Positions 1 through 64,000 of a stretch of DNA of 64,000 nucleotides are shown piece after piece (within the stretch, counting starts at the first letter, position 1; each line of letters starts with the position of its first letter). The notes beneath the pieces are model-generated. The model ran no database searches. It saw nothing but the letters and a program-made list of their open reading frames with translations, and had not been told where the DNA came from. Origin of the DNA: Yimella sp. cx-51 (lineage in GTDB: Bacteria > Actinomycetota > Actinomycetes > Actinomycetales > Dermatophilaceae); assembly GCF_017654605.1 (NCBI RefSeq), contig NZ_CP072113.1, forward strand, positions 2,170,001-2,234,000, read 5' to 3'. Made by a program: the position numbers and the translations under genes.

Positions 1-462
1 TCGCAACGTGGCCAAGCCCCGTGACGCCGAACTCTTGACCGTTCCGATGCTCACGCCGAGCAGGTCAGCGACCTCGCGCTCGGACAGGTCGACGTAGTGC
101 CGGAGCACCACGACCTGTCGCTCGCGCTGAGGCAACGACTGCAGCAGGCGGGTGAGCAGCAGCCTGTCGTCGGATGGACTCGCCGCCTCGCAGCGCTCCG
201 GCAGAGATCCGTCGAGTGTCACCAACTCACGGCGTCGGCGCCGCCACTCGTCCGTATGCAGGTTGACGACGATCCGTCGCGCGTAGGCATGGGGCTGTTC
301 CGTGCGCAGCCGCGACCAGCGCATGCAGACGCGTTCGAGCGCTTCCTGGACGAGATCGTGTGCGCGATGCTCATCGCCGCACAACAGCCACGCGAGATGC
401 GTGAGCCGCGGTGAGGAGGCGTTCACGAACTGCGTGAACTCCACTTCGTGCGCCGGTTTCAT
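1..462 (-). CDS. SigE-family ECF RNA polymerase sigma factor (3' end outside window)
   Basis: Extracytoplasmic-function sigma-70 factor that would direct RNA polymerase to a small promoter set. 154 residues are visible from the ATG at 462; the C-terminus runs off the left edge. Region 2 is seen at about residues 20-80 (HLAWLLCGDEHRAHDLVQEA, then YARRIVVNLHTDEWRRRRRE) and region 4 starts near residue 108 with LPQRERQVVVLRHYVDLSER and a helix-turn-helix (VADLLGVSIGTVKS). This matches the SigE-type ECF family of actinobacteria, usually about 170 residues, so little is missing. Any anti-sigma partner would lie outside the window. The targets cannot be inferred. Confidence 0.9.
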   Translation of the reverse strand, partial: MKPAHEVEFTQFVNASSPRLTHLAWLLCGDEHRAHDLVQEALERVCMRWSRLRTEQPHAYARRIVVNLHTDEWRRRRRELVTLDGSLPERCEAASPSDDRLLLTRLLQSLPQRERQVVVLRHYVDLSEREVADLLGVSIGTVKSSASRGLATLR

Positions 463-545
463 TCCGGCTTTCCGCTCGTCATGGACCTATAACGGCAAAC
501 CTGCCGCAAAGGTTGAGCGCCGGGACACATCATTCTCGACTGCGC

Positions 546-1106
546 TCATCCGGCGGGGACGATGAGGGCCTCGTCGAGGTTGCGCAGGATGTGCGTAACC
601 GTCTTGGCCACCGAGTGGTGGCTGCTGTCGATCCAGAGGCCGAGACGCTCGGTCTCGTGCTCGAGCGCGAGCCACTGCCCGTCCAGGGTCGCGCCGTCGT
701 GGTCGGTCTTGTGGCGGCGGGCCGCGTCTCGCTCGGTGATCACCTCGACGCTCGGATGCAGGACCACGAGGTGCACCGGTTCCGGGTCGGCAAGCTCGAG
801 GAAGTCATCGAGGTAGCAGCCGATGACAGTGTCGGCGATCACGACGTCGAAGCCCGCGTTGCGATACACATCGGCGAGCGTCAACGCACCCGCGAAACGA
901 AGGAGCAACTGTTCGATGGCCGCGAGCTTCGGCGGCTCGGTCATCGGCACCGCTCCACTGACCACGACCCCTGCGATGGTGTCGCCGTCGATGAAGACCG
1001 CCCGAGGTAGCGCGCCAGCCAGCTCGCGCCCGATGGTTGTCTTGCCTGCGCCACCGATGCCGGTGATGACGAACAATCGGCCGGTCTCGTCGAGGAGTTC
1101 AGTCAC
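546..1106 (-). CDS. P-loop NTPase, kinase-like (AAA_33 type)
   Basis: A 186-residue protein with a clear Walker A loop near the N-terminus (ITGIGGAGKTTIGREL, about residues 14-29) and a following D-G-D-T stretch, as in small-molecule kinases of the chloramphenicol-phosphotransferase/gluconate-kinase type. A later RDAARRHKTDHDG segment resembles the arginine-rich lid of these enzymes. The substrate is unknown. It lies 83 bases upstream of the sigma factor gene on the same strand and downstream of pgm, separated from pgm by a hairpin, so it is probably transcribed separately from pgm. Function beyond nucleotide binding is not claimed. Confidence 0.8.
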   Translation of the reverse strand: MTELLDETGRLFVITGIGGAGKTTIGRELAGALPRAVFIDGDTIAGVVVSGAVPMTEPPKLAAIEQLLLRFAGALTLADVYRNAGFDVVIADTVIGCYLDDFLELADPEPVHLVVLHPSVEVITERDAARRHKTDHDGATLDGQWLALEHETERLGLWIDSSHHSVAKTVTHILRNLDEALIVPAG

Positions 1107-1126
1107 GCCAGCAACCTAACCGGCAA

Positions 1127-1151
1127 GGGGCGGGCGACAACGGCCCGCCCC
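1127..1151 (-). terminator. Putative terminator of pgm
   Basis: A GC-rich hairpin with 9-bp arms (GGGGCGGGC at 1127-1135 and GCCCGCCCC at 1143-1151) lies 24 bases past the pgm stop codon. No strong U-tract follows, which is usual in high-GC actinobacteria. Confidence 0.6.
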
Positions 1152-1174
1152 CGCTGCGGTGAGGCGGTACCCCG

Positions 1175-2812
1175 TCAGGAGAGGGCGGAGTCGACGATCT
1201 GCTTCGCTTCGGCCTGCACCTGCGCCAGATGCTCCGGCCCTTGGAACGACTCGGCATAGATCTTGTAGACGTCCTCAGTGCCTGAGGGACGCGCGGCGAA
1301 CCATGCCGAACCGGTGGTCACCTTGAGCCCGCCGACCGCTGCGTCGTTACCCGGTGCAGAGGTCAGCTTGGCCGTGATCGGTTCGCCAGCAACGGAATCG
1401 GCCGGTACGTCATCAGGTGACAACGCGCCCAACTTCGCCTTCTGCTCACGATTGGCCGCAGCGTCGATTCGCTCGTAGGCGGGCGAGCCGAACTTCGCCG
1501 TGAGGTCGGCGTAGTGGCTGCTGGGCGACTTACCTGTCGCGGCCAGGATCTCCGAGGCGAGCAGCGCCAGCAGGATGCCGTCCTTGTCGGTGGTCCAGAC
1601 GGTGCCGTCGGTGCGCAGGAAGGATGCGCCGGCTGACTCCTCGCCACCGAACCCGACCGAACCGTCGAGCAGGCCTGGTACGAACCACTTGAACCCGACC
1701 GGCACCTCCCACAGGGTTGCACCGATCGACTCCACGACACGGTCGATCATCGAGGAGGAGACCAGCGTCTTGCCCACTCGATCGCTCTTCCAGCCCGGAC
1801 GCGCACCGCCGTAGAGGTATTGGATCGCGACCGCGAGGTAGTGGTTGGGGTTCATCAGACCGGCATCGGGAGTGACGATGCCGTGGCGATCGGCGTCGGC
1901 GTCGTTGCCCGTGGCGATGTCGTACCTCTCGCGCTGGGCGATCAGTGATGCCATGGCATACGGCGAGGAGCAGTCCATCCTGATCTTGCCGTCCCAGTCG
2001 AGCGTCATGAATCGCCAGGTGGGATCGACCAGCGGGTTGACGACGGTCAGGTCGAGGCCGTGGCGATCTGCGATCTCGCCCCAATAGGCGACCGATGCAC
2101 CGCCCAGCGGATCGGCTCCGATTCGCACACCTGCGTCCTTGATGCGCTGCAGGTCAACGACATTCGGCAGGTCATCCACGTAGTTGCCGAGGAAGTCGTA
2201 CTCGCCGACCGTCGCCCGGGCCCGAGCGAAAGGCACGCGTTCGACGCCGCGCAGCCCAGCGCGCAGGTAGTCGTTGGCGGCCGCCGCGATCACCTTGGTG
2301 GCATCACTGTCTGCCGGCCCGCCGTGCGGCGGGTTGTACTTGAAACCACCGTCTGCCGGAGGGTTGTGTGACGGGGTCACCACGATGCCGTCAGCCAGGC
2401 CCGAGCCGGTCGTGCGACCCCTGTTGGCGCGAAGGATCGCGTGTGAGACGGCGGGTGTGGGGGTGTAGCCGTCCCGGTCGTCGACCAGCACCTCGACGCC
2501 GCCGGCGACGAGCACCTCCAAGGCCGACACCCACGCCGGTTCCGACAGGGCGTGGGTGTCACGGCCGATGAACAACGGACCGTCGAAACCCTGCTCGCGG
2601 CGGTAGTCAACGATCGCCTGGGTGGTCGCCAGGATGTGTGCCTCGTTGAACGCCGCCTTCAGCGACGAGCCGCGATGGCCCGAGGTGCCGAACGCAACCT
2701 GTTGGTCGAGGTTCTCCGGGTCGGGTTCGACGGCGTAGTAGGCCGTGACCAGGTGGGCGATGTCGACCAGATCCGAGGGCTGGGCGACCTGACCGGCGCG
2801 TTCGTGGCTCAT
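1175..2812 (-). CDS. pgm: Phosphoglucomutase (alpha-D-glucose phosphate-specific)
   Basis: Interconverts glucose 1-phosphate and glucose 6-phosphate, linking glycolysis with glycogen, trehalose and cell-wall sugar nucleotides in the cytoplasm. All mutase signatures are visible: the phosphoserine loop TPSHNPP, the metal loop in NDADADRHG, the sugar-binding [10 protein letters not shown] and the C-terminal phosphate-binding [15 protein letters not shown]. The reading frame is open to 2890, but the ATG at 2812 (MSHERAGQV) is chosen because the family normally begins just before this segment; this gives 545 residues, the usual length. It has its own hairpin terminator. The family assignment is secure; only the start is uncertain. 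Confidence 0.96.
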
Positions 2813-2916
2813 GCCACCAGTCAACCAGCGCAATCGTCCTGGCGCAGCACAACTGCTCGCTCCGTGGACGCCGAGGGCCTGCACATCCACGGCGCGTCAC
2901 AAGCAGTCGGCGCCCC

Positions 2917-3252
2917 TCAACCACCCAGAGCCACTGCGGCCGCGGTCGCGAACTCCAGATAACGACCCCGATGCGCCGGCGGCACCTGCACCCACTGCTT
3001 CATCGGACGCCCCGCCATCGGCTCGAACAAGTGAGCACCCTCAAGCCCGAGTGCGTCAGCGTGCGCTGCGCCCTCCAGCTTGAAGATCAGTTCATCACCG
3101 TCGACCAGCGTCAGGAAGAACTTGCCCTTGCCCGGGAGCCGCAGGCCCGGGCTGCCGAACATCTGCGACCGCTCGAAGGCAATCCCGTTGTCCGACAGCC
3201 CCTCTGCGAGTGCATCGAGCATCTCGAGACCGGCTGGAGTGGGCTTGCCCAT
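2917..3252 (-). CDS. TfoX/Sxy N-terminal-like small protein
   Basis: A 111-residue protein beginning MGKPTPAGLEMLDALAEGL. The middle (RSQMFGSPGLRLPGKGKFF, then ELIFKLEGAAHADAL) and the end (FEPMAGRPMKQWVQVP) follow the pattern of TfoX N-terminal-domain proteins, a small fold related to MmcQ/YjbR, of uncertain role outside competence regulation. The ATG overlaps the TGA of the upstream ATP-grasp gene by one base (TGATG), so translation is probably coupled. A longer open frame continues upstream inside the ATP-grasp gene but is a shadow. It is the last gene of the hydrolase/ATP-grasp run. Confidence 0.8.
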   Translation of the reverse strand: MGKPTPAGLEMLDALAEGLSDNGIAFERSQMFGSPGLRLPGKGKFFLTLVDGDELIFKLEGAAHADALGLEGAHLFEPMAGRPMKQWVQVPPAHRGRYLEFATAAAVALGG

Positions 3253-4490
3253 CAGCCGAGGATCTTGCCCTCGTCCTTGGCCCAGAGCCCGGTGAGTCCG
3301 CGGAAGTGACCGAGGAACTTGTCGTGTTCGTGCGCCGGGTAGGTGGAGCGCACCGTTTCGACGAGCAACCGGTCGAAGTCGTCGGAAAGCACCCAGTCGA
3401 GCACCATTTCGTCGACATGACCCAAACTCTTGTCGACGAACTCGCGATACTTCTCGGTCTCGAAGTGGGCGTCGGCCAGCTTCTGGTATTCCCCCAGCTT
3501 GTGCTCGTAGGCGTGGTCGGAGTCGCCGACCTCGAACCACGGGGCGGTGTCGACCATCGTGCTGGCCTTGCGGCCGGTGACCATGCAGAAGATCGACCAC
3601 TTCAGCAGCGACTTGATCGCCCACGGGAAGTAGTAGTGCAGGGAGGTGATCGCGACGTCCGGGCAGGCGTTGGCGTAGTCGATCGGGTAGACGACACCGT
3701 CCTTGACCAACATCTCGCAGCTGTTGAACTCCCACCGGAAGAAGGCGTTCACCGTCTGGGCGATCGTGCGGGTCTCGGCCCCGACGTCGGGGGTGAGGAA
3801 GTCGTAGGCCACCTCGTACCGATTGTGCATCGGCTCGTCCGGGCGGAACTTCATCACCATCGTCTCCGGGCCGATGGTGAGCGCACGGGCGAAGACCTCG
3901 TAGCCGTCCACTGCCTTCTGCAGGTGCATGAGCATCTCGCCCGAGTCGTCGTAGGCCGAGCTCAGATCACGCTCGTCGCGGATCATCGACACACCACGCC
4001 AGGCGCCACCGTCGAAGGGCTTCATGAACATCGGGTAGCCGAGTTCGGCTGCGACAGAGGGCAGGTCGAACGACCGGTTGTACTTGCTGGAGGTGTAGGC
4101 CCAGCGCACGTTGTCGATCGGGTTCTTGTAGGGCACCAGGACCGTCTCGGGCACGTTCATGCCCAGCCGCATGAGCGCACAGTACGCGGCGTGCTTCTCC
4201 ATCGCCTGGAAGGTGAAGGGTGAGTTCATCAGGTAGACGTCGTCCATCAGCGCGATCTTCTTCAGCCACTCGCGTGGGTGGTAGTACCAGTGCGCCAACC
4301 GGTCGATCACCAGATCGGTACGCGGCTTGTCGCGCAGGTTGAACGGCTCGATGGTGAGGCGCTCCGAACGGATCTCGTGTGTGGTGCCGTCGGGTGCGGT
4401 GACCGGCCCGACGCGGCGCACCAACTCCTCGAAGGCCTGCGGCCAGTCTTCTTCCGCTCCGAGCAGCAGACCGATGAGGTGTTCGGGCAT
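3252..4490 (-). CDS. ATP-grasp domain ligase of unknown substrate
   Basis: A 412-residue soluble protein. The ATP-grasp core is recognisable from residue about 140: a lysine in YPMFMKPFDGGAWRGVSM in the ATP-binding loop, and a C-terminal metal/ATP motif around FNSCEMLVKDGVVYPIDYA followed by NACPD. ATP-grasp enzymes join a carboxylate to an amine or thiol through an acyl phosphate. The N-terminal 130 residues (for example RLAHWYYHPREWLKKIALMD) do not resemble a ligase I can name. A strong ribosome binding site (AAGGAGGAGA) precedes the ATG. Two alpha/beta hydrolase genes lie directly upstream and a TfoX-like gene downstream, which suggests a small-molecule or cell-envelope modification. The substrate is not known. 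Confidence 0.8.
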   Translation of the reverse strand: MPEHLIGLLLGAEEDWPQAFEELVRRVGPVTAPDGTTHEIRSERLTIEPFNLRDKPRTDLVIDRLAHWYYHPREWLKKIALMDDVYLMNSPFTFQAMEKHAAYCALMRLGMNVPETVLVPYKNPIDNVRWAYTSSKYNRSFDLPSVAAELGYPMFMKPFDGGAWRGVSMIRDERDLSSAYDDSGEMLMHLQKAVDGYEVFARALTIGPETMVMKFRPDEPMHNRYEVAYDFLTPDVGAETRTIAQTVNAFFRWEFNSCEMLVKDGVVYPIDYANACPDVAITSLHYYFPWAIKSLLKWSIFCMVTGRKASTMVDTAPWFEVGDSDHAYEHKLGEYQKLADAHFETEKYREFVDKSLGHVDEMVLDWVLSDDFDRLLVETVRSTYPAHEHDKFLGHFRGLTGLWAKDEGKILG

Positions 4491-4514
4491 GGTGTCTCCT
4501 CCTTGGTTTCCGGT

Positions 4515-5270
4515 TCAGCAGAACCGCGGCAGATGATGGGCCAATTGCTTTTGCCACCAGGGCCAGTCGTGGGCACTGTCGTGACCCCAGACGTCCAGCT
4601 CGTGCGGAATACCCTTGCGTTCCAACACTGCTGCGAACTGGCGGGTGGAAGGCAGCGATCGCGTCGGCTCCCATTCGAAGGGGCCCTCGCCGACGACGAG
4701 CAGCACGGACGCGGCCTGCTGGATCCAGTGCAGGTGGTCGCCGTCCATGCCCGCTACGTAATGCATGGGGTTGGCGAAATAGGTGGCCTCGCCCTGCTCG
4801 CCCCAGCCGTGCCAAGTGGTGACGTCGTAGTTGCCGGACATCCCGATGCCGAGCGAGACCAGGTGTGCGTGCGTGAGCGCGAAATGCACCGCGTGGTACG
4901 CCCCCATCGACACACCCGTGGTGATGATCGGCAGTCGACCACCGAGCTCGTGCTCGATGTACGGCAGCACCGCCTCCTCGAGCCAGCGGTTGTAGAGCTG
5001 ATGGCGGCGCGCTCTCTCCTCGGTCGGTTGTTCGTTGGCCGACCAGGTCCAGCCGTCGAGGGAGTCGACGCAGAAGAAGCTGACCCGACCGGCATCGACG
5101 AGGTCCTGTACGGCGGCGACCATGCCGTTGTTCGCGAAGTCTTCGGCTCGTCCGGCTTCACTCGGGAAGACCAGCACGGGACGGCCGAAGTGGCCGTGCC
5201 GGATCACACCGAGCGACTCGCCTGTCCCCGGCACCTGCAGTTGTACGCGTTCACCTGACACAGGAGTCAT
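4515..5270 (-). CDS. Esterase family alpha/beta hydrolase
   Basis: A 251-residue hydrolase of the putative esterase family (Esterase D/PHB-depolymerase-like). The nucleophile elbow is GVSMGAYHAVHFAL; the N-terminal half carries the VLVFPSEAGRAEDFANNGM segment, and a late histidine (WGHDSAHDWPWW) could complete the triad. No signal peptide is visible, so it is probably cytoplasmic. The ATG at 5270 is preferred over 5285 because it makes a 4-base ATGA overlap with the preceding enterochelin-esterase-like gene, a sign of translational coupling. The paired hydrolases next to an ATP-grasp ligase argue for a shared pathway; the substrate is unknown. Confidence 0.85.
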   Translation of the reverse strand: MTPVSGERVQLQVPGTGESLGVIRHGHFGRPVLVFPSEAGRAEDFANNGMVAAVQDLVDAGRVSFFCVDSLDGWTWSANEQPTEERARRHQLYNRWLEEAVLPYIEHELGGRLPIITTGVSMGAYHAVHFALTHAHLVSLGIGMSGNYDVTTWHGWGEQGEATYFANPMHYVAGMDGDHLHWIQQAASVLLVVGEGPFEWEPTRSLPSTRQFAAVLERKGIPHELDVWGHDSAHDWPWWQKQLAHHLPRFC

Positions 5271-6277
5271 CCAACCGCACTCCATGCCTCGCGCAGCAGG
5301 TTCGGCAGGATTGGTTCGAGACTGTCGCGCCAGTTGGTCCAGTTGTGCAGGTCTGGATGCCCGAGGAAACGCACGTCGAGGCCGAGATCACCCAGCGTTG
5401 TTGCCATCGCCTGGTTGTTGTCGAAGTTGCCTTCGGCCAGGCCGCAGGTCATTCCAACGACCGGACACTGCCTCGGCGGCCGCTGTGCGAGACCACTCAC
5501 CAGACCGCTCACGCGGGTGAACCAACGCCACGGCTGGTTGTCCTTGTCGAAGGGCTGACCGGTGAAGAAGCTGCCTGACTGGGCGAAGACAGCTGCGACG
5601 CGCTTGTCGCGCTGGGCCACGAGCATGGAGGTCAGTCCGCCCAGGCTCGCGCCGATGACCGCGATGCCTGGCGTGGTCGGGTAGGTCTCGGTGAGCGCGG
5701 TCAGACCTCGGCTCACCGAGCGCAGGTACCGATCGGAGCCGGAGTACCACTGCATGCGGCGGGGCGCATCGGCATAGGCGATACGGAAAGGCGGCAGGCT
5801 GCCGTCGCCGATGCGCACACCCGCCCAGTGGCCGAGCCGGGCCCTGTCGCGGTAGTCGCTGCCGTCATGCGCCCACAGCAACGGTGCGTCGTCACCGGGG
5901 CGCAGGCCGTCCGGCGACCACAGTCGCACCGTGAGCGGAGCCGACAACGCGGACGGCAGACGCAACGTCTCGCAGTCTCCGGGCAGGGCGGGTTGGTCGA
6001 GCCACGACGGCGGAGCGTAGTCGGCGCGCTGCCACACCGATCGCGTCCCGAAGGGCGAATCGATCTGGTTCTGCGCCAACGGGTCCGGCAGGTAGACCGT
6101 GCGTTTCCTGCCGGCGGCCGTCACCTCGAAGCGGTACTCCAGCCGCCAGATCTGCCGGTCGTCGATCTGGCGCTCCCATCCTCCGGCACGGCGACGACAA
6201 ACCGCGCTGAACGGTCCGGCGTCCAGTCGGACCCCGGACCATTCGCCAGCCGGGTCGTCCAGCCGAAGGGTGGGCAC
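5267..6277 (-). CDS. Enterochelin esterase-like alpha/beta hydrolase
   Basis: A 336-residue protein with a GTG start at 6277. The N-terminal half (about residues 1-120, for example WRLEYRFEVTAAGRKRTVYL) looks like the beta-sandwich cap of Fes/IroE-type enterochelin esterases; the second half is a catalytic alpha/beta domain with nucleophile elbow GIAVIGASLGGLTSMLVA and a late histidine (GHPDLHNWTNWRDSL) typical of this family. Despite the name, no siderophore genes lie nearby, so iron-scavenging is not implied. It starts one base after the stop of the YbbN-like gene and overlaps the next esterase by 4 bases, placing all five genes in one probable transcript. Confidence 0.85.
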   Translation of the reverse strand: MPTLRLDDPAGEWSGVRLDAGPFSAVCRRRAGGWERQIDDRQIWRLEYRFEVTAAGRKRTVYLPDPLAQNQIDSPFGTRSVWQRADYAPPSWLDQPALPGDCETLRLPSALSAPLTVRLWSPDGLRPGDDAPLLWAHDGSDYRDRARLGHWAGVRIGDGSLPPFRIAYADAPRRMQWYSGSDRYLRSVSRGLTALTETYPTTPGIAVIGASLGGLTSMLVAQRDKRVAAVFAQSGSFFTGQPFDKDNQPWRWFTRVSGLVSGLAQRPPRQCPVVGMTCGLAEGNFDNNQAMATTLGDLGLDVRFLGHPDLHNWTNWRDSLEPILPNLLREAWSAVG

Positions 6278-6278
6278 G

Positions 6279-7226
6279 TCAGTAGAGCGCCGACATCAAC
6301 GCGGTGCGTGCCTTCTTCACCCGGGGGTCGTGGGACCCGACGACGTCGAAGAGGCCGATCAGGTGCTCACGCGCCTGGTTGCGGTCATCGCCCGCGGTGG
6401 CCTTCACCAGATCGATCAGCCGCGTGAAGGCGTCCTCGATGTGACCGCCGAGGACGTCGAGATCGGCCACGATCGTTTGCTTGGCGACATCGGTGGGCGA
6501 GGCAGCCGCCTCGGCGCGCGCGGTGTTGAGGTCGATGCCTTCGGTGCGCTTCAGCAGCGTCACCTGGCCCATGCCCAGACGTGCGTCCTCGTCGTCGGGA
6601 TTGGCTTGCAGCGCAGCCTGGTAGGCGGTGATGGCGGCGTCGTAGTCGCCGGCCTCGATGGCGGCAAAGGCCTTCTCGTGATTCTCGTCGAACGCTTCGT
6701 CCGGCTGGTCTGCTTCGGTCTCGGAGGCCGCCGGTGCCGCAGCACCCTCGACCCGGCCGGTGATGCCGTTCTGCTGGGCAGCCTGCAGCACCTGGTCGAG
6801 CACACCTCGCACCTGGTCCTGCGGCTGCTCCCCGACATACAGAGGCAACGGCTGACCACCGATGATCGCCAACACCATCGGCACCTGCTGCACCTGCAGC
6901 GCCTGGCGCAACTGCAGTGCGTGGGTGATGTCGGCGACAGCGAGCAGCATGCGTCCGCCGTAGGAATTGACCATGGTTGCGAGGGCGTCGACGTGCTCGC
7001 GGCTCTGCGGCTGGGAGGACGACCAGAGAGCGAGGATCACCGGCACCTGCATCGACTGCTGGGCAGCATCGCCGAAAGTACGGTCGTCGACCTCGACGAC
7101 ATAGGACTGCCCGTCCGCGGCGGTGGGCATTCCGGCCGGCGGAGCGGTCGGACGCGCCGGTTTGGCCAGCGACGACAGATCGACGGCACCGCGCAGGGCG
7201 GCAGCGTTCAGCGGAGTGTTAGACAT
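6279..7226 (-). CDS. YbbN/CnoX-like thioredoxin-fold co-chaperone with TPR region
   Basis: A 315-residue protein with an N-terminal thioredoxin fold (about residues 50-150) followed by tetratricopeptide-like helices (EKAFAAIEAGDYDAAITAYQ, then DEDARLGMGQVTLL). The thioredoxin active site is WSSSQPQS, so both redox cysteines are missing, as in many actinobacterial YbbN proteins; a holdase/adaptor role is more likely than disulfide reduction. An ATG at 7235 is also possible; the ATG at 7226 (MSNTPLNAAALRGAVDL) is preferred because the N-terminus then matches relatives. It is first in the run with the two hydrolases and ATP-grasp gene, though this may be incidental. Confidence 0.85.
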   Translation of the reverse strand: MSNTPLNAAALRGAVDLSSLAKPARPTAPPAGMPTAADGQSYVVEVDDRTFGDAAQQSMQVPVILALWSSSQPQSREHVDALATMVNSYGGRMLLAVADITHALQLRQALQVQQVPMVLAIIGGQPLPLYVGEQPQDQVRGVLDQVLQAAQQNGITGRVEGAAAPAASETEADQPDEAFDENHEKAFAAIEAGDYDAAITAYQAALQANPDDEDARLGMGQVTLLKRTEGIDLNTARAEAAASPTDVAKQTIVADLDVLGGHIEDAFTRLIDLVKATAGDDRNQAREHLIGLFDVVGSHDPRVKKARTALMSALY

Positions 7227-7271
7227 ACCGTCCATTCTGACTGATCGACACTGGCCGGGCGCGCGTGGCCG

Positions 7272-8591
7272 TCAGCTGACCGCGATCGACGCGGACGTGC
7301 CCAACCTGGCCGGGAGATGCTCGAATCCGCGCAGCACCCGAGTGGTTCGCCGGGTGCGCCCTGGCAGCACCTCGAGGTGCGGATACCTCTCGTACAGCGT
7401 GCGCAGACCGATCTCCGCCTCCATCCGGGCCAGGGCTGCGCCCAGGCAGAAGTGGCGGCCGCCGGAGAAGGAGAGATGCTCACGGGCGTTGTCGCGCGCG
7501 ACGTCGAATCGATGCGGGTCGGGAAACACCTCGGGATCACGATTGGCGCCCGCGAGCACGGTGGTGACCATGTGCTGCTCGGACACGAGCTTGCCGGCGA
7601 TGCGGGTGTTGCGGACGGCCGACCGTGCGGTGAGCAGCACCGGCGGATCGATGCGCAGCGCCTCGTCCACCGCGTTGCCCCACAGCGAGGGGTCATCGCG
7701 CAGGAGCGCCAGTTGTCCGGGGTTGTCAGCGAACAGCGCAATGGCGTTGCTCATGAGGTTGACGGTGGTCTCGAACCCGGCCGCCAACACAAGACCGGCG
7801 ATCGACTTCAGCTCGATCTCATCGAGCCCGCCCTCTTCATCACGCGCAGCGATGAGCTGGCTCATCAGGTTGTCACCCGGCTCACGACGCAGCCGCTCGA
7901 TGTGCTGGTCGAGCCAGGAATCGAAGCGCTGCAGCGAGCGCTCGACGTCGCCGGCAGCCTTCCACGACAGTCCGAAATCCAGACTCGGCGCTGCTCCGGC
8001 ACCGAGTTCGAGCACGTAGTCGTGTTCGTCCTCGGGCACCCCGAGGATCTGCGAGATGACGATCACCGGGAGCTTGGCGCAGTAGCCGGATGCCAGGTCG
8101 ACCACCGACTCCTCGGCCAAATCGTCCAGCAGGCCTTCGGCAATGCTCTGCACCTGCGGCCTCAACGCCTCCACTGCCCGCGCAGTGAAAACCCTCGTCA
8201 CGAGCTTGCGGTAACGGGTGTGATCAGGCGGCTCGGTGGCCAGCAACGACGGCGGCCGCAGCGGATGGATGTACCCGAACTTCGCCCATCGCAGCGCCTT
8301 GGTGACCTTGCTGTCCTCGGCCAACGGGAAGCCGGTGCGCATGTCATTGCTGGAGAGCACTTCGCGGACCACCGCGTGGTCGACGGTGATGAAACCCATT
8401 CGAGTTGCGGCCAGGGAGCCGGCCTGCCGAACACGGTCGAACTCCCCTGCGAGTTCGGCGGTGTCGTGCTCCTCAGCGGCGAAGAACAGCTGTGCCTGCA
8501 GATCGCCACGTCGGGCAGCCACCCGCACCAACTGACGTGGGAGCGCGTGCTCCAGTCCCCATCGCACTGCCCGTTTCGGATCTGGCCTCAT
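7272..8591 (-). CDS. Cytochrome P450
   Basis: A 439-residue soluble bacterial P450 that would hydroxylate or otherwise oxidise a small organic substrate using electrons from an unseen ferredoxin system. The I-helix oxygen-activation motif is AAGFETT, the K-helix ExxR is EALR, and the heme-thiolate loop is FSGGRHFCLGAALARME with the axial cysteine. Length is at the upper end of the family (about 400-440). The gene lies between the YbbN-like gene and a GNAT gene on the same strand with short gaps; no ferredoxin or reductase gene is adjacent, so the substrate cannot be inferred. Confidence 0.95.
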   Translation of the reverse strand: MRPDPKRAVRWGLEHALPRQLVRVAARRGDLQAQLFFAAEEHDTAELAGEFDRVRQAGSLAATRMGFITVDHAVVREVLSSNDMRTGFPLAEDSKVTKALRWAKFGYIHPLRPPSLLATEPPDHTRYRKLVTRVFTARAVEALRPQVQSIAEGLLDDLAEESVVDLASGYCAKLPVIVISQILGVPEDEHDYVLELGAGAAPSLDFGLSWKAAGDVERSLQRFDSWLDQHIERLRREPGDNLMSQLIAARDEEGGLDEIELKSIAGLVLAAGFETTVNLMSNAIALFADNPGQLALLRDDPSLWGNAVDEALRIDPPVLLTARSAVRNTRIAGKLVSEQHMVTTVLAGANRDPEVFPDPHRFDVARDNAREHLSFSGGRHFCLGAALARMEAEIGLRTLYERYPHLEVLPGRTRRTTRVLRGFEHLPARLGTSASIAVS

Positions 8592-8612
8592 GACAAGAGC
8601 GTAGGCCGATAA

Positions 8613-9134
8613 CTACCGCTGTAGTGGCTTCCTCGTCGAACGCGTCATCCGGACCTCGTTCACTCCGAGGTCGTCATCGCGTTTGCGGCCGCCGTCGTCG
8701 ACGAAGCCGTTACGCCGGTAGAAGGCCTGCGCCCGGTCGTTGCCGTCGACGACCCAGAGATAGGCGTCCTGCGCCCCGAGCGCTTCGTCGAGCAGTGCCT
8801 GAGCAAGACCCGTGCCGTGATGTGCCGCAAGGAGATTGATCGCCCAGAGTTCCATCACCGTCGGTGCGTCGTCGTCACGCGCGACGTCGACCGTGACGAA
8901 TCCCGCCACTGCGCCGGTGGGCAGGTGTCGGGCGATGAACGTGCGGCGTTCCGGTGGGGTGCCCGCGATGATCGTGCGCCAACGGTCAGCACGTTTGCGG
9001 GGATCAAGAGCCGCCAGAGCAGCTGGATCCATCAAGCCGTCGTAGGCCTCACGCCAGATCTGCACATGGGCGTGTCCCAAGTCATCCGCGTCATCGAGCG
9101 TCGGTCGGCGGATTTCGTAGTCCGGCAGGCTCAT
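8613..9134 (-). CDS. GNAT family N-acetyltransferase
   Basis: A 173-residue acetyltransferase that would move an acetyl group from acetyl-CoA to an amine. The N-terminus (YEIRRPTLDDADDLGHAHVQ) and the motif A region (LWAINLLAAHHGTGLAQALL) are typical GNAT elements, with the usual C-terminal AQAFYRRNGFVDDG. Its start overlaps the stop of the thiamine-binding protein gene by 4 bases, so the two are translationally coupled. The acceptor is unknown. Confidence 0.88.
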   Translation of the reverse strand: MSLPDYEIRRPTLDDADDLGHAHVQIWREAYDGLMDPAALAALDPRKRADRWRTIIAGTPPERRTFIARHLPTGAVAGFVTVDVARDDDAPTVMELWAINLLAAHHGTGLAQALLDEALGAQDAYLWVVDGNDRAQAFYRRNGFVDDGGRKRDDDLGVNEVRMTRSTRKPLQR

Positions 9135-9439
9135 TCGGATTGCGCCAAGCGCTCCTGCACCCGAGCCACCTTCGCGGTGATCTGCCCGGTGTGTCCCGGG
9201 CGGATGTCAGCCTTGACCACCAGCCCCACGCGCGGGCTGTACCGCCCGACTGCCTCGGTCGCCTGCTTGATGACCTCCATGCACTCGTCCCACTCCCCCT
9301 CGATCGTGGTGAACATCGACCCGAGTTCGTAGGGCAGGCCGGAGGACTGAACGACACGCAGGGCTTCGGCGACGGCCTCGCTGACCGAGCCGTCAGGATC
9401 GTCGGTGGTGGACGGTGCGACGGAGAAGGCGAAGAGCAT
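9131..9439 (-). CDS. Thiamine-binding (MTH1187/YkoF-related, DUF77) protein
   Basis: A 102-residue protein starting MLFAFSVAPSTTDDPDGSVS, with the conserved YELGSMFTTIEGEWDECMEV and the C-terminal VGLVVKADIRPGHTGQITAK. This is the MTH1187-type thiamine-binding family, a ferredoxin-like tetramer binding thiamine or related molecules. Its ATG at 9439 is inside a longer open frame that continues from the damaged reductase gene upstream; the natural N-terminus of the family fixes the start. It is coupled to the GNAT gene by a 4-base overlap. Confidence 0.88.
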   Translation of the reverse strand: MLFAFSVAPSTTDDPDGSVSEAVAEALRVVQSSGLPYELGSMFTTIEGEWDECMEVIKQATEAVGRYSPRVGLVVKADIRPGHTGQITAKVARVQERLAQSE

Positions 9440-9509
9440 GCTGCGACTGTACGACCTCCGAGCAAGCGCACGAGGGCGCGCCGAGGAACCTCCAATCAGG
9501 AGACCTGGA

Positions 9510-10689
9510 TCAGCTCGCGGGCGGCTCGTCCGTCGTGCTCTGCTCGGCGATCGCGGCCAGGTACGCATGCACCAGCGGCACGGCAGCAGCGCCTTCCCAC
9601 TGGCCGAGGCCACACGCTTCATCGATCCCGACCGGATGTCACCGGCCGAATAGATGCCGGGCACGGTGGTCTCCAGCGGAGCAGGCGGGCAACCGTCCAC
9701 CCAGTTCTCCATCGGCACGTCGCGCCCGGTGAGCACGTAGCCCGCGGAGTCCTTGGCCACGGCGTCGGGCAGCCAATCAGCGCAGGGATGCGCGCCGATG
9801 AGCAGGAAGAGTCCGCAGGCTTCCTTGGTGATTTCCTCACCGATGTCGTTGCGGCGCACCCGCACCCACTCCAGCCGGCCCGAACCGCCGGCGTCGATCA
9901 CCTCGGCATGGCCGGCGACCTTGATCCTGGGGTTCGCCTCGATCTCACGGATCAAGTAGTCGGACATCGTGGACGTCAGATCCGCACGGCGCACGACGAT
10001 CGTCACGGCGCGGGCGAACTTCGCCAGGTGCACCGCAGCTCGAGCGAGGGGTTCTGCAACAGACCGGAGAAGTTGGAACTCACCAACGGGTAGTCGATCT
10101 CACCGTCGTACCCGCTCTGGCGCAGCTGTTCGACCAGCTGCTGACCGACCTCGCTCTGTGGGATCGAGACGCGCGCCGGGATGCCCTGCCGGTCGAGGTA
10201 ATCACGCAGCCGGCCTACTGCGGCAACCCCTGCCGGCGCCACGATCTCGACGGCGGCGATGACCGGACCGGACGCAGTCCAGCCCCAGTCGGACAGCAAC
10301 TCGGTGACGGCCGTGTGGAATTCCTCGTCGCGCACGCCCCGAGGAATCACCAGAGGGGTGTCCAGGCGACCCGCCGCGAGCGCCTCACGCACCATCGTCC
10401 GGGTGGTTCGGAATTCTCCCCAGCCCAGCAGCAGCACCCGTTTGACCGTCGGGTAGAGCGCGTGGATACAGTCGAGCGCGACCAGCCCTGGGGTGTCGTC
10501 CAGCTGCACCTGCGAGGCAACCATGGCCAGTTCGCCGCGGTGGGCCAAGGTGCGTTGCGACTGTCGTAGCCCATCCGCCAGTGAAGGCACCACGACCACC
10601 TCGTAGTCGCGCGCGTATCGCGCGAACTCCGACTCCAGGAGTTCAGGCTGCTCCTTGCTGATGATCAGGATCAGCGGCTTCAGTGACAT
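9510..10689 (-). pseudogene. Broken fused response regulator / thioredoxin-disulfide reductase
   Basis: Actinobacteria carry a roughly 550-residue flavoprotein with an N-terminal receiver-like and thioredoxin-like part joined to a thioredoxin reductase. Here the first about 220 residues are intact from the ATG at 10689 (SD AGGGAG upstream), ending ...SSNFSGLLQNPSL near 10045. The sequence then jumps, in another frame, to AAVHLAKFARAVTIVVRRAD, which normally lies just after the NAD-site glycine loop; the FAD-binding GxGxxG and redox CxxC are gone (about 160 residues). A second lesion near 9590 removes one G from what should be SGEGAAAVPLVHAYLAAIAE, shifting frame before the natural stop at 9510-9512. 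No functional reductase can be made from this gene. Confidence 0.85.
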
Positions 10690-10711
10690 GCGATCTCCCT
10701 AGGAGTCAGCG

Positions 10712-10756
10712 ATGCTCGCCGCCCCACCGAATGATGAACGGCGGGGCGGCGAGCAT
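10712..10756 (-). terminator. Terminator of thiolase gene
   Basis: A perfect 14-bp stem (ATGCTCGCCGCCCC at 10712-10725 with GGGGCGGCGAGCAT at 10743-10756) and a 17-base loop lie 19 bases past the thiolase stop and just before the start of the damaged reductase gene. Confidence 0.75.
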
Positions 10757-10775
10757 TCTTGTGCTGCGGCCTGAT

Positions 10776-11978
10776 TCAGGGCTTCGGCACGCGCACGATG
10801 AGAGCATCGCCCTGACCGCCACCACCACACAGCGCTGCGACGCCGGTGCCGCCGCCGCGACGCGCGAGTTCGAGGGCGAGGTGCAGGTAGATGCGAGCGC
10901 CGGACATGCCGATGGGGTGGCCCATCGCGATGGCGCCGCCGTTGACGTTGACCTTGTCGGCGTCGAGGCCGAGCTGCTTGGTGGAGGCCAGGCCGACCGC
11001 GGCGAAGGCCTCGTTGATCTCGACGAGGTCGACATCGGCGGGCGCAATGCCCTCCTTCTCGCAGGCCACGGCGATGGCATTGGCCGGCTGCGCCTGGAGC
11101 GAGGAGTCGGGGCCGGCGACGACGCCGTGCGCACCGATCTCGGCCAGCCACGTCAGCCCGAGCTCCTGCGCCTTCGCCTTGCTCATCACCACGACCGCGC
11201 AGGCACCGTCGGAGATCTGGGACGCCGAACCGGCGGTGATCGTGCCGTCCTTGCTGAACGCCGGGCGCAGCTTGCCCAGCGATTCCTGGCTGGTGTCGGC
11301 GCGGATGCCCTCGTCGTTCTTGAACTCGATCGGGTCGCCCTTGCGCTGCGGGATCGAGACGGTGACGACCTCCTCGTCGAAGAGTCCGTCCTTCCACGCC
11401 TTGGCGGCCAGCTGGTGGCTGCGTGCGGAGAAGGCGTCCTGCTCCTGCCGGGTGAACTCCTGGTCGCCGGCGTTGGCCGACTCGGTGAGGTTGCCCATCG
11501 CCTGGTCGGTCAGGACGTCCCACAGACCGTCGTAGGCCATGTGGTCGCGCATGCTGACATCGCCGTACTTGAAGCCCTCACGGCTCTTGGCCAGCAGGTG
11601 GGGCGCCTGACTCATCGACTCCTGGCCGCCGGCGACAACGGTGTCGAACTCACCGGCGCGGATCAGTTGGGCAGCGAGCGCGATGGCGTCGATGCCCGAC
11701 AGGCAGACCTTGTTGATGGTGAGCGCGGGCACCGTCATCGGGATGCCGCCCTTGACCGCAGCCTGGCGAGCCGGCATCTGCCCGGCGCCCGCAGTGAGCA
11801 CCTGGCCCATGATCACGTACTGCACCTGGTCGCCGGTGAGGCCGGCCTTCTCCAGCGCACCCTTGATCGCGAAGCCACCGAGGTCGGAGGCCGAGAAGTC
11901 CTTCAACGAACCGAGCAGTCGACCCATCGGGGTGCGGGCACCGGCAACGAGAACGGGGGTACGGGCATCGTCAGTCAT
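10776..11978 (-). CDS. Acetyl-CoA C-acetyltransferase (thiolase)
   Basis: A 400-residue thiolase that condenses two acetyl-CoA or cleaves 3-ketoacyl-CoA in fatty-acid degradation or acetoacetyl-CoA formation. The acylation cysteine lies in NKVCLSG, the conserved GHPIGMSG histidine motif and the C-terminal [11 protein letters not shown] cysteine motif are all present. The frame is open to 12242, but the ATG at 11978 ([19 protein letters not shown]) with SD GGAGTGA fits the family. It is divergent from methylmalonyl-CoA epimerase with 72 bases between starts, so the two share a promoter region. A hairpin terminator follows. Confidence 0.96.
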
Positions 11979-12050
11979 CTGCTCACTCCAACGGCGTCGG
12001 TGGATTTGGTTTCGGGCATGTTGGGCCCGTCTGCACTTTAGTGTGAGGGC

Positions 12051-12500
12051 ATGAGCACCCTCCCTTCGCACCTGTTCGAGGCCATCGACCACGTGGGCAT
12101 CGCCGTGCCCGATCTCGACGTCGCGATCGCCTTCTACACCGACACCTACGGCATGACGGTGGCGCACGAGGAGACGAACGAGGAGCAGGGCGTACGCGAG
12201 GCGATGATGACGGTGGGTGACCCCGAGGCGCCGCACGCGCACATCCAGTTGCTCGCGCCGCTCAGCCCCGAATCGAGCATCGGGAAGTTCCTCGAACGCT
12301 CCGGCCCTGGCATCCAGCAGCTGGCCTACCGGGTGAAGTCGGTGGACGAGGTGTCAACTGCGTTGCGCGCCAAGGGTCTTCGCCTGCTCTACGACCAGCC
12401 CCGCCGCGGCACCGCAGGCTCCCGCATCAACTTCATCCACCCCAAGGACGCCGGTGGTGTGCTGGTCGAACTGGTCGAGCCCGCTGGCGGCGAGCACTGA
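12051..12500 (+). CDS. mce: Methylmalonyl-CoA epimerase
   Basis: A 149-residue VOC-superfamily enzyme that interconverts the 2R and 2S forms of methylmalonyl-CoA, needed to feed propionyl-CoA carbon into the B12-dependent mutase. Start [20 protein letters not shown] has the metal-ligand histidine of the first half; [10 protein letters not shown] and the C-terminal [10 protein letters not shown] carry the remaining ligands. The pairing with thiolase is a common actinobacterial arrangement. A cobalamin adenosyltransferase at 17.7 kb supplies the cofactor form that the mutase would need; no mutase gene is in the window. Confidence 0.95.
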
Positions 12501-12577
12501 GCCTGTTTGATCGCAGCACGTGCATCGAGCGGCACCGAACGGCAGTTCGAACGCCCCGATCAGGCACAGTAGAGCCC

Positions 12578-12760
12578 ATGGACCGAAAGATTCTTGCTTT
12601 CATCGCGCTTGCCATCACCATGCTCTACGGCGTCGGGGTCGGCGTGCTGGAAGGTCAGCGCGATGTCCTCGCCCCGGTCGGCGGCGTCGTGGTGGCGCTT
12701 GCCTGGATCGCGGTCGGTGTCTTCGGCAAGGACGACCACAAGCGCGAGATCCAGAACTGA
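12578..12760 (+). CDS. Small two-helix membrane protein
   Basis: A 60-residue protein starting MDRKILAFIALAITMLYGVG. Two hydrophobic stretches (about residues 5-24 and 30-49) suggest two membrane-spanning helices with a short charged tail (KDDHKREIQN). Codon use matches neighbouring genes, and the start is an ATG after the epimerase gene by 77 bases. No known family or function recognised. Confidence 0.6.
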   Translation: MDRKILAFIALAITMLYGVGVGVLEGQRDVLAPVGGVVVALAWIAVGVFGKDDHKREIQN

Positions 12761-12802
12761 GGCGTCAGCGCCGAGCTCATCGGCTCAGCGCAACGCGCCC
12801 CG

Positions 12803-13102
12803 TCACCGCCAACTCCCCCGCGGCGGACGCCGATCGCGCGCCGACCAACACGGCGTGTGCCAGTGCCGTCGGTCGGACAGATCACCCAGCCCCTCGGCGG
12901 GCCAGGCGACAACATGTGGCTGCGCACTGCTGATGCTGTGTTGGCAGCCCGGGCAGACATAACTTCGTCCGGCGTCATTGCCTCGCACTGAGCGGACGTT
13001 CCACCGCTGGCCCGCGTACGACTCGACCCGTACGCCGACGTCGAGCAGCCGCGAGAGGTCTCGCGGCTGCTCCTCGCCTGAGCGGCGGTTACGTCGGGGC
13101 AC
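12803..13102 (-). CDS. Conserved actinobacterial zinc-ribbon protein
   Basis: A 99-residue protein with GTG start at 13102. N-terminus MPRRNRRSGEEQP is basic; the middle has a zinc-ribbon-like set: CPGC, a histidine in QPHVVAWPAEG, then DRRHWHTPCW. This resembles a conserved short protein found next to hydroxyacyl-CoA dehydrogenase genes in many actinobacteria, often labelled ATP/GTP-binding without evidence. The start is one base from the stop of the dehydrogenase gene, so it is cotranscribed. Metal binding is inferred from the Cys/His spacing; the role is unknown. Confidence 0.75.
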   Translation of the reverse strand: MPRRNRRSGEEQPRDLSRLLDVGVRVESYAGQRWNVRSVRGNDAGRSYVCPGCQHSISSAQPHVVAWPAEGLGDLSDRRHWHTPCWSARDRRPPRGSWR

Positions 13103-13103
13103 C

Positions 13104-14792
13104 TCAGCTGGTGAACTGTGCGCCGATCCCCATGTACTCGTCCAGGAGCGGCGAAGGATGCAGGGCCGGCTCGGCTGTCTCGTCGTACATCTCCAGCAGG
13201 CCGCTGGACACCTCGAAGGCGCCGAGCTGGTCGATGTAGGCGAACGGGCCCTGCGGATATCCGCAGCCGGCGGTCATCGCGGTGTCGATGTCGGCGACCG
13301 TGGCGTAGCCCGAGTCGAGCATCTTCACCGCGTCGTTCAAGTGGGGCAGCAGCAGGGCATCAACCACCAGGCCAGCGCGATAGCGAGCCGCGATGGTGCG
13401 CACGCCGGCTGCTTCCAACGTCGCAACAACCGTGTCGAGCGCGTCCTGGTCGGTGCCGAGTTCGCGAGCGACCTCGACGATCTGCCCTGCCTTCGTGGCA
13501 GCGTGCAGGCGAATCGCCACCTGCGGGTTGTCGTCCGCGAGCGCCTGCCCGGCGGCGAACTCCGAGAACTCATCGAGCGAGGCCACGATGCAGGTCTTCG
13601 GCAAAGCTTGGACGAGGTCGTCGACCCATACGGTGTCGTCCGCATCGCAACCCGACTCCTCGTCGTCGTCAGCGCTGTCTTCATCGACATCGAAGCCACA
13701 CACGCCCGACTCGCAGTTGTCGCATGCAGAGCGCTCGACTGCCACGAACGCGAGGTCGGCAGATGCGGGCTCGGCGTTGGACTCGGGCCCGAACACCTCG
13801 ACCTCCAGACCACCCGCGGCGAAAAGGCGGTGCAATTCCTCCGCCACCGGGCCGTCACCGATGAGCGCGACGTGCTCCGCCCGCGAGCCTGCAGTCTTCG
13901 CCTCTGGCGCGTCGACGACCGTGCCGGAACCGGCCTTCTCGTACTGGTAGAAGCCGTGACCGGTCTTGCGACCGAGGCGGCCCGCAGCGACCATCTGCTC
14001 CAGCAACGCTGGCGGCGCGGCCGACGGCTCCTTGGTGGCGTTGTAGAGCACGTCGCAGACTTCCTTGACGACGTCGAGTCCGATCAGATCGGACAGCGTG
14101 AGCGGCCCCATCGGAAGGCCGATGCCCAACCGTGCCGCGTCGTCGAGGTCTTCGCGGGAGACGTGGCCGGTCTCGTAGGTGCGGATCGCGCGGGCGAGGT
14201 AGGTGATGAGGAGCGCGTTGGCGACAAAGCCTGCACGATCGCCGACGACGACGGGCTTCTTACCGAGATCGACGGCCAGCGCGCGCACCGCCCCGACCAG
14301 CTCGGTGTCAGCCATCAGGGTGGTGATCACTTCGACCAGCGCGAGCACGGGCGCCGGGTTGAAGAAGTGCATACCGATCACCCGCTCGGGGTGCTTGGTC
14401 GCGGCGGCGATCGCCGTGACAGACAGGCTCGAGGTGTTGGTGGCGAGCACACAGTCGGGCCGGACGATGCCGTCGAGTTCGCCGAAGATCTTGGTCTTGA
14501 TCTCCAGGCGCTCGGGCACGGCCTCGATCACCAGGTCGACGTCGGCCATTGCTGCGAGTTCGTGACCGAAGCTGGCCCGCGACAGGATCTCCTCCCGCTG
14601 CGCCTCGTCCAGCTTGCCCCGCTTGACCTGACGGTCGAGTGAGGCGGTCAGGAAGCCGCGTCCGCGTTCGGCGAGTTCAGCCGAACCGTCGACCGCGACG
14701 ACCGAGCGTCCCGCCTTGACGAAAACTTCCACGATGCCCGCACCCATGGTGCCGAGCCCGATCACACCGACCGACTTGATCTCACGCGTCAT
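13104..14792 (-). CDS. 3-hydroxyacyl-CoA dehydrogenase, two-domain
   Basis: A 562-residue enzyme of the 3-hydroxybutyryl-CoA/3-hydroxyacyl-CoA dehydrogenase family. Residues 1-290 are canonical: NAD loop GVIGLGTMGAGIVEVF, HFFNPAPVLALVEVI and the C-terminal GLPMGPLTLSDLIGLD plus RKTGHGFYQYE. The second half keeps a Rossmann-like start (VALIGDGPVAEELHRLF) and a late CGYPQGPFAYIDQL, but lacks most catalytic motifs and holds a Cys-rich acidic insert at residues about 355-386 (C357, C360, C365, C382 followed by D/E runs). The ATG at 14792 is chosen over 14852 by family alignment. It oxidises 3-hydroxyacyl-CoA in beta-oxidation or butanoate metabolism. Confidence 0.93.
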   Translation of the reverse strand: MTREIKSVGVIGLGTMGAGIVEVFVKAGRSVVAVDGSAELAERGRGFLTASLDRQVKRGKLDEAQREEILSRASFGHELAAMADVDLVIEAVPERLEIKTKIFGELDGIVRPDCVLATNTSSLSVTAIAAATKHPERVIGMHFFNPAPVLALVEVITTLMADTELVGAVRALAVDLGKKPVVVGDRAGFVANALLITYLARAIRTYETGHVSREDLDDAARLGIGLPMGPLTLSDLIGLDVVKEVCDVLYNATKEPSAAPPALLEQMVAAGRLGRKTGHGFYQYEKAGSGTVVDAPEAKTAGSRAEHVALIGDGPVAEELHRLFAAGGLEVEVFGPESNAEPASADLAFVAVERSACDNCESGVCGFDVDEDSADDDEESGCDADDTVWVDDLVQALPKTCIVASLDEFSEFAAGQALADDNPQVAIRLHAATKAGQIVEVARELGTDQDALDTVVATLEAAGVRTIAARYRAGLVVDALLLPHLNDAVKMLDSGYATVADIDTAMTAGCGYPQGPFAYIDQLGAFEVSSGLLEMYDETAEPALHPSPLLDEYMGIGAQFTS

Positions 14793-14869
14793 GGGGCCAG
14801 TCTCCCAGGCAGGTGTCCACCGCATGCACGGCGGTTCACCACATCGCCGCACCCGATTAGGCTGCCCGG

Positions 14870-15565
14870 GTGCGACTCGTGATTGCCCGATGCAGCGTCG
14901 ACTACGGCGGACGGTTGACTGCCCATCTGCCCATGGCCACCCGCCTGCTCATGGTGAAGAACGACGGATCCGTCCTCGTGCACAGCGACGGCGGTTCCTA
15001 CAAGCCGCTCAACTGGATGACTCCCCCGTGCACGCTCACCGAACTCGAGCCCGATGAGGACGAGCGTGCTGAAGGTGTGCAGAAGGTGTGGTTCGTGCAG
15101 CACGCCAAGAGCGAGGACCACCTGCGGGTGCGGCTCTACGAGATCGAACACGACAGCTCGCACGACCTGGGCATCGATCCAGGGCTCATCAAGGACGGCG
15201 TGGAGGCCCAGTTGCAGGCGCTGCTGGCCGAGCACATCCACACCCTGGGCGATGGTTACAGCCTCATCCGGCGTGAGTACATGACGGCGATCGGGCCCGT
15301 CGACATCGTCTGTCGGGACGCCAGCGGCACGACCGTTGCGGTGGAGATCAAACGGCGCGGTGACATCGACGGGGTCGAGCAGCTCACCCGTTACCTCGAA
15401 CTGCTCAACCGCGATCCAGTGCTGGCACCAGTGCAGGGCGTGTTCGCCGCGCAACTCATCAAGCCGCAGGCACGCACCCTCGCCGAGGACCGTGGAATAC
15501 GTTGTGTCACTTTGGATTACGACGCGTTGAAGGGCATTGACAACGCCGAATCGCGGCTCTTCTGA
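14870..15565 (+). CDS. nucS: Mismatch-specific endonuclease NucS
   Basis: A 231-residue NucS/EndoMS nuclease, which replaces MutS-MutL in actinobacterial mismatch repair by cutting both strands at certain mismatches. Start is a GTG at 14870 ([16 protein letters not shown]). N-terminal DNA-binding domain about 1-115; the C-terminal RecB-like nuclease has GPVDIVCRD and [13 protein letters not shown] (catalytic D, E-x-K). The last residues end in SRLF, like the beta-clamp-binding tail known in this family. The stop overlaps the ATG of the next gene by one base. Confidence 0.96.
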
Positions 15566-17109
15566 TGGCGGAGGACGAGCTTTTTCGGGGTGCAGGAGGG
15601 GCGGTCGCAGCGCCGAACGCCCTGGCCGCGCAGGCCGGTCTCGACCTGATCCACCTCGGCGGCACGGCAACCGATGCCGCGATTGCAGCGATGCTGGCCA
15701 CCTACGTCAGCGAACCGGGCATCGTCTCCGCGCTCGGCAGCGCCTTCGTCAACATCTGGCCCGACGCGGGTGAACCTGTCGTGGTCGACGGCAACTGCGA
15801 AATGCCCGGACGCGGCCTGCCCACTGATCGCTTCGGTGGCGGTCTGCGCAAGGTCGATCTTGCCTACGGCGGTGGCATCACCATCTACGCGGGCGCCGGT
15901 TCGGCTGCCACACCTGGCGCGTTCAAGGCGTTCGAGGAAGCCCACCGCCGGTACGGGCGCGCGTCCTGGGCCGACATCACGGCTCCCGCGATCGACATCG
16001 CCCGGCGCGGGTTCCGTCTCGGCGCAGCAGCCGCGAGCTACCTGGAGATCGTCGGCGACTCCCTCTACGGCTTCGATCCCCAGACCCGAGCAGCCCATTT
16101 CGTCGACGACCGCCCCGCTCGGGTCGGGCAGGTCATCACCGCGCCCGATCTGGCCGACTCATTTCAGGCACTCGCCGATGAAGGTTTCGACCTCTTCTAC
16201 CGAGGCGATCTCGGGCGTCGGGTCGCCCAGCACGTGATCGGCGAAGGCGGCCTGATCACCCGCGAGGACCTGCAGAGTTACCAGGCAACGGTGCGACCCG
16301 CCACCGTCGACCGGGTCGGTTCCTGGCGCCTCGCCACCAATCCCCCGCCGTCGATCGGCGGGCCGGTGCTCGCCACGATGTTGCGCCTGCTGCAGAGACG
16401 CGGCGACGACGCCGCGCAGATCATCGCGGTGCAGCGCATGGTCCTGAGTTACCGCGCCGCAGCGCTGGACGCCGCCGCCGACCTCGAAAGTGCCGGCGCC
16501 GAACTGCTGGAAGCGCTCGCCGAGAACGAGCTCACGTCGTTGCCGAGTTCGCAGGACACCGCCCACGTGAGCGCTGTCGACAGCCAGGGCAATGCGTGCG
16601 CACTCACCTCTTCGGCCGGATATTCCTCCGGCGTCACGGTGCCGGGCACCGGCCTCGTGCTCAACAACTGCCTGGGCGAGCCCGAACTCAACCGCCGCGG
16701 GCTGCACGCCGTGCCGCCCGGCACCCGGCTCGCGTCCAACATGGCCCCCACCACTGGTCGTAGCGACGACGGCGCCGTGCTGGCCGTCGGCAGCCCGGGC
16801 GCCGATCGCATCACCACCGCGCTGATGCAGGTGCTGGCTGCGCACTGCCTGCGCGATGCTGCCCTGCAGGACGCGATCAATGCCCCTCGCGTGCACGTCA
16901 GTGTCGATTTCGCGACCGGGGATCAGCGAATCGAGGCCGAACCGGACGCCGCGATCGAGCAGGCTGCCTCGGCGACCGGGCTGCCGCTGGTGGCGCACTC
17001 ACGCCATGCGATGTACTTCGGCGGCGTGGGCGCGGCCAAGCGCAAGGCGGACGGCGACCTGCAAGCAGCTGCCGATCCCCGACGCGCCTCAGCGACCGCC
17101 ATCGGATGA
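15565..17109 (+). CDS. Gamma-glutamyltransferase family hydrolase
   Basis: A 514-residue Ntn-hydrolase of the gamma-glutamyltranspeptidase family. The self-cleavage threonine is at the start of TAHVSAVDSQGNACALTSSA, and the C-terminal SPGADRITTALMQV motif also matches. There is no signal peptide and the protein is shorter than secreted GGT (about 580), so it is probably cytoplasmic, where it could act on glutathione-like or other gamma-glutamyl compounds; mycothiol-producing actinobacteria use relatives for unknown substrates. It is translationally coupled to nucS (TGATG), but a repair role is not implied. Confidence 0.88.
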   Translation: MAEDELFRGAGGAVAAPNALAAQAGLDLIHLGGTATDAAIAAMLATYVSEPGIVSALGSAFVNIWPDAGEPVVVDGNCEMPGRGLPTDRFGGGLRKVDLAYGGGITIYAGAGSAATPGAFKAFEEAHRRYGRASWADITAPAIDIARRGFRLGAAAASYLEIVGDSLYGFDPQTRAAHFVDDRPARVGQVITAPDLADSFQALADEGFDLFYRGDLGRRVAQHVIGEGGLITREDLQSYQATVRPATVDRVGSWRLATNPPPSIGGPVLATMLRLLQRRGDDAAQIIAVQRMVLSYRAAALDAAADLESAGAELLEALAENELTSLPSSQDTAHVSAVDSQGNACALTSSAGYSSGVTVPGTGLVLNNCLGEPELNRRGLHAVPPGTRLASNMAPTTGRSDDGAVLAVGSPGADRITTALMQVLAAHCLRDAALQDAINAPRVHVSVDFATGDQRIEAEPDAAIEQAASATGLPLVAHSRHAMYFGGVGAAKRKADGDLQAAADPRRASATAIG

Positions 17110-17116
17110 CCGCGAG

Positions 17117-17497
17117 CTAGACGGCGCAGGCTTCTGCCTCAGCCGGCGTCCAGATCAGGACCCGGCTCAGCTTCGTCGCGCGGATCACCCGGTCGAGCCG
17201 CTGTGAGACGTCACGGAAGACGATGCACCGGCCGGCAGTCTTCGCTCGTTCATGGGCAGCCACGAGGACTCCCAGGCCCGCTGCATCGGCCACCTCGGCG
17301 TCAGCCATCTGCAGGCGGAGCTCCCCGTCACCATTGCGAATGGCTGCGGCCAGCGCTTCTCGCGCCTGGGAAATCGTATTGACATTCAACTCGCCGCTGA
17401 TGGCCAATTCATGACCGCGAGAAACTTCGATCACGGCAAAACCGGGCACCGTCTTGCGGCGGTACGGCCGCGTCGACCGAGTGACGAAATCCGACAT
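17117..17497 (-). CDS. STAS-domain anti-sigma-factor-antagonist-like protein
   Basis: A 126-residue protein with an N-terminal basic stretch and a STAS domain (about residues 30-120). Anti-sigma antagonists are switched by phosphorylation of a serine in a D-S-S-G-L-G loop; here the loop is VADAAGLGVLVAA, so both serine positions are alanine and phospho-switching is not possible. The ATG at 17497 with a GGGGG SD is chosen over 17539. It may be a constitutively active antagonist or a non-signalling scaffold. No partner kinase is adjacent. It converges with the GGT gene. Confidence 0.8.
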   Translation of the reverse strand: MSDFVTRSTRPYRRKTVPGFAVIEVSRGHELAISGELNVNTISQAREALAAAIRNGDGELRLQMADAEVADAAGLGVLVAAHERAKTAGRCIVFRDVSQRLDRVIRATKLSRVLIWTPAEAEACAV

Positions 17498-17710
17498 TGG
17501 AACCCCCAATATTCCAAGTGCGGGCGGGTGTGCACTCATTCAGCCAGCCGAATGGTCAAGGGCGAGTCAGGTGCAGGTCACAGTTGAATCACGGGCACCC
17601 CTGCGGGTGCGCGGCCGAAATAGTCCGGAAGTCGTTGTGGCACAGCCACTTCGACGCCGATGCGTACAGCAGCCGCAGTTCACATGATGAGACATGGCAC
17701 GATCGGACCC

Positions 17711-18322
17711 ATGGTCATTCTCAGCCGCATCTACACCCGCACCGGCGACGAGGGCACGACAGCCCTGGGCGATTTCAGTCGTACCGCGAAGACCGATGCC
17801 CGGCTGGCAGCCTTCGCCGACACCGACGAGGCCAACAGCAGCATCGGCGTCGCCATCGCAGCCGGTGAGCTCAGCCAGGAGATGCGCGAAACCCTGACGC
17901 GCGTGCAGAACGACCTGTTCGACGTGGGCGCCGACCTGTGCACGCCGCTGGTCGCTGATCCCGAATATCCGCCGCTGCGCGTGCAGCAGCAATGGATCGA
18001 TCAACTCGAGGCGGACATCGACCGCTACAACGAATTGCTTGAGCCCCTACGCTCGTTCATCCTTCCCGGCGGCACCGCCGGCTCGGCCTTCCTGCACGTC
18101 AGCCGGACGGTCACCCGGCGTGCCGAAAGGTCTGCCTGGGTGGCGATCGAGACGTACGGCACCGACGAAGCGCCGGCGGGCTCGCAGAAGGGAGTCGGCG
18201 GGGTGAACATCCTGACCGCTACCTACCTGAACCGGCTCAGCGACCTGCTCTTCGTGCTCGCGCGGTGCGCCAACCTGGACGCCGGCGGCGATGTGCTGTG
18301 GGTGCCGGGCGGCGAACGCTGA
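17711..18322 (+). CDS. Cob(I)alamin adenosyltransferase, PduO type
   Basis: A 203-residue ATP:cob(I)alamin adenosyltransferase, which makes adenosylcobalamin for mutases such as methylmalonyl-CoA mutase. The ATP-binding N-terminus is RIYTRTGDEGTTALGDFSR; the GSAFLHVSRTVTRRAERSAW and LNRLSDLLFVLARCAN motifs are characteristic of PduO-type enzymes. The ATG at 17711 gives the usual N-terminus; the open frame extends to 17660. It converges with the DUF2550 gene (16 bases between ends), an order common in actinobacteria beside the ATP synthase locus. Confidence 0.95.
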   Translation: MVILSRIYTRTGDEGTTALGDFSRTAKTDARLAAFADTDEANSSIGVAIAAGELSQEMRETLTRVQNDLFDVGADLCTPLVADPEYPPLRVQQQWIDQLEADIDRYNELLEPLRSFILPGGTAGSAFLHVSRTVTRRAERSAWVAIETYGTDEAPAGSQKGVGGVNILTATYLNRLSDLLFVLARCANLDAGGDVLWVPGGER

Positions 18323-18337
18323 GCCCGACCCAGACCC

Positions 18338-18763
18338 TCAGTATCGACCGGTGTTGAGACCCGGCGGCGAGGATTCGGACCACGACCGTACCTGCGTGTA
18401 GCTGTTGCGCGACACCATGAAACGCAGCGTGGTCTCCTCGGTGGTGCAGTCGACTGCGACGGGATCGGGCAGCGCGTGCATGGGCCGATCGACAGAAATC
18501 GGTGGCCCCACCTCCACCGCGTCGCGGTGCAGGACGATCCGCGGCGTGAGCCGAAGCCCGAGCACCGGAAACCACTCGATCGCGGTCGGTGTCGTGCGGG
18601 CCATCCCCATGACCCAAAGATCCCCACGGCGGCGAGCCATGAGGATCATGAGGTGGTGCTTGGTGATGAGCCAGCGACGAAGGACGACCCACGCCACCAG
18701 CAGCACCACCAGCGTGCAGAGCACGCCGACGACGACTTCCGCAGTGAGAAGGACGTCGCCCAA
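18338..18763 (-). CDS. DUF2550 membrane-anchored protein
   Basis: A 141-residue protein with one N-terminal transmembrane helix (about residues 8-28, VVVGVLCTLVVLLVAWVVL) and a soluble domain with RRRGDLWVMGMARTT and LHRDAVEVGPPISVDRPM. This is DUF2550, a conserved actinobacterial family whose gene normally follows atpC, as here (gap of 9 bases). Function unknown; the link to ATP synthase is by position only. Confidence 0.88.
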   Translation of the reverse strand: MGDVLLTAEVVVGVLCTLVVLLVAWVVLRRWLITKHHLMILMARRRGDLWVMGMARTTPTAIEWFPVLGLRLTPRIVLHRDAVEVGPPISVDRPMHALPDPVAVDCTTEETTLRFMVSRNSYTQVRSWSESSPPGLNTGRY

Positions 18764-18772
18764 CGTGGTGGC

Positions 18773-19048
18773 TCAGGCAGTCAGGCCGGAGGCATCGATC
18801 GAATCGGAGACCACCGTCACCGTGTTGTGGTCGACGGAGATGAAGCCGCCACCGACGGTCACGACCTGACGCGAACCGCTCACCGGGTCGATCCGCACCT
18901 CGGCGGAGTCGGCCAGCACGGACAGCAACGGCGTGTGGTCGGGCAGGATGCCGATCTCACCCTCGACGGTCTTGGCGTACAGCGCCGTGGCTTCGCCTTC
19001 CCAGACCTTGCGGTCAGCGGCGACAAGGTGGACGTTGAGGTTGCTCAC
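18773..19048 (-). CDS. atpC: F1F0 ATP synthase subunit epsilon (short form)
   Basis: A 91-residue epsilon subunit. The N-terminal beta-sandwich is complete (NLNVHLVAADRKVWEGEATA, GEIGILPDHTPLLSVL, GGGFISVDHNTVTVVSD), but the C-terminal pair of helices that inhibits ATP hydrolysis in other bacteria (normal length 120-135) is missing. Short epsilons occur in some Micrococcales. The gene is separated from atpD by 6.1 kb of unrelated genes, so it is not cotranscribed with the rest of the operon and must have its own promoter; the 131-base gap upstream, beyond the asnB terminator, is the likely place. Confidence 0.93.
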   Translation of the reverse strand: MSNLNVHLVAADRKVWEGEATALYAKTVEGEIGILPDHTPLLSVLADSAEVRIDPVSGSRQVVTVGGGFISVDHNTVTVVSDSIDASGLTA

Positions 19049-19129
19049 GCGGATGCTTCTCCTGGCAGATGCTTCGGGGATGACGGAAGTCTAGCGTGCA
19101 AGCGCAGGTGCTCTAACACCGGAACGGCA

Positions 19130-19161
19130 AGCCGAGCGCCAGCTTTCGTGCGCGGCTCGGC
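19130..19161 (-). terminator. Putative terminator of asnB
   Basis: Inverted repeat AGCCGAGC (19130-19137) and GCTCGGCT (19154-19161) lies 18 bases past the asnB stop; consistent with separate transcription of asnB and atpC. Confidence 0.5.
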
Positions 19162-19179
19162 TGGGCGATCCTCGCGAAA

Positions 19180-21822
19180 TCAGTCTTCGACGACGACGAT
19201 CGCCATCGGCGTCTGCTCCGACCCCTGACCGAGCGGGTTGTCGGCGAACATCTCCTCGAACCGCGTCCAGTCGCCTGGCACGTCTGCACCGAGCACATTG
19301 CGTCCGATGTCGTTGGCATCCATGACGATGGTGCCGCCGAAGGTGTCGCGGAACTCTTCAGGAACCCGGGCGCGGATCTGCGTCGACAGTCGCGCGGCGA
19401 CCTGGTCGGGATCCTTGGGAGCCAGCTTCGCCGAGACATTGGAGGGATAGGCCGAGTACTCGGTCGGTCCGTCGATGGCCGAGATGCTGTTGCCCACGAG
19501 TTCGTAGAACAAGCCCTTGCGGCCGATCACCTTTCCGAGAGCGCCACCGGCGCTGGCGTAGAGCACCCGGGGCAGACCGGCTTCCTGGATCGCCAGTTGC
19601 ATCGTGAACGGCGAGCCGAGACCGATGCCGGCCGGGGTGCGGCTGACGTACTTCGACAGCACGCGCGCCGGACGTCCGACATTGATGTCCCAGACGAAGT
19701 ATGAGCGCCCCTGGGTGATCGCGATGATCTTCTCGGAGATGAAGAAGTACCACTGCTTGCCCGCCAGGGCCGCCTGCTGCTGCTCATCGCCTGCCAGCGT
19801 CGTGAAGAAGCGGTCGACGTGCTCCATCGCGAAGGCGTCGAGGTCGGTCTCCTTGCTGACCAGTTCGCTGCGCAGCGGGAAGCGGGTGACGCTCTCCCCC
19901 AGGCTGGTGACCAGGCCGAGCTGCTTGCCCTTGTTGGGCTCCAGGTCCGTCTTGATGCGCTCCGCCTCGGCCTCGACCGGCTTGTCGTCGAAGAACTCAC
20001 GCAGCCAGAGCTCGACGTTGAGCAGACGCCAGAAGGTCATGGAGTCGACGCCGTTGGTGCCCTTGATCCAGCCCTCGAAGGCGGCCACCACTTCGTTCTG
20101 GTCGAAGTAGGGACGGCCGGCGAACTCCTCGGACATGAAGATGCCGTAGAAGGTGTTCTTCAGTCGCATGAACCACTCGCCCTGCGGCGTGGTGAAGCCG
20201 ATCTTGTTGCGGCGCCGGTTGATCATTTCCGGCAGCAGCCCCCGGGTGGCGTCGCGTAGGACGCGCTTGTTCCACCCGTCCTTGATGATCGCCTCGTCCG
20301 AGAGGCTGAAGATGAACTTCACCACTTCCTTGTCCAGGAAGGGCACGCGACCTTCGAGGGAGAAGCGCATGGTGTTCTTGTCCTCGTAGCGCAGCAGCGA
20401 GGGCAAGGAGTTGTGGAAGAGGTCTTCGATCAACCTCAACTTGAGGTTGCTGCTTTCGGTGGTGAAAGTTTCACCGGAGTGGGCGGCGGCGAAGTCCTTG
20501 TTCATGAACGTCGTGGCCGGGATGCCCTTCTTGCGCTTCAGCTTGTCCTGCAGCTTGAAGCGGCCGAGACGGTAGAGCACGTCGAGGCTCTTGGACAGCT
20601 CCATCGCCGCGGCCTTGTTGCCCTGGGCCTTGAGCTGGCGCAGGTAGACGAAGTAGTACGGGATGTAGCCGGCCATCATCTCGTCGGCGCCCTGGCCGTC
20701 GAGCAGCACAGTGACGTGCTTGGTCGCCTCGCGCATCACCTGGAACTGCGCGTAGGGCCCGGAGGAGATCAGCGGCTCCTCCTGGGTGCGGATGAAATCG
20801 AGCAGGTCCTGCTTGAACTCATCGGCGGTGGGAAGAATCTTGTGCGACTCCACCTGCCCCTTGCAGATGTCGAGGACGGCGTCGACGTACTTCTCCTCGT
20901 CGTTCATCGAGCCCGGGAAGACCGCGGAGAAGGTGTTCTGACGGGCGCCCACCGAGGAGGTCGTGGCATCGCCCTCGTTGAGCAACTGGTTGATGATCAC
21001 CGCGACGGCGCTGGAGTCGAGGCCGCCGGACAGCGACGTGCCCACCGGCACCTCCGACTGCAGGCGCAGACGGATCGACTCGATCAGGCGCGCCTTGTAC
21101 TCCGCGGCAGCTGCTTCGTCGTAGGGACGCTGCTGTTTGCCGAGTTCGGCCAGCTCCTGCTGCAACTGGGTGTACGGCTTGCGCTCGGTGCCGGAGGCGT
21201 CGATCGTCAGCATCTCGCCCGGCTGGAGGCGCTCGATGCCCTCGAAGAAGGTCTCGCGGCCGTCCTCGTGGATGCGGAAGCGCAGGTAACGGTAGAGCGA
21301 GCGCTCGTTGACGGCCTTCTGGTAGAGGCCGCTGGCCAGGATCGACTTGATCTCGGAGGCGAACAGCAGCGTGTCGCCGACCTGCGCGAGATAGACCGGC
21401 TTGATGCCGAAGTGGTCGCGCGAGAGCGTCAGGCGCTGCTCCTTGGCGTCCCAGATCGCCAGGCCCCACATGCCGTTGAACTTGTCGAAGGCGTCACCGC
21501 CCCACTGGGCGAAGGCCTCGAGCACGACCTCGGTGTCGGAGTCGGTGGTGAAGCTGCGGCCGAGTGCCTCCAGTTCGCTACGCAGGTCGAGGTAGTTGTA
21601 GACCTCGCCGTTGTAGACGATCGTGTACCGGCCGTCCGCCGAGCGCATCGGCTGCTGACCGTGCGCCACGTCGATGATCGACAAGCGACGGTGTCCCAGC
21701 CCGACCGAACCGTCGACGTAGGCGCCCTCACCGTCCGGGCCGCGATGGGCCTGGCAATCGTTCATCGCACGAAGCATTGCTTCGGTGCCGTCCGGGCCGT
21801 AGTAGCCGACGATTCCACACAT
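19180..21822 (-). CDS. asnB: Asparagine synthase (glutamine-hydrolysing) with C-terminal CofE-like domain
   Basis: An 880-residue protein, about 250 longer than usual AsnB. The Ntn glutaminase begins MCGIVGYYG (nucleophile Cys2), with RGPDG at 27-31 and NGE at 71-73; the synthetase has the PP-loop SGGLDSS at 265-271, then DGQGADEMMAGY and SLEGRVPFLDKEVVKF. From about residue 628 there is a further domain resembling coenzyme F420:L-glutamate ligase (CofE-like): KIIAITQGR at 698-706, then RTPAGIGLGSPFTMQLAI, GRKGLFYELVGN, SAIDGPT, LAPKDPDQVA, DANDIGRNVLG at 835 and DNPLGQGSEQTPMAIV at 861. The frame is open to 21981 but Cys2 must follow the initiator, fixing 21822. It lies inside the split ATP synthase locus, with its own terminator. 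Substrate unknown; amidation plus glutamylation of one molecule is a possibility. Confidence 0.88.
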   Translation of the reverse strand: MCGIVGYYGPDGTEAMLRAMNDCQAHRGPDGEGAYVDGSVGLGHRRLSIIDVAHGQQPMRSADGRYTIVYNGEVYNYLDLRSELEALGRSFTTDSDTEVVLEAFAQWGGDAFDKFNGMWGLAIWDAKEQRLTLSRDHFGIKPVYLAQVGDTLLFASEIKSILASGLYQKAVNERSLYRYLRFRIHEDGRETFFEGIERLQPGEMLTIDASGTERKPYTQLQQELAELGKQQRPYDEAAAAEYKARLIESIRLRLQSEVPVGTSLSGGLDSSAVAVIINQLLNEGDATTSSVGARQNTFSAVFPGSMNDEEKYVDAVLDICKGQVESHKILPTADEFKQDLLDFIRTQEEPLISSGPYAQFQVMREATKHVTVLLDGQGADEMMAGYIPYYFVYLRQLKAQGNKAAAMELSKSLDVLYRLGRFKLQDKLKRKKGIPATTFMNKDFAAAHSGETFTTESSNLKLRLIEDLFHNSLPSLLRYEDKNTMRFSLEGRVPFLDKEVVKFIFSLSDEAIIKDGWNKRVLRDATRGLLPEMINRRRNKIGFTTPQGEWFMRLKNTFYGIFMSEEFAGRPYFDQNEVVAAFEGWIKGTNGVDSMTFWRLLNVELWLREFFDDKPVEAEAERIKTDLEPNKGKQLGLVTSLGESVTRFPLRSELVSKETDLDAFAMEHVDRFFTTLAGDEQQQAALAGKQWYFFISEKIIAITQGRSYFVWDINVGRPARVLSKYVSRTPAGIGLGSPFTMQLAIQEAGLPRVLYASAGGALGKVIGRKGLFYELVGNSISAIDGPTEYSAYPSNVSAKLAPKDPDQVAARLSTQIRARVPEEFRDTFGGTIVMDANDIGRNVLGADVPGDWTRFEEMFADNPLGQGSEQTPMAIVVVED

Positions 21823-21915
21823 GCGCACCATCCTATTTGCCACTGACCCGTGCACCGACCACCGCGTGCCCGCGCGTTGCGAGGCGGGCCACCTATTGCG
21901 TGGAAGGATTATCCG

Positions 21916-22752
21916 GTGAGCTGGGGGATGGTCGGTGCGATCGTTGCAGCACTTGCCTACGGTGCCTCCACCATTCTGCAAGCGATCGGCGTCCGGCGGA
22001 TCGCGGACGCACCCGAGGGCAGTGGGTGGGTTGATCGCGCCCGTGCCGGTTGGCTGTACGGCGTCGGACTCGGTCTGGACGCCGTCGGGTTCTTGGCCTC
22101 GTTCGCTGCGCTGCGTACGCTTCCGCTCTTCCTGGTCGAGTCCGTGCTGGCGGCCTCGGTCGCGGTGACGGCGGGCCTGGCTGTTTGGTTCTTGGGGCTT
22201 CGGCTGGCGCGACGAGAAGTGTTGGCTTTGCTAGTGATCGGTGTCGGGCTGGTGCTGCTTGCCGTGAGTGCCGAGGAGGGCCACGCACGCCAGGTCGGCC
22301 ACCGGGGTGGACTGTTGTTGGTTGGTCTGGCACTCGTCGTCGCGGCGATCTTCGCCGTGGGCTACCTCGACAAGCGGGCTTCCCGCTCGTCAATCGTGCT
22401 GGCCACAGCCAGCGGTCTCGGCTTCGGCGTCGTCGGTATCGCCTCGCGCGTCCTGCAGATTCCTGACGCCTGGTGGCGCGTCGTCCTGGAGCCAACGCTG
22501 TGGGCTCTGGCCATCGCCGGTGGCCTAGCTGTCATCGCATACGCCTTCGCCCTGGAGCGCGGCCGCACCACGAGCGTCGCGGCCATCACCTTTGCCACCG
22601 AGACGATCCTGCCGGCCACAGTCGGACTGCTCCTGCTCGGCGACCGGGTGCGTGATCACTTCGCAGTCGCTGCGTCGATCGGTTTCGTCATCACACTGGG
22701 CGGTTGCATCGCGTTGGCGGCGCGCGCCGAGCCGGAAGTCACCCGCGCGTAG
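21916..22752 (+). CDS. DMT-type (EamA-like) membrane transporter
   Basis: A 278-residue integral membrane protein with nine or ten hydrophobic helices, for example MVGAIVAALAYGASTILQAI, ALLVIGVGLVLLAVS and GGLAVIAYAFALERG. The layout resembles the drug/metabolite transporter superfamily, where a signature SFAALRTLPLFLVESVLAA and the late TFATETILPATVGLLLLGD (with an acidic residue in a helix) are typical. The GTG at 21916 (MSWGMVGAIV) follows a good SD (GGAAGGA); the frame extends to 21850. It is divergent from asnB with 93 bases between starts, so both promoters are in that gap. Substrate unknown. Confidence 0.8.
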   Translation: MSWGMVGAIVAALAYGASTILQAIGVRRIADAPEGSGWVDRARAGWLYGVGLGLDAVGFLASFAALRTLPLFLVESVLAASVAVTAGLAVWFLGLRLARREVLALLVIGVGLVLLAVSAEEGHARQVGHRGGLLLVGLALVVAAIFAVGYLDKRASRSSIVLATASGLGFGVVGIASRVLQIPDAWWRVVLEPTLWALAIAGGLAVIAYAFALERGRTTSVAAITFATETILPATVGLLLLGDRVRDHFAVAASIGFVITLGGCIALAARAEPEVTRA

Positions 22753-22762
22753 GCTCGGCTCC

Positions 22763-23407
22763 GTGGACTCCCCCGAAAGCATCGACGACTACTACGCCCG
22801 GATCGAAGCCGCGCTCGGCCCTGAGCGTCGTCTCCCTGTGGCCATCGAGGAGATGCCGGGGTGGGACATCTTCCCCTTCGAGGTCGACTCGCTGCGCATC
22901 AAGCCTCTTGCGCCGTTGGCGGACACCGAACCGGCTCGCCGCGGTGAAGATGCCGTCGACTGCTGGTGCGACCGGCCACACGATCCGGACGCTGCGGGGC
23001 TGGTCTGGTCGAACGACCGGTGGAAGGTGTCGACGGACGTGGATGGGTCCGGGCTGCCGATCATGCTCTGGTTGAGTCCGCTCACCCACTGCGATCTGCC
23101 CACCATGCCGACCGACGTGGCTGCGGAATTCGGACCGCTCGTCGCGACGATCTCGGCCGCGATCGAAGACCTCCCCAGTGTCGGACGCGTCCAGCTGGCG
23201 AAGTACGGCGACGGTGGGGCGCACTTGCACCTGTTCTTCATGGGACGCCCGCTGCGCATGCTTCAACTGCGTGGGTCACCGATGCTCGACTGGGAGGAGA
23301 ACCTCCCCCGCGTCCCGGCCGACGTCGTCGCGCGGAATGCGCGACCGGTCGCGGAGGCGTTGACCGCAGTTCATGGTGGCCATCTCGGGCCGGTCGTCCG
23401 CGCTTGA
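22763..23407 (+). CDS. HIT-like hypothetical protein
   Basis: A 214-residue soluble protein with GTG start at 22763, 10 bases after the transporter gene. It has a Trp-rich middle (DCWCDRPHDPDAAGLVWSND) and a histidine motif GAHLHLFFMGRPLRMLQLRG resembling the H-x-H-x of histidine-triad-type Ap4A-hydrolase-like proteins, although the third histidine is not clear. The open frame continues to 22592 inside the transporter gene and is a shadow. The gene is cotranscribed with the DMT protein; function is not known. Confidence 0.65.
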   Translation: MDSPESIDDYYARIEAALGPERRLPVAIEEMPGWDIFPFEVDSLRIKPLAPLADTEPARRGEDAVDCWCDRPHDPDAAGLVWSNDRWKVSTDVDGSGLPIMLWLSPLTHCDLPTMPTDVAAEFGPLVATISAAIEDLPSVGRVQLAKYGDGGAHLHLFFMGRPLRMLQLRGSPMLDWEENLPRVPADVVARNARPVAEALTAVHGGHLGPVVRA

Positions 23408-23555
23408 CTCCGCGTCAGAGAGGCCGGTCCTCATGACGAGCACACCTGCGGTGCCGCTGATGCGGCGAGGTAGCCGATCTCACGGCGGTCGTGCCTTGGC
23501 GGTGACCCTGTCGCGACCCTCAGTCGCTACCGGCGTCGTGATGCTGCCTGTCGGC

Positions 23556-24908
23556 CTACCGGGCGCGAAGTGATTCGCCGCGTTTTGTGAGGACGTCCGC
23601 TTCACTGGGCGGGGTGATGACCGCCGACTTGGACGGGATGAGCGGGTCGGGTACAGCCTTGGTGATCCGGTTCAGACCGGTCATCACGTGGTAGCTGATG
23701 AGCACCGCGAGGGTGCCGAGCGCGATGCCGGAGAAGGTCAGGTCGCCGATCTTCCAGGTGTAGTCGGCGATGCCGACAATGAGACCGATGGCAGCCGAGG
23801 TGAGGTTGATCGGGTTGCCGAAGTCGACCCGGTTGTCGATCCAGATGCGGGCGCCGAGCAGGCCGATCATGCCGTAGAGAATCGTGCCGGCGCCGCCGAG
23901 GACGCCCTTCGGGACCGTCGCGATCGCCTCACCGAACTTCGGGACACAGCTCAACAGCAACGCCCCGAAGGCTGCCACCCAGTAGGCAGCGGTCGAGTAG
24001 ACCTTGGTCGCCGCCATCACGCCGATGTTCTCCGCGTACGTCGTGGTGCCTGACCCACCGCCTGCACCCGCCAAGGTCGTCGCCAGGCCGTCAGCCATGA
24101 GTGCGCGTCCGGACACGTCGTCCAAATCGCGTCCGGTCATCTGGGCGACCGACTTCACGTGCCCGATGTTCTCGGCCACCAGCACCAGCACCACGGGAAC
24201 GAAGAGGACGGCGATCGACAGGTGGAACGAGGGTGCCTGGAAATCGGGCAATCCGACCCACGCTTCCTTGCGCACTTTGGTGAAGTCGACCTCGTTGCGC
24301 AACACAGCCACGAGGTAGCCGGCCAGCACACCGAACAGGATTCCCAGGCGTCCGATCAGTCCGCGGAAGAGCACGGTGACCAACGCGACAACCACGAGCG
24401 TGACGGTGCCGGTGACCGGCGACACGACAAAGTTGTTCTTCGCAGCCGGCGCGAGGTTCAGCCCGATCAACGCCACGATGGCGCCGGTGACCAGCGGCGG
24501 CATGAGGGTGCGCAACCAGTGGGCCCCGAGCAGTTGGACGACCAGCCCGACCAGGAACAGCGCCACGCCGGCAAGGAGCACGCCTCCGAGCGCGCCGCTC
24601 ATGCCGTGCTCCGACTTCGCCGCAGTGATCGGCGCGATGAAGGCGAATGACGATCCGAGGTAACTCGGGACGCGTCCGGCGGTCAGCAGCAGGAACAACA
24701 TCGTTCCGAGCCCGGAGAAGAACAGCGTCGTGGACGGCGGGAAATCGGTGATCAGCGGCACCAAGAAGGTCGCGCCGAACATCGCGACGATGTGTTGAGC
24801 ACCGATGCCGGCGGTGCGTGGCCAGCTCAATCGCTCGTCGGGGGCCACCACCTCGCCCTTGCCGATCGAGCGTCCGTCACCGTGCAGCGTCCAGCCGAGT
24901 CCATTCAC
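23556..24908 (-). CDS. NCS2-family uracil/xanthine permease
   Basis: A 450-residue nucleobase permease with about 14 membrane segments. The N-terminus GAQHIVAMFGATFLVPLITD has the conserved QH motif, followed by SFAFIAPITAAK, and the signature VAENIGHVKSVAQMTGRDLD has the ENIG/glutamate loop of the family, with GLATTLAGAGGGSGTTTYAE then NIGVMAATK. It would import uracil or a purine with protons. It has its own promoter region 24909-25100, where I see no riboswitch; the block of non-atp genes ends here. Confidence 0.92.
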   Translation of the reverse strand: MNGLGWTLHGDGRSIGKGEVVAPDERLSWPRTAGIGAQHIVAMFGATFLVPLITDFPPSTTLFFSGLGTMLFLLLTAGRVPSYLGSSFAFIAPITAAKSEHGMSGALGGVLLAGVALFLVGLVVQLLGAHWLRTLMPPLVTGAIVALIGLNLAPAAKNNFVVSPVTGTVTLVVVALVTVLFRGLIGRLGILFGVLAGYLVAVLRNEVDFTKVRKEAWVGLPDFQAPSFHLSIAVLFVPVVLVLVAENIGHVKSVAQMTGRDLDDVSGRALMADGLATTLAGAGGGSGTTTYAENIGVMAATKVYSTAAYWVAAFGALLLSCVPKFGEAIATVPKGVLGGAGTILYGMIGLLGARIWIDNRVDFGNPINLTSAAIGLIVGIADYTWKIGDLTFSGIALGTLAVLISYHVMTGLNRITKAVPDPLIPSKSAVITPPSEADVLTKRGESLRAR

Positions 24909-25100
24909 GATCAGTCAGCTTATCGACTGCTCGCCGCTGCCGTCCGCGGTGGCCAGTCCACCCCTGACCGCGGCCTCCACAACTGCGGCCCTACCGGGCA
25001 GGTGCGCCAGCTGCAGCTGCCGCGCCTGCGAAGAAGGGCCGCGTATGCCGCTGGAACCGCCGCGTTTGCTCGGCGTCCATTGAGGTTGAGTGGCACGACA

Positions 25101-25130
25101 AAGGGTCCCGGACAATTGCCCGGGACCCTT
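25101..25130 (-). terminator. Terminator at the 3' end of the atpI-D operon
   Basis: An 11-bp perfect stem AAGGGTCCCGG (25101-25111) with CCGGGACCCTT (25120-25130), 20 bases past the atpD stop; a short T-rich run follows on the minus strand. It ends the operon before the displaced atpC. Confidence 0.85.
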
Positions 25131-25150
25131 CATCGATCTGGAGTGGAGAC

Positions 25151-26611
<1,461 letters not shown>

Positions 26612-26628
26612 TTAGTTCCTTCTCGTCA

Positions 26629-27552
26629 TCAGCTGGCGTCGGCGAGTGCGCTGGCGCCACCAACGATCTCGCTGATCTCTTGGGTGATTTCGGCCTGACG
26701 TGCCTGGTTGGCCAGTCGGGTGTACGTCTTGATGAGTTCTTCGGCGTTGTCGGTGGCCGACTTCATCGCGCGCTGGCGAGCCGCCAGCTCGGATGCAGCC
26801 GACTGCAACAACATGTTGAAGATGCGCGACTCGACGTACTTGGGCAGCAGGCTGTCAAGCACCGTCGCGGCGTCCGGCTCGAACTCGTACAGCGGCAGGA
26901 GCTCGTCGCCCGCGTTGGCGCCATTCGTGCCGTCGTTACCGGCGTCGTCGCTCTCGACAACCTCCAGCGGCAACAGCCGGGTGACGGTCGGCTCCTGGGT
27001 GACCATGTTGACGAAGCGCGTGTAGACCACGTGCACCTCGTCGACACCGCCGCCTTCGGAGCCCTTCATGAACTCCTCGGTGAGACGCTGACCGATCTCG
27101 CGGGCCACCTCGGGGGTCGGGCTGTCGGTGAAGCCACTCCACTCCTGCGCGAACTCGCGCCGACGGAACTTGTAGTAGCTCACCGCCTTACGACCCACGA
27201 GGAAAGGCACTGGCTCCAGGCCTTCGGCGCTCAGGTGCTCGATGAGCTCCTGGCTGCGCTTGATGGCGTTGACGGAGTACGAACCGGCCAGACCGCGGTC
27301 ACCGGTGAGCACCAGCACTGCTGCGCGCTTCGGCTGGTCGCGCTCGGTGGTCAGCACGTGGTCGACGTCCGAGAACGTCGCCAGCGCCGACACCGCACGG
27401 GTGAGGGCCACCGCGTACGGAGTCGATCGCTCGACTGCCTGTCGGGCCTTGACCACCCGGGACGCGGCGATGAGCTCCATCGCGCGCGTGATCTTCTTGG
27501 TGGCCTGGACCGACCGGATGCGCTGGCGGTAGATCCGCATCTGCGCTCCCAT
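26629..27552 (-). CDS. atpG: F1F0 ATP synthase subunit gamma
   Basis: The 307-residue central-stalk subunit that rotates inside the alpha3-beta3 ring. Typical N-terminus [40 protein letters not shown], and the C-terminal helix with [20 protein letters not shown] (as [20 protein letters not shown]). A 25-residue Gly/Asn/Asp-rich loop (around [17 protein letters not shown], residues 210-230) matches the extra loop known in actinobacterial gamma subunits. It lies between atpA and atpD with short gaps. Confidence 0.97.
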
Positions 27553-27591
27553 AGGCGTTCCTTCCTGTCGCTATGAACCGTGAGTAGCTCG

Positions 27592-29229
27592 TCAGCGCTT
27601 CTGCTTGACGATCTTCTGCTGGTTGATCTGGTCCTCGGTCAACTCATCGAAGCGCTCCGAACCCTCACCACCGTGGTCGGGGGTGGAGCGGAACTCCTTC
27701 TTGAAGTCGGCCATGGCCGACTCGAGGGTCTTCTTGCCGTCGTCGTCGAGCTTGGTGCTCTCACGGATCGAGGAGAGGAGGTCCTCGTGGTTACGACGCA
27801 GGTAGTCCATCCAGTCGGACTCGAAGCGGGAGACGTCCTCGGTCGGAACGTCGTCCAGCTGACCGGTCGTACCGGCCCAGATCGAAGCGACCTGCTCCTC
27901 CAGGGCGTACGGGGAGTTCTGCGACTGCTTGAACATCGCCATCAGACGCTCACCACGAGCCAACTGGCGACGCGACGCGGCGTCGAGGTCGGAGGCGAAC
28001 ATCGCGAAGGCCTGCATTTCGCGGAACTGCGCGAGGTCGACCTTGATCGAACCGGTGACCGACTTCATCGCCTTGGTCATCGCGGCACCACCGACACGGG
28101 AGACGGACACACCCACGTCGACGGCCGGACGCTGGTTGGCGTTGAACAGGTCGGACTGCAGGAAGATCTGACCGTCGGTGATCGAGATGACGTTGGTCGG
28201 GATGAACGCCGAGACGTCACCGGCCTTGGTCTCGATGATCGGCAGACCGGTCATCGAACCGGCTCCGAGCTCGTCGTTCAGCTTCGCGCAGCGCTCCAGG
28301 AGACGACTGTGCAGGTAGAAGACGTCACCGGGGTATGCCTCGCGGCCCGGGGGGCGGCGCAGCAGCAGCGACATCGCGCGGTAGGCGTCGGCCTGCTTGG
28401 TGAGGTCGTCGAAGATGATGAGGACGTGCTTGCCGTCGTACATCCAGTGCTGGCCGATGGCCGAGCCGGTGAACGGAGCGAGGTACTTGAAGCCGGCCGG
28501 GTCTCCTGCCGGAGCGTTGACGATGGTGGTGTACTCCATCGCGCCCGCCTCCTCCAGCGTCGCGCGGACCTCGGCGACGGTGGAGTTCTTCTGACCGACC
28601 GCGACGTAGATGCAGCGCACCTGCTTGGTCGGGTCGCCGGTCTCCCAGTACTTCTTCTGGTTGATGATCGTGTCGGTGGCGATCGTCGTCTTACCGGTCT
28701 TGCGGTCACCGATGATCAGCTGACGCTGACCGCGACCGATCGGGGTCATCGAGTCGATGGCCTTGATACCGGTCATCAGCGGCTCGTGCACCGACTTACG
28801 CTGCACGACCGTCGGAGCCTGCAGTTCCAGGGCGCGACGCTCGCTGGTCTCGATCTCGCCGAGGCCGTCGATCGGCTGACCCAGCGGGTCGACCACGCGG
28901 CCGAGGTAGGCGTCACCGACCGGCACGGAGAGAACCTCACCGGTGCGCTTGACTTCCTGGCCTTCTTCGATGCCGTCGAAGTCACCGAGGATGACGACGC
29001 CGATCTCGTGGACGTCGAGGTTCAGTGCGATACCGAGGGTGCCGTCCTCGAAGCGCAGCAGCTCGTTGGTCATGCAGCTCGGCAGGCCTTCGACGTGCGC
29101 AATGCCGTCGGAGGCGTCGGTCACGCGACCGACCTCGTCGCGGGACGCGGTGCCCGGCTCGTACGACTGGACATAACCGTCCAGTGCGGCCCGAATGTCT
29201 TCCGGACGGATGGAGAGCTCCGTCATCAT
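27592..29229 (-). CDS. atpA: F1F0 ATP synthase subunit alpha
   Basis: The 545-residue regulatory alpha subunit of F1. Walker A is [15 protein letters not shown]; the P-loop context [15 protein letters not shown] and the [13 protein letters not shown] region are canonical. A C-terminal extension of about 35 residues ([20 protein letters not shown], ending in KQKR) is longer than in E. coli; such tails occur in actinobacteria and in mycobacteria they suppress ATP hydrolysis, so this could make up for the short epsilon. That last point is inference. Confidence 0.98.
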
Positions 29230-29293
29230 TTTCTCCTTCGTGTGGGCCGTGGCCCGCAGTTACAAGCTGTCTGGTGTTTGCGAAGCAGTGGGC

Positions 29294-30109
29294 TCAGCCC
29301 GCGATGTCGCGGCGGACGCCTTCGAGTCGACTGAGGATGGTGCCGTCGATGACTTCGTCACCGACCTGGACGCGAACGCCACCGACGACCGACGGGTCGA
29401 CGACGACATTCGTCATGACCTGGCGTCCGTAGAGGTCGTTCAGTGCGCGGGTCAGGCGCTCCCGCTGCTCCGGGGCGAGCGGTGTCGCCACCGTCACCAG
29501 AGCGGTGAGTTGCTGGCGCACGGACGCTGCCACGCGCAGGTACTCGTCGAGCACCTTCTCGTAGCGGCGGCCCCGCGGGTGCTCCGCGGCGCGCTCGGCG
29601 AGGAACACCGTCTCCGGCTCGGCCTTGCCCTCAAGGAGGGTCTTGACCAGGCCGGACTTGTCGGCGCCGGACCGCTGACGGTCCATGAAGACGTCCCGCA
29701 ACTCGGCATCGCCGGCGACGGTGCGCTCGAAGCGGAACAACTGCTCCTCAACGGCGTCCAAGCGCCCACGACGATCGCCTGCGGCGAAAGCGGCCGAGAC
29801 GGCTGCCTCCTCCACCGCGTCCGAGGCGTCGCGGTCCTTGGTCCACCGCTGCGCGAAGAGTTCGCGCAACAGAGCCTGCACCGGCTCGCTGACCTTGCCG
29901 CCGAACAGCTTGTCGACCAGGCCGGCGCGGCTGGAGGCGTCGTGGGTCGGGTCCGTCAACGCTCGCCGCAGCGAGGCGTTGGAGTCGAGCAGGTCGAGGG
30001 CTGCGAAGAGCTCGCGCGACGTGACCGCCGCGTCTGCACCTTCGGTCAACCGGCGACCCAACTCGGCCCGGACATGGGCAAGTGCGCTCCGGGAGGCTCC
30101 GTTCATCAT
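29294..30109 (-). CDS. atpH: F1F0 ATP synthase subunit delta
   Basis: The 271-residue delta (peripheral stalk) subunit that joins b subunits to the top of F1. The C-terminal signature GVRVQVGDEVIDGTILSRLE is present, preceded by LYGRQVMTNVVVDPSVVGG. It is longer than the 180-residue E. coli protein, usual for actinobacteria, but is separate from subunit b (not the b-delta fusion of mycobacteria). The ATG overlaps the atpF stop by one base; a second ATG lies one codon later. Confidence 0.95.
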   Translation of the reverse strand: MMNGASRSALAHVRAELGRRLTEGADAAVTSRELFAALDLLDSNASLRRALTDPTHDASSRAGLVDKLFGGKVSEPVQALLRELFAQRWTKDRDASDAVEEAAVSAAFAAGDRRGRLDAVEEQLFRFERTVAGDAELRDVFMDRQRSGADKSGLVKTLLEGKAEPETVFLAERAAEHPRGRRYEKVLDEYLRVAASVRQQLTALVTVATPLAPEQRERLTRALNDLYGRQVMTNVVVDPSVVGGVRVQVGDEVIDGTILSRLEGVRRDIAG

Positions 30110-30720
30110 CAGTTGCCTGCCTCGGAACCGACCTTCGTCGGCTTGAGCGAGCCGGATTCCAGCTCGGCCAGGAACCGATCGACGATGCCCTTCTGGCGTG
30201 CTTCGTCGTGCAACGACTCACCGACGACCTTGCTGGCAAGGTCGACCGAGAGGGTGCCGACGTCGCCGCGCAGCGAGACGGCGGCCGCCTGGCGGTCTGC
30301 CTCGGTCTGCTTCTTGGCCGAATCGACGATCCGGGCCGCTTCGGCGTTCGCCTGCTCACGCATGTCGGCCACGATCTTGGCGCCCTGTGCTCGGGCGTCC
30401 TCACGGATCTGGGCCGCTTCGTCACGAGCGGTGTTCAGCTGTGCTTCGTACTCGGCCTTGGCGGCCTCAGCCTGCTTCTGAGCAGCCTGCGCCTCCTCCA
30501 TGCCACCTTCGATGGCAGCCACACGCTCGGTGTGGGCCTTCTCCAGCATCGGCACAACCTTCTTCTTCACGATGAAGTAGAAGAGGCCGAACACGATGAG
30601 GCCGAAGACCAGCTCGGGGATGTGCGGCAGGATCGGCAGCGCGTCCGGCTTGCCCTCGGGATCGGTCGATCCCTCGGTCAGCAGCACTGCAGCCTTGGCC
30701 GCTCCGCTGGAAATGATCAC
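30109..30720 (-). CDS. atpF: F1F0 ATP synthase subunit b
   Basis: The 203-residue peripheral-stalk b subunit: N-terminal membrane helix (PELVFGLIVFGLFYFIVKKK, about residues 34-53) and a long charged coiled coil (for example AALEGGMEEAQAAQKQAEAA-like heptads with many A, E, K, Q). The region before the helix, about 30 residues, is longer than usual, as in other actinobacteria. It is translationally coupled to atpH. Confidence 0.95.
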   Translation of the reverse strand: MIISSGAAKAAVLLTEGSTDPEGKPDALPILPHIPELVFGLIVFGLFYFIVKKKVVPMLEKAHTERVAAIEGGMEEAQAAQKQAEAAKAEYEAQLNTARDEAAQIREDARAQGAKIVADMREQANAEAARIVDSAKKQTEADRQAAAVSLRGDVGTLSVDLASKVVGESLHDEARQKGIVDRFLAELESGSLKPTKVGSEAGN

Positions 30721-30782
30721 TATGTGCTCCTCGGTTTCACCAGGACGTGGTGGCGTTGATCAGTCCACCCGTCCTGAGCGGG

Positions 30783-30983
30783 TCAGATGAAGAAGAGGAC
30801 CAGACCGAAGATGGCAAGGGCCTCAGCGAGCGCGAAGCCGAGGATGGCGATCGGGCGCAGCAGGTTGCCGCTCTCGGGGTTGCGGGCAACGCCGGAGATG
30901 TAGGCGGCGAAGATCAGACCGATGGCGATGGCGGGGCCGATCGCGGCCAGGCCGTAACCGATGGTGCTGATGTTTCCAGTCAT
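30783..30983 (-). CDS. atpE: F1F0 ATP synthase subunit c
   Basis: The 66-residue proton-carrying ring subunit of F0, two membrane helices joined by the polar loop ARNPE. The carboxylate is the glutamate in [12 protein letters not shown] in helix 2; residues near it do not show the Na+-binding set, so it is proton-driven. It is the shortest gene of the operon and lies between atpB and atpF. Confidence 0.97.
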
Positions 30984-31066
30984 GATTTCTGTTTGCCTCT
31001 CACAGAGTGGGAAGGTTCGCCAGGGATTTGCCCCTGGACATTCGTGGGGTTGTTTTCAGTTGTTGA

Positions 31067-31897
31067 TCAGTGGTCGTCTGCCAGCGCGCCGCCGATGTAC
31101 GACGCGGCGAGCAGGACGAAGACGTAGGCCTGCAGGAACTGCACCAGGGCCTCGAAGGCGGTCATGACGACAGCCATCAGCCATGCGGGAATGGCAACCA
31201 GCTTCAGCCCGATGGCGTCCTGGTTGAACAGCTCCCAGCCGCCGAGGATGAACACGACCAGCAGCATGTGGCCGGCGAACATGTTGCCGAACAGACGCAG
31301 GGAGAGCGTGACCGGACGGGTGATGAAGAAGGTCATCAACTCCAGCGGGACGATCAGCGGCATCAGCCAGCCCGGCACGCCCGGGGGAATCATCCACTTG
31401 ATGTAGCTGCCGAAGCCGCCGTGCTTCTTGATGCCGATCCAGTGGTAGACCACGTAGACGATGAGCGTCAGGGCGATCGGGAAGCCGACGCGGGCCATCG
31501 TAGGGTTCTGGAACGGCGGGATGATCCCCATCCAGTTGTTCAGCAGGATGAAGACGAACAGGCTGAACAGCAGCGGGACGAAGCGCAGGAAGTCCTTGGA
31601 GCCGATCGAATCTTCGGCCACTCCGCCACGAATCGCGTGGTAGACCTGCTCGGTGAGGTACTGGCCCTTGCCCGGCACCACGGCCGCCTTGCGGGTGGTG
31701 GCCAGCAGCCACCACAGCAGGATTCCGGTGGCGAAGAGCATCACGATCATCGGGCGAGTGATCGCCAACGTGAATTCGTAGCTGCCCAGCTTGACGGTGC
31801 CGAACTTGACCAGCGGCTGCCAGAAATCGGACGGTGCGGGCGGGAAGCCGCCCTCAGTGGACACGGCTGCCGGCACGCTCAGCGCGGTGAGGCTCAC
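31067..31897 (-). CDS. atpB: F1F0 ATP synthase subunit a
   Basis: The 276-residue membrane subunit that forms the two proton half-channels with the c-ring. The essential arginine is in RPVTLSLRLFGNMFAGHMLL, with LQAYVFVLLAASYIGGAL at the C-terminus. Five or six hydrophobic helices are visible, one being MPLIVPLELMTFFITRPVTL. Follows the atpI/atpZ-like pair on the minus strand, with 67 bases to atpZ-like. Confidence 0.97.
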   Translation of the reverse strand: MSLTALSVPAAVSTEGGFPPAPSDFWQPLVKFGTVKLGSYEFTLAITRPMIVMLFATGILLWWLLATTRKAAVVPGKGQYLTEQVYHAIRGGVAEDSIGSKDFLRFVPLLFSLFVFILLNNWMGIIPPFQNPTMARVGFPIALTLIVYVVYHWIGIKKHGGFGSYIKWMIPPGVPGWLMPLIVPLELMTFFITRPVTLSLRLFGNMFAGHMLLVVFILGGWELFNQDAIGLKLVAIPAWLMAVVMTAFEALVQFLQAYVFVLLAASYIGGALADDH

Positions 31898-31964
31898 GCG
31901 TTCTCCTCGTTCACGGTGGTGGTCAGGGGGTGAAAGTCTTGGGGCTCAGCCACGATCCAGGGCG

Positions 31965-32240
31965 TCACGCTTCACCTTGGTCGGGCGAGGTGGGGACACT
32001 TGGTTCGGACTCTGCAGCTTTGTCGCCGGGGTTACCGTATCGGATCCAGACGAGGTACATCGACAGGGCCGCGCCGATCAGCAGTCCGAGCAGCGTCAGC
32101 CAGGGCTTGGTGTCGAGCCAGCGATCGGCGAAGAACCCCAGCGCGGTGTACAGCAGGGGCCCGGCAATCAGGATGGCGGTGACGTTGGAGGCGAGCTGGT
32201 CGGACTTCGCGTGCGTCGGACGCTGCATGCGCGGGCTCAT
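31965..32240 (-). CDS. AtpZ/AtpI-type small membrane protein
   Basis: A 91-residue protein with two membrane helices (SNVTAILIAGPLLYTALGFF and LTLLGLLIGAALSMYLVWIR) of the AtpZ type, which with AtpI helps c-ring assembly or ion supply in other bacteria. The C-terminal tail is acidic. The ATG at 32240 overlaps the stop of the larger AtpI-like gene by 4 bases; the frame is open further upstream but that part is a shadow. Confidence 0.85.
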   Translation of the reverse strand: MSPRMQRPTHAKSDQLASNVTAILIAGPLLYTALGFFADRWLDTKPWLTLLGLLIGAALSMYLVWIRYGNPGDKAAESEPSVPTSPDQGEA

Positions 32241-32704
32241 CGCCGCTCCCCCGGAAGCTGCACGTCGAACATCGGGGTGCGCGCCCGCATGAATCCCCAC
32301 AGCTGACCCATCAGCCAGACCAGGGCGCTGACAAGGGCGCCGAGCGCTACCGCTCTGCCGTCGAGTGCCCGAACGTTGGTCAGCAGGAGCAGCGCCGGGA
32401 ACATGAGGCTGATCTGCAGGAAGTACATGCCGAGCGCGCCGGCGAGCGAAGCATTCGGGTGAAGATGCTCCAGCACCCACCTCATGCCGAGATAGCCGAG
32501 CAGGAAGATGGCTGCACTGACGGCGACGCCTGCGGCGGCCCCGAGACCGCCGGCGACACCGCGGGTTGCCAGACCGATGACGGCAGCGATCGGCAACAAT
32601 CCGACCGTGGCGATGACTCCCCCACGGAACATCAGCGGGAGGGCGGAACGGTCGACGGCGGGAGCACCGAGCCGCGTAGCGGCAGTTGCGGTGTGCGCAG
32701 TCAT
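32237..32704 (-). CDS. atpI: AtpI-like ATP synthase accessory membrane protein
   Basis: A 155-residue protein with four hydrophobic segments (LPLMFRGGVIATVGLLPIAA, AAGVAVSAAIFLLGYLGMRW, YFLQISLMFPALLLLTNV, LGALVSALVWLMGQLWGF). Actinobacterial AtpI homologues have this length and head the atp operon. It probably helps assemble the c-ring; not essential for ATP synthesis in organisms tested. ATG at 32704 is preferred to 32719. The operon promoter should lie in the 100 bases upstream, where a CRP-like site is found. Confidence 0.8.
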   Translation of the reverse strand: MTAHTATAATRLGAPAVDRSALPLMFRGGVIATVGLLPIAAVIGLATRGVAGGLGAAAGVAVSAAIFLLGYLGMRWVLEHLHPNASLAGALGMYFLQISLMFPALLLLTNVRALDGRAVALGALVSALVWLMGQLWGFMRARTPMFDVQLPGERR

Positions 32705-32801
32705 TCGGCGGGCCCTCAAAGCAGACGACGGGGGTCGAAACGGCTGGTCAGCGGGCAGCGCTCTCTGCGGATATGCGCAGTGGAGGGCCCTTCCAGGTCC
32801 T

Positions 32802-32817
32802 TGTGAAAGTTATCACA
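32802..32817. promoter_or_regulatory. CRP/GlxR-type operator upstream of the atp operon
   Basis: TGTGAAAGTTATCACA is a perfect TGTGA-N6-TCACA palindrome, the consensus for cAMP receptor proteins in bacteria including actinobacterial Crp/GlxR. It overlaps the last codons and stop of the wecA-like gene and its centre is about 105 bases upstream of the atpI start. On the minus strand a weak -10-like CATATC lies about 34 bases past the centre, so a class II-like activation position near -46 is possible. Binding is inferred from the sequence only. Confidence 0.7.
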
Positions 32818-33913
32818 AAGTCTTCTTCCGGCCCAATTTCGGCAAGCCGAGAGTGAGCACCAGACAGATCAGCATGCCGGTCGCCATTGCTGCCGCGGCG
32901 TACTCGGCCTGGACGAAGGCGAACAGCAACACTCCCCCTGCCACGACGGCCGACCACGCGTAGAAGAGCAGCACCGCCTGGCGGTGCGGATGGCCGATGC
33001 TGAGCATCTTGTGGTGCAGGTGCTTGGCGTCCGGCTTCCAGAATTTCAGCCCTCGCCTGCGGATCGCGAGGATCACGTCGAGGATGGGCACAGCCAGGAT
33101 CGACAGGGGCAGTGCGATCGGCAACCAGAACGCCACCAGCGCCGAACTGCGCTGCGGGGTGTTGCTGGGATCGAAGTTGCCGGTGAAGGAGATCGTCGCC
33201 GCAGCGAGCAGCAGCCCGAGCAGCAGCGCGCCGGCGTCCCCCATGAACAACTTGGCGGGGTGGAAGTTGTGCGGCAGGAATCCGGCGCAGCAGCCGACCA
33301 ATGCGGCCAGGATGAACGCCGGGGTGGAGAAGACGGTCGGCGGATCGAAGTTGGGCGGGCTGGCGGTATAGACCCACACGAAGAATGCAGCGGCCGCGAT
33401 GGCGACCATGCCGGCTGCCAAGCCGTCCAGACCGTCGGCGAAATTGACCGCGTTGGTTGTCGCGATCACCACGAAGATGGTGAGCGGCACCAGGATTGCC
33501 TGCGGCAAGTAGGTGATGGCGCCCCCGTACGGCACGGTCGCCAACTGCACTCCGGCGAAGGCCATGACACCGGCCGCGATCATCTGGCCGGCGAACTTGG
33601 TGACGGCGTCCAACTCGATGAAGTCGTCGATCGCGCCGATGCCGGTGATGATGAGCGCCCCGATCAGCACCCCGACCAGTTCGGGAGTGTTGAACAACTG
33701 CGACAGATAAGGCAGTTGGGATGCCACCAGGGCTGATCCGCCGAATCCGATGAGCATCGCCACTCCGCCGAGGCGTGGCACCGGGATCGAGTGCACGTCA
33801 CGTCCGCGCACCGGGGTGACGGCGCCGAAGCGCACTGCCAACCACCGGACCGCAGGGGTCGCCAGGAACGTGATCGTCGCGGCGACGACACAGACCAGGA
33901 GATATTCACGCAC
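32813..33913 (-). CDS. WecA/TagO-like undecaprenyl-phosphate GlcNAc-1-phosphate transferase
   Basis: A 366-residue integral membrane enzyme of the MraY family that transfers a sugar-1-phosphate to undecaprenyl phosphate, the first step in cell-wall polymer (arabinogalactan/teichoic-like) assembly. Motifs: VHSIPVPRLGGVAMLIGFGG, NAVNFADGLDGLAAGM (catalytic aspartates) and LFMGDAGALLLGLLLAA, with HNFHPAKLF. Start taken as GTG 33913 (MREYLLVCVV); upstream codons in the 401-residue open frame look non-coding, but the start is uncertain. Its position between glyA and atpI matches other actinobacteria. Confidence 0.9.
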   Translation of the reverse strand: MREYLLVCVVAATITFLATPAVRWLAVRFGAVTPVRGRDVHSIPVPRLGGVAMLIGFGGSALVASQLPYLSQLFNTPELVGVLIGALIITGIGAIDDFIELDAVTKFAGQMIAAGVMAFAGVQLATVPYGGAITYLPQAILVPLTIFVVIATTNAVNFADGLDGLAAGMVAIAAAAFFVWVYTASPPNFDPPTVFSTPAFILAALVGCCAGFLPHNFHPAKLFMGDAGALLLGLLLAAATISFTGNFDPSNTPQRSSALVAFWLPIALPLSILAVPILDVILAIRRRGLKFWKPDAKHLHHKMLSIGHPHRQAVLLFYAWSAVVAGGVLLFAFVQAEYAAAAMATGMLICLVLTLGLPKLGRKKTL

Positions 33914-34051
33914 GGGCGGTCGGTGAACTTTCAGGATTCGGGGAAGCGGCTTCGTCCAAAGTATCCGCTCCCGCCCCTCCAAGCAGTCGCACCTCGCTCG
34001 GCGAGTAGGATTTCCCACCCGCCGAACGAGGCGCGCTTGGCTGTTCTTCGA

Positions 34052-35329
34052 TCAGTTCTGAGGGTACGCCGGGAAGCGCTTGCAGAGGTCTTCAACTCCG
34101 CCGCGCACTTCCTCGGAGATGGCGCTCTCGGGGTTGCCGTCGCCTTCGGTGATCGCCTTGTGGATGAGCTCGGCGATGACCTTCATCTCCTCCGTGCCCA
34201 TGCCCTGGGTGGTCACCGACGGGGTGCCCACGCGGATGCCCGAGGCCACATTCGGCTTCTGCGGGTCGAAGGGGATGGCGTTCTTGTTGAGGACGATGCC
34301 GGCGGCGTCCGCTCGCAGTTCGGCATCGGCGCCGGTGACGCCCACGCCCTGCAGGTCGTGCAACGACAGGTGGGTGTCGGTGCCGCCGGTGGTCGGGCGA
34401 ATGCCCTTCTCCCCCAACGAGGTTGCCAGCTGCTGCGCGTTGGCGATGACGTCCTTGGCGTACTGCTGGTACTCCGGGGTCGCGCACTCCTTGAAGTTGA
34501 CGGCCTTGGCCGCGATGGTGTGCATCTGCGGGCCACCCTGCATCATCGGGAAGACGGCCTTGTCGAGCTTGGCGGCGTGCTCGGCCTTGCTCACCAGAGC
34601 GCCGGAACGCGGGCCGCGCAGCACCTTGTGCGTGGTGAAGGTGACCACATCGGCGTACGGCACCGGGCTCGGGATCGCCTTGCCGGCCACCAGGCCGATG
34701 AAGTGAGCGGCGTCGACCCAGAAGATCGCACCGACCTCGTCGGCGAGCTTGCGGAAGAACTCGAAGTCGATGAGGCGCGGAATGGCCGAGCCGCCGGCAC
34801 AGATCACCTTCGGCTTGTGCTCCTTGGCCAGGCGCTCGACCTCGTCGTAGTCGATGTTCTCGGTCTCCTTGTCGACGCCGTAGTGCACCGCGTTGAACCA
34901 CTTGCCCGAGAAGCTGACCTTCGTACCGTGCGTGAGGTGGCCACCCATCGGCAGCGCCATCGCCAGGATGGTGTCGCCCGGCTGCATGAATGCGCCGTAG
35001 ACGGCCTGGTTGGCGCTGGCTCCGGAATGGGCCTGGACGTTGGCGTGCTCGGCGCCGAAGAGCTCCTTGGCCCGCTCGATCGCGAGGTTCTCGGCACGGT
35101 CGACCACGGAGCAACCGCCGTAGTAGCGGCGACCCGGGTAGCCCTCGGCGTACTTGTTGGTCAGCGTCGACCCGAGCGCGGTGATCACCGCGGGGCTGGA
35201 CAGGTTTTCGCTGGCGATCAACTGCAGGCCGCTGCGGATGCGGGTCACTTCGTCGACGAGAACTCCCGCGATCTCGGGGTCGAACTGCTCCAGCGCCTCG
35301 TAGTCGGCGCCGTAGAAGGGCGTGGTCAT
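34052..35329 (-). CDS. glyA: Serine hydroxymethyltransferase
   Basis: A 425-residue PLP enzyme that converts serine and tetrahydrofolate to glycine and methylene-tetrahydrofolate, the main source of one-carbon units. The PLP lysine is in the TTHKVLRGPRSG motif; QLIASENLSSPAVITALGST and PGRRYYGGCSVVDRAENLAI are canonical. The ATG at 35329 overlaps the tsaC stop by 4 bases, so the genes are cotranslated. Length is normal. Confidence 0.98.
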   Translation of the reverse strand: MTTPFYGADYEALEQFDPEIAGVLVDEVTRIRSGLQLIASENLSSPAVITALGSTLTNKYAEGYPGRRYYGGCSVVDRAENLAIERAKELFGAEHANVQAHSGASANQAVYGAFMQPGDTILAMALPMGGHLTHGTKVSFSGKWFNAVHYGVDKETENIDYDEVERLAKEHKPKVICAGGSAIPRLIDFEFFRKLADEVGAIFWVDAAHFIGLVAGKAIPSPVPYADVVTFTTHKVLRGPRSGALVSKAEHAAKLDKAVFPMMQGGPQMHTIAAKAVNFKECATPEYQQYAKDVIANAQQLATSLGEKGIRPTTGGTDTHLSLHDLQGVGVTGADAELRADAAGIVLNKNAIPFDPQKPNVASGIRVGTPSVTTQGMGTEEMKVIAELIHKAITEGDGNPESAISEEVRGGVEDLCKRFPAYPQN

Positions 35330-36309
35330 CGATTCACCTCGGTGTTGGGGTTTTCATCGGATGGGTGGTGCGTCTCGGACGAGTGGTCCGGAGTCTGGGT
35401 GGCGGCATCATGGCCATGCGGTTCATCCACTGGTTCCGGTGCCGCTTCAGCCGGCCGCTCCGCCTCGGTTCCTACGGAGACGTCGCCGCCGGCATCCGAT
35501 GCGAAGTCAGCTGCGCCGTCGGCGGAGTGGATCTCGTCGGTTGAGGGCTGGGCGTCGTCCCCGGGCTTGGCCAGATCGACCGGCATGCGCTCGCCGGTCT
35601 CGGGGTCGACGTCTGCCGGACGCTCGTAGTCCTCGGCATTCTCAGCGAACGCACGCAGATCGGCTTCGGGGTCGAGCAGTTCGACCGAACCGAGCACCTC
35701 ACGCAACTGCTCCGCGGTGATCGCTCCTGCGCGCAGCACCACCGGGTCGGCCTTGGTGCAGTCGAGGATCGTGGAGGGCACGCCCCCCTCGCGCACTCCG
35801 GCGTCGAGGTAGACCTCGACGGCAGGGCCGAACGCAAAGCCTGCCTCGGTGATCGTGGTCGCGGTCGGCGCACCGGTGCGATTGGCCGAACTCACCGCCA
35901 TCGGGCCGGCCGCGCGCAGCACCTCGAGCGCCACCTCGTCGTCCGGGATGCGCAGGCCGACGGTGCCGTTGGTATCGCCGAGATCCCAGGCCAGCGATGG
36001 CTGCGACCGGAAGACGAGGGTGAGTGCGCCGGGCCAGAAGGCTTCCATCAGCCGGCGCGCGTACGACGGCACCGCGGTGGCCAGACCGTCGACAGCGCCC
36101 ATGTCGCCGATGAGCACGGGGGGCGGCATCTCACGTCCGCGCCCCTTGGCGGCAAGGAGGGCATCGACGCCGGCCGCGCTGAAGGCATCGGTGCCGATGC
36201 CGTAGACGGTGTCGGTCGGGAGCACCACGCACCGCCCCATCCGGGCAGCCTCGACCGCGGCTGCCACACCGTCAGTGCGGCCCTGCTCGGTGCTGCAGTC
36301 GAAGATCAC
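35326..36309 (-). CDS. tsaC: L-threonylcarbamoyladenylate synthase (YrdC/Sua5 family) with acidic tail
   Basis: A 327-residue enzyme for the first step of the tRNA t6A modification. The YrdC core, about residues 1-210, has [46 protein letters not shown], and [14 protein letters not shown]. The remaining roughly 115 residues are a low-complexity acidic tail rich in D, E, P, A and H (for example [20 protein letters not shown]-type) with no recognisable fold; it is not the Sua5 C-terminal domain. Overlaps glyA and cds1 by 4 bases each. The order prmC ... tsaC ... wecA-like is conserved. Confidence 0.93.
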
Positions 36310-37490
36310 GGGGCCATCCTTGTGTTGCTGTTCGGAGAAGACTCAGACGAGTCTCCCGCATCCCTTGCGGCTGCCGCATCCTGGTCCAGCTCCGTCCACC
36401 CCCGGCCCTCGAACGCCCGCTGCAGTGCGTCACGGTGGCCTGCGGTGTCGATGCTGTTGGCGGCCAACCAATCGCGGTCGTAATAGGTGTGTTCGTAGCG
36501 CCCGCCGCCGTCGCACAGCAGGGTGACGATGCTGCCCCTCTCGCCGCGCGCCTGCATCTCACTGGCGAGGCGCAGCGTGCCGACAAGGTTGGTGCCGGTC
36601 GAGCCCCCGGCAAACAGACCGGTGCGTTCGCGCAACAGATGGACGGCAGCAATCGAGGCGGCGTCCGGCACCTTGATCATTCGGTCGACCACGCCCGGGG
36701 CGAAGGAGGGCTCGGTGCGAGGACGTCCGATGCCCTCGATGCGTGAACCGCCGTGGATCGTGAGCGCCGGGTCTCGATCGACCCAACCGTCGAAGAAAAC
36801 GGAGTTCTCCGGATCGACCACACACAACTTGGTGTCGTGTCCGAGGTAGCGCACGTAGCGGCCGATCGTGGCGGACGTGCCACCGGTGCCTGCACCCACC
36901 ACGATCCAGGCGGGCACCGGATGAGGCTCGTCGACCAACTGGTCGAAGATCGCTTGGGCGATGTTGTTGTTGCCACGCCAATCGGTGGCCCGTTCGGCGT
37001 AGGTGAACTGGTCGAGGTAGTGCCCGCCGCGTTCGTCCGCAATCTGTTGGGCACGAGCGTAGACCTGCGCACCGTCGTCCACGAAGTCGCACAGACCGCG
37101 GTATCGCTCGATGAGTTCGACCTTGCTGGCGCTGGTCGTGCGGGGCATGACCGCGACGAAGGGAATACCGAGCAGTCGCGCGAAGTAGGCCTCGCTGACT
37201 GCGGTCGAACCACTGCTGGCCTCGACCACGACACGTCCCTGGCGGATCCATCCGTTGCACAGCCCGTAGAGGAACAGGCTGCGTGCCAGGCGATGCTTCA
37301 GGCTTCCCGTGGGGTGGGTCGACTCGTCCTTCAGGTAGATGTCGATGCCGTCATAACCGGGCAGATGCAAGGGGATCAGATGGGTGTCGGCCGAGCGCGT
37401 CGCGTCGGCATTCACCTGACGGATCGCCCAACTGATCCATGCGCGTTCGTCGTCGCAGCCTTGGGTGACATCGTCCGGCGCAAGAGACAT
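36306..37490 (-). CDS. cds1: L-cysteine desulfhydrase Cds1-like PLP enzyme
   Basis: A 394-residue PLP-dependent cysteine-synthase-fold enzyme closely resembling mycobacterial Cds1, which degrades cysteine to H2S, pyruvate and ammonia. Motifs: [20 protein letters not shown] (PLP lysine in GSLKHR), [77 protein letters not shown] and [20 protein letters not shown] at 37490 (MSLAPDDV) is preferred over 37544. Coupled with tsaC by a 4-base overlap. It likely buffers cysteine and H2S levels. Confidence 0.93.
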
Positions 37491-37500
37491 ATGAGCGATG

Positions 37501-38049
37501 TTAGGCCGTGCTGTCCGCCAGCCAGCGTGATCCTCCCCTCGCACTCGTGCAGTTCGTCGGCCTCCACGAATCCGAACTCCCGTTGGCGCGCTGCATCGGG
37601 AGATTCGATTGGGCGGTGTAGGTCTGGAACCAGCGCCGCTGCCCCACCAACTCGTGCGGCAACGACATGAGGCGACGCAGTTTGGCGTACTTCAGGCGCA
37701 TGCCGAGCCGGCGACCTCGGTGCTCGGGCAGCACCAGCGTGTCCTCCTGCAGCACGAATTCCGGCACTCCCCGGCTCACCAGAAGCTCGGTGTATCCAAC
37801 GGGTTCGCCGTCGGCGAGCGCCAACGACATGACGCTGACCCACCCTTGGTCGTGCATCCGTTGCGGGTTGTTGAGGAGTCTGTCGACGTCCACCGCCACG
37901 GCAGCACGGCTCAGCTGCCCGGTCGGCACGTCCTGGTTCATCTGTGTGGTGAGGCGGGCCAGCGGCGGCAGGAACTGCTCGGGGGTGAATCCTGCCCAGG
38001 AGACCATCTCGTCGTCGGTGACCGAATCTCCCGGGCACGGTTCGCTCAC
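37501..38049 (-). CDS. GNAT family acetyltransferase with out-of-frame C-terminus
   Basis: A GNAT with the usual core ([54 protein letters not shown]). From about residue 157 the sequence ends in [17 protein letters not shown]..., unlike any GNAT. Reading the +1 frame gives [20 protein letters not shown], the expected C-terminus, so one base (C or G) is missing near 37580 where the minus strand reads AACGGGAG. A CTGGCTGG tandem at 37518-37525 could restore the frame before the TAA at 37501 if one 4-bp copy is ignored. It is either a real frameshifted protein with a changed tail or a sequencing artefact. Confidence 0.75.
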
Positions 38050-38091
38050 CGGGCGTCAACCGGTGGCGCAGACGTCGGCAAGGATGAACCC

Positions 38092-38661
38092 ATGGAGATC
38101 ACAGATCAGGAGTTGTCACGCACCGACGTCGAACGCCTCACGCTCACCGCGACCGAGCCGGTGTCACTGGTGCGGTGCACCCTGACCGGCGCCGACCTGC
38201 GCGATCTCGATCTGACTGAATTCAGTTTCGATGAATGTGCATTGGACGGTGCTCTGCTCGACGGCGCAGGCTTAGGCGGAGCCACCTTCACCGGCTGCCG
38301 CATGACGGGAGTCTCGATGGAGCGCACCCGTGGTCTCGGCTTCCAGATCCAGCGGTCCAACCTGTTCGCGGCCAACCTCACCGGAGTGGTGCTGGCCAAC
38401 GCCGATCTCAGCGGATGCAGGTTCACCGAGGCGGTGCTGCGCGGAGCTGATCTGCACGCGTCGGTGTTCGACGACTGCGATCTGATCGAAACCGATCTGT
38501 TCGACGCCAACCTCAAAGACGCCGACTTGCGCGGTGCTCGTCTTGGTCCGTGCGATCTCGACCGCCTCCGGGCCCTGCGCGGCGCGATCCTCAGCCCGCA
38601 CCAAGCGTGCGACATCGTCGCCGACCTGACCGGGTGCAGCGTCCTGCCGATCGACAGCTGA
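38092..38661 (+). CDS. Pentapeptide repeat protein
   Basis: A 189-residue protein made almost entirely of A(D/N)LXX-like pentapeptides (ADLRDLDLTEFSF, ALLDGAGLGGATFTGC, NLFAANLTGVVLANADLSG, ADLHASVFDDCDLIETDLFD, ANLKDADLRGARLGPCDL), predicted to form a right-handed quadrilateral beta-helix like MfpA/Qnr. MfpA-type proteins mimic DNA and protect gyrase; many others have unknown roles. The C-terminus (ILSPHQACDIVADL) is of the kind seen in such solitary proteins. ATG at 38092 follows AAGGA; it lies on the plus strand between two minus-strand genes of the conserved cluster and converges with prmC (17 bases between stops). Confidence 0.9.
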   Translation: MEITDQELSRTDVERLTLTATEPVSLVRCTLTGADLRDLDLTEFSFDECALDGALLDGAGLGGATFTGCRMTGVSMERTRGLGFQIQRSNLFAANLTGVVLANADLSGCRFTEAVLRGADLHASVFDDCDLIETDLFDANLKDADLRGARLGPCDLDRLRALRGAILSPHQACDIVADLTGCSVLPIDS

Positions 38662-38678
38662 CTTCTGCGCCAGCAGAC

Positions 38679-39533
38679 TCAGGACGTCGGGCGGTGCGCT
38701 CTGGCGAACCGGGGCCGTCCGGTCAGATCGGGCACATCGTCGACATCCACCCAGCCCGCCCGACATAGCGCCTCGGGCAACGAATTTCCTTGCGTCTCAG
38801 CGTGTTCCATGAACATGACACCACCGGGTCGCAGCAGTTCGAAGGCACGTGCTGCGACCTCGAGCGGGATGCGCAGGCCGTCGACGCTGCCGCCGTACAA
38901 CGCCTCTGCAGGGTCGTGGTCACGCACCTCCGGATCGACCGGCACCATGCCGTCGGGGATGTACGGCGGGTTGCTGACGACGACGTCGACCTCACCGAGA
39001 AGTTCGGGGAACGCCTCTTGCGCAGGGCCTTCGACGAGGTGCACGTCGAGGCCCAAGCGGTCGCGGTTGTGGGTGGCCCACGCGAACGCATGCTGGGTGA
39101 GGTCGACCGCGTGCACGATGAGGTCGGGACGTTCGTGCTTGAGGGCCAAGGGAATGGGGGCCGCGCCGGTGCAGAGGTCGACAACCGTTCCGCCTTCCGG
39201 CGCCCGATCGATCACCAGGTCGACGATCAGTTCGGTCTCCGGACGTGGGACGAAGACTCCGGGGCCGACCTCGAGCTCGAGGTGTCGGAAGGGTGCCCGG
39301 CCGGTGAGATGTTGCAGCGGCACTCGCTGGGCGCGTTCGTCGACCAGTTCCTCGAAGGTGCTGGCCACGTCAGCCGGCATCGGATCGCCCATCAATGCCG
39401 CGCGGCGCACCTGCTCAGCAGACCTTTCCCAGGCGTGCTCCAGCAACCGGTGAGCGTCGGCGTCCGCGGAGTGGATTCCGTTGTCGGACAAGCGTTGCGC
39501 GGCTTCGCGCAACAGTTGGCGAGCTTGGCTCAC
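38679..39533 (-). CDS. prmC: Peptide chain release factor N5-glutamine methyltransferase
   Basis: A 284-residue SAM-dependent methyltransferase that methylates the GGQ glutamine of release factors. The SAM loop [20 protein letters not shown] and the catalytic [11 protein letters not shown] motif are present, with the N-terminal helical substrate domain ([20 protein letters not shown]). It overlaps prfA by 4 bases (the natural pairing of enzyme and substrate). Confidence 0.97.
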
Positions 39534-40624
39534 GCTCCGCCACCGGCAGCAACAGCCGCCATCCGAGCCGACTCATCGGCGGCGACCGCGGAGTCGATGA
39601 TCGGGCCGAGTTCACCGTCCAGCACGGCGTCGAGGTTGTACGACTTGTACCCGGTGCGGTGATCGGCGATGCGGTTCTCGGGGAAGTTGTAGGTGCGGAT
39701 GCGTTCGGAGCGGTCCATCGAGCGCACCTGCGACTTGCGCGCGGCAGAGGCCTCGGCGTCGCGCTTCTCCTGCTCGATCTGCCGCAGTCGCGCCTTGAGC
39801 ACGCGCAGCGCCGATTCCTTGTTCTGCAGCTGTGACTTCTCGTTCTGGCACGAGACAACGACACCCGTCGGCAAGTGGGTGATGCGCACGGCGGAGTCAG
39901 TGGTGTTGACCGACTGTCCACCGGGGCCCGAGCTGCGGTAGACGTCGATCTTCAGGTCATTCGGACCGAAAGTGATCTCGTCGTCGTCACCGTCGTCCAG
40001 ATCGGGCATCACCAGCACGCCCGCCGCCGAGGTGTGGATACGGCCCTGCGATTCGGTAGCGGGCACCCGCTGCACGCGGTGCACGCCGCCTTCGTACTTC
40101 AACCTCGCCCACGGCGCGGTGCCGGGCTCCATGACACCCTTGGCCTGCACCTGCAGCCGGACGTCGGTGTAACCGCCGAGATCGGATTCAGTGCCGTCGG
40201 TGATCTGGGCACGCCAGCCGGACTGCTCGGCGAAACGCAGGTACATGCGCACCAGGTCGGCCGCGAACAGTGCCGCCTCGGCGCCGCCCGCACCGGCCTT
40301 CACCTCGAGGATCACGTCACGGTCGTCGTCCTCGTCGCGGGGAAGCAACAGCTTGCGCAGGCTCGCTTCTGTGTCGCGCAGCTGCTCGGTGAGAGCCGGC
40401 AGCTCCGCAGCGAAGGACTCGTCCTCGGTCGCGAGCTCCTGCGCGGTGGCGAGGTCGTCCTGGGCGGTGCGCCACGCCTGGTAGGCGGCGACCGTCGGAG
40501 CGAGCGCGGCGTACCGCTTGTTGACCTTGCGCAGCGCTACCGGGTCACCGAGCACCGCCGGATCGGTCATCTGTCGTTCGAGTTCGGCGTGCTCGGCGAC
40601 GACGGTTTCGGCGGAGTCCAGCAT
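39530..40624 (-). CDS. prfA: Peptide chain release factor 1
   Basis: The 364-residue RF1 that ends translation at UAA and UAG. The codon-recognition P-A-T is in [16 protein letters not shown] and the peptide-release GGQ is in [16 protein letters not shown]. The standard start ([19 protein letters not shown]) is used. It precedes prmC with a 4-base overlap; rpmE is upstream with a terminator between them. Confidence 0.98.
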
Positions 40625-40684
40625 GGTGCTCCTCGCGGGTGCAGTCAGAGATTCAGGGATGCAGAAGGGCGGTGGAAATGGAGC

Positions 40685-40716
40685 ACGCCGGTCCCGTCGA
40701 ATGACGGAACCGGCGT
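40685..40716 (-). terminator. Terminator downstream of rpmE
   Basis: Nested hairpin: ACGCCGGT (40685-40692) with ACCGGCGT (40709-40716), and inside CCGTC with GACGG, one mismatch between the two helices, 10 bases past the rpmE stop. It separates rpmE from prfA. Confidence 0.75.
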
Positions 40717-40726
40717 GTCGGGGAAG

Positions 40727-40942
40727 CTACTTGGCGTCCTTCTTGCCGTAGCGCTGCTGGAAGCGCGCGACGCGGCCACCGGTGTCGAGGATCTTCTGCT
40801 TGCCGGTGTAGAACGGGTGGCAGTTGGAGCAGACTTCGGCGCTGATGCGACCGGACTCCGCGGTGCTGCGGGTGGTGAACGTGTTACCGCAGGTGCACAC
40901 GACGGTGGTCTCTGCGTAGTTCGGGTGAAGGTTCTTCTTCAC
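40727..40942 (-). CDS. rpmE: Ribosomal protein bL31
   Basis: A 71-residue bL31 with GTG start at 40942 and SD GAGGAGAT. It has the four cysteines C16, C18, C38 and C41 ([24 protein letters not shown]), so it is the zinc-containing (C+) form rather than the zinc-free paralogue made in zinc starvation. The frame is open to 41113, but the GTG fits the family. It is normally next to rho/prfA, as here. Confidence 0.97.
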
Positions 40943-41232
40943 AGGTGATCTCCTCGTTGTCAGGCGTATCCCGGGTCGCCGCGCAGGATGCGTGAGGCGT
41001 GAACCGGGGCCAAGGGTCAAGTCTGCCAGAGCAGCGGACATCACTCCAAACTCGTAGGACGCGCGCACTATTCCCGCCGGGCGCGTCCGGCCAGTCGCTG
41101 GGGGGCGTGCCACACCGCCGACCGAACTCGCCCCAGAAGCGGCCCGCGGCGGGACTTTACCTTCGCTTTACTCTCCGAGAGCCTCAGCGGTGGGACGGTG
41201 AACGCGCCATCGCTCGATGCCAGGAGGCACGC

Positions 41233-43107
41233 ATGACCCGCCACAACCTCACTCGTCGCTCCTTCCTCGTCGCCGCCGTCGTCGGCTCAGGAGCAGCTGT
41301 CATCCCCAACGCCGTTGCGGTCGACCAGAATTCGCTGTTCGCCGATGCCGGTCGTCAGTACGCCGTGCCGCCCGCGCTCCTTGCGTCGATCAGCTACGGC
41401 CAGACGCGTTGGGCCGACCACGCCGGACGCCCGAGCCGCAGCCAGGGCTACGGCCCGATGCACCTGATCGACGGTGCTGCCGTGGCTGAGCAGCGGGCCG
41501 CGGAAGGCAAGCCCGCCGGTAACGCAGTCGACACGCTCGGGTTGGCGGCGACCGCAGCGGGACTCTCCGCTGACCGCGTCCGCACCGAGCCGGCCAGCAA
41601 CATCAAGGCCGCAGCGGCCTTGCTCGCCCAGCAGCAGAAGAACCTCGGTGGCCCGACAGGCGTAGGCAGCGACCCCGCCGCGTGGTACGAGGCGATCGCA
41701 GCGATCAGCGGCCTGTCGACCCCGGCGGCACAGGTGCGCTTCGCCGACGACGTCCTGACCGACATCGCTACGGGTGCGAGCGTCAGCGAAGGCGGCACGA
41801 AGTTCTCGCTACCCGCAGGTCGTGTCGGATCTGCCGGGAAGGGGCGGCAGAAGCTGCTCGACCGGGCCAAGGCGGGCCAGCGTCCGTCCGGTCCCGTCGA
41901 TGCACCCGGCGGTCTGGGCGTCGAGTGGATCCCGGCGCCGTACGAGCAGTACGGCCCGGATCCGGGCGACTACGGCAACCACGACCTGGCCTTCCGGCCG
42001 CGTTCGCCCGAACTGACCCACGTGATCATCCACGACACCGAGTGCAGCTACGAGGTGGCGCTGAGGCTGGTCACCGACCCGACCTACCTGGCGTGGAACT
42101 ACACGCTGCGCTCGTCGGACGGGCACATCGCCCAGCACCTGGAGACCAAGGACATCGGCTGGCACGCCGGCAACTGGTACATGAACATGCACTCGGTCGG
42201 GCTGGAGCACGAGGGCTACGCCGCCCAGGGTTACAGCTGGTACCCCGAGGCGCTCTACCGCACCAGCGCGCGCCTCACCCGTCACCTGTGCACCCGCTAC
42301 GGCATACCGATGGACCGGGCCCACATCATCGGTCACGACCAGGTGCCGGGCCTCACCACTGCGCGCATCCGCGGCATGCACTGGGACCCGGGCCCGTTCT
42401 GGGACTGGGAGCGCTACTTCGAGCTCATGGGTGCGCCGTTGCACAAGGGGACGACCGGGCAGGCTCCCAAGGCTGGCGATGTTGTACGCATCCTTCCCGG
42501 GTTCGACGACAACGTGCAGGCGGTGCAGGGCTGCAGCGGAGTCTGCGTGGAGGGCACCGGCCACGGCACCAACTTCATCCCGCTGCACACCTCCCCCGAC
42601 GCCGGCTCACCCCTGGTGAGCGACCCGGGCCTGAAGGCGGGACCGTCCACCACACAGGTCTCCGACATCGGGGCCCGTGCTGCGGCCGGCACCGAGTACG
42701 CGGTGGCCCAGATCAAGGGCGACTGGACGGCGATCTGGTACCTCGGCGAGATCGCGTGGTTCCACAACCCAGCCGACGCGCCCACTGCCCGCCGGGTCAA
42801 GGGCGCCCGCACCGTGACTCCGAAGGGTGCCTCCGCGGCAGTCTTCGGCGGGGCCTATCCGGAGGCGGCGGCATACGCCAATCCTGCTGATGCCCAACCG
42901 GTTTCGCCTCTTCTGTACACCTTGAAGGCCGGGCAGACCTACGTGCTCTCGGACGACACCGTGCCCACCGACTACTACCGGGCGAAGACCTTCTCGCTCG
43001 ACACCCCCGGCGATCACATCAACACCGTCGGCAAGACGAAGTACCTGCAGATCAACCTCGGCCACCGCATCGCCTTCGTGCAGGCGTCCGAGGTCGAGGT
43101 GCGCTAG
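41233..43107 (+). CDS. Tat-exported N-acetylmuramoyl-L-alanine amidase
   Basis: A 624-residue secreted cell-wall hydrolase. N-terminal Tat signal with twin arginine (NLTRRSFLVAAVVGSGAAVI) and SD AGGAGG before the ATG at 41233. Residues about 35-200 form an all-alpha region (resembling a transglycosylase-like helper, not certain). The zinc amidase (Amidase_2/PGRP) domain follows: H267 in VIIHDTECS, H326 in VGLEHEGYA and H368 in IIGHDQVPG as metal ligands. The last about 200 residues hold beta-rich repeats resembling SH3-like wall-binding modules. It would cut the amide bond between MurNAc and the stem peptide. Divergent from rpmE; a perfect hairpin follows. Confidence 0.9.
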   Translation: MTRHNLTRRSFLVAAVVGSGAAVIPNAVAVDQNSLFADAGRQYAVPPALLASISYGQTRWADHAGRPSRSQGYGPMHLIDGAAVAEQRAAEGKPAGNAVDTLGLAATAAGLSADRVRTEPASNIKAAAALLAQQQKNLGGPTGVGSDPAAWYEAIAAISGLSTPAAQVRFADDVLTDIATGASVSEGGTKFSLPAGRVGSAGKGRQKLLDRAKAGQRPSGPVDAPGGLGVEWIPAPYEQYGPDPGDYGNHDLAFRPRSPELTHVIIHDTECSYEVALRLVTDPTYLAWNYTLRSSDGHIAQHLETKDIGWHAGNWYMNMHSVGLEHEGYAAQGYSWYPEALYRTSARLTRHLCTRYGIPMDRAHIIGHDQVPGLTTARIRGMHWDPGPFWDWERYFELMGAPLHKGTTGQAPKAGDVVRILPGFDDNVQAVQGCSGVCVEGTGHGTNFIPLHTSPDAGSPLVSDPGLKAGPSTTQVSDIGARAAAGTEYAVAQIKGDWTAIWYLGEIAWFHNPADAPTARRVKGARTVTPKGASAAVFGGAYPEAAAYANPADAQPVSPLLYTLKAGQTYVLSDDTVPTDYYRAKTFSLDTPGDHINTVGKTKYLQINLGHRIAFVQASEVEVR

Positions 43108-43128
43108 GTCACCTGCCTGCCTTTGCCC

Positions 43129-43162
43129 GAGAAACGCCCGCGTCATGACGCGGGCGTTTCTC
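43129..43162. terminator. Terminator after the amidase gene
   Basis: A perfect 17-bp palindrome running 43129-43162 (arm GAGAAACGCCCGCGTCA and its complement), 21 bases past the amidase stop and followed by TTTCTC context; symmetric, so it can serve both strands. Confidence 0.9.
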
Positions 43163-43199
43163 AGGTGGGCGTGGCGTGAGTGGCGTCCTCGGCCCCTGG

Positions 43200-43943
43200 C
43201 TACTGACGTTCCTTCTGCAACAGGGCGAGATCGCGGCGCACATAACGTAGGTGCGCCCACTCCTCCTCGATGATGACGCGGACGCAGTCGCCGACGGTGG
43301 GCTTCCAATCGTCATCGGGGCCCCAGGGATCGTCGCGTGGCTCATCGAGTTGCTCCGCCGTCACCGTGGCCAGGAAGTCGGTCAGCATGTGCTGTCGTTC
43401 GGCACGCACAGCGAGGACCTCCTCGAAGTTCTTCGGTTCGCGCATTCGCTCAGGGATGACACCCATCTGCTCTGCCCCGGTGAAGAACTGTCCGATCTCG
43501 TGGAAAGGATCGCTCTCGCGCCGTACACCTCGCAGGAGCCAGGCGTCCGTCGCGAGCACCAGGTGGCGCAGCGTCTGCGCCAACGACCACTCGTCCTCGA
43601 CGTGTGCATCGCGTAGGTCGGCCGGTGTTCGGGTGACGGTGGTGTTCCACGCGTCCTGGACGGCGACCCACCCCTCGCGCAGACCTCCAGGAGTTCTGGA
43701 CGCCTGGAGTTCGCGCCCGGGGAACTGCCGGTTCAGTTCAGCCTCCACGAGTGGAACGACGTCGACGCCGTTGACGTAGAGACTGCCGAACATCAGGTCA
43801 TGGCTGTCGATGTGGAGACCGCCGACCTCGACGCCGTGCATCGTGACCCCGCTCAGATCGCAGAAGCGGAACTTTGCGTTCGAGAAGTCGGCTCGGACGA
43901 AACGGGCGTCAGCGAATTCTTGGGTGCGCTCGTAGGTGGTCAT
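43200..43943 (-). CDS. DinB-family protein with pentapeptide N-terminus
   Basis: A 247-residue protein: a short pentapeptide-repeat-like N-terminus (FADARFVRADFSNAKFRFCD, then LSGVTMHGVEVGGLHIDSH, about residues 8-45) followed by a four-helix DinB/DUF664-type domain with metal-like histidines (EWSLAQTLRHLVLATDAWLL, GDCVRVIIEEEWAHLRYVRR). This combination is common in actinobacteria and the helix bundle is related to mycothiol-dependent enzymes, but the activity is unknown. ATG at 43943 chosen over 44051. Converges with the amidase gene. Confidence 0.85.
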   Translation of the reverse strand: MTTYERTQEFADARFVRADFSNAKFRFCDLSGVTMHGVEVGGLHIDSHDLMFGSLYVNGVDVVPLVEAELNRQFPGRELQASRTPGGLREGWVAVQDAWNTTVTRTPADLRDAHVEDEWSLAQTLRHLVLATDAWLLRGVRRESDPFHEIGQFFTGAEQMGVIPERMREPKNFEEVLAVRAERQHMLTDFLATVTAEQLDEPRDDPWGPDDDWKPTVGDCVRVIIEEEWAHLRYVRRDLALLQKERQ

Positions 43944-44032
43944 GATTCGAGTGTTGCGCCAACCCGGCGCGTGGTCCAGACCTTTCGCACCACGGTTCGA
44001 AACGTCGTGACGTAGCCGCTCGAACGGCACAC

Positions 44033-44067
44033 GAAGAAGCCCGGCCGTCAAACGGCCGGGCTTCTTC
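44033..44067. terminator. Strong hairpin upstream of the DinB gene and past the rho region
   Basis: 16-bp perfect stem GAAGAAGCCCGGCCGT (44033-44048) with ACGGCCGGGCTTCTTC (44052-44067) and a CAA loop. On the minus strand it lies past the rho stop and the tandem repeats and ends with a short T-rich arm, so it could be the true end of the rho transcript, 517 bases downstream. Confidence 0.85.
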
Positions 44068-44122
44068 GATACTGAAGGACTGAACTGTGAGCCCGCGGGT
44101 GGTCAGTCAGTTCTCACTCTTC

Positions 44123-44583
44123 TCAGTCCTCACGTCGCGGACGACGATGCCGGGCGGCGGAGCCTGCGACGCCTCCCGGAGGAGGAGCCGCGACCAACAA
44201 CACCGGACGAAAGACTGAGCTGTGAGCCTGCGAGCAGATCAGTCCTCACGTCGCGGACGACGATGCCGGGCGGCGGAGCCTGCGACGCCTCCCGGAGGAG
44301 GAGCCGCGACCAACAACACCGGACGAAGACTGAGCTGTGAGCCTGCGAGCAGATCAGTCCTCACGTCGCGGACGACGATGCCGGGCGGCGGAGCCTGCGA
44401 CGCCTCCCGGAGGAGGAGCCGCGACCAACAACACCGGACGAAGACTGAGCTGTGAGCCTGCGAGCAGATCAGTCCTCACGTCGCGGACGACGATGCCGGG
44501 CGGCGGAGCCTGCGACGCCTCCCGGAGGAGGAGCCGCGACCAACAACACCGGACGAAGACTGAGCTGTGAGCCTGCGAGCAGA
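44123..44583. repeat. 115-bp tandem repeat, four copies
   Basis: Four head-to-tail units start with TCAGTCCTCACGTCGCGG at 44123, 44239, 44354 and 44469; lengths 116, 115, 115 and 115, identical except that the first has one additional A. Each holds a short GC palindrome CCTCCCGGAGG. A degenerate partial copy lies at about 44070-44106. The unit length is not a multiple of three, so no common frame runs through. The fifth unit start (TCAGTC at 44584) is the rho stop-codon region itself. The whole stretch 44123-44583 has no gene. Confidence 0.95.

Positions 44584-44595
<12 letters not shown>
44552..44595. repeat. Inverted repeat spanning the rho stop codon
   Basis: GACGAAGACTGA (44552-44563) and TCAGTCTTCGTC (44584-44595) are perfectly complementary over 12 bp around a 20-base loop. 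One arm is the last four rho codons with the TGA, the other lies inside the last tandem repeat. In the rho mRNA this would fold a stem over the stop codon. Confidence 0.8.
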
Positions 44596-46623
<2,028 letters not shown>

Positions 46624-46812
46624 GAAGGTTCCTTCCCCCTCGCCAGGCTCGATCAGAATGATCGATCGGGGCTGCGCCTCACAGATGAGGCCATTGTGTT
46701 GAACTCGCAGGTGAGCACCATCGAAAAGGTGACGCTGCGGGATGTGAATGCACCTGGGGCTTGCCGGAGAACCGGAACCTCACTTGGTACGTGACCCAAG
46801 GTACACGCTTGA

Positions 46813-47730
46813 TCAGCGATTATGCGAAACGACCCGGACCCCGTCGCGAGCGATCCCCGGACGCAACGCCGACCAGCCCTCGCCTGGACTGTCGACCTGA
46901 TCCAGTGACCCAGATTGCCCGAGCACCAGGACGGTGGGACCCGCCCCGGAGATGAAGGCCGCGTGCCCCTCAGCGCGCAACGCGTCGACCACGGCCATGC
47001 TCTGCGGATAAGCCGGTCGGCGATTCTCCTGGTGCAACCAGTCGGCCGTCGCCGGGTGCAGCACGTCAGGATCGGTGGTCAGCGCATGCACCAGGAGCGC
47101 CGCTCGGCCGGCTGTACGTGCTGCATCAGCAAGCGGAACCTCTTGCGGCAGAGCCGATCTCGCCTTATCGGTGGAAAGCGTGACATCAGGAACGAGGGCG
47201 AGGACGTCGATGTCGGGGTGAATCGGTGGGCACCGCGTCAGCCACGCCTCACCGCTCCACCACGAGGCGGTGAACCCGCCGTACACGCTCGCCGAGGCGT
47301 TGTCGGGGTGACCCTCGAGGGCGCTGCTGATGTCGCTGATCAGCGCAACGTTCGCCTCGTCCAGATCACGCCCGGTGAGGGCGACCGCTGCCGCAACTCC
47401 CGCGACGATGGCGGACGCAGACGACCCGAGACCACGTGAATGCGGGATGACATTGGTGCACTTCATCCGCAGGCCGTCCGGTGCTTGGACTCCCAGGCGG
47501 TCCCATGCGACGAGCATCGAGCGATACACCAGGTGGCGTTCGTCGATGGGCACCTCACCGGCACCAGCACCGAAGACCTCGATGGCCAAACCGTCGCCAA
47601 CGGCTTCGACCTCGACCACATCACGCAACTCGATGCCGAGGCCGAGGCTGTCGAAGCCCGGACCGAGGTTCGCCGAGCTCGCCGGCACCTCGACGCGCAC
47701 CTGAGCGCCGAGCCGAATTCCTTCCGACAT
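46813..47730 (-). CDS. thrB: Homoserine kinase
   Basis: A 305-residue GHMP kinase that phosphorylates homoserine, the first committed step to threonine. N-terminus VRVEVPASSANLGPGFDSLG; the phosphate-binding loop is NVIPHSRGLGSSASAIVAGV; the C-terminal AAFISGAGPTVLVLGQ is typical. ATG at 47730 overlaps the thrC stop by one base (TGATG). The following 189 bases before rho show no gene or strong hairpin. Confidence 0.97.
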   Translation of the reverse strand: MSEGIRLGAQVRVEVPASSANLGPGFDSLGLGIELRDVVEVEAVGDGLAIEVFGAGAGEVPIDERHLVYRSMLVAWDRLGVQAPDGLRMKCTNVIPHSRGLGSSASAIVAGVAAAVALTGRDLDEANVALISDISSALEGHPDNASASVYGGFTASWWSGEAWLTRCPPIHPDIDVLALVPDVTLSTDKARSALPQEVPLADAARTAGRAALLVHALTTDPDVLHPATADWLHQENRRPAYPQSMAVVDALRAEGHAAFISGAGPTVLVLGQSGSLDQVDSPGEGWSALRPGIARDGVRVVSHNR

Positions 47731-48815
47731 CAGTCTTCGAGGCCGAGTGCGCGCGCCACCGAAACGACGTCGACCGGCACCCGGGTGGGCTGCACGTCGC
47801 TGCCGTCGGCCGTCTTCAGGGCCCACTGCGGGTCTTTGAGGCCGTGGCCGGTGACGGTGCACACGATGCGCACGCCGGCGGGGATGCGTCCGGCTTCGTG
47901 CATCTTCAACAGGCCCGCGATGCTCGCGGCCGAACCGGGCTCGACGAAGATGCTCTCGGTGCTCGACAGCAGGCGGTGCGCGTGCAGGATCTGCTCGTCA
48001 CTCACCATGTCGATCACACCGCCCGACTCGTCGCGGGCGGCCTCGGCCTGCCTCCACGACGCCGGGTTACCGATGCGGATGGCTGTCGCCACGGTCTCGG
48101 GCTCGTCGACCGGGAAACCTCGGACAATCGGTGCTGCGCCTTCGGCCTGGAAGCCCCACATCATCGGCCGCTTCGTGGCCATCGGCGCACCGTGGGCGCT
48201 GTCAACGGCCTCGCTGTAGCCCCGCCAGTAGGCGGTGATGTTGCCCGCGTTGCCGACCGGCAGCACGTGGATGTCGGGTGCATCGCCGAGCACGTCGATC
48301 ACCTCGAAGGAAGCGGTCTTCTGTCCCTCGATACGAGCAGGGTTGACCGAGTTGACCAGTTCGACGGGGTAGGCCTCCCCCAGCTTGCGAGCCACGCCGA
48401 GACAGTCGTCGAAGTTGCCGTCGACCTGCAGGAGCGTGGCGCCGTGGGCGATCGCCTGGCCGAGCTTGCCCATGGCGATCTTGCCGTCGGGCACGAGCAC
48501 GGCGCAGGTCATGCCGGCCTTGGTGGCGTACGCGGCAGCCGACGCGCTGGTGTTACCGGTGGACGCGCAGACCACAGCTTTGGCGCCCGCCTTCGCGGCC
48601 ATCGAGATCGCGGTGGTCATGCCGCGATCCTTGAACGAACCGGTCGGGTTCATTCCTTCGTACTTCACCCAGATCTCTGCGCCGGTGAGATCGCTGAGGC
48701 CTTTGGCGTGGATGAGCGGAGTGCCGCCTTCGCCGAGGGTGACGACCGGGGCTCCCTCCAGCATCGGCAAGCGGTCTGCGTACTCGCGGATCACTCCGCG
48801 CCATTGATGTGCCAT
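47730..48815 (-). CDS. thrC: Threonine synthase
   Basis: A 361-residue PLP enzyme converting O-phosphohomoserine to threonine. The PLP lysine is in [15 protein letters not shown]; the phosphate loop is [37 protein letters not shown] is canonical. ATG at 48815 ([14 protein letters not shown]) is preferred; the frame extends to 48863. It lies 4 bases from the hom stop and overlaps thrB by one base. Confidence 0.97.
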
Positions 48816-48819
48816 GTCC

Positions 48820-50121
48820 TCATTCCCCTTCGACGCGCAGCACCGAGAAGACCTCACGCACATCGTCGGAGCTCTTCAGCTCATCGACGACGGTCGCCAG
48901 ATCGGCTTCGTTCGCGCGGTGCGTAATAATGTGCAGCGTTGCCACGCCGTCCTGTGAGCGCCGGGCTCCCTGACGCATCGACTCGATCGAAACCCCGTGT
49001 TCGCCAATGGTTTTGGCGATATTGCCGAGCACACCTGGTTTGTCCTCGACATCGAGGCGGATGAAGTAGGCGGTCTGCGAGGCAGCGATCGGCTCGATGG
49101 GCAGGTTGGCATACGCCGACTCCCCTGGGCCGCGTCCTCCGGTGACACGGTGCCTGGCTGCCTGCACCAGATCACCGAGCACCGCCGAGGCTGTGGGGTC
49201 GCCTCCGGCTCCACGGCCGTAGAACATCAGTTCGCCGGCCAGCTGGGTTTCGACGAAGACGGCGTTGAAGGCCTCGCGCACGGATCCCAACGGATGGTTG
49301 CGGTTGATGAGGGTTGGGTGCACGCGCACGTTGACCGCCTGCGTGCCGTCCTTCTCCACGAGTTCGGCGATCGCCAGGAGCTTGATGACACAGCCGATTC
49401 GCCGTGCCGCTCGGATGTCGTCGGCCGTGACGCCCATGATCCCTTCGACGTGGACGTCGGAGGTGCGCACGCGCGTGTGGAAGGCGAGTGAGGCGAGGAT
49501 GGCCGCTTTCGCCTGGGCATCGTGGCCCTCGACGTCAGCGGTCGGGTCGGCCTCGGCATAACCGAGCGCCTGCGCTTCGGCGAGCACATCGCTCAACTGC
49601 GCACCGGTGCGATCCATCTTGTCGAGGATGAAGTTGGTGGTGCCGTTGACGATGCCCATCACGCGGTGCACGCTGTCGCCGGCGAGCGAGACCCGCATCG
49701 GTCGGATCAGCGGAATCGCTCCCGCGACCGCGGCCTCGTAGTAGAGATCGACACCGTGCTTCTCGGCGAGTTCGTAGAGTTCGGCGCCGTCCTGACCGAG
49801 CAGCGCCTTGTTCGCCGTGACGACGCTCGCACCCGACTCAATGGCCTTCTGCAGCAACGCTTTCGCCGGGTCGATGCCGCCCATGAGCTCGACGACGATG
49901 TCGGCTTCTGTCACCAATTTCTCGGCATCGGTGGTGAACAACGATGCGTCGAGACCGGTGTCGGAGCGGTCCTTGGTGGTGTCGCGAACCGCGACTCCCA
50001 CGATCTCCAGCGGTCGACCGATCCGGGCAGCGAATTCGTCCTTCGCCTCCGTCAATCGTCGAGCGACCGCTCCCCCGACGACTCCACTACCGAGCAGCGC
50101 GATCCGCACCGACTCCGACAT
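48820..50121 (-). CDS. hom: Homoserine dehydrogenase
   Basis: A 433-residue NAD(P)H-dependent enzyme converting aspartate semialdehyde to homoserine at the branch toward threonine and methionine. N-terminal dinucleotide loop [16 protein letters not shown]; catalytic [20 protein letters not shown] and [20 protein letters not shown]-terminal ACT domain ([20 protein letters not shown]) expected to bind threonine as feedback inhibitor. Start 50121, 3 bases from the lysA stop. No attenuator was seen upstream, as the operon continues from lysA. Confidence 0.97.
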
Positions 50122-50124
50122 GCC

Positions 50125-51468
50125 TTACTCACTCTCCAGCAACAACAGGTCCTCAATGGTCTCGCGACGTATCCACGGCCGCGCACCCGCCTCTTCCACT
50201 GCGATGACCGGCGGGCGAGGTACGTGGTTGTACGTGCTCGACAGCGAGCGACAATAGGCACCCGTCGCGGCCACGAGCACCAGGTCATCGGCGCGAATAT
50301 CGTTCGGCAGCAACACATCTCGTACGACGATGTCGCCCGACTCGCAGTGCTTGCCGACCACGCGGCTCTGCGTAGCCGGTTCGGCGGAACGATTGACGAC
50401 CTCGCAGTGGTACTCGGCGTCGTAGAGCACCGGGCGGGGGTTGTCGCTCATGCCACCGTCGACGGCGACGTAGGTGCGGCTGAGCTCGTCGTCGACCACC
50501 ACCTGCTTGACCGTGCCGACGGTGTAGAGGGTCATTCCGGCCGGGCCGATGACGGAGCGACCGGGTTCGATCGAGATGCGCGGAATCTCGGTTCCTGCAG
50601 CAGTACACGCCTTCTGGACGATCGAGGCGAGCTGGTCGGCCATCACCGAAGGCGCCAACGGAACATCGCTGGGCAGGTAGGCGATGCCGAAGCCCCCGCC
50701 CAGATCGAGCTCGGGCAGAGTGACGCCGTGCTCCTTGGCAACCGCCAACTGCAAGCCGATCAGGCGCTCTGCCGCTACGGCGAATCCGTCGGACTCGAAG
50801 ATCTGCGAACCGATGTGGGAGTGGAAGCCGAGCAGTTGCAATTCTTCGCGTGCCAGCACCCGCCGGACCGCTTCCCCCACCTGGGTCTCAAGCCCGAACC
50901 CGAACTTCTGGTCTTCGTGCGCGGTGGCGATGAACTCGTGGGTGTGTGCCTCGACCCCGGTCTTCACGCGGAGCATCACCTTCGCGGTGGCACCCGCTCG
51001 TGCGGCGGCGTCCGCGACCCGCTCGATCTCCTCAAAGGAGTCAACGACAATGCGACCGACTCCGTGCGCCAGCGCTGCATCGATCTCGGCGACCGACTTG
51101 TTGTTGCCGTGCATGCCGATGAGTTCTCCAGGCACGCCAGCTCGGATGGCGACGGCGAGTTCACCGCCGCTGCAGACGTCTAGATGCAGGCCCTCTTCGC
51201 GCACCAGCTTCGCCATGGCCACCGACAGAAAGGCCTTGCCCGCGTAGAAGACATCGCAGACGGTGCCAATGCCTTCGAACGCGCGGGCGAATTCGTCGCG
51301 GTACTCACGGGCCCTCGACCTGGCGTCATCCACGTCAACGAGATAGGCAGGCGTGCCAAATTCGCGCGCGAGGTCACGGACGTCGTGCCCGGCGATGGAC
51401 ATCGAGCCGTCCGCGCCGCGATGCGTATTGCGGGAGAAAACAGGAGTCAGAGCTGCTTGGTCGTTCAT
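50125..51468 (-). CDS. lysA: Diaminopimelate decarboxylase
   Basis: A 447-residue PLP enzyme that makes lysine from meso-diaminopimelate. PLP lysine in CDVFYAGKAFLSVAMAKLV; CSGGELAVAIRAG, GFHSHIGSQIF and LDLGGGFGIAYLPSD are conserved motifs, with the C-terminal PRPVLYDAEYHCEVV and GKHCESGDIVVRD. ATG 51468 (MNDQAALTPVF) is chosen over 51534. In most actinobacteria argS precedes lysA; here an HNH gene lies upstream instead. It starts the run lysA-hom-thrC-thrB. Confidence 0.96.
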   Translation of the reverse strand: MNDQAALTPVFSRNTHRGADGSMSIAGHDVRDLAREFGTPAYLVDVDDARSRAREYRDEFARAFEGIGTVCDVFYAGKAFLSVAMAKLVREEGLHLDVCSGGELAVAIRAGVPGELIGMHGNNKSVAEIDAALAHGVGRIVVDSFEEIERVADAAARAGATAKVMLRVKTGVEAHTHEFIATAHEDQKFGFGLETQVGEAVRRVLAREELQLLGFHSHIGSQIFESDGFAVAAERLIGLQLAVAKEHGVTLPELDLGGGFGIAYLPSDVPLAPSVMADQLASIVQKACTAAGTEIPRISIEPGRSVIGPAGMTLYTVGTVKQVVVDDELSRTYVAVDGGMSDNPRPVLYDAEYHCEVVNRSAEPATQSRVVGKHCESGDIVVRDVLLPNDIRADDLVLVAATGAYCRSLSSTYNHVPRPPVIAVEEAGARPWIRRETIEDLLLLESE

Positions 51469-51530
51469 CAGCGGCAACGCTACCCATGCGTCCCGGCCTG
51501 CCGTTCGATCACTCACGAATTGGACGAAGT

Positions 51531-52337
51531 TCACGCCACCTCGGCGGCTTTGGCGCGTTGCCAGGTCACGCGCTCACCGGTCACGGTTGCCGTGAGGTCG
51601 TCGCGGTGCACGATGCGGTGATGCGTGCCGCACAACAACGCCGAATTCAGGAGGCTTGTGGAGGCGCCGGCCCACCACGACACGACATGGTGCACCTGCT
51701 TTGATCCGGCGCCCGGGTCGAGCGAGAGGTACCACCCGAAAATCTGATCACGCTCCGCACCATCCAGCACGGCCGCCACGCGTGGCGTGTGATCCAACGC
51801 GGTCTTGGCGACGCTGGTGTTCACCGCCCCTGTGGTCACTGCGTCACGCAGTACCCGGTTCGCCGGCACCAAGCACGCGTCCGCCAGCTTCGCCACCCGC
51901 GAGGCATGCGCCGGTTCCATCCCGCCCGCAGACAGACCGCCTCCCTGAGAATCATCGCCCTCGACACCGGCGCTCTCGGCTTCGGTGGCAGCCGGCACCG
52001 GAGGCCCTGCAAGAGAGGCTGTTTCAGCACCGACCAGAGCGGCGACGGGCTCACCGGTCGACAGGCGTTGCACCCACTGGCACGCGTCCGCCGCTGTCGA
52101 CCGGTACACCGCGCCCCGCTCGATCGCATCCGAGGTCACCGCCACCAGAGCCGCTTCGGCCTGCTGCATCACCACCGCCAACGCCCGCGCGGCAGCAGTC
52201 AACTCCACATCAGTCAGATTCGACGAGATCTGAGCAAGCCGGCGCACATCACCCACCACCGATTGCACCGCGTCCGCGCACTCAGCCGCTTCACCCGGGT
52301 AGGAGTCATCACGCGACCCGACATGACCGATGCTCAT
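51531..52337 (-). CDS. DUF222/HNH endonuclease-like protein, internally shortened
   Basis: A 268-residue member of the 13E12-type family of actinobacterial proteins (N-terminal DUF222, C-terminal HNH nuclease; usually 400-500). The DUF222 start is normal (SSNLTDVELTAAARALAVVM, AAVLDGAERDQIFGWYLSLD) until SLDPGAGSKQ, which is joined in frame directly to VHHVVSWWAGASTSLLNSAL and LLCGTHHRIVHRDD. The middle of DUF222 and the first Cys pair (RDRGCTFPGC-type) of the HNH fold are missing, so nuclease activity is doubtful. Start ATG 52337. It is 63 bases upstream of lysA. A LexA-like box lies 46 bases upstream. Confidence 0.8.
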   Translation of the reverse strand: MSIGHVGSRDDSYPGEAAECADAVQSVVGDVRRLAQISSNLTDVELTAAARALAVVMQQAEAALVAVTSDAIERGAVYRSTAADACQWVQRLSTGEPVAALVGAETASLAGPPVPAATEAESAGVEGDDSQGGGLSAGGMEPAHASRVAKLADACLVPANRVLRDAVTTGAVNTSVAKTALDHTPRVAAVLDGAERDQIFGWYLSLDPGAGSKQVHHVVSWWAGASTSLLNSALLCGTHHRIVHRDDLTATVTGERVTWQRAKAAEVA

Positions 52338-52382
52338 GCGCGCCTCGCCCCCTCCCCAGCGGTCCCCTGTTCGATACCCCGA

Positions 52383-52398
52383 TCGTACACATGTTCGA
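52383..52398. promoter_or_regulatory. LexA-like SOS box upstream of the DUF222-HNH gene
   Basis: TCGTACACATGTTCGA differs from the actinobacterial LexA consensus TCGAAC-N4-GTTCGA at one position (GTAC for GAAC in the left half). It lies 46 bases upstream of the HNH start in the promoter position. DNA-damage control of 13E12-family genes is established in mycobacteria. The surrounding 330-base gap 52338-52668 contains no other gene I can support. Confidence 0.7.
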
Positions 52399-52668
52399 TA
52401 TCGAGTGGAAGGGTTCAGATGCGTGAATCTCGTTCGCCCACAGCGGAATTGGACTACCCGCGGGTATCCACAAGACGACTTGAAACGCAGACTTATGCAC
52501 AGGGCGTCCGCACGCCCTTGCCACAAGCTCAATCGTGTGCCAACCCAAGCTCGAGCGACTCGTCCAGGGGGCATCGCGGGCCCATAGACCCCACAAGCTC
52601 GTGCGCCCGAGCAAGCACGGCCGATGCGTGAAATACGGCGTCCTGCTGGTACGGTTGGCCGCTGCTGA

Positions 52669-52740
52669 GCCCCCTTAGCTCAGGGGATAGAGCACCGCCC
52701 TCCGGAGGCGGGAGCGCAGGTTCGAATCCTGCAGGGGGCG
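52669..52740 (+). tRNA. tRNA-Arg (anticodon CCG)
   Basis: Complete cloverleaf: acceptor GCCCCCT with AGGGGGC, D-arm GCTC/GAGC, anticodon stem CCGCC/GGCGG with loop CTCCGGA (anticodon CCG, reads CGG), T-arm GCAGG/CCTGC with loop TTCGAAT, discriminator G. No CCA is encoded. It lies upstream of the lysA/HNH genes on the opposite strand, where actinobacteria often have tRNA-Arg next to argS. Confidence 0.97.
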
Positions 52741-52749
52741 CAAGACAGA

Positions 52750-52787
52750 AAGAGCCGCTGACCTGGGAACACAGGCCAGCGGCTCTT
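52750..52787 (+). terminator. Terminator after tRNA-Arg
   Basis: Stem AAGAGCCGCTG (52750-52760) with CAGCGGCTCTT (52777-52787), then an inner CCTG/CAGG helix and loop GGAACA; 9 bases past the tRNA. Confidence 0.85.
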
Positions 52788-52850
52788 CTCATGCATGCTG
52801 CGCGCAACCTCGCTGATCCTTCGCGGGTCACGACCCGGAGCACCTATCGC

Positions 52851-52934
52851 GTGCACAAATCGCGGACGGCGCGGACACTGCTCGCGAATGAGCCGGTTCG
52901 CGGACACTGCTCCCGGCGTCCGCGAGTTGTGCAC
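52851..52934. repeat. Intergenic inverted and direct repeat element
   Basis: GTGCACAAATCGCGGACG (52851-52868) and its near-perfect complement CGTCCGCGAGTTGTGCAC (52917-52934; 17 of 18 pair) flank two 14-bp direct copies of CGCGGACACTGCTC (52870-52883, 52899-52912). It fills most of the 280-base gap between the tRNA and the histidine kinase and looks like a REP-type palindrome. No gene is visible in the gap. Confidence 0.8.
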
Positions 52935-53020
52935 CGCGCATGACGTCCTATCCCAACCGCCGCTCGAACACCCGACGTCGCGGCGCGCCGCTCCGAGCTC
53001 ATGCCCGTACGCTTCGGGCC

Positions 53021-54199
53021 ATGCCCTCGCCCGCGCCGGTCACCATCGTCCTGTTGGTCGGCGCGCTGCTCATCCTCCTTCTGCTCTGGCAAGTGTTGCG
53101 ACGCAACAACCTGCAGAAGGGCTTCGTCAGCGAGCGCGATCGCGCCACCTACGACACCCTGCACAAGGCGGCCCTGGCCGGTCGACATCTCGGCGCCGGT
53201 TTGGACGAGGGTTCGGCACAGAAGGCACTCCCTCACCTGCGCGCCCTCCTTGCCACGCCCGCCCTCGCGCTGACCGGCAGGCACGGCGTCCTGGCGTGGG
53301 ACGGCACCGGCGAGCACCACGTGGACGAGGTGCACGCCGCGGTCGCTGAGCACATCGACGACGGCAAGCTCGCCGTCGTGACGCATCTCGACTGCAGCGA
53401 TCCCGATTGCCCCGTCCGGTCTGCCGTGCTGGCCCCGATCCAGGTGCGCGACAGCGTGGTCGGCATGCTCGTCGCGTCCGGGTCGCAGCCGTCGGCCGGA
53501 CTCGCCCGGGCGGCCGAGGAACTCGCCGGGTGGGTGGCCACCCAGGTCGAACTCGCCGACCTGTCAGCCGATCGCACGCGCACGATGGAGGCCGAGCTAC
53601 GGGCGCTGCGAGCCCAGATCAGTCCGCACTTCATCTACAACAGCCTCGGCGCGATCGCCAGCTTCGTGCGCACCGACCCCGACCGGGCCCGCGAGCTTCT
53701 GCTGGAGTTCGCGGATTTCACCCGCTACGCACTGCGACAGGGCGGGGCGTCGGCGACGCTGGCCGAGGAACTGCACAACGTCGAGCGCTACCTCGTGCTG
53801 GAGCAGGCCCGCTTCGGGGAGCGGCTGCAACTGCGGATGAAGGTGGCACCCGAGGTGCTGCCGATCCGGGTGCCCTACCTCGCGATCCAGCCGCTGGTGG
53901 AGAACGCCGTCCGGCACGGACTCGCCCCCAAGGCCGGCGTCGGCACGGTCGTGCTCGTGGCGCGCGACCTCGGCGCGGAGGCGGAAATCAGCGTCGAGGA
54001 CGACGGGGTCGGGGCCGAACCGGCGCGCATCCAGGAGGTGCTCGACAGCCCTGGCACCTCCGACTCGATCGGTCTGGGAAATGTGGACGCCCGCCTGCGC
54101 CAGATCTACGGCGACGACCGGGGACTCGTGGTGGAAACGGCTCCAGGCTCAGGGATGAAGGTGTCGTTCCGGGTGCCGAAGTTCGCTCCGGGAACGTAG
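53021..54199 (+). CDS. LytS/BtsS-family sensor histidine kinase
   Basis: A 392-residue membrane-anchored kinase: one N-terminal helix (VTIVLLVGALLILLLLWQVL), a GAF-like region (about 45-180), then the LytS-type HisKA_7TM/His_kinase signature ALRAQISPHFIYNSLGAIAS (phospho-accepting His) and LVENAVRHGLAP with ATP-lid GIGLGNVDARLRQIYG (as IGLGNVDARLRQIYG). The short extracytoplasmic part means it may sense a ligand in the cytoplasm, perhaps via the GAF-like domain. ATG 53021 (MPSPAPVTIV). It is followed directly by the LytTR regulator gene and two symporter modules. Confidence 0.93.
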   Translation: MPSPAPVTIVLLVGALLILLLLWQVLRRNNLQKGFVSERDRATYDTLHKAALAGRHLGAGLDEGSAQKALPHLRALLATPALALTGRHGVLAWDGTGEHHVDEVHAAVAEHIDDGKLAVVTHLDCSDPDCPVRSAVLAPIQVRDSVVGMLVASGSQPSAGLARAAEELAGWVATQVELADLSADRTRTMEAELRALRAQISPHFIYNSLGAIASFVRTDPDRARELLLEFADFTRYALRQGGASATLAEELHNVERYLVLEQARFGERLQLRMKVAPEVLPIRVPYLAIQPLVENAVRHGLAPKAGVGTVVLVARDLGAEAEISVEDDGVGAEPARIQEVLDSPGTSDSIGLGNVDARLRQIYGDDRGLVVETAPGSGMKVSFRVPKFAPGT

Positions 54200-54209
54200 A
54201 TTGACCTCC

Positions 54210-54938
54210 ATGTCCGCCGCCCTGACCGTGCTCGTGGTCGATGACGAGGCCCCGGCCAGGTCGGAGATGGCCTGGCTGCTCAACCACGACGAGCACATCG
54301 CGCAGGTGCGGCAAGCCTCCAGCGGCGGCGAAGCGCTGGACGTCCTGCACCACGGCGGCATCGACGTCGTCTTCAGCGACATCAACATGCCGGGTTTGGA
54401 CGGCATGCAACTGGCCCGGGTCATCCGCCGGCTCCCGAGACCACCGCAGGTCGTACTGGTGACCGCCTACGACGAGTACGCCGTCGACGCGTTCGAGATC
54501 GATGTCGTCGACTACGTGATGAAACCGGTGCGACCCGAGCGACTCGCCCAGGCCGTCCGCCGCTGCGTCAGCGCCGTGCATCACCAGGAACCAGCGACCG
54601 ACGACGAGCGCATTCCGGTGGAGCGCGGGGGCGTCACCCGATTCATCCAACGCTCGGACGTCCGCTTCGTCCAGGCCATGGGTGACTACGCCGAACTCCA
54701 CACCTCCGAGGGCACCCATCTGGTGCGCATCCCCCTGAGCACTCTCGAAGAACGTTGGGCCGCAGCGGGTTTCATCCGGATCCACCGCTCGACCCTGGTG
54801 TGCACGAGGTTCGTCACCCAACTCCACACGGACGACGGCCGCTGCTCGGTGACCATCGACGGCCAGAACCTCCAGGTCAGCCGCCGGCACACGCGGGAGC
54901 TGCGACAGCACCTGTTGCGCCGCGGCGAGGAGTCGTGA
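54210..54938 (+). CDS. LytTR-family response regulator
   Basis: A 242-residue regulator: receiver domain with acidic pair VVDDEAP and phosphate-acceptor D in VVFSDINMPGLDGMQLA, plus VVLVTAYDEYAVDAFEI (T/Y switch) and VMKPVRPER; then a C-terminal LytTR DNA-binding domain (GDYAELHTSEGTHLVRIPLS, FIRIHRSTLVCTRFVTQLH). LytTR proteins bind direct repeats 21-22 bp apart. ATG 54210, 10 bases past the kinase gene; overlaps the next gene by 4 bases (GTGA). Partner of the LytS-type kinase. Confidence 0.95.
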   Translation: MSAALTVLVVDDEAPARSEMAWLLNHDEHIAQVRQASSGGEALDVLHHGGIDVVFSDINMPGLDGMQLARVIRRLPRPPQVVLVTAYDEYAVDAFEIDVVDYVMKPVRPERLAQAVRRCVSAVHHQEPATDDERIPVERGGVTRFIQRSDVRFVQAMGDYAELHTSEGTHLVRIPLSTLEERWAAAGFIRIHRSTLVCTRFVTQLHTDDGRCSVTIDGQNLQVSRRHTRELRQHLLRRGEES

Positions 54939-55306
54939 CCGAGCCGGCTGAGCGGGTGCGCATCACCAGTTCACGACGTCCGATGGTGCGAGCCGGTCAG
55001 CAGGATCTTCGCGACGAGATCAACACCCAGACCGAACTCGGTGAGGTCTACGTCGACGGCCTCATCCGCGCCCAACTCCGGCTCGCCCTGCGGGTGATCC
55101 TGGTCGGCGTCCTCAGTCTCGGCGGACTGCCGCTGCTGTTCCACCTCGTTCCTTCGACCCGCAACGCAACCATCTTCGGTCTGCCCTTCGCCTGGCTCGT
55201 GCTCGGTCTGCTGGTCTACCCCACCGCCATCATCATCGGGCGCCAGTACGTGCGCGCCTCTGAGCGATTGGAGGCGGAGTTCAGTGCACTGGTGAACGAC
55301 CCGTGA
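54935..55306 (+). CDS. Small two-helix membrane protein paired with the first symporter
   Basis: A 123-residue protein with GTG start at 54935. A charged N-terminal region (VRITSSRRPMVRAGQQDLRD) is followed by two hydrophobic helices (LRLALRVILVGVLSLGGLPL and FGLPFAWLVLGLLVYPTAII). The second symporter module is likewise preceded by a two-helix DUF485 protein, so this may be a distant equivalent that partners the transporter. Overlaps the regulator and symporter genes by 4 bases each. Confidence 0.75.
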   Translation: MTEPAERVRITSSRRPMVRAGQQDLRDEINTQTELGEVYVDGLIRAQLRLALRVILVGVLSLGGLPLLFHLVPSTRNATIFGLPFAWLVLGLLVYPTAIIIGRQYVRASERLEAEFSALVNDP

Positions 55307-56808
55307 CCTCCACGTGGAGCACGGTCGCGATCGCCGCGGTCTGCCTGTTGACCTCCGCGCTCGGCCTGCTCGGTCTGCGCTTCACCCGGGGCACGAGTGA
55401 CTTCTACGTCGCCGGTCGCACCATCACCCCGTGGCGCAACGCCAGCGCGATCGGCGGTGAATACCTCTCTGCTGCAAGCTTTCTCGGCGTCGCGGGGCTG
55501 ATGTACGAACGCGGCCTGGACACACTCTGGTTGCCCGTCGGCTACACGGTCGGGTACCTCGTCCTGCTCGTGCTCGTCGCGGCACCACTCCGCCGCAGCG
55601 GCGCGTACACGCTGCCCGATTTCGCCGAACTACGGCTCGACTCCCGGCTTGCCCGCCGCATCAGCTCCGTGCTGGTGATCGGCATCGGCTGGCTGTACCT
55701 GCTGCCGCAACTACAAGGCGCCGGCCTGGTGCTGGAGCACGTCACCGGATGGCCCCGATGGGTCGGGGCGACAGTCGTCGCGGTGCTGGTCACCTTCAAC
55801 GTCGCGCTCGCCGGAATGCGCTCAATCACGCTCGTGCAGGCAGTGCAGTACTGGCTGAAGCTGACGGCGATCGCTGTGCCGGCTTTCGTCATGCTGGGTG
55901 TGTGGCTGCGCGACGCCCGGCCTTCCGCGTCGGCCGACTCCGCCTGGTGGGATCCCTTGGCGCAGACGGGTGGAAGCAGCCTCTACGGCACCTACAGCGT
56001 CCTGCTGGCGCTCTGCCTGGGCAGCATGGGCCTGCCGCATGTCGTCGTGCGGTTCTACACCAACCCCACCGGACGCGAGGCTCGCCGCACCACCGTCGCG
56101 GTGCTGGCTCTGCTCGGGATCTTCTACATTTGGCCTCCGGTGTACGGCTGGCTGGGACGGGTCTACCTGGGAACGGACGCGGCAAACCGCGACACGATGT
56201 CGCTGCTGCTACCGCACGCAGCCGTCGGTGGAGCAGCCGGTGAAGCGCTGAGTGCCCTACTCGCAGCGGGCGCCTTCACAGCATTCCTGTCAACGGCCAG
56301 CGGACTACTGATGGCCGTTGCCGGCGTACTCGACCAGGACATCGTGCGCCCCGCCGTCCGCCGTCGCCGTCCGGGCGTCAAACCGAGCCAATCCTTCCGG
56401 TTCGCAACAGCTTTCGCGATGAGTGCGCCCTTTGCGATGGCCCTCCTCAGCCCCACCTTCGGCATCTCGCTCATCGTTGGTTACGCCTTCGCGATGGCTG
56501 CCGCCACGTTCGCCCCCTTGGTAGTGCTGGGCGTCTGGTGGCGCGGGCTCTCCCGAACCGGCGCGATCGCGGGCATCCTGGTCGGCGCGAGCGCGACCGT
56601 CGTTTCCTTCGTGACCACCCTGGCCCTACCTGATGCGGTGACCGGCACCGCGCGTCAGCTGCTGCTCGACCCGGCCGCCTGGTCGACACCGCTCGCCGTT
56701 GCGGTCATGGTGATCGTCTCGCTCGCCACTCCGTCGACCATCCCGGCGTCCACTGGCCGCACGATGGCCCAGTTGCACATCCCCGAAGCCGTCGCCCAGC
56801 GCAGCTGA
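55303..56808 (+). CDS. Sodium/solute (SSS) symporter, acetate/monocarboxylate type
   Basis: A 501-residue transporter of the solute:sodium symporter family with about 13 membrane helices. N-terminal SDFYVAGRTITPWRNASAIG and GEYLSAASFLGVAGLMYERG and the LPHVVVRFYTNPTGREARRT segment resemble ActP-like cation/acetate or pyruvate symporters, but it is shorter (ActP about 550). Start GTG 55303, overlapping the upstream gene by 4 bases. Adjacent LytS/LytTR genes suggest sensed-substrate induction, as in BtsSR-pyruvate systems of enterobacteria; the substrate is a small monocarboxylate at best guess. Confidence 0.88.
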   Translation: MTSTWSTVAIAAVCLLTSALGLLGLRFTRGTSDFYVAGRTITPWRNASAIGGEYLSAASFLGVAGLMYERGLDTLWLPVGYTVGYLVLLVLVAAPLRRSGAYTLPDFAELRLDSRLARRISSVLVIGIGWLYLLPQLQGAGLVLEHVTGWPRWVGATVVAVLVTFNVALAGMRSITLVQAVQYWLKLTAIAVPAFVMLGVWLRDARPSASADSAWWDPLAQTGGSSLYGTYSVLLALCLGSMGLPHVVVRFYTNPTGREARRTTVAVLALLGIFYIWPPVYGWLGRVYLGTDAANRDTMSLLLPHAAVGGAAGEALSALLAAGAFTAFLSTASGLLMAVAGVLDQDIVRPAVRRRRPGVKPSQSFRFATAFAMSAPFAMALLSPTFGISLIVGYAFAMAAATFAPLVVLGVWWRGLSRTGAIAGILVGASATVVSFVTTLALPDAVTGTARQLLLDPAAWSTPLAVAVMVIVSLATPSTIPASTGRTMAQLHIPEAVAQRS

Positions 56809-56813
56809 AGTCG

Positions 56814-56867
56814 CCGCTCGTCGCACGATCCGTACCGCTCGTCGCGACAGATCGACCCGCACGTCGA
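56814..56867. promoter_or_regulatory. Direct repeats resembling a LytTR operator
   Basis: CCGCTCGTCGC occurs at 56814-56824 and 56835-56845 (21-bp spacing), and a third degenerate copy CCGCACGTCGA at 56857-56867 (22 bp further; 9 of 11 match). Two-turn spacing of direct repeats is the mode of LytTR binding. The set lies 130-180 bases upstream of the DUF485-actP-acs operon, just after the first symporter gene. Confidence 0.5.
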
Positions 56868-56936
56868 CCCATCGCCCCCGTCCGGCGCAGCAGCGCCGAA
56901 AACGGTGGCGACCCTCCGGCCCGCTCCACAAAGGTT

Positions 56937-56952
56937 TGTGACACCGATCACA
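56937..56952. promoter_or_regulatory. CRP/GlxR-type operator upstream of DUF485-actP-acs
   Basis: TGTGACACCGATCACA is a perfect TGTGA-N6-TCACA palindrome, centred 47 bases before the GTG start of the DUF485 gene at 56992. The remaining space to the start is short, so the promoter could overlap the site (repression) or lie close upstream. Cyclic-AMP control of acetate metabolism genes is known in actinobacteria and enterobacteria. Confidence 0.75.
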
Positions 56953-56991
56953 CGACCCCCCGTGTGCCCGAACCCATCCGGAGGTGACTTC

Positions 56992-57333
56992 GTGAGCGAT
57001 GACGCCGCTACGAAAGTCGACGACCGTTTCATCGCGGTCCAGCAGTCCCCCGAATTCGCCGAGCTTCGCAAGAAGTTCCGCGGGTTCGTCTTCCCGATCA
57101 CGGCCTTCTTCCTGGCCTGGTACTTCCTGTTCGTGCTGTTGTCGATCTACGCGCCCGGCTTCATGGGCACCAAGGTGCTCGGCAACATCAACATCGGCCT
57201 CCTGATGGGTCTGGGTCAGTTCGTCACGACCTTCGCGATCACGTTCATGTACGCGCGCTGGGCCAACCGTGAGTTCGACCCCCGCGCGGACGCCATCGGC
57301 GCCCGCCTCGCGCAGGAGGACAGCAACCGATGA
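56992..57333 (+). CDS. DUF485 small membrane protein (YjcH-like)
   Basis: A 113-residue protein with GTG start at 56992 and a very strong SD (GGAGGTGA). Two membrane helices are seen (FRGFVFPITAFFLAWYFLFV and INIGLLMGLGQFVTTFAITF), with conserved ANREFDPRAD near the C-terminus. DUF485 (YjcH) precedes ActP in many bacteria and is thought to support acetate uptake. Overlaps actP by 4 bases. Confidence 0.93.
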   Translation: MSDDAATKVDDRFIAVQQSPEFAELRKKFRGFVFPITAFFLAWYFLFVLLSIYAPGFMGTKVLGNINIGLLMGLGQFVTTFAITFMYARWANREFDPRADAIGARLAQEDSNR

Positions 57334-58976
57334 ACACCGCGCTGATGAACCTCGCCACCGCGAACAAGGTCGGTAGCCCGACGCTGAACATCGCGATCTT
57401 CGCTGTCTTCGTGCTGGTGACGCTGACGATCGTCATCAAGGTGGCCTCCGGCAACAAGACCGCCGGCCAGATGTACACCGGTGGCGCCGCCTTCTCCGGC
57501 AAGCAGAACGGTCTGGCGATCGCGGGTGACTACCTCTCTGCGGCGTCCTTCCTCGGCATCGCCGGCGCCATCGCGCTGCAGGGTTACGACGGCTTCCTCT
57601 ACTCGATCGGCTTCCTCGTCGCATGGCTGGTCGCCCTGCTGCTCGTCGCCGAACTGATGCGCAACACCGGCCGGTTCACGATGGCGGACGTGCTCTCCTA
57701 CCGCCTCAAGCAGCGTCCGGTCCGCATGGCTGCAGCCACCTCGGCACTGTGCGTCTCGTTCTTCTACCTGCTCGCCCAGATGGCCGGCGCCGGCGGCCTG
57801 GTGTCGCTGCTGCTCGGGGTGAGCGGCGCCACCGCCCAGAACCTCGTCATCGCCGTCGTCGGCGTGATCATGGTGCTTTACGTGATGATCGGCGGCATGA
57901 AGGGCACCACCTGGGTGCAGATGATCAAGGCCGTGCTGCTCATCGCGGCGACCTTCATCATGACGATCTGGGTGCTCGGCAAGTTCGGGTTCAACCCGAG
58001 CAACCTGCTCCACGCAGCAGTGACCGAAAACCCCAAGGCCGGCGAGAAGCTCCTGTCGCCCGGGCTGAAGTACGGCAAGGACTCCACCACCAAGCTCGAC
58101 TTCATCTCCCTCGCCCTCGCCCTGGTGCTGGGTACCGCCGGTCTGCCGCACGTGCTGCAGCGCTTCTACACGGTGCCCACCAGCAAGCAAGCGCGTAAGT
58201 CGGTGGAGTGGGCGATCTGGCTCATCGGTGGCTTCTACCTGCTGACACTGGTCATCGGATACGGGGCCGGAGCACTGGTCGGACCCGACACGATCAACGC
58301 CGCACCCGGCAAGGCCAACGCCGCTGCCCCGCTGCTGGCTTACGAACTCGGCGGATCTCCACTGCTGGGCATCGTGTCGGGCATCGCCTTCGCCACGATC
58401 CTCGCCGTCGTCGCCGGCCTCACGATCACCACGAGCGCGACCTTCGCGCACGACATCTACAACCAGGTGATCAAGCGCGGCCAGGCCTCGTCGGAGTCCG
58501 AGGTGAAGGTTGCTCGCATCGCGGCCCTCGTCGGCGGCGTCATCGCGATCGGCGGCGGAATGCTCGCCAAGGACCAGAACATCGCCTTCCTGGTGGCCCT
58601 GGCCTTCGCGGTCGCCGCGAGCGCCAACCTGCCGACGATCCTGTACTCGTTGTTCTGGAAGCGGTTCAACACCCGCGGCGCCGTGTGGAGCATCTACGGC
58701 GGTCTGATCACCGCGGTCGGGCTGATCATGTTCAGCCCGGTCGTCAGCGGTAAGGGTGTCGACCCCAAGACCGGCAAAACGCTGTCGATGCTGCCGGCGG
58801 ACATCGACTTCCACTGGTTCCCCCTCGACAACCCGGGAATCGTGTCGATTCCGGTCGGCTTCTTCCTCGGCTGGCTCGGTAGCGTCACCAGCAAGGAGTT
58901 CAACGCCGCGAAGTACGCGGAGATGGAAGTACGTTCGCTGACCGGTCACGGTGTTGCCGAGGCGATCGATCACTAG
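57330..58976 (+). CDS. actP: Cation/acetate symporter
   Basis: A 548-residue SSS-family transporter with about 13 membrane helices that co-imports acetate with Na+. Motifs: GAAFSGKQNGLAIAGDYLSA, the FLGIAGAIALQGYDGFLYSI segment and GLPHVLQRFYTVPTSKQARK; C-terminal SKEFNAAKYAEMEVRSLTG. Length is normal for ActP. Start ATG 57330 overlaps the DUF485 stop by 4 bases. It is followed by a strong hairpin and then acs, the enzyme that traps acetate as acetyl-CoA. Confidence 0.95.
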   Translation: MNTALMNLATANKVGSPTLNIAIFAVFVLVTLTIVIKVASGNKTAGQMYTGGAAFSGKQNGLAIAGDYLSAASFLGIAGAIALQGYDGFLYSIGFLVAWLVALLLVAELMRNTGRFTMADVLSYRLKQRPVRMAAATSALCVSFFYLLAQMAGAGGLVSLLLGVSGATAQNLVIAVVGVIMVLYVMIGGMKGTTWVQMIKAVLLIAATFIMTIWVLGKFGFNPSNLLHAAVTENPKAGEKLLSPGLKYGKDSTTKLDFISLALALVLGTAGLPHVLQRFYTVPTSKQARKSVEWAIWLIGGFYLLTLVIGYGAGALVGPDTINAAPGKANAAAPLLAYELGGSPLLGIVSGIAFATILAVVAGLTITTSATFAHDIYNQVIKRGQASSESEVKVARIAALVGGVIAIGGGMLAKDQNIAFLVALAFAVAASANLPTILYSLFWKRFNTRGAVWSIYGGLITAVGLIMFSPVVSGKGVDPKTGKTLSMLPADIDFHWFPLDNPGIVSIPVGFFLGWLGSVTSKEFNAAKYAEMEVRSLTGHGVAEAIDH

Positions 58977-58983
58977 AAAGGTT

Positions 58984-59010
58984 GGCGGGGGCGCGTGCTG
59001 CGCCCCCGCC
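58984..59010 (+). terminator. Strong GC hairpin between actP and acs
   Basis: 11-bp perfect stem GGCGGGGGCGC (58984-58994) with GCGCCCCCGCC (59000-59010), loop GTGCT, 8 bases after the actP stop. It may end or partly end actP transcripts so that acs is expressed at a different level, or act as a 3' stability element; no promoter was recognised between it and acs. Confidence 0.65.
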
Positions 59011-59061
59011 ACCGCTTGGCCACACCGGGCACCTGCCCGAGAGATTTGAGGATTGAGGATT

Positions 59062-60990
<1,929 letters not shown>

Positions 60991-61013
60991 CTCCAGCCGT
61001 AGCGCTGCAAACA

Positions 61014-61052
61014 CGAAACGAGTGGCCAGGGATTTCCTGGCCACTCGTTTCG
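61014..61052. terminator. Terminator between acs and the CNNM genes
   Basis: 17-bp perfect stem CGAAACGAGTGGCCAGG (61014-61030) with CCTGGCCACTCGTTTCG (61036-61052), loop GATTT. It lies between convergent genes and can end both. Confidence 0.93.
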
Positions 61053-61070
61053 CGTCGTCCGCACCTGCGG

Positions 61071-62096
61071 TCAGCGCTGCGTGGAGTCGGTCACCTCGCC
61101 GACCAGTTCTTCCAGGACGTCCTCCAGGAAGACCACACCGGTGGCGGCGCCAGTGTCATCGACGACGCGCGCAAGGTGGGCGCCGGTGCGCTGCATGGTG
61201 AGCAGCACGTCCTCCACCTCGTCCTGCGGACGAACGGTGGCCAGGCGGCGAATGCGCCGCGGCGGCACCGGTTCGTCGTAGAGCTCGTCGCGGGCGTAAA
61301 GCACGTCCTTCAGGTGCACGTATGCGACCAGCGCACCACCTTCGTCGACCAGCGGGAAACGCGAGAAGCCCCGTTTGGTCACGAGCTTCTCCACCTGCGC
61401 CGGGGTGGCACCGACAGGCAGCGTGACCAGATCGTCGCGAGGCACAGCGACATCCGCGGCCACCCGGTCGCTGAACTCCAGCGCGTCGCGCACCCGCTCC
61501 TGCTGCTCGGCTTCCAGTAGACCCTCGCGGTGCGACTCCTCGACGATGATCTCCATCTCGTGCGCCGAGAAGGTGGTCGACATCTCGTCCTTGGGCTCGA
61601 TGCCGAGGCGGCGCACCGCGAACTTCGCGATCGCTTCCAGCGCCTTGATCAGCGGGGAAAGGACCCGGGTCACCCACAACAGCGCCGGGGCGAGCAGCAG
61701 TGCTGCCCGGTCAGGACCAGCGATGGCGATGTTCTTGGGCACCATCTCACCGAGCACGACGTGCAGGTAGACCACGATCAACAGCGCGAGCACCAGGGCC
61801 ACGACATCCGCTGCACCGGTCGGCATGCCCAGCGCATCCATCGGTCCCACGAGCAGGTGGTGCAGGGCATCCTCGGCGACGGCACCGAGCAGCACCGAGC
61901 ACACGGTGATGCCGAGTTGGGCGCAGGCAAGCAGCGAGGAGACGTTCTCCAACGCCTCGATCGCCTTGGCCGCACGCTTCGATCCCCGAGCCGCCAAAGG
62001 TTCGAGCTGGGTGCGCCGGGCGGCCATGACCGCGAACTCGGCGCCCACGAAGAAGGCATTGCCGACGAGCAACAACAGTGAGAAGAGGAGGCTCAC
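61071..62096 (-). CDS. CNNM/CBS membrane protein (hemolysin-related)
   Basis: A 341-residue protein with an N-terminal CNNM/DUF21 transmembrane domain (four helices, for example LLFSLLLLVGNAFFVGAEFA, with the AARRTQLEPLA segment) and two CBS domains (around EVEKLVTKRGFSRFPLVDEG and VEDVLLTMQRTGAHLARVVD). Such proteins are related to Mg2+ efflux CorC/CNNM proteins; the old name hemolysin is not supported. It lacks the C-terminal CorC_HlyC domain present in its neighbour. Overlaps the next gene by 4 bases. Confidence 0.92.
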   Translation of the reverse strand: MSLLFSLLLLVGNAFFVGAEFAVMAARRTQLEPLAARGSKRAAKAIEALENVSSLLACAQLGITVCSVLLGAVAEDALHHLLVGPMDALGMPTGAADVVALVLALLIVVYLHVVLGEMVPKNIAIAGPDRAALLLAPALLWVTRVLSPLIKALEAIAKFAVRRLGIEPKDEMSTTFSAHEMEIIVEESHREGLLEAEQQERVRDALEFSDRVAADVAVPRDDLVTLPVGATPAQVEKLVTKRGFSRFPLVDEGGALVAYVHLKDVLYARDELYDEPVPPRRIRRLATVRPQDEVEDVLLTMQRTGAHLARVVDDTGAATGVVFLEDVLEELVGEVTDSTQR

Positions 62097-63412
62097 GACT
62101 CGTCCGCCTCGTCAACAGGCACCACCGGCGTCAGGCGCACGCGGTCGACACGGCGCTTGTCCATCGACAGCACCCGCAGCCGCCAGCCGTCCAACCCGAT
62201 CTCGTCGCCCACCTGCGGAACGCGACCGACCTGTTCCATGACGAAGCCACCGACCGTCTCGTAGGTCTTGCCTTCGGGAATCTCGGCCCCGATGCGATCA
62301 CGCACCTCGTCCGGACGCCACATGCCCGAAACCGTCCAACTGCCGTCCGGCAGCAGGCGGCTCGGGTCGGTCACCAGGTCGTGCTCGTCGCTCACCTCGC
62401 CGACGATCTCCTCGATGACGTCCTCGAGCGTGATGACCCCGCTGGTACCGGCGTACTCGTCGATCACGACGACCATCTGCAGGCCTGCACCGCGCAGTTG
62501 CAAGAGCAACGGGTCGAGACGCACCGTCTCGGGGACGAAGACCGGCGGCACCATGAGTGCGGTCACGGGCACGTCGTCGCGGCGGTCCGGCGGCACGGCG
62601 ATGGCCTTCTTGACATGCACCATGCCCTCGACGTCGTCCCAGTCGTCTCCGAGCACCGGGAACCGCGAGTGGCCGGACGCTCGGGCCAGATCGATGACAT
62701 CAGCAGCCGTGGCGGTGCGCTCGACGGCAGAACTACGCACGCGCGGGGTCATCACGTCGGCGGCCACCCGATCACCGAAACCGAGCGACCGGGCGAGGAT
62801 CGCCGCCGTGCCTTCCTCGATCGTGCCGGCGGCGGCGGACTGGCGCACCATGCTCGCCAGCTCCTGTGGGGTGCGAGCGGCCGACAATTCTTCCTGCGGC
62901 TCGATGTTCATCGCCCGCAAGACCGCGTTCGCCGAACCGTTGAGCACAAGGATGAGCGGGCGGAAGATCAACGCGAAGATGCGCACCGGAACGGCAACCA
63001 CGGTCGCGACCTGCAGCGGTGCGGAGATGCCGAGGAACTGTGGGATGAGTTCGCCGAAGATCATCGAGAAGACCGCGGCGATCACCAACGCGAGCACGGT
63101 CGAGGTGGTGGCCGCGACGGTGCCGGTCAGCCCGATCGACTCCAGCGGACCCTCGAGCAGCTTGCCGAGCGACGGCTCCACCAACCAGCCGAGCACCAGG
63201 GTGGTGAGGGTGATACCGACCTGGGCAGCCGAGAGTTGGGTCGACAGCGAGCGCAGCGAGGGAAGCACCGCACCGGCGCCGGCGTGGCCTTCGTCGACGG
63301 CGCGCTGAACACTGGGACGGTCGAGCGCGACGAGTGAGAACTCCGCAGCCACGAACATCGCCGTCCCGACCGTGAGCAGCACGCCGACGCCGATGAGAAG
63401 CCATTCGTACAT
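62093..63412 (-). CDS. CNNM/CBS/CorC membrane protein
   Basis: A 439-residue paralogue of the adjacent gene: CNNM transmembrane domain (VLLTVGTAMFVAAEFSLVAL, LDRPSVQRAVDEG), two CBS domains (RSLGFGDRVAADVMTPRVRS, VVIDEYAGTSGVITLEDVIE) and a C-terminal CorC_HlyC domain (IGAEIPEGKTYETVGGFVME then LDGWRLRVLSMDKRRVDRVR). Paired full-length and short CNNM genes are common in actinobacteria and may form a heteromeric transporter of Mg2+ or Co2+. Start 63412. The 188-base gap upstream is shared with the divergent ABC gene. Confidence 0.93.
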   Translation of the reverse strand: MYEWLLIGVGVLLTVGTAMFVAAEFSLVALDRPSVQRAVDEGHAGAGAVLPSLRSLSTQLSAAQVGITLTTLVLGWLVEPSLGKLLEGPLESIGLTGTVAATTSTVLALVIAAVFSMIFGELIPQFLGISAPLQVATVVAVPVRIFALIFRPLILVLNGSANAVLRAMNIEPQEELSAARTPQELASMVRQSAAAGTIEEGTAAILARSLGFGDRVAADVMTPRVRSSAVERTATAADVIDLARASGHSRFPVLGDDWDDVEGMVHVKKAIAVPPDRRDDVPVTALMVPPVFVPETVRLDPLLLQLRGAGLQMVVVIDEYAGTSGVITLEDVIEEIVGEVSDEHDLVTDPSRLLPDGSWTVSGMWRPDEVRDRIGAEIPEGKTYETVGGFVMEQVGRVPQVGDEIGLDGWRLRVLSMDKRRVDRVRLTPVVPVDEADES

Positions 63413-63600
63413 AGGGCTGCAATAGTGGCACGGCTGGGCGCCCAGCTTCGCCCATCTCAGCCGGGCGATACGCCTCCCGGATCCGGCCGAGCATGACCTT
63501 CTTCACACGAGAACCCGCGGGCCGGTGACCAACATCACCCGGTGGCAATGTTCTGATGGAGTGGTCCATTGCCAACACGTCGACTTGGGGGTCTCCAAAC

Positions 63601-64000
63601 GTGTCAGCTCCACCAGCGACCGCGGGCTCGAAGGAACGCGGCCGCATTGAAGTCAATCAACTCAGCAAATCATTCAAGACCTTTCGCGCCGTCGACGACC
63701 TGTCGTTCAGTGTGGATCCGGGCCGGATCACCGGCTTCCTCGGTCCGAACGGCGCCGGCAAGACCACCACGCTGCGGATGATCCTCGGCCTGATCAGGCC
63801 CACATCCGGCAGTTCCACCATCGGTGGCGTGCCCTACGTCGACCTCGCCAACCCACTGGGCACCGTCGGTGCTGCACTGGAGGCGACCAACTTCCACCCT
63901 GGACGCACCGGACGCGATCACCTCCGGGTGCTCTGCACCTCGGCTGGCCTGCCCGACTCGCGTGCCGACCAACTGCTCGAACTCGTCGGCATTCCGGCCG
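63601..64000 (+). CDS. ABC transporter ATP-binding protein (3' end outside window)
   Basis: 133 residues of an ABC ATPase are visible, starting at GTG 63601 ([20 protein letters not shown]) with a GGGGG SD 8 bases upstream. Walker A is [20 protein letters not shown]; the D-loop and signature lie beyond the edge. The sequence ([20 protein letters not shown]) matches exporters of the DrrA/CcmA type, which pair with a separate membrane protein gene. Substrate unknown. Confidence 0.92.

Follow-up and report, generated by a model that had tools for sequence, protein, structure and literature searches.

Asparagine synthetase fused to a divergent CofE-superfamily domain in Yimella: a candidate ligase for peptidoglycan precursors

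The window analysed here, a stretch of 64,000 nucleotides from the Yimella sp. cx-51 genome (contig NZ_CP072113.1, positions 2,170,001 to 2,234,000), contains a gene in which an asparagine synthetase (AsnB) continues into a tail of about 250 residues. What does this tail do, and does it need AsnB to do it? A preliminary description of the locus related the tail to CofE, the F420:L-glutamate ligase, and proposed a two-step modifier that glutamylates and amidates the same molecule, for example a cofactor, a peptidoglycan precursor or a compatible solute.

Domain architecture and fold of the fusion protein

The gene is a single frame of 880 codons, the product of which begins with MCGIVGYYG and is matched by both AsnB and CofE-superfamily domains, so the fusion that had been described is genuine (Table 1). 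Pfam assigns GATase_7/GATase_6 and Asn_synthase (E 1.4e-60), and the protein scores 414 bits against the NCBIfam family TIGR01536 (asn_synth_AEB), well above the cut-off of 267. Together with Cys2 and the PP-loop, these matches agree with the earlier view that both AsnB domains are present, and residues 1-608 form a complete AsnB, with asparagine synthesis itself as a putative activity. The N-terminal 620 residues thus resemble AsnB of TIGR01536, from which the fusion differs in its extra tail and in the AsnB half being often catalytically dead in other carriers. In a genome-wide search, the fusion was the sole Asn_synthase protein of the window genome. A role in supplying asparagine for translation is unlikely: of 29 carrier genomes, none encodes an AsnRS that scores above the curated cut-off, so translation probably does not require free asparagine. 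A full-text literature search found no description of an AsnB/F420-ligase fusion, yet the fusion is not unique to the window genome. The fusion region gave no match to Rfam RNAs and no promoter-like site, and its single terminator-like site is no more than expected by chance.

Table 1. Features of the fusion gene in the window
Feature	Position	Strand	Basis and remarks
AsnB-CofE-like fusion gene, 880 aa	19180..21822	-	translation and domain matches
N-terminal glutaminase (class II Ntn, GATase_7/6), Cys2 present	21334..21822	-	translation, Pfam, alignment
Asn_synthase domain, aa 242-608, intact	19999..21099	-	Pfam
PP-loop SGGLDSS, aa 265-271	21010..21030	-	translation, homologue comparison
CofE-like tail, aa 629-880	19183..19938	-	Pfam, alignment, AlphaFold, Foldseek, profile comparison
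Tail residue D156 (IDGP), aligned with CofE D109	19471..19473	-	invariant; by-eye alignment
Tail residue D207 (DANDIG), aligned with CofE D150 (DTNGR)	19318..19320	-	invariant; alignment

Scanned alone, the tail gives a weak match to PF01996 (F420_ligase; 18.0 bits, E 0.0022), which lies below the cut-off of 25 bits. Homologous tails were gathered from genomes of the family and from GTDB contigs, and 51 of them were aligned; PF01996 matches 46 of the 51 at E<=0.01 when each is scanned singly, with a best E of 6.9e-11. About 50 columns of this alignment, which includes several carriers with a dead AsnB, are invariant, and the motifs quoted in the preliminary description lie for the most part in columns that are invariant or nearly so. 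AlphaFold with the 51-sequence alignment produced a model of the tail with a pLDDT of 87.5 and a pTM of 0.85, and the model made without an alignment was useless (pLDDT 36). A Foldseek search of the PDB with the former model gave significant hits only to Archaeoglobus fulgidus CofE (2g9i/2phn/7uld; E 4e-7 to 6e-6, probability 1.00, TM about 0.5, identity 15%). Structure prediction, which had been suggested as a way of comparing the tail with CofE, thus yields the CofE fold and not an unrelated one. Searching the PDB by sequence, with either the tail or its profile, gave no meaningful match. Consistently, a profile-profile comparison of the tail with 22 canonical CofE sequences gave an E of 1.1e-5. 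The tail is a divergent CofE-superfamily domain with collinear motifs: S-K, D..SN, LPxDPD and D-T/A-N-G-R stand in the same order as in the N-terminal domain of CofE/FbiB (PF01996, TIGR01916), with which it has its fold in common. D156 and D207 of the tail are a putative metal-binding pair by alignment with D109 and D150, which bind metal in CofE, an enzyme that uses GTP, two Mn2+ and L-glutamate. As in CofE, the reaction of the tail is probably an NTP- and metal-dependent amide ligation. CofE residue numbering was checked against F92 and G153-C155 (PMC10861534).

However, the tail differs from CofE in several respects. In addition to its low identity, it has an insert of about 8 residues ahead of the SN motif, and it ends about 40 residues after the DANDIGR motif, whereas CofE continues for about 70. 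The F420-binding hairpin of CofE lies in the C-terminal part that the tail largely lacks. No NCBIfam family matches the window tail itself, TIGR01916 and TIGR04132 included. Stand-alone relatives of the tail reach at most 33 bits with TIGR01916 (cut-off 180.65), far below the equivalog level, and some of them score about 20 bits with TIGR04132 (cut-off 350), a "putative folate metabolism gamma-glutamate ligase" of the same superfamily. Unlike CofE, the tail is fused to or adjoins AsnB, and canonical FbiA and CofE/FbiB are encoded elsewhere in the window genome. Because of these separate FbiA and CofE/FbiB genes, the scores below cut-off and the lack of an NCBIfam match of its own, the tail is a distinct subfamily, which by no test made is an F420 enzyme. 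In the genome's own CofE/FbiB frame (L111:1087-2775), the part C-terminal to the CofE domain looks unlike the usual nitroreductase domain of FbiB.

Carriers of the tail, decay of AsnB and exclusion of MurT

The tail domain occurs in 25 of 396 genomes of an Actinomycetota sample and in 21 of 287 genomes of the sampled phylum of a Roizmanbacterium, in the latter usually as a separate gene of about 235 residues. Fusions were found in Intrasporangiaceae/Dermatophilaceae, Micromonosporaceae, Glycomycetaceae, Actinomycetaceae, Dermabacteraceae, Propionibacteriaceae, Coriobacteria and Patescibacteria. As far as the searches extended, the fusion is confined to Actinomycetota and Patescibacteria, and the tail is not a common AsnB extension in many phyla, which the preliminary description had considered as an outcome against its reading. 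AsnB and tail genes are adjacent and unfused in L138, L149, L151, L206, L209 and L211 (AsnB confirmed by Pfam in L138, L149, L151 and L206). L109 carries a lone tail between HtpX and GatC, where its relatives have the fusion, in a genome with no AsnB anywhere. In the domain tree, the main fused group forms one supported branch, and a second fusion (L207/L208) branches elsewhere. Terrabacter, Terracoccus and Humibacillus have a pair of fusion paralogues, of which one has a diverged AsnB half and the other an intact one (L039-L041, L049, L052, L053 and L067, L070, L074-L076). Closely related fusions in MAGs of Coriobacteria, Nomurabacteria and Saccharibacteria (L062-L065) suggest either transfer between phyla or a binning error.

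The AsnB half has lost its active site repeatedly. Both Cys2 and the PP-loop are missing in Microlunatus, Dermabacter, Fodinicola and several MAGs; in Knoellia remsis, Janibacter HTCC2649, Geodermatophilus and a Patescibacterium, Cys2 is lost and the PP-loop is altered while the tail is intact. The AsnB half of Knoellia locipacati is intact. In the group with the greatest decay, the AsnB half is 29-35% and the tail 54-68% identical to the window protein, and the genomes of M. parietis and Dermabacter have no intact AsnB elsewhere. The dead-AsnB state requires about 10 changes on the domain tree, at least 4 of which are forced by supported branches. Because AsnB catalytic residues have been lost in several lineages while the tail keeps its own, the predicted activity of the tail, rather than that of AsnB, is the constant one. 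The earlier interpretation stands as far as the fusion is concerned; AsnB as the essential half of a fixed two-step enzyme does not, its catalytic residues being lost in these lineages and AsnB being absent from G156, where the tail is intact.

The tail is found where MurT is missing. Among 150 genomes of the window's family, the tail is present in 49, a clear MurT in 90, both in none and neither in 11. The only tail genome with any MurT_C match (G136; 24.5 bits, 417-residue frame) was discounted, genuine full-length matches scoring at least 88. No MurT_C (PF08353) was found in the window genome. The Fisher probability of the exclusion within the family (3e-29) takes no account of kinship and is left aside. 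In an AtpA tree of 101 of the 150 genomes, 9 changes are required for the tail and 10 for MurT, of which 7 and 8, respectively, are forced by well-supported branches. Along pairs on separate tree paths, MurT changes in the direction opposite to the tail about 5 times and never in the same direction; a sign test on independent pairs is borderline (median p 0.06, range 0.03-0.125). In the phylum sample, MurT occurs in 3 of the 25 tail genomes against 11.9 expected (p 1.3e-4), and it is absent from 38 of the 43 tail-bearing genomes of all kinds, Patescibacteria included. The actinobacterial genomes with both are G503, a MAG with 5% contamination, and G572 and G689, which belong to one genus; the tail of G572 is very divergent and adjoins MurT-GatD. 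This distribution suggests that the tail may be the enzyme capping D-Glu at position 2 (D-Glu2) of peptidoglycan precursors.

A possible ligase for the D-Glu2 carboxyl

MurT-GatD is the known enzyme that amidates the alpha-carboxyl of D-Glu2, a modification essential in several Gram-positive pathogens (PMC3266927). In the type strain of Intrasporangium calvum, this carboxyl of the peptidoglycan carries glycine (PMC3035309). Another I. calvum strain carries an intact fusion (L055); one species is one data point, and its chemistry is not linked to the fusion gene. CofE uses phosphoryl transfer from GTP to attach an amino acid to a carboxyl (PMC10861534). The target of MurT-GatD, the glycine of I. 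calvum and the chemistry of CofE together suggest an enzyme that would ligate glycine or ammonia to D-Glu2.

The reading that we favour, at about an even chance of being right, is that the tail uses an NTP to ligate glycine or ammonia to the D-Glu2 alpha-carboxyl of peptidoglycan precursors, capping it in place of the MurT-GatD amidating complex, and that AsnB is an optional amidating partner. The functional evidence is comparative throughout. The tail would be the conserved working part, a metal-dependent amide ligase of the CofE fold acting on peptidoglycan precursors rather than on F420. Its amine would most probably be an amino acid such as glycine, because CofE itself joins an amino acid, with ammonia as the alternative. 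An intact AsnB half would act as an amidotransferase on the same substrate, either amidating the newly added residue or supplying ammonia, and could be lost. We infer the substrate, the acceptor carboxyl, the nucleophile and the order of steps of the tail reaction. Among the targets offered earlier, the peptidoglycan precursor is now the best supported; that the ligated amino acid is glutamate is no more than a possibility, and the sole chemical datum found points to glycine.

Such a system would resemble MurT-GatD in its proposed target and in pairing an amide ligase with a glutaminase-bearing partner, and the two are found in alternative genomes. However, their folds are unrelated: MurT belongs to the Mur ligases and GatD to the class I glutaminases, whereas the tail is a CofE-fold ligase with a class II partner of the AsnB type. 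More specifically, and only tentatively, the tail might attach glycine, or an amino acid like it, to the D-Glu2 alpha-carboxyl of the precursor without tRNA, and thus represent a class of CofE-fold cell-wall ligases; intact fusions would then amidate the added residue and those with a dead AsnB would not. Glycine-amide substituents are known from classical cell-wall work, which also assigns glycine to D-Glu2 in Micrococcus luteus and Arthrobacter. If the proposal is correct, it would link the glycine substituent of classical cell-wall chemistry to a gene, widen the reach of the CofE fold from cofactor tails to the cell wall, and explain the many actinobacteria without MurT by a second, unrelated family for the same carboxyl. 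It would also suggest a cell-wall gene in Patescibacteria, the peptidoglycan of which is little known.

Alternatively, the fusion could be a true MurT-GatD analogue, in which the tail activates D-Glu2 and the AsnB glutaminase channels ammonia to it, giving D-isoglutamine with no amino acid added. The mutual exclusion with MurT fits this mechanism, and so does the association of the ligase with a protein that has a glutaminase domain, in fusions and in adjacent pairs. However, it is unlikely, because Cys2 is lost and the PP-loop lost or altered in several carriers with an intact tail, CofE itself joins an amino acid, and I. calvum bears glycine at this position (PMC3035309).

A two-step modifier of a small molecule, such as a cofactor, a compatible solute or a dipeptide, the earlier idea, is quite unlikely. 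It would be comparable to N-acetylglutaminylglutamine amide synthesis, in which an AsnB-type amidotransferase (TIGR03104) works with a ligase that is not known to be CofE-like. The AsnB half scores 321 bits against TIGR03104, below the cut-off of 570, and apparent glycine-betaine transporter genes were read by eye near some Salinispora loci. However, those genes are convergent and form no operon with the fusion, AsnB is dispensable, and this mechanism gives no reason for the exclusion of MurT.

It is very unlikely that the protein is an ordinary asparagine synthetase with a regulatory or structural add-on lacking catalysis. The intact AsnB half of the window protein, its being the only Asn_synthase protein of the genome and the distance of the tail from CofE would agree with such a view, but the tail survives alone in L109 and many Patescibacteria, with no AsnB at all in G156, is better kept than the decaying AsnB half, and has its invariant residues, the aligned Asp pair among them. 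Glutamylation of F420, folate or another cofactor by a diverged CofE or TIGR04132-type enzyme, to which superfamily kinship and the weak matches of some stand-alone relatives could point, is highly improbable given the canonical FbiA and CofE/FbiB of the window genome, the scores far below curated cut-offs and the shortened hairpin-bearing region.

Genomic context

Cell-wall and division genes lie beside the tail at several loci. The order in L206 is SepF-ProC-YggT-AsnB-tail-DivIVA; the tail adjoins a transglycosylase and MurT-GatD in L196, mraZ-rsmH-ftsI in L135 and L136, MurJ in L203 and L205, and VanW in L139. However, the excess of such neighbours over control stretches of the same genomes is not significant (9/38 v 5/40, p 0.16). 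In Microgenomates, a cluster LemA-HtpX-(AsnB-CofE-like)-GatC-GatA-GatB-DnaE is conserved (L093, L099, L103-L107, L109, L110 and L149). A link to tRNA amidation through GatCAB was rejected, because the tail occurs in many other settings; the peptidoglycan model leaves this association unexplained.

In a Patescibacterium, a CofE-like domain is fused in frame to adenylate kinase (L146:6976-8385), within an apparent ribosomal-protein operon and directly behind a SecY-like gene. Two genomes from a single genus of the window's order have a stand-alone tail that starts within a few bases of the end of an apparent rpoD (L192:4363-6416 and L193:5426-7380), with an alanine racemase gene a few kilobases away. 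In the window, the ATP synthase operon is split (18773-26608): atpD (25151-26608, minus strand) and atpC (18773-19048, minus strand) are about 6 kb apart, and between them lie the fusion gene, two plus-strand genes and a xanthine/uracil permease.
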